Below are positions 1 to 33,289 of a stretch of 33,289 bases of DNA, piece by piece. Below the pieces are notes generated by a model, which searched no databases, was not told where the DNA came from, and saw nothing but the letters and a program-made list of their open reading frames with translations. Within the stretch, counting starts at the first letter, position 1. Each line of letters opens with the position of its first letter. The stretch is taken from the NCBI GenBank assembly GCA_900320505.1, contig ONSL01000008.1, forward strand, positions 1-33,289. Reading direction: 5' to 3'. The stretch comes from an uncultured Eubacteriales bacterium (GTDB lineage Bacteria; Bacillota_I; Bacilli_A; RF39; UBA660). Position numbers and translations under genes: made by a program.

Positions 1-1
1 T

Positions 2-226
2 ATGAGTGAATATTCAAGAATTCCAGAAGTAGTAGGCGAATACGATGCTGAAGAAGAAGCAAAATGGATGAAGAAATTAGATGAAAGACACGCCAAAGAG
101 GAACAGAATATTGCAATAGCAAAGAACATGCTCAAAGATAAATTAGATATTAAATTAATATCAAAGTACACTCGTCTAACAGAAGAAAAAATAAAAGATA
201 TAAGACTATATTTTATTAGCATTTGA
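2..226 (+). CDS. C-terminal part of an Rpn/PD-(D/E)XK nuclease-family 'transposase' (cut by window edge)
   Basis: Only the last ~74 codons are visible; the reading frame is open to the window edge, so the methionine at base 2 is probably internal. The visible part is a charged helical tail with EYDAEEEAKW followed by a region of the style IAKNMLKDKLDIKLISKYTRLTEEKIKDI. That pattern, 'IAKxML...xI..I...TgLt.EeI', is what I know from the C-terminus of the Rpn (recombination-promoting nuclease) / PD-(D/E)XK nuclease family transposase proteins. The catalytic domain would lie upstream and cannot be checked. It is separated from glmS by a terminator and a promoter, so it is not part of that operon. 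Confidence 0.55.
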   Translation: MSEYSRIPEVVGEYDAEEEAKWMKKLDERHAKEEQNIAIAKNMLKDKLDIKLISKYTRLTEEKIKDIRLYFISI

Positions 227-250
227 ACGTAAAGTTTAAATGCTTTTTTT
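218..250 (+). terminator. Intrinsic terminator overlapping the upstream stop codon
   Basis: Arms AGCATTTGAAC (218-228) and GTTTAAATGCT (234-244) pair over 11 bp with one G-U, leaving a 5-nt loop. They are followed by a T run to 250. The TGA stop (224-226) lies inside the 5' arm. The T run runs directly into the glmS -35 box. Confidence 0.8.
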
Positions 251-277
251 GACAATTTTTTTTCATTTTATTATAAT
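249..277 (+). promoter_or_regulatory. Sigma-A promoter for glmS
   Basis: Perfect -35 TTGACA (249-254), 17-nt spacer and perfect -10 TATAAT (272-277). Transcription should start near 284, giving a leader of ~185 nt that contains the glmS ribozyme. The first ~36 nt lie upstream of the predicted cleavage site. Confidence 0.85.
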
Positions 278-319
278 TATTTTAATAAAATAAATAAGAA
301 AGGTTGTAAATTTATTTTA

Positions 320-445
320 AGCGCCAGACTTTTAAAGTTAACGAGGTTAATAGTTATCGAATTATTCGGCGGATGCTATTACGGGAAATCGTAAGATTCA
401 TTACAAAAAATAAAATTAACATTATAACAAAAGATGAATCATAAT
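320..445 (+). ncRNA. glmS self-cleaving ribozyme/riboswitch (GlcN6P-responsive)
   Basis: The core is recognisable from the known family: cleavage site A320|G321 followed by GCGCCAGA, the P2 hairpin GACTT/AAGTT (326-338 region), ACGAGG, TTATCGAA, TTCGGCGGATGC, and a downstream P4 stem GATTCAT (395-401) with ATGAATC (434-440). P3 is unusually short, ACGG-GAAA-TCGT (381-392), a 4-bp stem capped by a GNRA tetraloop. In this family glucosamine-6-phosphate is the catalytic cofactor, and cleavage destabilises the glmS mRNA, giving feedback control. It sits directly upstream of glmS, as expected. A competing pairing of TTACAAAAAATA (400-411) with TATTTTTTGTGA just before the Shine-Dalgarno is also possible. 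Confidence 0.95.
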
Positions 446-468
446 ATTTTTTGTGATGGAGGAATTTT

Positions 469-2247
469 ATGTGTGGAATAATTGGATATAATGGAAAAGG
501 TAATGTAAAAAGTATTTTAATTGATGGGCTTAAAGCACTTGAATATAGAGGATATGATTCTGCTGGTATTGCACTTTCTTCAATTAATGATAAAGAAATA
601 ATTAAGAGTGTTGGTAGAGTTGCTAAGTTAGAGGAAAAGGTAAAAAATGAATCTAAACTTACTCCTAAGTTTGGAATTGCTCATACTAGATGGGCTACTA
701 ATGGTGCTTCAACACTTAATAATGCTCATCCTCATACAAATGGAAAAATAACACTTGTTCATAATGGTATTATTGAAAATAGTGATGTATTAAAGAATGA
801 TTTAATAAAAAAAGGTGTTAAATTTTATGGTGATACTGATAGTGAAGTAGTAGCTGCTCTTATTAATTATTATTTAGATGATAACGATATTGTTGATAGC
901 ATTAATAAAGCATTAAAAATGTTAAAAGGAAGTTATGCTCTTGTTATAATGATTGATGGTGATAACAATTTATATGCAGTTCGTAAGGATAGTCCTTTAA
1001 TAATTGGTTATAGTGATAACGGTTATTATGCTGTTAGTGATATAAGTGCTACATTAGGTAATGCTAAAAAGATTGTTTATCTTGATGTGAATGTTATTGC
1101 TAAATTTAATAGTGATACAATTACATATTATCGTGATTGTAAAGAGATAAAAGAAAAAGTAATAGATGTTTCTAATATTTCTTTTGAGTCTAGTAAAGAT
1201 GGTTATGAACATTTTATGCTGAAAGAGATTATGGAAGAGCCTAAGCTTGTTTCTAATTTTATAAACAAATATTTATATAGTGATAATTCTTTCTATGATA
1301 TTAGTAATTATAAAAGAATAGATATTGTTGCATGTGGTTCTGCAATGCATGCTGGTTTAACTAGTAAGTATTTAATCGAAAAATACGATAAAATAGAAGT
1401 AAATGTTTATATGGCAAGTGAATATAGGTATGAAGATAAGATATATTTAGATAAGGATAAGACTTTAATTATTCTTATATCTCAAAGTGGTGAGACTGCT
1501 GACACCATTGCTGCTTTAAGAGAAGCTAAAGAAAATGGTATTAAAACTTTAGGCATTGTTAATAGGGAAGGATCTACTATTGCAAGAGAAGCTGATTATG
1601 TTATTATGACAGAAGCTGGTGTTGAAACTGCAGTTGCTACTACTAAAGCATATATTATGCAAGTACTTGTTCTTTCTTTAATTGCGATTAAAACTTCTAT
1701 TAAATTAGGATTTAGTGATAAGAATTTACTTGATGAGTTTAAGAAGCTTCCTCATTTAATTGAAGCTGTTTTAAATAATAGTGATAATATAAAATCTATT
1801 GCATCAAAGATATATAATATTGATAATTGTTTCTTTATTGGAAGGCTTATTGATTATGCAATGTGTATGGAAGCATCTCTTAAGTTAAAGGAAGTTTCAT
1901 ATATTCATAGCGAGTGTTATGCTGCTGGAGAACTTAAGCATGGTACTATTTCTTTAATTGAAAAAGGAACTACAGTTTTTGCAATCATTACTGATAAGAG
2001 TGTTCTAGATAAGACTATTTCTAATTTGAAAGAGACACTTGCACGTGGTGCTAGAGGAATTGTTATAACATGCGATGATACTGATACTGATTTCGATTTG
2101 GAAATTAAAGTTCCTAATGCCCCATATTTTATAGAACCTATGGTATTAATCCCATCTTTACAACTTCTTTCATATTATGTTGCTAAGGAAAGAGGATGTG
2201 ATATCGATAAGCCTAGAAATCTTGCTAAAAGTGTTACAGTAGAGTAA
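469..2247 (+). CDS. glmS: Glutamine--fructose-6-phosphate aminotransferase (isomerizing)
   Basis: Makes glucosamine-6-phosphate from fructose-6-phosphate and glutamine, the first committed step to UDP-GlcNAc for the cell wall and surface glycans. It starts MCGIIGY, so Cys2 becomes the N-terminal nucleophile of the class II glutaminase domain after methionine removal; RWATNG and HNGIIEN loops follow. Two SIS domains come next, with SQSGETADT in the first and the typical C-terminus KPRNLAKSVTVE. At 592 aa it is about the normal length for the family. GGAGG (458-462) lies 6 nt before the ATG. Expression should be controlled by the ribozyme in its leader. The GtrA-family gene follows after 21 nt and is probably cotranscribed. 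Confidence 0.97.
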   Translation: MCGIIGYNGKGNVKSILIDGLKALEYRGYDSAGIALSSINDKEIIKSVGRVAKLEEKVKNESKLTPKFGIAHTRWATNGASTLNNAHPHTNGKITLVHNGIIENSDVLKNDLIKKGVKFYGDTDSEVVAALINYYLDDNDIVDSINKALKMLKGSYALVIMIDGDNNLYAVRKDSPLIIGYSDNGYYAVSDISATLGNAKKIVYLDVNVIAKFNSDTITYYRDCKEIKEKVIDVSNISFESSKDGYEHFMLKEIMEEPKLVSNFINKYLYSDNSFYDISNYKRIDIVACGSAMHAGLTSKYLIEKYDKIEVNVYMASEYRYEDKIYLDKDKTLIILISQSGETADTIAALREAKENGIKTLGIVNREGSTIAREADYVIMTEAGVETAVATTKAYIMQVLVLSLIAIKTSIKLGFSDKNLLDEFKKLPHLIEAVLNNSDNIKSIASKIYNIDNCFFIGRLIDYAMCMEASLKLKEVSYIHSECYAAGELKHGTISLIEKGTTVFAIITDKSVLDKTISNLKETLARGARGIVITCDDTDTDFDLEIKVPNAPYFIEPMVLIPSLQLLSYYVAKERGCDIDKPRNLAKSVTVE

Positions 2248-2268
2248 AATGTTATTGGAGGATTTTTT

Positions 2269-2721
2269 ATGAAAGATGATAAGACAAGTAAATTTGTAAA
2301 GGGTGTTTTGAAAAAACTACATATAAATACTAGTCCAAAGACGACTAACTTGTTAATTCAAATTTTCAAGTTTGTAATAGTTGGTGGTATTGCTACTTTG
2401 ATTGACTGGATAGTTTATTATATACTTTATAATTTCTTAAAAGTTAATCCATTAATTGCAAATATTTTATCTTTTTCAGTTTCTGTTATTTATAATTATA
2501 GTGCTAGTGTTAGATGGGTGTTTGATGTTAATAAGAATAAGAACAAGAAGAAAATGTTTGCAGAGTTTATGATATTTAGTGTAATTGGACTTATTATTAC
2601 AGAACTTCTTTTATATTTATTCATTAACATTTTATCTTTACATGCAATGCTTTCAAAAGTTATATCTACTTTAATTGTTATGGTATTTAACTTTGTAACT
2701 AGAAAGATGTTTTTGGAATAA
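2269..2721 (+). CDS. GtrA-family membrane protein
   Basis: A 150-aa protein with four predicted membrane segments (about residues 24-45, 52-72, 92-113 and 120-140). It carries family hallmarks FVIVGGIATLIDW, near residue 34, and NYSASVRWVF in the loop after TM2. GtrA proteins are thought to help move polyprenyl-linked sugars across the membrane or otherwise assist glycan decoration; the exact substrate is not deducible. It follows glmS by 21 nt with its own GGAGG and ends in a strong terminator, so glmS-gtrA looks like a two-gene operon linking amino-sugar supply with surface glycosylation. The operon link is seen; the functional link is inference. Confidence 0.85.
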   Translation: MKDDKTSKFVKGVLKKLHINTSPKTTNLLIQIFKFVIVGGIATLIDWIVYYILYNFLKVNPLIANILSFSVSVIYNYSASVRWVFDVNKNKNKKKMFAEFMIFSVIGLIITELLLYLFINILSLHAMLSKVISTLIVMVFNFVTRKMFLE

Positions 2722-2757
2722 AAAAGATTAGGTTATTTTATATAGCCTAATCTTTTT
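2721..2757. terminator. Bidirectional terminator between convergent genes
   Basis: Perfect 12-bp arms AAAAAGATTAGG (2721-2732) and CCTAATCTTTTT (2746-2757) give a T tail on both strands. The final A of the gtrA stop and the last codons of the minus-strand lipoprotein gene lie in or next to the stem, so one hairpin serves both genes. Confidence 0.85.
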
Positions 2758-3137
2758 AATTCTTTTGTTAATTTTGATTTACTAACTGTTCCAACAAGTC
2801 TACTTGATAAAACTTCTTTTCCATCTTTAAAGAACATTGTTGTTGGTGTTCCTTCAAATTCATATTCTTTATCAAACTTATTATAGTCTTTTTCACTTAC
2901 ATAAGTTATGTTTAGGTTGTAAGCTTTTAATTTATTATCTTTTAATACTTCGTCTATTACTGGTTTATATTCTTCACAGTGACTGCATCCATCTTGTGAT
3001 ACTTCCATTATAAATGTGTCTTTATTTTTAATTTTATCTTCTAAATCACTATATGTTATTCTTTCCATATTATTTTTACATCCCGTTAATAGAAGTAAAC
3101 TTATAACTACTAATAATACTTTTAATGTCTTTTTCAT
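2733..3137 (-). CDS. Thioredoxin-fold lipoprotein (CxxC, extracytoplasmic)
   Basis: Residues 1-20 form a lipoprotein signal peptide with lipobox LLTGC and lipidated Cys20. The mature part is thioredoxin-like: active-site CSHC at residues 51-54, and a GTPT motif that would supply the cis-proline near residue 97, followed by MFFKDGKEV. At 134 aa it is a single compact domain. Such membrane-anchored thiol-disulfide oxidoreductases act outside the cytoplasmic membrane, on disulfide formation, isomerisation or reduction. It has its own promoter and stands alone on the minus strand, divergent from the pilus operon that encodes a very cysteine-rich secreted protein. A role in folding that protein is plausible but unproven. 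GAGGT precedes the ATG by about 7 nt. Confidence 0.85.
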   Translation of the reverse strand: MKKTLKVLLVVISLLLLTGCKNNMERITYSDLEDKIKNKDTFIMEVSQDGCSHCEEYKPVIDEVLKDNKLKAYNLNITYVSEKDYNKFDKEYEFEGTPTTMFFKDGKEVLSSRLVGTVSKSKLTKELKRLGYIK

Positions 3138-3161
3138 TATTACTACCTCATTTCATGAAAA

Positions 3162-3191
3162 ATTATAACATATCTCTATTTTTTATGTAAA
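3162..3191 (-). promoter_or_regulatory. Promoter of the thioredoxin-like lipoprotein gene
   Basis: On the minus strand: -35 TTTACA (3191-3186), 18-nt spacer, -10 TATAAT (3167-3162) preceded by TG one base away (extended -10). It fires away from the pilus operon within the same ~130-bp intergenic region. Confidence 0.65.
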
Positions 3192-3212
3192 GAATTATCT
3201 ATTAAATAATTA

Positions 3213-3242
3213 TTGCACTTAATACTATTTTTGGTTTATAAT
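3213..3242 (+). promoter_or_regulatory. Promoter of the main Tad-like operon
   Basis: -10 TATAAT (3237-3242) with a weak -35 TTGCAC (3213-3218), spacing 18 nt. An AGAGGGG ribosome site (3252-3258) lies ahead of the ATG at 3268. No other convincing promoter is seen before the terminator at 16098, so this one probably drives the nine-gene operon. Confidence 0.5.
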
Positions 3243-3267
3243 TATTTCAGAGTAGAGGGGAATAGTT

Positions 3268-4830
3268 ATGATATTTAGGAAACCTTATGCCTTTTTAATG
3301 AAAAACTTTAGAAAAATACATATTGCACTTCTTGCATGTATTGTTTTTATATATTTTAAACTTCTTGATATTTTAGCTTTTGTAAATGATTTTATTGCTT
3401 ATGAATCATATGATGCTGGAATGGAATCTTTTAGTAGTAAGGTTGGTGTACTTTTCTATTTAGCAGTTTTATTTGTAATAGTTGTTTCTATGGCACTTAT
3501 AGTTTTACTTTTAAGAAAGAAAAAACCTTGGAAAATATATATAGTTTATGTTTTTGTTCTTGTTCTTGCTTTAGTTGGTGTTAGTGGTGCTTCTAATTAT
3601 TTTAGCAACTACACAGCTCTTTCAGAACTTAGTGGAATAATTGGATATAGGGATATTATTAATATGTGTCATTATTTAATGTATCCTATTATGATTTTAT
3701 TACTTGTTAGAATTCTTGGTATTGATGTTAAAAAGTTTGCTTTCGAAAAAGACAAAGAGTTTATGGAACTTTCTGAAGATGATAGAGCAGAATTTGAAGT
3801 TAGTTTCAATTTTGATAAAAGAAGTATTAGAAGAGTATTTAATAGAACTATTCGTAATATAAAGTACTTCTATTTTGAACATAGACTTATATGCAATGTT
3901 GCTATTACAATACTTGTAGTTATAATTGCTTATAATATTGTTACGTTTGCAATTAGTCATAGATCTTATAAGCAGGGCGATAATTTTAATGCAGGGCTTT
4001 ATAATATTTCTGTTAAAGAAGCATATGTTACTGATAAAGATTATAGAGGAGATAAAGTTGAGAAAGGATATAAGTTTGTTATTATAGGTGTTGATATTTT
4101 AAATAGATCAAATGAAGATGTTGCTCCTAATTTTGATAGATTTCATATGATGAATAAGTCTTCTGAAAAAATTTATTCTACATATTACAATTCATATTTT
4201 AGTGATATTGGTAAGGGTGTTGATAATAATACTACTATTCCATCTGGTAAAAAGAGAAGGGTTTATTTAATATTTAAAGAGAATGAAAAGTTAAATAATA
4301 ATAAGTTTGTTCTTTATTATCAGGAATTTGGTGCTATTACTATTTTAAGAAAAATTAAACTTAATATTACTGATTTAAGTACTATTAAAAATATGGGAAG
4401 TTATGTTATTTCTAAAAATATTAAATTTAAAGAAATGGATGGTAGTACAAAAGAAGTTACACTTCTTACTGCAGATATAGGTGATGCATTTAATTATAGT
4501 AGATATTATTGCTCGTCTCCTGATACATGTGATGTAAATGTTGAAACTGTTAATTACAAAAAGGGTAAAATACTTAGGATAACTTTTGCTGGAAGTGATT
4601 TTGAAGGAGAAGACTTTATTGACTTTTTAGAGCGTTATGCTAAAATTAAGTATAGAGTAGGAAATGGTAAGAAAGCTAAATATAAATATAGTGATTTAAA
4701 GAATGCACTTTCTGTTAATAATGATGGTAAAGAGGTATTTATAAGACTTTCTAAAGATGAGGCTTCAAGTAAAGATTTAGATATTGTTTGTACTTTGAGA
4801 AATAAAAGATATGTTATTGATATAAGGTAA
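3268..4830 (+). CDS. Membrane protein with extracellular DUF4352-like domain (unknown function)
   Basis: First gene of the Tad-like operon. The 520-aa protein has four predicted N-terminal membrane segments (about residues 18-38, 60-84, 90-108, 130-148), a charged cytoplasmic stretch, and a fifth segment near 205-226. A long C-terminal region follows that would be outside. Residues ~240-350 (NISVKEAYV...KGYKFVIIGVDILN...) look like a DUF4352/Telomeric-repeat-like beta sandwich, in which a regulated or ligand-free Ig-like fold is common in Firmicute lipoproteins. The remainder contains CSSPDTC and no motif I recognise. It could be a membrane platform or sensor specific to this appendage. The gene ends directly before the next one, with the SD of that gene overlapping its stop codon. 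Confidence 0.6.
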   Translation: MIFRKPYAFLMKNFRKIHIALLACIVFIYFKLLDILAFVNDFIAYESYDAGMESFSSKVGVLFYLAVLFVIVVSMALIVLLLRKKKPWKIYIVYVFVLVLALVGVSGASNYFSNYTALSELSGIIGYRDIINMCHYLMYPIMILLLVRILGIDVKKFAFEKDKEFMELSEDDRAEFEVSFNFDKRSIRRVFNRTIRNIKYFYFEHRLICNVAITILVVIIAYNIVTFAISHRSYKQGDNFNAGLYNISVKEAYVTDKDYRGDKVEKGYKFVIIGVDILNRSNEDVAPNFDRFHMMNKSSEKIYSTYYNSYFSDIGKGVDNNTTIPSGKKRRVYLIFKENEKLNNNKFVLYYQEFGAITILRKIKLNITDLSTIKNMGSYVISKNIKFKEMDGSTKEVTLLTADIGDAFNYSRYYCSSPDTCDVNVETVNYKKGKILRITFAGSDFEGEDFIDFLERYAKIKYRVGNGKKAKYKYSDLKNALSVNNDGKEVFIRLSKDEASSKDLDIVCTLRNKRYVIDIR

Positions 4831-4840
4831 GGTGAATGTT

Positions 4841-6592
4841 ATGAAAAAGAATAATGTTAAGGGATCTGTTATAAAAATACTTGTTGTAGCTTTTGTAATT
4901 TTAGTTGTTTATTTATTATTTATTTGGCCACTTATTAAATTCAATCAAAATGAAGATGCTCTTTTAAATGGTGCTAAAAGATATTATGAACTTAATAGTC
5001 AACTTTTGCCTAGAGAGGGTGAAGTTAAAACTTTAGTTGGTGTTAAGCTTCTTGATGAAACATATGTTGATGATTTAAGAACTGCTTATAATGGTGATTC
5101 TTGTGATTTAAGACATAGTTTTGTTAAGGTAACAAGAAAAGAAGGAAATTATTCTTATTATGTTTATTTAAAATGTGGTATGTTTTCTTCAAATATTGAT
5201 CATACTGGACCTGTTATAAATCTAAATGGTAGTGATACTTTAAATGTTGAAAGAAATACTAAATTTAAAGATCCTGGTGTTAAAAGTGTTATTGATAATA
5301 CTGATGGTACGATGAAAACAAGTGAGGTTGATGTTAGAGGTAATGTTGATACATCAAAGAATGGTACTTATACTCTTACTTATACTGCTAGTGATTCTCT
5401 TGAAAATACAACTACTGTTGCAAGAAAAGTTATAGTTTCTCAAAATCTTTCTAGGACTGTTGAAAAAGATACTGATAGTGATAATGTCTATAAAGATGGT
5501 AGTAAGTCAAAATATGTTAAATTTAGTGGACAACTTTATAGGATTTATGGACTTGATGATGATGGAAATACTAAGATTGTTGCAACTGAGGATGTAGGAC
5601 ACTCTGATTTCAATTCTTTAAAAGATTATTTAAATGCTTTTTATGATACTTTGGATAGTAGTAGTAAGAAGCTAGTTGTTACTAATTATAATTTCTGCTC
5701 ATCTACTGTTTCTTCTAAATATAAAGATAGTGTAAAAACATGTAATAAGAAGAAATTTATTGGAAATGCTGGACTTTTGTCAATAAATGAGTATAATATA
5801 GCTTCAAAGGAGGGGGATGGTTTTCTTTATCCTGATACTATTAACTGGACAAGCAATAGTTTAAATAGCAAGAAGGCATGGACCGTTAGAGAATTTTTCT
5901 TTGGACAAGATAGTAAATATCTTGATTATAATAAAAATTATAATTTTGGCATAAGACCTGTACTTGTTATAAAGAAAAATACTAAAGTTATGTCTGGCAG
6001 TGGTACTGCAGCAGATCCATATATTATTGATAACTTTAAATCATTACGTGGTGGAACTAGTGTTAGCAAGTTAAGAGCAGGTGAGTACATTACTTATGGA
6101 AAGCAATTATTTAGAGTTTCAAGTTCAAAAAGTGGAGTCAAGGTTATATCTAATAATGTTTATGTAATAAATAATGATTTAAAAGATACTACATATAGTC
6201 CAACAAAAACAGGAACAATTGGTTATTTGATTGAAAATGAAATATCAAAACAAATAAGGGTAAAAATATTTGTAAAACATAAAATTGTTGTTCCTATATA
6301 TAGTGGATATGCTACTTATAATGGTAAAACTATTAGTTCAAAAAGTTTTAATGTTAAATTTAGTGCACCATCTATGTATGATTTATATTCTGCTTCTTAT
6401 AATCCAACATGGTATATAGAGTCAAGTAAGAAATATAATGCATACTTTAGTAGCAACAATGGAACAATTTATTACAGTAAACTTGGAACTGTTACACCTT
6501 CTACTACTAAGATTGCTGGATACTTGAGAAGTGATGCAACCGTTGTTAGTGGAACTGGTACAGAAAATGATCCATATAATATAAGTTATTAG
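4841..6592 (+). CDS. Pilin-like surface stalk protein with Ig-like (DUF5011-type) domain and duplicated C-terminal module
   Basis: 583 aa from the ATG at 4841, which has AAGGTG 6 nt upstream; an in-frame GTG at 4832 lies within the ribosome site and is less likely. Residues 8-32 form one membrane helix. The next ~85 residues (NGAKRYYELN, LPREGEV, YVYLKCG) have the layout of pseudopilin-like heads from gut Firmicutes. Residues ~119-202 (DHTGPVINLNG...DPGV...YTLTYTASD) are a DUF5011/bacterial Ig-like domain. Two related modules follow, beginning KYVKFSGQLYRIYG and EYITYGKQLFRVSS, each ending in a motif 'SGxGTxxDPYxI' (near residues 384-397 and 567-580). It is probably an exposed structural or adhesive component; function is inferred from architecture and operon context. 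The sortase gene follows after 20 nt. Confidence 0.6.
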   Translation: MKKNNVKGSVIKILVVAFVILVVYLLFIWPLIKFNQNEDALLNGAKRYYELNSQLLPREGEVKTLVGVKLLDETYVDDLRTAYNGDSCDLRHSFVKVTRKEGNYSYYVYLKCGMFSSNIDHTGPVINLNGSDTLNVERNTKFKDPGVKSVIDNTDGTMKTSEVDVRGNVDTSKNGTYTLTYTASDSLENTTTVARKVIVSQNLSRTVEKDTDSDNVYKDGSKSKYVKFSGQLYRIYGLDDDGNTKIVATEDVGHSDFNSLKDYLNAFYDTLDSSSKKLVVTNYNFCSSTVSSKYKDSVKTCNKKKFIGNAGLLSINEYNIASKEGDGFLYPDTINWTSNSLNSKKAWTVREFFFGQDSKYLDYNKNYNFGIRPVLVIKKNTKVMSGSGTAADPYIIDNFKSLRGGTSVSKLRAGEYITYGKQLFRVSSSKSGVKVISNNVYVINNDLKDTTYSPTKTGTIGYLIENEISKQIRVKIFVKHKIVVPIYSGYATYNGKTISSKSFNVKFSAPSMYDLYSASYNPTWYIESSKKYNAYFSSNNGTIYYSKLGTVTPSTTKIAGYLRSDATVVSGTGTENDPYNISY

Positions 6593-6612
6593 TATAGGAT
6601 AGAGGAGTAATA

Positions 6613-7419
6613 ATGAATAAGAAGGTAAAGAAAGCTAAATCTAATAAGATTAAACTTACTAAGAAAATTATATTTCTACTTCTTTTATTACTTCTCATTT
6701 TGCTTGCTATAATATTAAATGGAAATAAGATTAAAAATAAACTTATTCCCGTTTATACTTTACAAGATAGGACAAGTAATGTTGAGAAGTATAAAAAGAA
6801 ATATAAAAATTCCAATGTTATTGGTTGGATTAAGGTACAAGGTACAAATATTGATATACCTATAATTAATTATACTCAAGCAGGAAAAATTGATAATTAT
6901 GCTTGGATGTATGATGATATAGATAGTCTAAAAGATTATATGCCTATTTTTGGTCATAATATTAGAAATGTTGCAACACCACCTGCTATTGGAAAAAACT
7001 ATATGAATAGATTTGAACAACTGATGAGTTTTGTATATAGTGATTTTGCAGATGAAAATAAATATATCCAGTTAACAATTAATGGTAAGAATTATTTGTA
7101 TCAGATATATGGTGTTTCTATTATAGATAATACAGATATTGATACTAGGTATTCTGATATAAATGATAAAAATAAAGATGATTATATAAAAGAATCAATA
7201 AATAATAGTTTGTACAAATATAATGTTAAGGTTTCTAATAATGATTATTTAATTTCATTAATTACTTGTACCAGACTATATGGTCGAACAGATTATAGTA
7301 TAAAAGTAGATGGAAAGCTTGTAAAAAATAGCAATAAAGGGTATAATTATGATATGCATGAGAAAAAGAACTATAAAGAAATCAAAAAAATATTAGAAGG
7401 AGATGGCGAAGATGTCTAA
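6613..7419 (+). CDS. Class B sortase
   Basis: A 268-aa protein with an N-terminal membrane anchor (residues ~18-40), so the catalytic domain faces outward. Class B features are WIKVQGTNIDIPIINY, the long YDDIDSLKDYMPIFGHN segment with catalytic His115, and LITCTRLYGRTDY carrying the nucleophile Cys219 and probable Arg225. Sortases cut a sorting motif and join the protein to the cell wall or to another pilin subunit. No LPXTG- or NPQTN-type signal with a C-terminal hydrophobic anchor is visible in the neighbouring secreted proteins, so its substrate is unclear. It overlaps the next gene by 8 nt, and GAGGAG precedes its ATG, so it is a full member of the Tad-like operon. Confidence 0.85.
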   Translation: MNKKVKKAKSNKIKLTKKIIFLLLLLLLILLAIILNGNKIKNKLIPVYTLQDRTSNVEKYKKKYKNSNVIGWIKVQGTNIDIPIINYTQAGKIDNYAWMYDDIDSLKDYMPIFGHNIRNVATPPAIGKNYMNRFEQLMSFVYSDFADENKYIQLTINGKNYLYQIYGVSIIDNTDIDTRYSDINDKNKDDYIKESINNSLYKYNVKVSNNDYLISLITCTRLYGRTDYSIKVDGKLVKNSNKGYNYDMHEKKNYKEIKKILEGDGEDV

Positions 7420-10400
7420 TAATAAAGTAAAAAAGTGGGTTGGAATATTTTTACTAGCCATTGTGATGATTTTTGGATTTACATTAGTTGATGTAAATTT
7501 TAGTAGTGATAACAATGTATATGCTGCCCAGGGTTGTGGTACATTAAGACACAAACAAGGAAATAAATGCGTTGATGGTGCAAATACTATTTGCAAGGGT
7601 AAAGGAAAAAATAGAAGCTGCTCGTGTATGAAAGGATATGGTAAACCAAATAGCAGTGATCCTAATTGCACCCAAGTATGTGGTTCAGATGAAGATACAA
7701 AAGGAAATTATTGTAAAAAGAAGAAAACTACTAGTGGTAGCAATAGTAATGGAAACAGTGGAAGTACTGGCAACAATAGCAATGGAAATGGTGGAAGTTC
7801 AAGTGAACCTACTACAAATGGAAATACAACGATGGACTCTACTAGAGATACAACTATTCAAAAAGACACAAAAGAGAAGAAGGTTAATCTAGCTAACGGT
7901 AAGACTTTTACATATAGTTTTTCTAATAAGGATGATCCAACTAGTGGTGGTCTTATAACTAGAATTTCGTCTCGCAAAGGTGTTGATGGAGTTGGTTTTA
8001 CTATAAAACTAGTTTCAACTGAGCTTTGGGGAGATTATTTAACACGAGCAGCCAATGAATCAGATTATGCTGCAAATCTTGTTGCTGCAAGTGGTGATGG
8101 ATATATTGTTACTTCAAATTGGACAAGTAATTCATATTCTATATCTGATGATATTGCTGGTCAATTTGAAAATGGATATGTCGTTGTTATTTATCCATCT
8201 GCTTCTGATGCAATTCAAGAACTTTACACATCTAAAACTGGTAAAACAAAAAGTAGAATCCGTGTAGTTGATGATAGTGATCCTAAAACTACATATACTT
8301 TTAAATATACATCGTTTGTTGCTTCTGGTTCTTTACGTGTTGAAAGTAAACTTTCTGATGATGTTAGTGGAAATGTTAAGAGCTTATCTTATGATTATGC
8401 TGTTTGCAAATGGGCTAGAGATAAGATAGCTGAACATCAATCTGATGCTAATTATGCTAGCTTTGTTAAATCTGTTCAGAATAGTATGGAACCATGCCTA
8501 AATGAATATGTAAAATATAATTTATCTAAATCAACTTTGAAAACTTTAAAAGGCAAATTAGAAGAACTTGAAAAAGTTTATGACGATTATGTTGAACAAT
8601 TAACAAAAACAGATGGCTTTAATATATTTAGTGATAAGCTTCCAGATATTGATACAACAAAATGGATCAAAGTAAGCAGTACCAAACTATCTGATAACAA
8701 TTATAAATCTGAATCTGGAAGTTCTTTGAATACTTCTGGAAGAACTGATATGCTTACTTGTGATGCAAAACTTACTAATGAAAAAACTTATAAATATTTA
8801 TACTATGAAGTAGAGACACCTTATAAAGCTAATATGTATAACTTTAGCTTAAATCCTGCCAAGAGGACAGAACAAACAGTTTGTACAACAAAGTGCCGTG
8901 AACAGTTATATATTGCAATGGATCCACCAACTGCTGTATATCCTGGAGACTGCTTTACTTATAGAGTTGAAATTAAGAGTACAAGCACTTGTATTGTAAA
9001 ACCAGATTTTGATAAGTTCCCTAAGTTCCCAAATTATGAGCCTTGTGATATGGAACCTTACTGTGCTGGTAACTCAACTCCATTTATCCATCAAGCTGGT
9101 CCTAGTGCTGATTTTGATAGTTGTGTTTCAAAGTGTGATGGTGGAGAATATACAACTTCTTGTGTTAATAAGTGTTATAATAGTGTATACGAAAATTTAG
9201 ATAATAGTGATGCTACAACTGAAAAAACAAGTAATGATGAAGATACTGAAATAGAAGTTAATGAAAATAATACATTGAGTTACAGTAATAAAGACAGTGT
9301 ATTAAACAGTGTTGTAAAACTTGCAAATGAAGAAGATACTGTTGATACTTGTCCTACACTTACTGATACTATAAAGAAAAATGGTCCAACAAAGGAATAT
9401 GTAAAGAAAGTATATTCATATATAAACAATAACAGGAGTGCACTTGGCAAATACACAAAGAATAGTAATGGAAAGATTTTATTTAAGGGTACTGATGATT
9501 GTGATCCTTGGACTCAATATGGAAACTGGTATTTTAGTTCAATGGAGGAATCAGCAAGAACTATTTGTAACGATTCACATATAATGAGAAATTATTCGAA
9601 AGGTACTGTAACTGGTGCTAGTGACAGTAGTAGCATATGTGGAGTAAAAGCTGATAGCTTATCAGACATAAATGGTTGTACTGCAAGAAATGGCTGTTAT
9701 AAAGGAGCTACATATGATTCTAATTTTGATGAACCAGCATGTGTAGAGTACGAAGATGGTGATTGTGTAGATTATTCTAATAAGGGTACAACAAGTTTAG
9801 GTACTTATTATCCTGATTCTGATGGATTTAAGAGAAATCAACATTGTGAAGAAAAATGTGTATGGAAGAAAAAGAGTGGTTCTAGAACATGTACATTTAG
9901 TGATTGGAATGAGGCAGAAAAGGCTTATACTGAAGATGTTGGTGAGTTTGTTGCCTCAATTAAGGAATGTTTAAATGCAGCCAGCAAATGTAAAGATGAA
10001 TCCGTAACATATATTATGTCTGCAAATGATGATATTGAGAAAGAAAAGACTAAGCAAACTTGTGATACATCAAATTATCAAAGCAATGATTTATGTAGAA
10101 AATTTCCAAGTGATAAGGGTCAGGAACAAAGTAAACTTACTTATGTAGATGTTACTGATACTGATTCAACTAAATGGGTAACTGGTGGTAATAAATATCC
10201 TTCAGTTGTTGAATTAAATGCTGGCTCTTGTGCTAATCAAATTAAAGATAAAAATTATGATTGGACTGGTACACCTACACTTACACTAGAAACAAAATAT
10301 CATTCAATTATTACATTCCCAGGTGCTTGGATTGGTAATAAGCATGGTGATGTTGTTTATGATAATTCTAAAATAGAAGAAAAATGGTATCAAAAGGTTA

Positions 10401-11488
10401 CTGGTAAGTATTGTACTCCATTAACTGCTGAACCAGTAAACACTGATTACTGGACTAAATATCAACTTGCTAGATATGGATGTACAGATGGTGTTAAAGA
10501 AATAAAGAATACAACAAATTATGTTTATAATATTTTAAGCGATATTAAAAACTTTGGTAACTTTGAGTGGACATTTAATACTGGATGCTTCTATGGTGTA
10601 AATAAAAACGCTAATGTTGTTGTTCCAAGTGATTATACTTGTCCTTCACCTTCGCCTTGTAAACCTGGTGAGGCTTGTCCTCCTACTACTTGTGTAGGTA
10701 ATAAATGCGATTCTACTAAAAATTGTAATGGTTCAACAACTACTCCTGAGTGTGATACATCATATGGTAACTTTGATGTAAGATCTAATGCTAATAGTGA
10801 TATGTTCCCATCAAAGACAAGTAATACTGGTAAGGGTGGAACTGTTTCAACAAGTACTAAAACATATAAATCTGGCAATAAGGTTAAAGCAGAGAAGATA
10901 GCTGATAATGATACTATTTCTTCTGCTTCAACTACTATTGGACGTACTCCTGGTTTTAACTGGACAGTAAATGCTTCTAATTTATCTGTTGCTGGTTATC
11001 CAGTTACGCCAACACTTTTAATTCAAAAGGTTCAAGATCCACAATATAATGCGTATAGTAATGATGAATTAGATTATGAATTTTATATATCTAAAAATAA
11101 TATTAAGAATATACGTGATTTAAAAGGAAACGATGCTAAATTTAATAATTTTGGTAATAGTAAATATAAAGATAATTATGATACTACTTTGGATAATCAT
11201 GAATATAGAAAAATCTATGCAGATGCAGGTTATAAAGATAGTGATATTCCAACAGTAACATTTTATTATAGTGGCTTTATAAGAGATACTGCTTTCGTTA
11301 GTGCTTCTAGTGATGATGGAAAATATACTAGTAAGTATGCAAGTGAGCAGTCACGTAAGTGCAATAATATGAAGGGTAGTGCTGTTGGTGCTTCTGGTGG
11401 ATGTGATGATTTAACTGCTTATTATAGTACTGATGGTAATCAACTTAAAAATTTCATTGATGGCGCTGCAGCTGATTTAACAAAATAA
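7412..11488 (+). CDS. Giant secreted cysteine-rich protein of the Tad-like operon (unknown function)
   Basis: About 1358 aa. The ATG at 7412 (MSNNKVKK) is preferred because AAGGAG ends at 7402, 9 nt away; the ATG at 7403 abuts the ribosome site. Residues ~8-38 form a signal peptide with likely cleavage after VYA. A Cys-knot or EGF-like stretch follows (roughly eight cysteines in 65 residues), then a Ser/Gly/Asn linker, then a long region with no domain I recognise. By hand I count about 49 cysteines, very high for a secreted Gram-positive protein. Clusters include CVSKCDGGEYTTSCVNKC and CPSPSPCKPGEACPPTTC. There is no C-terminal sorting signal or membrane anchor (it ends AAADLTK). It may be the pilus tip, an adhesin or a secreted substrate of the machine. 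Disulfide stabilisation is inferred. Confidence 0.7.
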   Translation: MSNNKVKKWVGIFLLAIVMIFGFTLVDVNFSSDNNVYAAQGCGTLRHKQGNKCVDGANTICKGKGKNRSCSCMKGYGKPNSSDPNCTQVCGSDEDTKGNYCKKKKTTSGSNSNGNSGSTGNNSNGNGGSSSEPTTNGNTTMDSTRDTTIQKDTKEKKVNLANGKTFTYSFSNKDDPTSGGLITRISSRKGVDGVGFTIKLVSTELWGDYLTRAANESDYAANLVAASGDGYIVTSNWTSNSYSISDDIAGQFENGYVVVIYPSASDAIQELYTSKTGKTKSRIRVVDDSDPKTTYTFKYTSFVASGSLRVESKLSDDVSGNVKSLSYDYAVCKWARDKIAEHQSDANYASFVKSVQNSMEPCLNEYVKYNLSKSTLKTLKGKLEELEKVYDDYVEQLTKTDGFNIFSDKLPDIDTTKWIKVSSTKLSDNNYKSESGSSLNTSGRTDMLTCDAKLTNEKTYKYLYYEVETPYKANMYNFSLNPAKRTEQTVCTTKCREQLYIAMDPPTAVYPGDCFTYRVEIKSTSTCIVKPDFDKFPKFPNYEPCDMEPYCAGNSTPFIHQAGPSADFDSCVSKCDGGEYTTSCVNKCYNSVYENLDNSDATTEKTSNDEDTEIEVNENNTLSYSNKDSVLNSVVKLANEEDTVDTCPTLTDTIKKNGPTKEYVKKVYSYINNNRSALGKYTKNSNGKILFKGTDDCDPWTQYGNWYFSSMEESARTICNDSHIMRNYSKGTVTGASDSSSICGVKADSLSDINGCTARNGCYKGATYDSNFDEPACVEYEDGDCVDYSNKGTTSLGTYYPDSDGFKRNQHCEEKCVWKKKSGSRTCTFSDWNEAEKAYTEDVGEFVASIKECLNAASKCKDESVTYIMSANDDIEKEKTKQTCDTSNYQSNDLCRKFPSDKGQEQSKLTYVDVTDTDSTKWVTGGNKYPSVVELNAGSCANQIKDKNYDWTGTPTLTLETKYHSIITFPGAWIGNKHGDVVYDNSKIEEKWYQKVTGKYCTPLTAEPVNTDYWTKYQLARYGCTDGVKEIKNTTNYVYNILSDIKNFGNFEWTFNTGCFYGVNKNANVVVPSDYTCPSPSPCKPGEACPPTTCVGNKCDSTKNCNGSTTTPECDTSYGNFDVRSNANSDMFPSKTSNTGKGGTVSTSTKTYKSGNKVKAEKIADNDTISSASTTIGRTPGFNWTVNASNLSVAGYPVTPTLLIQKVQDPQYNAYSNDELDYEFYISKNNIKNIRDLKGNDAKFNNFGNSKYKDNYDTTLDNHEYRKIYADAGYKDSDIPTVTFYYSGFIRDTAFVSASSDDGKYTSKYASEQSRKCNNMKGSAVGASGGCDDLTAYYSTDGNQLKNFIDGAAADLTK

Positions 11489-11510
11489 TAGTTAAGGAGT
11501 GTGATATATA

Positions 11511-12026
11511 GTGAATAAGGCATTTTTAACGGTTGGTATTATTTTAATGGCAATTTTAGGTTTCTATTCTATTAGTGTCATAAGTGGTCAACAAACTGGT
11601 GCAGAACTTGATTATTATCTTTTGAAAGAAACTACGGAAGCTTCAATGAATGATGCAATTGATCCTGCTTATTTTAGGCAGACTGGTCTTATTCGTATGG
11701 ATAAGGAAAAATTTGCTGAAAGTTTTGTAAAACGTTTTGCTACTAATGTTGAAGGAACTCGTGATTATGATATTAAGATTTATGATTTAAATGAGACTCC
11801 TCCTAGAGTAAGTATAAGAGTTATTTCTCCAAAAAAGACTGCTGTTGTTAGGGGATTGAATGGTAATGGACAGAATACTGTTGATATAACTACTTCTGCT
11901 GATATGTTAGTTGAAACAAAAAACAAGTCTAATATAGCTGCTACTAATAAGAGCAGAAAGTTTATAAGAGATTTAAATATTACTAGTTATAACGGACTTA
12001 GTAATAATGCAAAGGCTAAAAAATAG
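11511..12026 (+). CDS. Small pilin-like membrane protein (DUF5411-like)
   Basis: 171 aa starting with GTG; AAGGAG lies 11 nt upstream, and no better ATG precedes the hydrophobic segment. One N-terminal helix (residues ~5-25) is followed by ISGQQTGAELDYYLLKETTEASMNDAID and a mixed alpha/beta domain. This layout recalls the DUF5411 family, which I associate from memory with Firmicute Tad-like clusters; it also resembles TadE/F pseudopilins. It lies 10 nt ahead of cpaB. It is probably a minor pilin or assembly factor; moderate confidence in the fold, low in the precise role. Confidence 0.6.
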   Translation: MNKAFLTVGIILMAILGFYSISVISGQQTGAELDYYLLKETTEASMNDAIDPAYFRQTGLIRMDKEKFAESFVKRFATNVEGTRDYDIKIYDLNETPPRVSIRVISPKKTAVVRGLNGNGQNTVDITTSADMLVETKNKSNIAATNKSRKFIRDLNITSYNGLSNNAKAKK

Positions 12027-12036
12027 GAGGATATAA

Positions 12037-12843
12037 ATGAATAATATAACGGTTGGCTTAAAGAAATTTTTAACTAATAAAAATACAGTTACTGTACTTG
12101 GTGTAATACTTGCAATACTTGTACTTTATATTGGCTATAATTGGAGAGTTAAACAAGCTACTAATCCAATTACTGTGCCTTATGCATTACAAACTATTAA
12201 AGCTGGTACACAGATAACTGAAGATATGGTTGGTGAAACTCAGGTTCCGCCTTCTATGATAAAAGGTGAAATTTATAGATCTAAACAAAGTGTAATAGAT
12301 AAGTATGCTTATTCTGATTCTGTTATACCTGAAGGTAGTTTATTTTATAAAAGATCAGTTGTTTCTAAAGAACAACTCCCTGATAGTATAATTCTTGATT
12401 ATCCTAAGGGATATGTTCTATATTATATGTCTGTTGATATGACAACTACGTATAGTAACTCTATATATCCTGGTAATTATATTGACTTATATTTTAAAGC
12501 TACTTATGGATCTGCTGATGAAAATGATCCTAATAATGGTAAAGTTATGGTTGGTAAGTTACTTGAAAATGTTAAAGTACTTGCTGTTCGTGATAGTGCT
12601 GGTAAAAACGTATTTGCTGATATGGACGAACCAGGTACACCATCACAATTAATATTTGCTGTTCCAGAAGAGTATTACATTTTATTAAAGAAAGCTGGAT
12701 ATTTAAGAAACTATAGTACTGAACTTTCTCCAGTTCCTACTGCTGAAGGTCAAAAGAATAATCCTGGTGATCTTAAACTTTCTAGTAAAGATATTAAAGA
12801 TTTCATTAATAATGTTACATACTGGACAGATTCAATGGAATAA
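12037..12843 (+). CDS. cpaB: CpaB/RcpC-like pilus assembly protein (SAF domain)
   Basis: 268 aa with one N-terminal membrane helix (residues ~18-37) followed by a SAF domain (about residues 45-115: VPYALQTIKAGTQITEDMV..., ending ..IPEGSLFYKRSVV). A C-terminal domain of the RcpC/CpaB type follows, with YVLYYMSVDM and YPGNYIDLYF. In Tad systems CpaB/RcpC spans the envelope and in diderms contacts the secretin; here, with no outer membrane expected, it may organise the pilus passage through the wall. GGAGGA precedes the ATG. Its place directly before the CpaF ATPase supports the assignment. Confidence 0.8.
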   Translation: MNNITVGLKKFLTNKNTVTVLGVILAILVLYIGYNWRVKQATNPITVPYALQTIKAGTQITEDMVGETQVPPSMIKGEIYRSKQSVIDKYAYSDSVIPEGSLFYKRSVVSKEQLPDSIILDYPKGYVLYYMSVDMTTTYSNSIYPGNYIDLYFKATYGSADENDPNNGKVMVGKLLENVKVLAVRDSAGKNVFADMDEPGTPSQLIFAVPEEYYILLKKAGYLRNYSTELSPVPTAEGQKNNPGDLKLSSKDIKDFINNVTYWTDSME

Positions 12844-12880
12844 AAAAGATAAAAGAATAAAAAGAGTGGATGTGAGTTAA

Positions 12881-14392
12881 ATGAACGAGAATATATTTGA
12901 TAAGCTTGATTTTGGCCCTTTAAGGCCATTACTTGATAATGATGATATAACAGATATCTCATATTGTAATGGTGGACAAATCTGGATTCGTTCTTTAACT
13001 CAAGGTTCCATTCGTGTTGAAGTTCCAGGTTGTACTCCAGAGTTTATGGAAAAACTTGCTTTCCAGTGCTCTAATGTTATGGGTACAACTTTTAATAATG
13101 CTAAACCTTTTCTTGATGCTGAAAGTAGTGAGTTACGTCTTAACTTTGTTCATCCATCTATTGCTACAAATGGTATTGCATGTGTTATTCGTAAAACTCC
13201 TGCTAAAATCAGATTAAAGAAAGAAAAATTATTACAAGAAGATTATTTTACTGCAGATATTCATGATTTACTTATGAAATGTGTTGAAGGACACTGTAAC
13301 ATTATAGTTTCCGGAGAAACTGGTTCTGGTAAAACTGAGTTTGTTAAGTATCTTGCAAGTCATATTAAAGAAACTGAAAAGATAATAACTATTGAGGATA
13401 CTCTAGAACTTCATCTTGATAAGATATTTCCAACAAGAGATATTGTTGCAATGAAGACAAATAATGTTGCTTCTTACACAGATGTTCTTGTTACTTGTAT
13501 GAGACAGAATCCAAAGTGGATTTTACTTTCAGAAGTTCGTTCTGCTGAAGCAGTTACTGCTGTTCGTAACTCTATTTCTTCTGGACACAATATTTTGTCA
13601 ACAATTCATGCTGATAAAGCTAGTGCAATTCCTTATCGTCTTTATTCATTACTTGAGACAGATATTGATGTTGATCAGTTCTTAACGACTATTTATCGTT
13701 ATGTACAGATTGGTGTTCATATTAAGGCATATTATTCAAAAAAGTATGGTAAATTTCATCGTGAGGTTGATGAGGTTGTAGAATTTTATGTTGACGATGA
13801 TAATAAACCTGTTTGTCATACACTTTATAGAAAGTTATATGACATGGAACCTATTATGTCACGTCCATCTAAACACTTAATTGAATATCTTGAAAATCAG
13901 AATCTTAATATTGACGATATTCTTTCACATTTACCTGAAAGGGATGTTGAAGAGGTTATTGAAGAAAATGAGAAGAAGATTCATGCTGATTTGGAAGAAA
14001 AACCTGCTCCTGTTAATAAGAGTAGTGTAAATGCTATTGATGCTGCTTTAAATACTGATTTAACTAATCAGGTAGAAAAGCCAACTTCTGTTGTTTCAGT
14101 TGATGCTAGTGGAAATATTAGTTCTACTACAAAACAAGAGGAAGCTCCTCTTTCTCCTAATGTTGAAGTGAGCAATACTAATAATGTCAGTTCTTCTAAT
14201 ACTTCATCAATTCCTGCACCTGGTGCGATTGGAGTTGATGTTAGTAGTGGAAATCCAGTATTTCCAACAAGCAATAATTCAACAGAAATTGTTAATAACT
14301 CTAGTCCAGTTTCCACAACATCTGTTCAAAACATTCCAGGAAGTGTTCCTGTATCAAGTAGTGCAGCACCTGCTGCAGCAAGTGGGGAGTGA
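12881..14392 (+). CDS. cpaF: CpaF/TadA-family pilus assembly ATPase with long low-complexity tail
   Basis: Hexameric secretion ATPase that powers pilin polymerisation. An N-terminal domain (DFGPLRPLLDNDDITDIS) precedes the RecA-like core: Walker A GETGSGKTE with Lys151, the Asp-box-like TIEDTLELHL, a Walker B-like region WILLSEVR, and the His-box STIHADKASA. These are standard VirB11/CpaF features. Residues ~365-503 are unusual: a Ser/Thr/Pro/Val/Asn-rich, probably disordered tail (KPAPVNKSS..., ending SSSAAPAAASGE) not present in typical CpaF. The start MNENIFDKL has only a weak GGATGTGAG ribosome site. TadB starts 9 nt after its stop codon. Confidence 0.93.
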   Translation: MNENIFDKLDFGPLRPLLDNDDITDISYCNGGQIWIRSLTQGSIRVEVPGCTPEFMEKLAFQCSNVMGTTFNNAKPFLDAESSELRLNFVHPSIATNGIACVIRKTPAKIRLKKEKLLQEDYFTADIHDLLMKCVEGHCNIIVSGETGSGKTEFVKYLASHIKETEKIITIEDTLELHLDKIFPTRDIVAMKTNNVASYTDVLVTCMRQNPKWILLSEVRSAEAVTAVRNSISSGHNILSTIHADKASAIPYRLYSLLETDIDVDQFLTTIYRYVQIGVHIKAYYSKKYGKFHREVDEVVEFYVDDDNKPVCHTLYRKLYDMEPIMSRPSKHLIEYLENQNLNIDDILSHLPERDVEEVIEENEKKIHADLEEKPAPVNKSSVNAIDAALNTDLTNQVEKPTSVVSVDASGNISSTTKQEEAPLSPNVEVSNTNNVSSSNTSSIPAPGAIGVDVSSGNPVFPTSNNSTEIVNNSSPVSTTSVQNIPGSVPVSSSAAPAAASGE

Positions 14393-14401
14393 TAATCTAA
14401 T

Positions 14402-15295
14402 ATGGAATTATTTATTTTAATTGCTATTGCACTTTTTGTAATGATGTATCGTGGTTATAGTGGTAAGAACGCAACTAGGTTTATTAATGATCAGGTAACT
14501 ACTTTATATGATAAGTTTGCTCCTTATTCTTTTAAAAAGGTTAGGGAAAAGACTAAACAATTAGGTAGAGAATATACCCCACGTCAATATATCATACAAT
14601 GTGCTTTAATTGGTGGTGGTGCTGGTCTTATTGCTTACCTATATTTTTATAATATTTTTACTGCTATTTTGTATGTTGCTTTAGGTATTGCACTTGTTCC
14701 ATATCTTGCATTCTTAAGATGTAAAAGAATTTATAGTGAATTTATTTTTGAACAGATTCAGGTTTATACATCTAATACTATTATGGAGTTTGCTACTCGT
14801 CAGTCTTTTGTAAAAAGTTTGGAAGGTGTTAGAGAATCTGGACTTCTAGAAGATCCAGTTGCAGGTGATGTTGATCGTATGATAGAGCTTGCATATAAGA
14901 ATGGTTCTATTGACGAATCAATTGAGTATTTTAATAAGCTTTATCCATATTACATTGTTAAGAATATGCATCAACTTTTCTTACAGATTACTAAAGAGGG
15001 TGCTAGAAACTCTGCTGATTCTCTTGAGCAAATGCAGACTGATATAGATACTCTTGTTGAGGGTGTTTACAGAGATAGAATTGATAGAGCTAACTTCCAT
15101 AAGAGGTTCTTACAATTTGGTGTTATGCTTTATGTACTTGTTCTTTTAGTTCAGTACTTACTTGGTAAAGAGAGTTATATACTTCTTCTTCAGAAATGGT
15201 ATATAAAAGGTCTTCTTCATGGTATACTTTTATTAAATAGTTATTTTCTCATTAAAGGAGAAAAATATTATAACGAGAATGTAGGTGCTGAATAA
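14402..15295 (+). CDS. tadB: TadB-like pilus platform membrane protein
   Basis: 297 aa, T2SS-F/GspF-type inner-membrane platform protein. There is a helix at residues 3-18, a pair near 62-105, a cytoplasmic T2SSF-like region (QIQVYTSNTIMEFATRQSFVKSLEG...), and C-terminal helices near 238-256 and 265-285. In Tad systems TadB and TadC form the platform that the ATPase drives. It overlaps tadC by one base (TAATG). The order CpaF-TadB-TadC is the classical one. Confidence 0.85.
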   Translation: MELFILIAIALFVMMYRGYSGKNATRFINDQVTTLYDKFAPYSFKKVREKTKQLGREYTPRQYIIQCALIGGGAGLIAYLYFYNIFTAILYVALGIALVPYLAFLRCKRIYSEFIFEQIQVYTSNTIMEFATRQSFVKSLEGVRESGLLEDPVAGDVDRMIELAYKNGSIDESIEYFNKLYPYYIVKNMHQLFLQITKEGARNSADSLEQMQTDIDTLVEGVYRDRIDRANFHKRFLQFGVMLYVLVLLVQYLLGKESYILLLQKWYIKGLLHGILLLNSYFLIKGEKYYNENVGAE

Positions 15296-16083
15296 TGGAA
15301 GTTCTTATATTTGGTGGTATTATATTATTTGTTCTTATTTATAATAAGACTATAGATACTAAAAAGTTTGCTAAAGATAATTCTAAACTTTTTAATTTAC
15401 TAAGGGAAGATGACTATGATTTCTTAGTGCATATGAGGTATGGTGAAAAAGCTGATCCTGATGTTTTATTTGAACAAAGAATACGTAACGGACTTTTAGT
15501 TGCTGCAGTTATTTTAGTACTTTTTATGTCAACTGTTAGTTTACTTAATATTGTTGTTTGTATTGTTGTTGGATATCTTGTATTTAAATCTAATTATATG
15601 AATTTAAAGAAATATTATAATGCACATTTACATCAAATTGATTTACTTTTACCTTATTATTTAAAAGGTCTAGAAATTTTGATTCAACATTATACAGTTC
15701 CAGTTGCTCTTGCTAGATCTATAGATGATGCTCCAGACGTTTTTAAACCTGGTCTACGTAAGATGATTGATGAAATCAATGCTGGTGATTCTACAGTTGA
15801 TCCTTATATGGAATTTGCTAAAGATTATCCAGTTAGAGATTCAATGCGTATGATGAGACTTTTGTACAGACTTGGAATTGGTTCACAGGAAAGAAAACAA
15901 GAAAGACTTATGATGTTTTCAAGAAGTGTTTCAAGTCTTCAGAATAAAGCAAGAGAGGTTAAATATAAAGAAAGACTAGAGCATATGGAGAATCAAACTA
16001 TGACAATGCTTATTTGTACAGGTATTGGCGTTATGCTTATACTTTTAATTGCAATGATGGGTATGTTCTCAACTTCGTTCTAA
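15295..16083 (+). CDS. tadC: TadC-like pilus platform membrane protein
   Basis: 262 aa, partner of TadB. Hydrophobic segments lie at residues 2-15, ~66-103 (two helices) and 238-258. The cytoplasmic T2SSF-type section includes LLLPYYLKGLEILIQHYTVPVALARS and SMRMMRLLYRLGIGSQERKQER. Its start codon overlaps the tadB stop, indicating translational coupling. It is the last gene of the long operon; a strong hairpin follows 15 nt later. Confidence 0.82.
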   Translation: MEVLIFGGIILFVLIYNKTIDTKKFAKDNSKLFNLLREDDYDFLVHMRYGEKADPDVLFEQRIRNGLLVAAVILVLFMSTVSLLNIVVCIVVGYLVFKSNYMNLKKYYNAHLHQIDLLLPYYLKGLEILIQHYTVPVALARSIDDAPDVFKPGLRKMIDEINAGDSTVDPYMEFAKDYPVRDSMRMMRLLYRLGIGSQERKQERLMMFSRSVSSLQNKAREVKYKERLEHMENQTMTMLICTGIGVMLILLIAMMGMFSTSF

Positions 16084-16097
16084 TATATATTTATTGT

Positions 16098-16125
16098 AAA
16101 AGTGGATTTTATCCACTTTTATTTT
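16098..16125 (+). terminator. Terminator of the main Tad-like operon
   Basis: Perfect 10-bp arms AAAAGTGGAT (16098-16107) and ATCCACTTTT (16111-16120), loop TTT, followed by ATTTTATT. The A-rich 5' arm means it could also act on the opposite strand. Confidence 0.85.
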
Positions 16126-16145
16126 ATTAATTGTGTGGTGATTTT

Positions 16146-17264
16146 ATGGAAGATAGAAAATCAAATTTTGAATTATTAAGAATTTTTTGTATGTTTATGA
16201 TAGTGCTTTATCATGTTATTTTGCATGGGCATGTTCTTGAAAATAGCCAGTCTCATATTCTAAGTTTTGCTTGTATTGTTATAGTTTCTTTAATTATTAT
16301 GCATGCTAATATTTTTTTTATTTTAACTGGATATTTTCAGTGCAGGCTAAAATTCAATTTAAAGAAAATAATTCATTTTACAATCGAAGTTTTATTTTAT
16401 AATTTATTGGTAATAATTTTATTTTCTATTTTCCATATAGAGGATTTTAGTTTTGAAAATTTCTTAAAACATTTATTTTTGCTTGATAATTCTAAAAATT
16501 TATGGTTTGTAAAGATATATTTCTGTTTATATGTTTTTTCTCCTTTTATTAATTATTTGATTAAATCTTTGACAAGAAAAAAACATAAATTTTTGATTAT
16601 AATTTCAGTTATTATTTTGTGTTTAATTCCATATTTAACTGGTAATAATGGAATTATTAAAAATGATGGTTTTACTTTATATAATGCTTTTGTTTTGTAT
16701 ATAATAGGTGCTTATATTAGGATGTATCCTTTAGAAAATACTGGTTTAGACAATTATAGAAAAAAGATGTTTTTAAACTATTTATTATTTGCTTTTGTTA
16801 ACTTATTAGTTTATAGTTTTTCTTCCTATTATTCTTTAAATTACAAGAATATTTTTAGTAGTATTTTATTTAATTTTGCTAAAGAGTCTTTTTTCTATCA
16901 AAATCCTTTAATTATAATGCAGTCTATTTATTTCTTCTTATTTTTTAAATGTATAAATTTGACAAGTAAATTTGTAAATTTTATTTCAAAATCAGTTTTT
17001 GCAGTATATTTGATTACTGATAATAGTTTAATGGAAAAATATCTTTATAAATGGCTTTTAATAGATAATGGTGTAATTGAATCTTTTAATTTTATTTTTT
17101 ATGTATTTTTAATTACTATCATTATTTTTGTTTATTGTATATTTATAGATTTAATTAGAAGATATCTTTTTAAATATATTTATGATAGTAATTTTTGCAA
17201 GAAGATTGATAATAAAATAAAAAAATATATTGCTATTCATAATTTTGATATTGATTATAGATAA
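16146..17264 (+). CDS. Acyltransferase-3 (AT3) family membrane O-acyltransferase
   Basis: 372 aa from the ATG at 16146, with GGTGAT 4-9 nt upstream; an in-frame TTG at 16131 would overlap that site. A polytopic protein with about ten membrane helices. The N-terminal KSNFELLRIFCMFMIVLYH contains the family R-x10-H pair (Arg12, His23), and the cytoplasm-proximal NLWFVKIYFCLYVFSPFIN is typical. AT3 enzymes move acetyl or succinyl groups onto surface polysaccharides or lipids. It follows the Tad operon terminator, so it is a separate unit; I see no strong promoter in the ~60-base gap. Confidence 0.8.
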   Translation: MEDRKSNFELLRIFCMFMIVLYHVILHGHVLENSQSHILSFACIVIVSLIIMHANIFFILTGYFQCRLKFNLKKIIHFTIEVLFYNLLVIILFSIFHIEDFSFENFLKHLFLLDNSKNLWFVKIYFCLYVFSPFINYLIKSLTRKKHKFLIIISVIILCLIPYLTGNNGIIKNDGFTLYNAFVLYIIGAYIRMYPLENTGLDNYRKKMFLNYLLFAFVNLLVYSFSSYYSLNYKNIFSSILFNFAKESFFYQNPLIIMQSIYFFLFFKCINLTSKFVNFISKSVFAVYLITDNSLMEKYLYKWLLIDNGVIESFNFIFYVFLITIIIFVYCIFIDLIRRYLFKYIYDSNFCKKIDNKIKKYIAIHNFDIDYR

Positions 17265-17319
17265 TATATTTATTTTGCTTTTGTTTTAATGTAAAATATA
17301 TTTAGTAGGTGATTTTAGT

Positions 17320-18843
17320 ATGAAAAAAGCATTTTATAATATCAAAAATATATTTACTAAACCCCAGCCTAAGTATATTTATTTTCTTTTTTTTGTTATA
17401 CCTTTTTTAGTACTTTTTGTTAATAGGTTATGTTTTGCTAATGATTTTTATACACTTTTTTCTGTTGGAAAATACATAATTAATAATGGCTTTCCTCATA
17501 ATTTAATTTTTACTATTCATAGTGATTTCACTTATGTTCCACAGCAGTGGCTTACATGTGTTTTGTTTTATTTAATTTATCATTATTTTGGAAGAATTGG
17601 AATGATGTTTTTTTTAACTTTTCTTTATGCATTTATATTCTATATTTCATATAAACTTTGTTATATTGTGTCGAACAAAAGGAGTGCTTCAACCTTATTT
17701 TCTATAATTATATGTGTTCTTCTATCTTTTTTGCATGTAAGAACAAGACCACAAATGTTTGACTATATTATTATTCTTTTAGAATTTATCATACTTGAGA
17801 AGTATTTTAGAACTGATAATATAAAATATTTGTTTTTCTTACCGATACTTTCTATTCTTCTTATAAATTTTCATGCTTCTAGTTTTTCCCTTTTATTTAT
17901 TTTTATGATTCCATATTTTATAGATACTTTTAGTTTTAATATATTTGGTATTAGGGGCAAGAAAAGAAAAAGAACACCACTTGTTTTATCTTTAATTGCT
18001 ATGTTAATTTCTGGATTTATTAATCCTTATGGACTTGATATGATAACTTATATTTTTAGATCTTATGGTAATAAGTTTATAAACCTTGTTGTTAATGAGA
18101 TGAAAGCACCAGTTATTACTGATAAAATAGGATTTTTTGTCTATTTCGTAATTTTTAGTGTTTTATTTATTTATTTTCATTTTAAGGATAAGCAAATTAA
18201 GGCTAGATATTTCTTTTTAACATTAGGTACTATTTTTATGACATTACTTAATGTAAAAAGTTTTTCTTATTTTGTTATTTCATCTTTTTTTCCACTTGCT
18301 GATTATTTAAGTGATTATTTTGCAAAAGATGAGGAGTTTACAATTACTAAAGAATTTAAGAAAAATTATTTTATAGCATTTGGCTTTTTAATTCTAATTA
18401 CTATTCTTTCATTTATTATGGGATATAATAATAAAGTTGCAAATAATAATTCTATAAAAAAAATTGCTAATTATTTATCTAAAGAGCAAAAAAAAGAAAA
18501 TAAAAAGTTTAGAGTTTATACAAATTATGATAATGGATCATATGCTGAATTTAAAGGACTTAGTGTATATATAGATCCTAGGGCAGAAGCTTTTTTAAAA
18601 AGCAATAATAAGAAAGAAGATATATTTAAAGAATATTATATGCTTGATTATTATGATTCTGATATTGAAAAATTTTTAAATAAATATAATTTTGATTATA
18701 TAATTGTATCTGATGATGAAAGACTTTATTATAATTATTTGAATACTAATAAGAATAAAAAATATAAAAAGGTATATACTGAAAAAGAAAGAATTGAATA
18801 CAATAAATATACTATGAGTTATTTATATAAAAGAATTAACTAA
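17320..18843 (+). CDS. Polytopic membrane protein, GT-C glycosyltransferase-like (uncertain)
   Basis: 507 aa with roughly ten to eleven predicted membrane helices and an extracytoplasmic C-terminal domain of ~130 residues (KFRVYTNYDNGSYAEF...). The first external loop has ANDFYTLFSVGKYII followed by QQWLTCVLFY. An acidic residue in that loop followed by a hydrophobic W-containing helix is the layout of GT-C lipid-phosphosugar transferases. Further conserved-looking bits are NFHASSFSL and INPYG. I do not recognise a named family. A GGTGAT site precedes the ATG. It may work with the upstream acyltransferase on a surface glycan; the function is inference only. Confidence 0.5.
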   Translation: MKKAFYNIKNIFTKPQPKYIYFLFFVIPFLVLFVNRLCFANDFYTLFSVGKYIINNGFPHNLIFTIHSDFTYVPQQWLTCVLFYLIYHYFGRIGMMFFLTFLYAFIFYISYKLCYIVSNKRSASTLFSIIICVLLSFLHVRTRPQMFDYIIILLEFIILEKYFRTDNIKYLFFLPILSILLINFHASSFSLLFIFMIPYFIDTFSFNIFGIRGKKRKRTPLVLSLIAMLISGFINPYGLDMITYIFRSYGNKFINLVVNEMKAPVITDKIGFFVYFVIFSVLFIYFHFKDKQIKARYFFLTLGTIFMTLLNVKSFSYFVISSFFPLADYLSDYFAKDEEFTITKEFKKNYFIAFGFLILITILSFIMGYNNKVANNNSIKKIANYLSKEQKKENKKFRVYTNYDNGSYAEFKGLSVYIDPRAEAFLKSNNKKEDIFKEYYMLDYYDSDIEKFLNKYNFDYIIVSDDERLYYNYLNTNKNKKYKKVYTEKERIEYNKYTMSYLYKRIN

Positions 18844-18878
18844 TGTTTACATGTTAATAAATTAAAAATGTATATCTA

Positions 18879-18908
18879 TTGAATTTGAAATATATTTTGT
18901 GATAAAAT
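18879..18908 (+). promoter_or_regulatory. Promoter of the second pilus operon
   Basis: -35 TTGAAT (18879-18884), 18-nt spacer, -10 TAAAAT (18903-18908) with TG one base upstream (extended -10). It lies ahead of the 54-aa pilin-like gene. Confidence 0.6.
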
Positions 18909-18942
18909 AGTGTTGATGATATGAAAGGAGAATTTGATATAT

Positions 18943-19107
18943 ATGAAAGAGGCTTCAGGAGAGTTAAACCTAACAGTTGTTACAATTATTGCAATTGCTG
19001 CAATTGCTGCATTTTTTACAATGGTTATTTGGCCTAGAATTCAAAAGAGTATTAATAGTCAATGGAAAACTGTAAACAATTCTAGTAGTGTTAGAAAAGT
19101 TCCATAA
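18943..19107 (+). CDS. Flp-like 54-aa pilin candidate
   Basis: A 54-codon gene with AAAGGAG (18924-18930) 12 nt upstream. The protein starts MKEASGELNLTVV, then has one hydrophobic helix (residues ~10-30, TIIAIAAIAAFFTMVIW) and a short polar tail ending VRKVP. Size, very short charged leader with a glycine, and helix match Flp/Tad major pilins, although the family's Glu at +5 is not obvious (a Glu follows the Gly directly). It stands first in an operon with two TadE/F-like proteins that begin MREALGG, sharing the leader pattern M-[KR]-E-A-x-G. The precursor would be cut by a prepilin peptidase near Gly6; none is encoded in this window. This is probably the major shaft subunit (inference). Confidence 0.7.
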   Translation: MKEASGELNLTVVTIIAIAAIAAFFTMVIWPRIQKSINSQWKTVNNSSSVRKVP

Positions 19108-19128
19108 AATACGTGAGGTAATTAATTT

Positions 19129-19599
19129 ATGAGAGATGCATTAGGTGGTTATTTTAACTTAACAATTCTTATATTCTTTATTATAATGGTTACTGCACTA
19201 ATTGCACTTGCACTTAATTATACTAGAGCATACCGTGTCAAAGATCATATTATTACTTATATTGAAAAGTATGAGGGTAATATGGAAGAAAATGGTAAAA
19301 AAGACGGCATGTATTCTCATATTAACGATTATATCAAATCTGTTGGATATGTTGCTAGTCGTACTGCAATGGATAATCTTGATAATAAACAGTTTCGTGG
19401 TGATACTTATACATGTGTAAGAGATCAAGGATGGTGTTATTCAAAGTCTACTCCTCAAGAGAATGAAAGAGGAGAAGAAGAATTTCATGTTAATGTAGTT
19501 GTTTTTGTTAATTCACATTTACCATTTATTAATCAACTTTTCTCAAATCAGTTCTTTTGGATGAAAGGTACAACCACTGATATACCAGTTTTTGATTAG
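19129..19599 (+). CDS. TadE/TadF-like minor pilin (paralogue 1)
   Basis: 156 aa. Leader MREALGGY, helix at residues ~9-31, then a helical stalk (TRAYRVKDHIITYIEKYEG) and a globular part with CVRDQGWCY and a C-terminal NSHLPFINQLFSNQFFWMKGTT. It is a homologue of the next gene product, with matching leader, IEKY, GWCY and xPxxNxLF...FF..GxT blocks. The cysteine pair probably forms a disulfide outside the cell. GAGGTAA precedes the ATG. TadE/F proteins are processed pseudopilins in Tad systems. Confidence 0.75.
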   Translation: MRDALGGYFNLTILIFFIIMVTALIALALNYTRAYRVKDHIITYIEKYEGNMEENGKKDGMYSHINDYIKSVGYVASRTAMDNLDNKQFRGDTYTCVRDQGWCYSKSTPQENERGEEEFHVNVVVFVNSHLPFINQLFSNQFFWMKGTTTDIPVFD

Positions 19600-19610
19600 G
19601 AGGTATTGTT

Positions 19611-20102
19611 ATGCGTGAAGCATTAGGCGGCTATTATGCCTACATTGTTATTGTTTTGTTCATTTTAGTCGTTAGTGGCTTTATGTCATTTACAATTAGT
19701 TATAATAAGGCTTTTCAAATGAAAAACAGAGCTATATCAGTTATTGAAAAATATAATAATGATGTTAATAATGATAATGTCACAACTGAACTTCGTGATT
19801 ATGCTAGATCAATCGGTTATGCTGCAGATAAGTCTTTCGTTCAGGCAGCTGAACATGAAGGATATGATTGTAAAAATGCAGGATGGTGTTATAAGGTAGT
19901 TGATGTTGTTGGTGGAAATAGTGACGTAAAAAAATCATATGATAATGGTGGTAAACATGCAATAGATGAATATACTAGTTCTTATGTTGAAGTTCAGACA
20001 TTTGTTAGTATTCAAATTCCAATATTCAATACTTTATTCTTTCCAAATATAAGATTTTTTAGAGTTACTGGTGCAACTAAAACAGTAAATTTATATAATT
20101 AA
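19611..20102 (+). CDS. TadE/TadF-like minor pilin (paralogue 2)
   Basis: 163 aa, tandem paralogue of the preceding protein: MREALGGYYAY leader, helix ~9-31, AISVIEKYN, YARSIGYAADKS, CKNAGWCYK, and a C-terminal QIPIFNTLFFPNIRFFRVTGAT. The gene follows by 11 nt with its own AGGAGG. The pair probably arose by duplication and may form a hetero-oligomer at the pilus tip or base (inference). Confidence 0.75.
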   Translation: MREALGGYYAYIVIVLFILVVSGFMSFTISYNKAFQMKNRAISVIEKYNNDVNNDNVTTELRDYARSIGYAADKSFVQAAEHEGYDCKNAGWCYKVVDVVGGNSDVKKSYDNGGKHAIDEYTSSYVEVQTFVSIQIPIFNTLFFPNIRFFRVTGATKTVNLYN

Positions 20103-20113
20103 TAGGTGATAGT

Positions 20114-21112
20114 ATGAATGTAATAATTGCAAATGAAAGAAAAGAAGATCTCGAAAAGTTAGGTATTGAAGTTATCAAGAGTATGGATGGAGTTTTTTCT
20201 GTAGATGAACTCCTTACTGCTTTTAGAAACTTTTATTTTAATAAGATGATTATTGATTTTACTGCTATCAAAGATTCTATGAATATAAGTAATTTACAAA
20301 GACTTGTTATGGAAATCGATGCTAATAAAATTATACTTTTATTACCTAATACTCCAGAATGTTCTAGTAAAAGTTTTTTACTTAGAATTATATCTATTGG
20401 TATTTATAATTTTACTAATAATATTGAAGGAGTTAAATATTTAGTAGATCATACTAATACTGAAAATGATGTTAGTTATGTGTATAATATGCAGGATGAT
20501 AGTGGTGAGTCTTCTTTTGGTGGTGGTAGTGGTCCTATTAATGGTGCTGCTGGTACTAGTGGTAAAATAATTGGTTTTAAGAATATTACCGATCATGCTG
20601 GCTCCACAACTCTTATTTATATGATTAAGAAAGAGCTTGAGAGACATTATGGAGAAAGTGTTTATGCCATTGAAGTAAGTAGACATGATTTAGAATATTT
20701 TAATGTTAAAAATACTATTTCTACTAATAAAGTAGGTCTTACTAGTACAATTAATAAGATTGCAGGTGCATCTTTTATACTTGTTGATTTAAACGATATG
20801 GAAGATGTTTCTATGTGTGATAGAGTTATATATTTAATTGAACCTAGTAGTATAATGCTTAATAAACTAATGAGAGCGGATAGGGAGATTTTTGATCATT
20901 TAACTGGTTCTACTATTGTTTTAAATAAGAGTATGCTATCTTCAAAAGAGGTTAGTGAATTTGAATATGAAACAAAAGCTCATGTATTTTTCAATATGCC
21001 TCCGGTTAATGATAGAAGAAAAAGTGATGATATAGTCAATTTCTTAACTAGACTTGGTATGTTTGGTGGAGAAGAAAAGACTGGTGGTTTCTTTAGTTTA
21101 TTTAGGAATTAA
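20114..21112 (+). CDS. CpaE/TadZ-like pilus localisation protein with degenerate P-loop
   Basis: 332 aa. Residues 1-120 form a receiver-like alpha/beta domain (MNVIIANERKEDLEKLGIEV...). A Gly/Ser-rich linker (residues ~128-150, FGGGSGPINGAAGTSG) follows, then a ParA/MinD-like domain beginning KIIGFKNI. The place of the deviant Walker A (normally KGGxGKTT) reads TDHAGSTTL (residues 159-167), with both signature lysines missing. ATPase activity is therefore doubtful, although degenerate TadZ proteins are known. A hydrophobic ASFILVDLNDM segment takes the place of Walker B. In Tad systems CpaE/TadZ positions the machine at the membrane or pole. Its GTG-rich RBS AGGTGAT is 5 nt before the ATG. 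Confidence 0.72.
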   Translation: MNVIIANERKEDLEKLGIEVIKSMDGVFSVDELLTAFRNFYFNKMIIDFTAIKDSMNISNLQRLVMEIDANKIILLLPNTPECSSKSFLLRIISIGIYNFTNNIEGVKYLVDHTNTENDVSYVYNMQDDSGESSFGGGSGPINGAAGTSGKIIGFKNITDHAGSTTLIYMIKKELERHYGESVYAIEVSRHDLEYFNVKNTISTNKVGLTSTINKIAGASFILVDLNDMEDVSMCDRVIYLIEPSSIMLNKLMRADREIFDHLTGSTIVLNKSMLSSKEVSEFEYETKAHVFFNMPPVNDRRKSDDIVNFLTRLGMFGGEEKTGGFFSLFRN

Positions 21113-21123
21113 TGTCAAGTGCA

Positions 21124-21152
21124 TTGACAAATTACAATAAATTATGTAATAT
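21124..21152 (+). promoter_or_regulatory. Promoter of the VirB2/TrbC-like gene, overlapping an inverted repeat
   Basis: -35 TTGACA (21124-21129), 17 nt, -10 TAATAT (21147-21152). The -35 is the right arm of the repeat TGTCAA-GTGCA-TTGACA (21113-21129), so a repressor site or fortuitous symmetry is possible. Confidence 0.55.
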
Positions 21153-21179
21153 TATTGTTAGGTGAAGGAGAGATTTTGT

Positions 21180-21527
21180 ATGAATAATTTACTTTTAATT
21201 GGATATGATGCTTGTGAAGCAATTATGCCATTTCTATCAATAGTTAGAAAGGCTATTATTCCTATTATTCAAATTGGTATCCCAATTTTATTAGTAGTTT
21301 TAGGTACTGTTGATTTAGGTAAAGCTGTTATTTCAAGTGATGATAAGGAAATTAAAGCTGCTACAGGTAGACTTGTAAAGAGAATTGCTTATGCTGCTGT
21401 TATATTCTTTATGGTAACTATCGTTACACTTGTTATGAACATAATTGCTCAAAGTAGTGATAAAGATGTCCAAAATGGAGCTAAAGTTGATTGGCGTTCA
21501 TGCTGGAACGAAGCTGCTCATAGATAA
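21180..21527 (+). CDS. Two-TM VirB2/TrbC-like small membrane protein
   Basis: 115 aa from the ATG at 21180, chosen because GAAGGAGAG (21164-21172) lies just upstream; the in-frame GTG at 21162 is inside that site. Two long hydrophobic segments (about residues 25-45 and 70-92) flank a short charged loop, DLGKAVISSDDKEIKAATGRL. Proteins of this layout resemble VirB2/TrbC pilins and 'pilin-like' small proteins found beside Firmicute pilus clusters. Here it has its own promoter and terminator, directly after cpaE. A structural role is likely, but the family is not certain. Two cysteines are outside the helices (YDACEAI, WRSCWNE). Confidence 0.55.
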   Translation: MNNLLLIGYDACEAIMPFLSIVRKAIIPIIQIGIPILLVVLGTVDLGKAVISSDDKEIKAATGRLVKRIAYAAVIFFMVTIVTLVMNIIAQSSDKDVQNGAKVDWRSCWNEAAHR

Positions 21528-21540
21528 GTTAATTAATATT

Positions 21541-21569
21541 AAAATACTACGTAAATGTGGTATTTTTTT
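21541..21569 (+). terminator. Intrinsic terminator after the VirB2/TrbC-like gene
   Basis: Arms AAAATACTAC (21541-21550) and GTGGTATTTT (21557-21566), ten pairs with one G-U, loop GTAAAT, then T's to 21569. Confidence 0.8.
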
Positions 21570-21580
21570 GTGTAAAAAAA

Positions 21581-21589
21581 TGCTATAAT
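21581..21589 (+). promoter_or_regulatory. Extended -10 promoter for the polysaccharide cassette
   Basis: TGCTATAAT: a consensus TATAAT (21584-21589) with the TGn extension. No good -35 is visible at 16-18 nt. It lies 23 nt before the ATG of the 49-aa gene. Confidence 0.5.
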
Positions 21590-21612
21590 ATTTTCTGTTA
21601 GGGTGTGATAGT

Positions 21613-21762
21613 ATGTATTTTGATCCAGGTACTGGAAGTATGATTATACAAATGCTTATTGCAGCACTTGCTAGTGTAGGTGTTTTCTTTGTTGCTTTTA
21701 AAAGTAAGATATCAAAGTTTTTTAAAGGGTTAGGTAAAAAACATGACAAAAAAGATAAATAG
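21613..21762 (+). CDS. 49-aa conserved DPGTGS membrane protein
   Basis: A short gene beginning MYFDPGTGSMIIQ, with one hydrophobic segment (residues ~10-29) and a basic tail (KSKISKFFKGLGKKHDKKDK). From memory, short proteins starting [YF]xDPGTGS with this layout recur next to sulfatase-like enzymes and SAM methyltransferases in surface-polymer loci. Here it overlaps the methyltransferase gene by 20 nt, which fits a translationally coupled cassette. Function is unknown; it may be a small membrane partner of the sulfatase-like enzyme. Confidence 0.65.
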   Translation: MYFDPGTGSMIIQMLIAALASVGVFFVAFKSKISKFFKGLGKKHDKKDK

Positions 21763-23107
21763 AGAATTATCTTCTTTTAGAGATCCTTCCGGTTATGTTT
21801 ATTATGATAATCAAAAAGTATATAGAAGAGTTAATAAAGTTTATTTTAAAGAGTATGATTATTTTATTAAAAGTGGATTATATGATGAACTTAAGAATAA
21901 TGGATACATTGTTGGCTTAAAAGAAGTTAATAGAACTTCTAATTATATTGATTTGGAAGTTGATACTATTCCTTTTATTTCTTATCCATACGAGTGGTCT
22001 TTTGATGAATATAAGGATGCTGCTATTCTTACACTTTCAATAGAGGAGATTGCTTTAAAGTATGGTATGACTTTAAAAGATGCTACTTCTTATAATGTTC
22101 AGTTTTTAGATGGAAAACCCATTTTTATTGATATTCTTTCTTTTATCTTTTATAAAGATGGAGATCCTTGGGGAGCTTATGGTCAGTTTGTTAGGCATTT
22201 TATTTGTCCTATAGTTCTTATGAGTAGTGTTGATATTCATTTAAATTCTTTAATGAGAAATTATATTGATGGTATTCCTCTTGATGTTTGTTCAAATATT
22301 CTTGGACATAGGGGAGGATTCTTTGCATATCAACATATAAAACTTCATAATAAAACTATTATTAAAAATGATAATAATACTGATGTTAGGAAAGTTTATA
22401 TTAAAAAGAATAGTTTATTAAATATGATTTTTATGATGAAAAATGGTATTTCTAATTTAAAGATAAAAGATACTATTACTGAATGGGATAATTATTATAA
22501 TAATACTAATTATGATAGTGAAGCTTTTAAAAGTAAGAGTAGTATAGTTGATAAATTTTTAAAATATATCAATTTAAATAAAAATGACATTATATGGGAC
22601 TTGGGTGCTAATGACGGAAAGTATTCTATAATTGCTTCAAAGTATTCTAATGTTATTGCATTTGATATTGATGTAAATGCTGTTAATAGAAATTATTTAA
22701 ATAATAAAAATGGCAATAATAATATTTTGCCTCTTGTTCTTGACCTTTTTAATCCATCACCATCTATTGGTTTTGATTTAAAAGAAAGAAAGAGTATTAA
22801 TGAAAGAGGTGGTGCAGGATGTATCATGGCTCTTGCTCTAATTCATCATTTATCAATTTCAAATAACACGTCATTTTCTATGATTGCGTTATCTTTTTCT
22901 AAACTTTCTAAATATTTAATTATTGAGTTTGTACCAAAGAACGATTCTAAAGTTAAAAGACTATTATCAACTAGAGAAGATATTTTTCCCAATTATAATG
23001 AAGAAGAGTTTGAAAAGTCATTTGAAAAGTATTATAAAATTGTAAAGAAAGAAAAAGTAAAAGATAGCTTTAGAGTAATTTATTTAATGGAGAGCATTTA
23101 TGAATAA
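21743..23107 (+). CDS. Class I SAM-dependent methyltransferase of a surface-polymer cassette
   Basis: 454 aa. The N-terminal ~230 residues (SSFRDPSGYVYY...ISYPYEWSFDEYK...FQFLDGKPIFIDILSF-like, HRGG) are a conserved cassette-specific region. The C-terminal half is a Rossmann methyltransferase with motif I DLGANDGKYS (near residue 291), FDID, and an ALIHHL segment near residue 370. I recall NoeA-like proteins of this two-part design near polysaccharide genes. The substrate is not deducible. The start lies inside the 49-aa gene; the stop overlaps the sulfatase gene by 8 nt, so all three are probably one transcript. Confidence 0.7.
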   Translation: MTKKINRELSSFRDPSGYVYYDNQKVYRRVNKVYFKEYDYFIKSGLYDELKNNGYIVGLKEVNRTSNYIDLEVDTIPFISYPYEWSFDEYKDAAILTLSIEEIALKYGMTLKDATSYNVQFLDGKPIFIDILSFIFYKDGDPWGAYGQFVRHFICPIVLMSSVDIHLNSLMRNYIDGIPLDVCSNILGHRGGFFAYQHIKLHNKTIIKNDNNTDVRKVYIKKNSLLNMIFMMKNGISNLKIKDTITEWDNYYNNTNYDSEAFKSKSSIVDKFLKYINLNKNDIIWDLGANDGKYSIIASKYSNVIAFDIDVNAVNRNYLNNKNGNNNILPLVLDLFNPSPSIGFDLKERKSINERGGAGCIMALALIHHLSISNNTSFSMIALSFSKLSKYLIIEFVPKNDSKVKRLLSTREDIFPNYNEEEFEKSFEKYYKIVKKEKVKDSFRVIYLMESIYE

Positions 23108-24701
23108 TTTTTTAAATAAAGTTGTTAAGAGTAATTTTATTCTTACTTTATTTCCTTGCTTAATTTCTTTACTTTATATGCTTAATTTGTATTCATTCAA
23201 TTATAAAATGTCTGTTATGAATGAAATACTTTTTAAAGATGCTTTTCTTTTTTGTATAGTGTTTACATGTATTCTTTTGGTATTTAAATTAGTTTTAAGT
23301 TTTATTTTAAAGAATAAGCAGAAAGAATATGTTGTTCTTACTATTATGGCTATTTTACTTATATGTAATATTAAGTTTTATTTTATAGTTATTATTTTTT
23401 TAATCCTTATATTTATTTTTAAGAAGTTTGTTAATTTTAATTTAAGTTATATTATTTTATTTAGTATGTGTTTTATTATTATCTTTTCGATTGGTACTCT
23501 TAATAGTTCTATTTCAAAGTATATTCATTCTATTAACAATACTGTAAGTTATAAATATAAATTTAATCCTAAAGTTGACAAAACTAAATCTAGTCCTAAT
23601 ATATACTGGATTCACTGTGATGGAATGATGAGTCTTGATGATATGAAAAAGTATTTTAATTATGATAATGAGGAGTTAAAAGAGTATTTAAATAACAATA
23701 ATTATTATGTTAATAGTAATGTTAGAATGAGTCTTAATCATCATACAAACACTGCTTTGGTTGCACTTTTTAATCCAATTTATTATGATAACTTTTTTAA
23801 AAATTATTTAGATAATCTTGATAAGAGATATTTAACTGGTAGTGATAGTATTAAAAAAATTGTTAATTATGATGAATTAAAAGATAGAAGACTTAATAAT
23901 GAAATGTTTAAGGCATTAGATTATAAAGGCTATACAACTTATGTTATTGCAGGATTTAATCAATATACTTCTTTTTATACTGATTATTATTATGATTATT
24001 ATAAAGGTACAAAGAAACAAAATAATGATAATAGAAATGGTGATAATTTTAAGTTAATTAAGAAGGGGGATAATTCTTATAATTTAGTTTCAAAAGAGAC
24101 TGACATTAATCATCTAAATAGTTTATTTGATAGAACTTCTATTCAAGATATTGTAAAGAATGTTAATATTCTTAATTATAAGAATGTTAATTATAATGAT
24201 GTAAGTATTCCAAATGATGGTGTTTATAAAGCTAAAATTGTTAAGAAAATATTTAAAGGTCTTAACGATAGTTTTAAAGATAAAAATAATAAGTTTGTAT
24301 TTGTTGATTATGAGATTGATCATTTACCAATTCTTTATGATAAAAATGGTAAATATGTTAGTGATGATAAATATTATGATTTAGATTATTATGTAGACAA
24401 TTATATTTATTCTACTAAAGCGCTTATTTCAATTTTAAATTATATTAAAGATAATGATGGAGATTCTATAATAGTTGTTCAAGGTGATCATGGTATTCAT
24501 ATACTTGATGATAAATACTTAAAAGATTATTTTAATACAGATAATCAGGGTGCTTTAAATATAAAGAATAGTACAATGAGTGCTATTTATGTTCCAGAAA
24601 AATATAGAAATTCATCTGATAAGTATTTAAATAATCCTTTTAATTTTAGCAGATACATAGTTAATAACTATGTTGGTAATAATTACAAATATATTAAGTA
24701 A
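23100..24701 (+). CDS. Membrane sulfatase-like / alkaline-phosphatase-superfamily enzyme
   Basis: 533 aa. Four or five N-terminal membrane helices (residues ~12-145) precede an extracytoplasmic hydrolase domain. Metal-binding features of the alkaline phosphatase fold are visible: IYWIHCDGMMS (Asp near residue 175), the probable nucleophile Thr in NHHTNTALVALFNP, DHLP near residue 407, and VVQGDHGIHIL near residue 460. Related enzymes transfer phospho-groups (for example phosphoethanolamine or phosphoglycerol) onto surface polymers. The specific activity is not shown. GGAGAG precedes the start. The coding strand is very A+T rich and the protein is full of Asn/Asp/Tyr/Lys. Confidence 0.7.
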   Translation: MNNFLNKVVKSNFILTLFPCLISLLYMLNLYSFNYKMSVMNEILFKDAFLFCIVFTCILLVFKLVLSFILKNKQKEYVVLTIMAILLICNIKFYFIVIIFLILIFIFKKFVNFNLSYIILFSMCFIIIFSIGTLNSSISKYIHSINNTVSYKYKFNPKVDKTKSSPNIYWIHCDGMMSLDDMKKYFNYDNEELKEYLNNNNYYVNSNVRMSLNHHTNTALVALFNPIYYDNFFKNYLDNLDKRYLTGSDSIKKIVNYDELKDRRLNNEMFKALDYKGYTTYVIAGFNQYTSFYTDYYYDYYKGTKKQNNDNRNGDNFKLIKKGDNSYNLVSKETDINHLNSLFDRTSIQDIVKNVNILNYKNVNYNDVSIPNDGVYKAKIVKKIFKGLNDSFKDKNNKFVFVDYEIDHLPILYDKNGKYVSDDKYYDLDYYVDNYIYSTKALISILNYIKDNDGDSIIVVQGDHGIHILDDKYLKDYFNTDNQGALNIKNSTMSAIYVPEKYRNSSDKYLNNPFNFSRYIVNNYVGNNYKYIK

Positions 24702-24714
24702 GCTTTACTTTTTT
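24696..24714 (+). terminator. Weak candidate terminator after the sulfatase-like gene
   Basis: AAGTAA (24696-24701) and TTACTT (24705-24710) around a 3-nt loop, then T's. With only six mostly A-T pairs this is a weak hairpin, and it overlaps the next promoter's -35. Confidence 0.35.
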
Positions 24715-24731
24715 AATTGTTGTGTTATAAT
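24704..24731 (+). promoter_or_regulatory. Promoter of the unknown-gene pair
   Basis: TTTACT (24704-24709), 16 nt, consensus TATAAT (24726-24731) with the TG extension one base upstream (TGT-TATAAT). Confidence 0.55.
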
Positions 24732-24760
24732 ATTAGCTGCTATTTGTGAGGGGAGATTTT

Positions 24761-25342
24761 ATGGATAGTAAAGTATATATTAATGCAATGAATGCTAAAA
24801 AAAGAAAGGATAATGAGAACTACATTAGAGATATATCTGGAGATTTTATAGAAGATATTATGTTCTTTGTAAGCATAAATAGTTTTTCTTTAAGAGATGA
24901 AATGATGGATGATATAGAAGATATATATTCAAATTGTAAATTTGCTGTTTTAAGAGAAGATAGTTCTGAATATCAATCATCTAAAGGATCTATAGTACTT
25001 GATTCAAAGCTTAAAAATGGTTCTATGTATATATCTATTAAACCAGATAATATAATATCTATTAGAAAAGTTAATATTTCTAAAAATGTTGATTTATATA
25101 ATTTTGATGTTTCACTTTTCAATATAAATCTTGATACTGGGAAGGTAGCTTCAAATTATTTCAGTTTTGAAGATGAAAATCGTAATGTTAAATCTAGAAA
25201 TTATAATAGATTATGTTTAAATAATTCTATACACATAGATTCAAATTTCATAAGTAAGCTTAATGATGATGTAGAGTCTATTCGTAATAATATTTCTTTA
25301 AAAGAAGAAAAGCTTAATAGAAAAGTTAGAAATATAGGTTAA
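24761..25342 (+). CDS. Unknown acidic soluble protein
   Basis: 193 aa, no family recognised. The ATG at 24761 is chosen because GAGGGGAGA lies 5-12 nt upstream; an in-frame GTG at 24746 lies within that site. No signal peptide or membrane segment. It has a helical N-terminal third (KVYINAMNAKKRKDNENYIRD), a beta-rich middle (SKGSIVLDSKL, SMYISIKPDNIISIRKV), and a helical C-terminus. Its stop overlaps an upstream in-frame ATG of the next gene; the two probably form an operon. Confidence 0.6.
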   Translation: MDSKVYINAMNAKKRKDNENYIRDISGDFIEDIMFFVSINSFSLRDEMMDDIEDIYSNCKFAVLREDSSEYQSSKGSIVLDSKLKNGSMYISIKPDNIISIRKVNISKNVDLYNFDVSLFNINLDTGKVASNYFSFEDENRNVKSRNYNRLCLNNSIHIDSNFISKLNDDVESIRNNISLKEEKLNRKVRNIG

Positions 25343-25356
25343 TGGGAGGATTTTAT

Positions 25357-25851
25357 ATGAATAACGAATATGAGAAAACAGAATTTATTGATCCTGTTTT
25401 AAGAAAAAAATTAGATAAATTTGATGAGGTTTTAAGTCCTCTTACTAGTTCAAATTTTGACAGTAGTAAGTTTGATGTTAAGATGACAAAATTTAACAAG
25501 AATGATAGTGTAATAAGTGTTAAAGAAAATGGAACAGATAATTCTATAGAGTATTCTTTATCAACTGATGGAAAGTTTTCGTATTGCTTAAATTATGATT
25601 ATGATGAAGATGTAAAGATATCTATTAAGCATAGTCTTGATGATAGTGGAGAAAAGTTATCTTTTAAGTATTCAAATGATGATATTACTTATAATATTTC
25701 TCGTGTTGCTGCAAGATCTAAAGCTTTAAATTTTGATAGAGAAATGGGAAAGAAAGATATTGTTGATATGTGCTGGTTTTTAGATGCATCAACTAGTATT
25801 GCTAGCAAGATGCTTTATGGTAATGATAGTTTTAAAGCTAATATTAAATAA
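25357..25851 (+). CDS. Unknown acidic soluble protein
   Basis: 164 aa, no family recognised. The ATG at 25357 is preferred because GGGAGGA lies 7 nt upstream; the ATG at 25342 would read through that site. Mostly beta-strand-like in the middle (FDVKMTKFNKNDSVISVKEN, KFSYCLNYDYDEDVKIS), with a helical end (DIVDMCWFLDASTSIASKML). No signal peptide or membrane helix. It is placed between the surface-polymer cassette and the translation operon and is probably lineage-specific. Confidence 0.6.
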   Translation: MNNEYEKTEFIDPVLRKKLDKFDEVLSPLTSSNFDSSKFDVKMTKFNKNDSVISVKENGTDNSIEYSLSTDGKFSYCLNYDYDEDVKISIKHSLDDSGEKLSFKYSNDDITYNISRVAARSKALNFDREMGKKDIVDMCWFLDASTSIASKMLYGNDSFKANIK

Positions 25852-25867
25852 AAATAGTATATATATT

Positions 25868-25895
25868 TTGCAATATTGAAAAAATATGTTATAAT
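25868..25895 (+). promoter_or_regulatory. Promoter of the rimP-nusA-infB operon
   Basis: TTGCAA (25868-25873), 16 nt, consensus TATAAT (25890-25895) with TG one base upstream. Transcription would start just before the hairpin described next. Confidence 0.65.
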
Positions 25896-25905
25896 ACTAG
25901 ACAGA

Positions 25906-25933
25906 AAGGAGTGGGAAAGAAATCCCACTCTTT
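25906..25933 (+). promoter_or_regulatory. rimP-leader-type hairpin
   Basis: GAGTGGGA (25909-25916) and TCCCACTC (25923-25930) pair perfectly around AAGAAA, with two to three extra outer pairs. A hairpin of just this sequence type (GAGUGGG...CCCACUC) is the conserved leader motif before rimP in many Firmicutes. Only three T's follow, so a simple terminator is less likely. It may attenuate or autoregulate the operon. Confidence 0.65.
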
Positions 25934-25950
25934 ATGTTTGAGAGGTGTGT

Positions 25951-26199
25951 ATGGAAGAAGAGATAATTAAAAAGGTTGATCCTTCAATTAAAGATTTAGG
26001 TTTACATGTTTCAAGAGTTTATACTGAAGTTGTTGAAGGTGTTAAGAATTTAAATATTGAAGTTGATAGTGATAGTGTAATTGATATTGATAGAATTACT
26101 GAAGCTTCTAAAATAATAAATGATGTAATTGATTCTATTAATATACCAATGGATAACTATGTACTTGATGTTCATTCTAAAGAAAAAGGAGATAATTAA
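25951..26199 (+). CDS. rimP: RimP-like ribosome maturation factor, N-terminal domain only
   Basis: 82 aa from the ATG at 25951, with GAGAGG 5 nt upstream; the in-frame GTG at 25945 is inside that site. The sequence DLGLHVSRVYTEVVEGVKNLNIEVDSD, DIDRITEASKIINDVID and MDNYVLDV match the RimP N-terminal alpha/beta domain (LGhel.dve..., ItlddC..vSr.ls..LD, Y.LeVSSPG). Normal RimP is ~150 aa with a C-terminal SH3-like domain. Here the gene stops right after the first domain and nusA starts 1 base later, so there is no room for a frameshifted remainder. RimP helps 30S maturation. Position before nusA supports the call. Confidence 0.75.
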   Translation: MEEEIIKKVDPSIKDLGLHVSRVYTEVVEGVKNLNIEVDSDSVIDIDRITEASKIINDVIDSINIPMDNYVLDVHSKEKGDN

Positions 26200-26200
26200 G

Positions 26201-27418
26201 ATGGCAAAAAGAAAAAAAGACGAAAATGTTAATCATGCTGAAGAATTTTTAAATGCAGTTAATAATATTACAAAGGAAAAGGGAATTGATCCTGAAGTTG
26301 TATATAGTGCAATGGAGCTTGCTCTTCAAAGTGCTTATAAGAAGAACTTTAATACTAAAGCTAATGTAAAAGTTATAATTAATAGAGATAGTGGAGAGAT
26401 AAAGGTTTATTCTTATTTAACAGTTGTTCCAGATGATAAGATGACTCGTGATGAATATGAAGATAAGCTTTTCGAATCATATAGTAAAAATGATGATATT
26501 GATGCTGATAAGACTGTTGAAGAGGAAAAGGAAGAAGAGAAAGAAATGTCTTTCTTTAATCCAGTTACTGATATTAAACTTTCTGATGCTAAAAAGATTG
26601 ATAAGAAGTTAGAAATAGGAGATACAATTGATACAGAAGTTACTCCTCATGATTTTGGTAGAGTTGCAGCTTCAACTGCTAAACAAGTTGTAATTCAAAA
26701 GATTAGAGAAGCTGAAAGAAATAGTATAATGGATGAATTCGGAGATAAAGAAGGAGAAATGCTTGTTGGTACTGTTTCTCTTGAAGATGAGAACAACTAT
26801 TATATCGATTTAGGAAGAACTAATGGTATTTTACCTAAAAAAGAAATTATTCCTGGTGAAAAGATTGAAATGGGTAAAAGTATAAAGGTTTATGTTTCTA
26901 AAGTTGATAACAATGGTAAGAGTTTACTTATTCTTCTTTCAAGAAGACATTACGGTTTTGTAAAACGTCTATTTGAAAGCGAAATTCCTGAACTTGAAGA
27001 TGGTTCTGTTCTTCTTTATAGTGTTGCTCGTGATGCTGGAGTCAGAAGCAAGGTTGCTGTTTATTCTGAAAACTATAATATTGATCCAGTTGGTGCTTGT
27101 ATTGGTGAGAGAGGATCTAGAATTGCAAATATTATTAATGAATTAAATGGTGAAAAAATCGATATTGTAAAATATGATAAAGATCCTAGTGTATTTATTG
27201 CAAATGCTTTACAACCTGCAAAAGATTTAACTGTTATTATAACTGATGCTAAAAAGAAAGAAGCAGAGGTAATTGCAGATAAAGATAATTTTCCACTTGC
27301 TATAGGAAAAGGCGGACTTAATGCAAGACTTGCTAGTCGTCTTACTAAATATAAGATTGATATAAAATCAACTGATGATATTAAAAAGAGTGGTATAAAT
27401 ATTAGAACAGAGGAATAA
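26201..27418 (+). CDS. nusA: Transcription termination/antitermination protein NusA with acidic NTD insertion
   Basis: 405 aa from ATG 26201 (MAKRKKDENVN), with AAAGGAG 9 nt upstream; a longer in-frame reading from 26129 would run through rimP and is rejected. The order is NTD (EKGIDPEVVYSAMELALQSAYKKNF, and FGRVAASTAKQVV), S1 domain (GDKEGEMLVGTVSLEDENNYY), KH1 (GACIGERGSRIANIINELNGEKIDIV) and KH2 (AIGKGGLNARLASRLTKYKIDI). Residues ~76-121 contain an insertion rich in Asp/Glu/Lys (including EEEKEEEKE) of ~40 residues compared with B. subtilis NusA (371 aa). NusA binds RNA polymerase and nascent RNA. It overlaps nothing and is followed by ylxR after 3 bases. Confidence 0.95.
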   Translation: MAKRKKDENVNHAEEFLNAVNNITKEKGIDPEVVYSAMELALQSAYKKNFNTKANVKVIINRDSGEIKVYSYLTVVPDDKMTRDEYEDKLFESYSKNDDIDADKTVEEEKEEEKEMSFFNPVTDIKLSDAKKIDKKLEIGDTIDTEVTPHDFGRVAASTAKQVVIQKIREAERNSIMDEFGDKEGEMLVGTVSLEDENNYYIDLGRTNGILPKKEIIPGEKIEMGKSIKVYVSKVDNNGKSLLILLSRRHYGFVKRLFESEIPELEDGSVLLYSVARDAGVRSKVAVYSENYNIDPVGACIGERGSRIANIINELNGEKIDIVKYDKDPSVFIANALQPAKDLTVIITDAKKKEAEVIADKDNFPLAIGKGGLNARLASRLTKYKIDIKSTDDIKKSGINIRTEE

Positions 27419-27421
27419 AAT

Positions 27422-27685
27422 ATGAAAGCAAAAAAAATTCCAATGAGAACTTGTATAGTTACTCATGAAGTTTTACCTAAACAAGAACTTTTAAGAATAG
27501 TTGTTACAAAAGAAGGAGAAGTTTTTGTAGATGAATCTGGTAAAAAAAATGGTAGAGGCGCATATATTAAGAAGAATTTAGATGTTCTTGAAAAAGCTAA
27601 AAAAAATAAGATTCTTGATAAGAAGTTTGGAATAGATATTCCAGAAAGTGTGTATGATGATATAGAAAAAATTATAAATGGATAG
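27422..27685 (+). CDS. ylxR: YlxR/RnpM family protein
   Basis: 87 aa. RTCIVTHE, ELLRIVVTKEGEVFVD and the hallmark KKNGRGAYI are present; the spacing matches B. subtilis YlxR (also RxCVVTGE). The family (RnpM) binds and modulates RNase P. In B. subtilis the next gene is the L7Ae-type ylxQ, absent here: infB begins 11 bases downstream. Confidence 0.92.
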   Translation: MKAKKIPMRTCIVTHEVLPKQELLRIVVTKEGEVFVDESGKKNGRGAYIKKNLDVLEKAKKNKILDKKFGIDIPESVYDDIEKIING

Positions 27686-27696
27686 GAGGTCATAAT

Positions 27697-29823
27697 ATGA
27701 TGAGTTTACTTGATTATGCAAATGATGTAAATATAAGCATTGATGAGGTTAAAAAACTATGTGATAAATTATCTATTAAATACGATAGTGATGATTATAT
27801 GTTAAGTGATACTGAAATTACTCTTCTTGATAATCTTTTAAGTACTAGTGATGAGGAAAATGATGAAAGTGAAGAAGAGTCTTTAGAAGAAGAGATTGAA
27901 GATAAGGCTCTTGATCTTGCTGAAAGTACTCATATTGATTTAGATAGTAATACTAGTTTTGAAAAGGTTAAGTCTAGAACTAAGAGAGAGAAAGAAGCTA
28001 GAAATAGTAATTTTAGAGCTCAACGTAAAAAGATTTATAAGCATCGTGATAATTTGATTAGCAATGAGAATAAGCTTGATGACAATGTTGTTTTATATAA
28101 AGATGGTATGACTGTTGAAGAGCTTGCAAATAGTTTACAAGATTCTACAGTTAATGTTATTAAAAAGTTAATTGCACTTGGTGTAATGGCTTCTAAAAAT
28201 GATTCAGTTGATTTTGATACTGCTGAAGTTATTGCAACTGATTACAATAAAGTTCTTAAGAAAGAAGAAACACAAGATATTTCTAATTTTGAGAACTATG
28301 AAATTGAAGATGATTCAAAAGATTTAGTTGAACGTCCTCCAATTGTTACAATTATGGGACATGTTGATCATGGAAAGACTACACTTCTTGATTATATTAG
28401 GAAGTCTAGTGTTGCTGAAAAGGAAGCAGGAGGCATTACTCAAGCAATTGGTGCATATACTGCTAGTTATAATGGTAAGAAGATAACATTTATAGATACT
28501 CCGGGGCATGAAGCTTTTACAGAAATGAGAGCTCGTGGTGCTGCTGTTACTGATATAGTTATAATAATTGTTGCTGCAGATGATGGTGTTATGCCTCAAA
28601 CTGAAGAAGCTATCGATCATGCTAAAGCTGCAAATGTTCCAATTATTGTTGCAATTAATAAAATCGATAAACCAGAGGCTAATGTAGATAAAGTAATGGA
28701 ACAACTTGCTGCTCATGATCTTACTCCAGAAGAGTGGGGTGGAAATACAATAGTTAATAAGATTTCTGCTCATACTGGAGAAGGTGTTAATGACCTTCTT
28801 GATAGTATTTTACTTGTTGCTGAAATGAAAGAATATAAAGCAAATCCAAAACGTTATGCAACAGGTGTTGTTTTAGAGTCTCGTCAGGACAAACATGTTG
28901 GAAGTATTGCAAGTTTAATAATTCAAAATGGTACTTTACGTTTAGGTGATCCAATTGTTGTTGGTACTAAATATGGAAAAGTTAGAACTTTAAAGAATGA
29001 TTTAGGAGAAAATATAGTTGAAGCTCCACCTTCAACACCAGTTGAGGTTACTGGTCTTTCTAGTCTTCCATCAGCAGGTGATAAGTTTATGGCTTTTGAA
29101 ACTGAAAAGCAAGCTAAAGAAATTGCTGAAGAACGTGAATTACGTGCTAAAAAGAATGTAAATACTAAAAAGAGTCTTACACTTGAAGATTTATTTGGAA
29201 ATATAAAAGAAGGTTTAAAAGAAATAAATATTGTTTTAAAGGCTGATGTTAATGGTAGTGCTGAAGCTTGTCGTAATTCTCTTTTAAAGATTAATGTTGA
29301 AGGTGTAAAACTTTCAATAATAAGAGCAGGTGTTGGTGCAATTACTGAAAGTGACATTGTTCTTGCTGAAGCATCTAATGCTATTGTAATTGGATTTAAT
29401 GTTAGAGCATCTAGTGCAGTTGAGGCTTTTGCTAAAGAGCATGGTGTTCAAATTAAAACATATGATATTATCTATAAATTAGTTGAAGCTGTTGAACATG
29501 CTATGAAAGGTATGCTTGATAAAACTTATAGTGAAAAGTTAACTGGTAAGCTTGAGGTTAGAAAGATATTTAAATTCTCTAAAGTTGGATTAATTGCAGG
29601 TTGTCATGTTAAAGAAGGTGTTGTTAAGAATAATAGCAATGCAAAGATAATAAGAGATAATGTTGTTGTTTACAATGGTAAGATAAAGAGTCTTCAACAT
29701 GAAAAGGATTCTGTTAAAGAGGTTAAAAAAGATATGGATTGTGGTCTTACTCTTGATGCATGTAATGATTATAAAGAGGGAGACATAATTGAGGTTTATG
29801 ATTTAGTAGAAAATGAAATCTAA
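27697..29823 (+). CDS. infB: Translation initiation factor IF-2
   Basis: 708 aa, near the normal Firmicute length (B. subtilis 716). An N-terminal acidic, low-complexity region (residues ~46-75), an IF2N-type domain ([19 protein letters not shown]), then the G domain with GHVDHGKTT (near residue 221), DTPGHEAF (G3), NKID (G4) and SAHTGEG. It continues with domain II and the C-terminal domain ending [19 protein letters not shown] precedes the first of two ATGs (27697 and 27700). The next gene overlaps by 11 nt. Confidence 0.97.
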
Positions 29824-30421
29824 AGAGTTAAATATTTGTATTAATAATAAAGAAGATATTGATAATTTTTATAAGAATTTAAGAAAGTATATTATTTTTA
29901 AGAATAATCATCATATGAATCTTTCTATTTCTAATAATATTAATGATATTTTTAAAGAAGATTTAAAAGAAGTAGAAAGAATATTTAATATAAAGAATAA
30001 AAAAGATAGAGTTTATGCAATGTATAATAGTGTTTGTGATTATATTGATAATCATTATACTTTAAAGAATGTATGTCAGTTTAAAGATAATACTTGTGTT
30101 TGTCAAAGAATGGGATTTGAAAGAGTAAAGGTAAATGGATGTTGCGGTTCTTGTAAGTATTTAGGAGAAAATGGATGCATTACTAAATCACTTGCTTGTA
30201 AGTTCTTTTATTGCAGTTATATAAAGAAGCATAGTCATCTTTTTAAACCACAAGATATAAAAGTGTTTAAGTATTTTTTCAGTCCTAGACAAAAGATTAT
30301 TGCAAAATTTAATTTCTTTCATACTACTGAAGAAAACTGTAAATTGCTTTGCAAAGATAGTTTACTTGCATTTGCTTTTACAAAAGATGCAGATGTTGAT
30401 AGATTTAAGGAAATAGATTAG
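29813..30421 (+). CDS. Cysteine-rich metal-binding-like protein of unknown function
   Basis: 202 aa. It overlaps the end of infB and lacks a strong ribosome site of its own, so it is probably translationally coupled. A helical N-terminal half precedes a cysteine-dense region with pattern C-x6-C-x-C-x12-C-C-x2-C-x7-C-x6-C-x4-C (NVCQFKDNTCVC through GCCGSCKYLGENGC to ACKFFYC), which looks like a zinc or iron-sulfur site. I have seen similar proteins of unknown function in gut Firmicutes. rbfA is often found here in other Firmicutes; it is not present at this place. A relation to ribosome maturation is not shown. Confidence 0.65.
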   Translation: MKSKELNICINNKEDIDNFYKNLRKYIIFKNNHHMNLSISNNINDIFKEDLKEVERIFNIKNKKDRVYAMYNSVCDYIDNHYTLKNVCQFKDNTCVCQRMGFERVKVNGCCGSCKYLGENGCITKSLACKFFYCSYIKKHSHLFKPQDIKVFKYFFSPRQKIIAKFNFFHTTEENCKLLCKDSLLAFAFTKDADVDRFKEID

Positions 30422-30437
30422 AACTATTTCTTTTTTT
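30407..30437 (+). terminator. Terminator after the infB operon
   Basis: AAGGAAATAG (30407-30416) and CTATTTCTTT (30424-30433), ten pairs with one G-U, loop ATTAGAA, then T's to 30437. The TAG stop of the previous gene (30419-30421) is inside the loop. Confidence 0.8.
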
Positions 30438-30449
30438 CTTTTTGTGTTA

Positions 30450-30455
30450 TATAAT
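30450..30455 (+). promoter_or_regulatory. -10 box ahead of the next gene
   Basis: Consensus TATAAT; no convincing -35 in the T-rich stretch upstream. It is ~30 bases before the ATG at 30485, which has GGGGGA upstream. Confidence 0.4.
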
Positions 30456-30484
30456 AAGCTTTATATTTATTTGGGGGATTTGTT

Positions 30485-31354
30485 ATGAATATTGATATTG
30501 AAGATAAACTTGATTTAATAAATGATGTTCTTGAAGAATTTGATTGTTATTTTGATGTTAATAGTAGATATCGTAATAATAATAGTCTTCTTTTAACTTT
30601 AAATAATTTAAATGATGGTAGTATTATTTCTTGTTCTAATATGTATTTAGATAGAGATAATATTTGGTTTTTAAAAGCAGAAGGGGATATTTATTTTATT
30701 ATTTCTGATACTCATAAAGATAATCAGAATAGTGTTAGTGTTTATGCTTATAATAATTTTTACGATGATGATGGAAAAAGAAGTATTGATCTTTTAGAGG
30801 GTTATACGTTAACTTCTGGGATAGGATACTCTGATATAAAATGTTTTATAAATGAGTCTAATACATGGACTGATATTTCTATTAATAATAATTCTATCAG
30901 TGTAAAATATAATGATGATGTATGTGATGAATATATGGATTTATTATATTATGATAAAACTATTTCAAATAATAATAGTTTTAATGATAATTATATTTTT
31001 AAGGATAGAAATGGTAGGTATCATCTTTTAAATTTTATTTGTAAAGAAAGTGTTGATGGTAAAGGTACTATATATAATATTAATAAAAATGGTATTGGAT
31101 GTTTATGTAAAGATGGATTTTTATATGAGAATTCTCCTATAAAAGATTTTTATGATTATCAAGATGCTTTAAATCATTTTTTAAAAATTAATGATGACGT
31201 AGATGGCTTAGTTTCAAATATTAATGGAATTATCCCTTTTAGTTTCTTTGATGTTGCATCTAAATATGCTTTTAGTTCAAATGATAGTAAAAATTCTATA
31301 AGAAAGTTTTTGCTTGCTTTTGATAGGAATGGGGAGAAGGTTATCTCAAAATGA
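30485..31354 (+). CDS. Unknown acidic soluble protein
   Basis: 289 aa, no family recognised. No signal peptide or membrane segment. Many Asn/Asp residues, beta-rich appearance (NSLLLTLNNLNDGSIIS, WFLKAEGDIYFIIS, NSISVKYND), followed by a helical C-terminus (ESPI..., FLKINDDVDGLVSN...). GGGGGA precedes the ATG. Its TGA stop overlaps ATG 31351, which begins a small possible gene. Confidence 0.55.
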   Translation: MNIDIEDKLDLINDVLEEFDCYFDVNSRYRNNNSLLLTLNNLNDGSIISCSNMYLDRDNIWFLKAEGDIYFIISDTHKDNQNSVSVYAYNNFYDDDGKRSIDLLEGYTLTSGIGYSDIKCFINESNTWTDISINNNSISVKYNDDVCDEYMDLLYYDKTISNNNSFNDNYIFKDRNGRYHLLNFICKESVDGKGTIYNINKNGIGCLCKDGFLYENSPIKDFYDYQDALNHFLKINDDVDGLVSNINGIIPFSFFDVASKYAFSSNDSKNSIRKFLLAFDRNGEKVISK

Positions 31355-31443
31355 TAAAGTATTGTAGTATTGCAAATCTTGGATGTAATAGGCAAAGTAA
31401 ACTTTATTTAAATGCTAGAAAAAAACACTTGCTAATAATATGA
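31351..31443 (+). CDS. Possible 30-aa small protein, coupled by ATGA overlaps
   Basis: ATG 31351 overlaps the previous TGA (ATGA), and its own TGA (31441-31443) overlaps the next ATG. GGGGAGAAGG lies 10 nt upstream. Sequence starts MIKYCSIANLGCNR and ends LLII. The next gene has no ribosome site of its own, so coupled translation through this frame would explain its expression. It is too short to recognise and may be chance. Confidence 0.25.
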   Translation: MIKYCSIANLGCNRQSKLYLNARKKHLLII

Positions 31444-31655
31444 AAATTTTTAAAGAAAACATAAATTATACTGGACCACTTGTTTTAACTTCGATTAATG
31501 GTAATAAATGTATTTTTGAATCTAATAGTTATATTTATACTATTGGAAATAGAGATGATTTTAATAATTTAAATATTGGAGATGTAGTTGATATAAAGTC
31601 TAAAAATTTATGTATGAATAAAAAAATTCTTCCAGAATTTGAATACAGGTTATAA
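31440..31655 (+). CDS. Small unknown protein
   Basis: 71 aa (MKIFKENINYTGP...), probably beta-rich, with GDVVDIKS and no membrane segment. No ribosome site before the ATG, so translation may be coupled to the upstream frame. A promoter for the next gene lies in its 3' end. No family recognised. Confidence 0.45.
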   Translation: MKIFKENINYTGPLVLTSINGNKCIFESNSYIYTIGNRDDFNNLNIGDVVDIKSKNLCMNKKILPEFEYRL

Positions 31656-31667
31656 AGATGGTATAAT
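31639..31667 (+). promoter_or_regulatory. Promoter of the transglutaminase-like gene
   Basis: TTGAAT (31639-31644), 17 nt, consensus TATAAT (31662-31667) with TG one base upstream. It is inside the end of the 71-aa gene, giving a very short leader (~15 nt). Confidence 0.65.
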
Positions 31668-31688
31668 ATGTCGTTAAAGGAGAGTTGT

Positions 31689-33182
31689 ATGAAAGTTGAA
31701 ATATTAGTGTTAGATAATCAAGAAGAAGATGATACTAAATTTGATATATCATTTGAAGATGGATTAGGTCTATTTGTAAATATTGAAGATGTAAATAGTT
31801 TTAAGGATGATATTAAAGATAAAGCTGCTTTTTTAGAGTATGTTCATAGGTTTGAGGATTCATTGCTTGATGATGATGAATATGAAAGAGAAATGAAGAA
31901 GAAAATCAAATTTGCACTTGAAAATTTTGATAATATTTTTGATATGTCTGAATATATATCATTAAGTTTTAATAGATTATCTGATTATGAATTTATAAAA
32001 AATAATAAAGAAGTATTAAGTAAAAAAATAGTATTAAGCGATGTACTTAATATAACTGATTATGATAAAGTAGTAGATCTTTTAGATAAGTATAAAGATA
32101 TAAAAGATAAGATATATGTAAGATTAATTGGGAATTCAGAATATATTAGCTTGCAAAAATGTTATGAAACAATTAAGAAAATAAAAGATAAGTCCGATAA
32201 AATTAAAAGTATGAATATGTCTCCTATGGAAAATATTATGTTTATATATAATTTATTAAAAAATAAAGTTTATAAGCAAGAAGGTAAAGATGATTCACTT
32301 TCTAAATCTAGAGATTTATCTGATGTACTTTTTGGTGATGATATTGTATGTTTAGGGTATGCAAATATATTTCAAGCTTTAATAAAATATTTAGATATCA
32401 ATGGTAGAATTGTAGAACTAAAAGATATTAATAATGAAAATGTGGGACATGCTAGAAATGTTATTTATGTAGATGATCCTAAATATAAAATTGATGGTGT
32501 TTATTATTTTGATGTAACTTGGGATAGTAAAAGAGGAGAAGATGATAAGGCATATCAGTATCGTTATAATTTTTTTGCAAGAACGAAAAAGTTTATGGAT
32601 AGTTGCTGCTCGACTTTAAAAGATAAAAACCTTAATGATGCTTCTTATAAGTTATATGATAATATGAAAAAAAGTCTTGAAGATGGTAATTTAAGAAAGA
32701 TACTTGAATATTTAAGTTCTAGTAATTACATACTAGGATTAACTGGTAAAGATATAGTATCAGATGATGAGTTTAGTGATATAATGTCAAATACTGGTAA
32801 TTTTGATACTGAAAAATTTCTATCTAATTTAAAAGATTCAATTTCTAAATTTGATAGAGAAATAAGTGGAGAAAAACTTGTAAAGATATTTAACAATGTC
32901 AGAAAGAAAGAGTATTATAATGGTTTAGCATCTACATATAGTCTTGATGATTTATATAGAGCATATCGCATTTCAAACTGGAAGTTTAAGGAAGAACATA
33001 TAAGTGAAGAAGAAAAATTATTAAATGTTATTTTTGGTGATTTTGTAGATAAACAGAATGAAAATGATAAATTTATTAATTTTTTAAAGGATGCTCATTT
33101 AGAAAAAGATCCTAGTAGAGTAGAATTTACTAAAGTATTAAGAAAAATAAGAGATAAAAATGTTAAAAATGGCTTAAAATAA
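31689..33182 (+). CDS. Transglutaminase-like domain protein
   Basis: 497 aa from the ATG at 31689, with AAAGGAGAG 5 nt upstream; the in-frame ATG at 31668 overlaps the -10 box and cannot be translated from the predicted transcript. Residues ~175-290 have the transglutaminase-like triad: Cys221 in IVCLGYANIF, His254 in GHARNVIY, Asp275 in FDVTWDS. No signal peptide is visible, so it is probably cytoplasmic. The acidic N-terminal region (EEDDTKFDISFEDGLG...) and C-terminal helices are not recognised. Such domains act as proteases or crosslinking enzymes; activity here is inferred. Confidence 0.72.
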   Translation: MKVEILVLDNQEEDDTKFDISFEDGLGLFVNIEDVNSFKDDIKDKAAFLEYVHRFEDSLLDDDEYEREMKKKIKFALENFDNIFDMSEYISLSFNRLSDYEFIKNNKEVLSKKIVLSDVLNITDYDKVVDLLDKYKDIKDKIYVRLIGNSEYISLQKCYETIKKIKDKSDKIKSMNMSPMENIMFIYNLLKNKVYKQEGKDDSLSKSRDLSDVLFGDDIVCLGYANIFQALIKYLDINGRIVELKDINNENVGHARNVIYVDDPKYKIDGVYYFDVTWDSKRGEDDKAYQYRYNFFARTKKFMDSCCSTLKDKNLNDASYKLYDNMKKSLEDGNLRKILEYLSSSNYILGLTGKDIVSDDEFSDIMSNTGNFDTEKFLSNLKDSISKFDREISGEKLVKIFNNVRKKEYYNGLASTYSLDDLYRAYRISNWKFKEEHISEEEKLLNVIFGDFVDKQNENDKFINFLKDAHLEKDPSRVEFTKVLRKIRDKNVKNGLK

Positions 33183-33234
33183 GAGAAAACTGTGTCAATA
33201 ATTTAGGAAAATGTCTCAAAAATTTTTAAACATT

Positions 33235-33257
33235 AACGGGAAAATATTCTCGTTTTT
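33235..33257 (+). terminator. Candidate terminator after the transglutaminase-like gene
   Basis: AACGGGAA (33235-33242) and TTCTCGTT (33247-33254), eight pairs with one G-U, loop AATA, then T's. It is ~50 bases after the stop codon. Confidence 0.65.
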
Positions 33258-33289
33258 GTTTGTAATTATATAACTTATTCAATTGATGT

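Follow-up and report, generated by a model that had tools for sequence, protein, structure and literature searches.

Three consecutive reading frames in a 33,289-nucleotide stretch of DNA from an uncultured Eubacteriales bacterium (contig ONSL01000008.1; hereafter the window) encode proteins of 54, 156 and 163 amino acids, all on the plus strand, each with a short leader followed by a hydrophobic helix and each with a purine-rich sequence of the ribosome-binding type upstream. They raise the question of whether the smallest frame is a gene at all, whether its product could be the major pilin of a Tad-like pilus, and which peptidase would cut the leaders. The features of the window that bear on this question are:

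11511-12026, plus strand: DUF5411 (PF17424) protein with a single N-terminal hydrophobic helix (E 3.4e-42)
12037-12843, plus strand: CpaB/RcpC (PF16976 above cut-off; TIGR03177 at 9.7e-9, under cut-off)
12881-14392, plus strand: CpaF/TadA-type ATPase (T2SSE 1e-28; VirB11 117 bits and TadA 104 bits, both under cut-off)
14402-15295, plus strand: membrane protein at the TadB position (by position and topology only)
15295-16083, plus strand: membrane protein at the TadC position (by position only)
18924-18930, plus strand: AAAGGAG, the likely ribosome-binding site of the small pilin gene (from the sequence; GGAG/GGAGG-type sites lie at similar spacing in homologues)
18943-18960, plus strand: codons for the six-residue leader MKEASG, with cleavage predicted after G6 from the conservation of this residue
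18943-19107, plus strand: 54-aa candidate major pilin, consisting of the MKEASG leader, ELNLTVV..., the hydrophobic helix, FF....WP and a short amphipathic tail (sequence, homologues)
19129-19599, plus strand: 156-aa pilin-like protein, leader MRDALG before GYFNLT (sequence, alignment)
19611-20102, plus strand: 163-aa pilin-like protein, leader MREALG before GYYAYI (sequence; predicted long N-terminal helix and small alpha/beta head)
20114-21112, plus strand: 332-aa protein at the TadZ/CpaE position, conserved beside the pilin genes (80 of 83 loci)
21177-21527, plus strand: two-helix membrane protein resembling T4SS_pilin (PF18895, matched in 13 of 15 relatives, best 1.3e-6)

The 54-aa frame is a true gene under purifying selection. 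Relatives of its product were found in 152 of the 193 sampled genomes of the family with a single-sequence query and in 156 of the 193 with a 27-row profile, and it is conserved in 122 of the 148 sampled genera. Nucleotide comparison with five close relatives gave dN/dS values of about 0.10-0.25 in four cases, the fifth pair being saturated at synonymous sites. The shortness of the frame and the lack of any Pfam or NCBIfam match above cut-off (Flp models included, in single-sequence and family searches alike) would suit a chance frame that is no gene, but the spread over genera, the four dN/dS values and the fixed place in the operon refute this view, whose probability we put at practically nil. 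The preliminary description had named a leader or a 54-aa frame unconserved in related genomes as the outcome that would speak against it; both turned out to be conserved throughout the family. Run against 392 genomes of the phylum, the profile matched 17 genomes of this family, and a single further hit, marginal at 7e-4, came from a different family of the class, covers profile positions 11-40 only and lies within a 322-codon frame; there was no convincing match outside the pilin's own family in these 392 genomes. A scan of the GTDB r220 genomes yielded 396 stretches encoding the pilin, 80 of which were kept for locus analysis; their record titles name uncultured Bacilli, Bacillales, Tenericutes, Mollicutes, Erysipelotrichaceae and Mycoplasma, Clostridia once, and several mention goat, sheep or deer gut.

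The pilin gene lies in a conserved operon. Across about 80 loci the gene order is DUF5411, cpaB, cpaF, the tadB-position gene, the tadC-position gene, pilin (1-2), pilin-like (1-2), the tadZ-position gene and T4SS-pilin-like (1-2); the small pilin frames, about 49-109 codons long and often tandemly duplicated (1-2 copies per locus), stand beside the cpaB/cpaF-type genes. Only the profiles for CpaF (T2SSE) and CpaB (RcpC) passed their Pfam cut-offs among the Tad components of the window's locus: the TadB-position protein has no Pfam match, the TadC-position protein no credible one, and the TadZ-position protein neither a Pfam nor a PDB sequence match. A structure model of the TadB-position protein was low-confidence and helical, without a fold match, and the comparison of TadB/TadC profiles with the canonical ones, built from very few and similar sequences, failed to link them. 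Single-sequence and family searches of Pfam and NCBIfam likewise returned no credible family for these three proteins or for the minor proteins. The TadB, TadC and TadZ assignments are therefore given by position and size, their homology being undetectable. The tad-like locus is marked by DUF5411 (PF17424), whose function is unknown: this family occurs in 160 of the 193 family genomes against 0 of 14 control genomes and co-occurs with the pilin (Fisher p 4e-19). In one subclade it begins MKES[YM]WG, resembling the shared leader, and in the window MNKAFLTVG. In most loci one or two T4SS_pilin (PF18895)-like two-helix proteins come after tadZ; together with an ATPase whose VirB11 score slightly exceeds its TadA score, they hint at a mixed ancestry.

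Some parts of the window's locus are less general. An acyltransferase gene and a gene for a 507-aa membrane protein (16131-18843) lie between the tadC-position and pilin genes; in most relatives the pilin directly follows tadC. Upstream of the locus (6613-11488) are genes for a sortase-like protein (PF04203 just below cut-off) and for a secreted, Cys-rich protein of 1361 aa, a pair also present in two other loci (L067 and L068).

The two larger proteins had been labelled TadE/F-like, and homology to these families found no support: TadE (PF07811) has zero matches in the whole genome, the Tad (PF13400) match of one minor protein is sub-threshold (16.1 bits against a cut-off of 22.3), and 40 relatives of the minor proteins have no Pfam family in common. 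PDB sequence searches returned chance matches only. In an AlphaFold model of the 163-aa protein (pLDDT 85.5), residues 2-47 form a helix and a small alpha/beta head comes after it, so that the predicted shape is broadly that of a pilin. Foldseek found no fold relative of this model, and the best hit of a VIA comparison, to a sensor domain at Z 5.1, is within the range of common arrangements; because the protein matches no solved fold, we do not claim TadE/TadF membership.

The leaders were described previously as MKEASGE, MREALGGY and MREALGGY; the first and third are right and the second reads MRDALGGY. The motif common to the three is M-[KR]-[DE]-A-x-G, with the family-wide form M-[KR]-x-A-x-G. 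The sharing itself was borne out across the family, and a leader ending in Gly before a hydrophobic tract, as in class III signals, characterises every member of a set of 56 pilins and 120 of the 125 minor proteins. Within the 56 pilins A4, G6 and E7 are invariant, and mean identity is 81% at positions 2-7 versus 47% at positions 8-30; divergent pilins with an altered helix keep the MKEAxGE start, with few exceptions. Because the 80 GTDB loci were retrieved by a peptide pattern containing the pilin leader, pilin leader counts there are biased; counts for the minor proteins are unbiased. The 125 minor proteins were gathered with a leader-less model, avoiding circularity, and carry [KR]2 in 110 cases, [DE]3 in 111 and A4 in 90, with Ser or Thr in most of the others. 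As an in-frame stop lies 14 codons or fewer upstream of the helix in 92 of the 125, the leader cannot be longer in most cases. Pilin and minor protein of the same locus are 56% identical in residues 1-6 and 12% in residues 7-30, a comparison for which the minor proteins were chosen by a loose leader pattern, so that the leader-less counts weigh more.

The motif is exclusive to the locus and far above chance. Searched with a DNA pattern for the leader in which position 4 may be Ala or Ser, the 1.2-Mb genome of the window gives three hits, exactly at these three starts, and a reversed control pattern has zero occurrences there. In ten family genomes (the window's and nine relatives) all matches at real starts before a hydrophobic stretch fall in this locus, the others being internal to longer frames. 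The leader had also been described as shorter than in classical Flp prepilins. Six residues proved ordinary, and the idea of an exceptionally short leader was dropped: published prepilin leaders have 6-26 residues with Gly at the end (PMC4471445), and a canonical Tad locus of a sister genome (L217:4607-9762) has MKNKNG before QALTEY and MKKKRG before QALVEF, likewise six residues ending in Gly.

A TadV peptidase lies inside the locus in most, although not all, known Tad loci. The tad-like locus of the window has no TadV, and no A24 match at E<1 was found in 988 kb around tad-like loci. The genome search that had been proposed for a leader peptidase did find one A24 prepilin peptidase gene, whose PilD-type product has two CxxC pairs and GGGD; it lies away from the locus on another contig, beside the type IV pilus gene pilC, and the same genome encodes at least 9 ordinary type IV pilins. 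A24 is present in 178 of the 193 family genomes, nearly always as a single copy. Prepilin peptidases are promiscuous (PMC4471445), and a similar shared-peptidase suggestion has been made for Myxococcus PilD (PMC12075869). It is from this promiscuity, the Gly-ended leader and the A24 enzyme being the sole candidate that we infer a shared peptidase. The earlier proposal of a single common peptidase is thus plausible as far as the single gene goes; presence and absence across the genomes compared cannot reveal a dependence, since the association between pilin and A24 is not significant (A24 in 146 of 156 genomes with the pilin versus 32 of 37 without, p 0.17). This attempt to link the peptidase by presence/absence failed: genomes without A24 are also missing the neighbouring pilC, type IV pilins persist in most of them, and gaps in draft genomes, which would give this pattern, are the likely cause of the absences. 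In the genus of genomes G038 and G172 an A24 peptidase that looks intact is retained (L064:7931-8749, L065:6710-7510), although neither N_methyl pilins nor T2SSF proteins, CpaF-like ATPases or Tad pilins turned up there.

The signals depart from known ones downstream of the Gly. Bacterial class III signals nearly always have Glu+5, and Glu+5 and Tyr+6 are described as conserved and crucial for Tad pilus assembly; the Caulobacter counterparts, Glu19 and Tyr20, form a network in the filament core and are required for assembly, not processing (PMC11067988). In place of Glu or Asp, position +5 is Thr in 94% of the 56 pilins and mostly Leu, Ile or Phe in the minor proteins. Tyr+6 is absent from the pilin, an invariant Glu (E7) stands at +1, directly after the leader Gly, and the net charge of the leader is low, near neutral. 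Without Glu+5/Tyr+6 the window's system must therefore assemble differently, if it forms filaments. A clade-wide Tad-like pilus that dispenses with this network and relies instead either on the Glu next to the leader Gly or on a retained leader, perhaps with non-A24 processing, is a tentative idea, which we hold to be possible but doubtful.

The reading to which we incline, with some reserve, is that the three proteins build a Tad-like pilus, with the 54-aa protein as major pilin and the 156-aa and 163-aa proteins as minor, pilin-like subunits, and that their leaders are cut after G6 by the sole A24 peptidase. The N-terminal hydrophobic helix would insert each subunit in the membrane with the M-[KR]-[DE]-A-x-G leader in the cytoplasm, the single PilD-type enzyme, shared with the type IV pilus system, would remove the leader, and the CpaF ATPase, together with the membrane proteins at the TadB and TadC positions, would assemble the mature helices. 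It is rather unlikely, in our estimation, that the proteins are Tad-like subunits whose leader is retained or cut by a different, unknown peptidase, with A4, G6 and E7 serving recognition by the machinery or pairing of subunits. The missing Glu+5, the unusual conserved Ala4 and Glu7, the low net charge, the lack of an A24 gene at the examined loci and the unassociated presence of pilin and A24 would all fit such a case; G6, however, is near invariant in partners that are otherwise dissimilar, and the length and Gly end of the leader are those of the canonical Tad leaders of the sister genome, as a cleaved class III signal would predict.

The assignment of the 54-aa protein as the likely major pilin, made from the window sequence alone, stands as the best reading, favoured by the Flp-like size, the conserved N-terminus and the operon. 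An alternative in which the filament is built from a larger pilin-like protein or DUF5411, leaving the 54-aa protein the part of an accessory or regulatory membrane peptide, could draw on the suggestion that in some Gram-positive loci TadE-like proteins supply the structural subunits (Imam et al., PMC3244431) and on DUF5411 being as widespread as the pilin; the same Flp-like size, the strength of the N-terminal conservation and the frequent tandem duplication of the gene speak against it, and we judge it quite improbable.

With the 54-aa protein as major pilin, the locus is likely a divergent, family-wide and largely unannotated Tad-like locus, in which profile-based annotation would see little beyond the ATPase and CpaB. 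If true, this would fill in the pilin so far missing from a pilus system present in most members of a large uncultured family of gut-type Bacilli, would constitute a natural exception to the Glu+5/Tyr+6 rule of Tad pilus assembly, and would offer a specific leader motif for finding further such loci. No paper on the pili of this lineage was found in the literature searched.

Compared with known systems, the minor proteins are like TadE/TadF pseudopilins in their predicted build of one N-terminal helix and an extracytoplasmic head, in lying beside the pilin gene and in sharing the pilin's leader; they differ in the Pfam searches described above. Gram-positive tad-like loci (Imam et al. 2011, PMC3244431) likewise have divergent tad genes and no classical Flp signal, the two groups being likened by description; they contain tadV, whereas the window locus has none nearby and its candidate pilin is known by conservation. 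A second Tad locus, of the canonical type, is present in some sister genomes (L216, L217, L218), where the leaders are Lys/Arg-rich and followed by QALxEF/Y and where TadB and TadC are detected by T2SSF; the leaders of the window are near-neutral and its TadB/TadC-position proteins escape this profile. The canonical L217 locus has classical Flp and TadE leaders, and no tadV or other peptidase gene was among the genes read there. From the Flp/Tad major pilins (Aggregatibacter Flp1, Caulobacter PilA) the window pilin differs in having Thr+5 and an invariant Glu+1 instead of Glu+5/Tyr+6, no local TadV and no Pfam match above cut-off; it resembles them in its roughly 50 residues, its N-terminal hydrophobic helix without a globular domain, its cpaB/cpaF-type neighbours and its Gly-ended leader.
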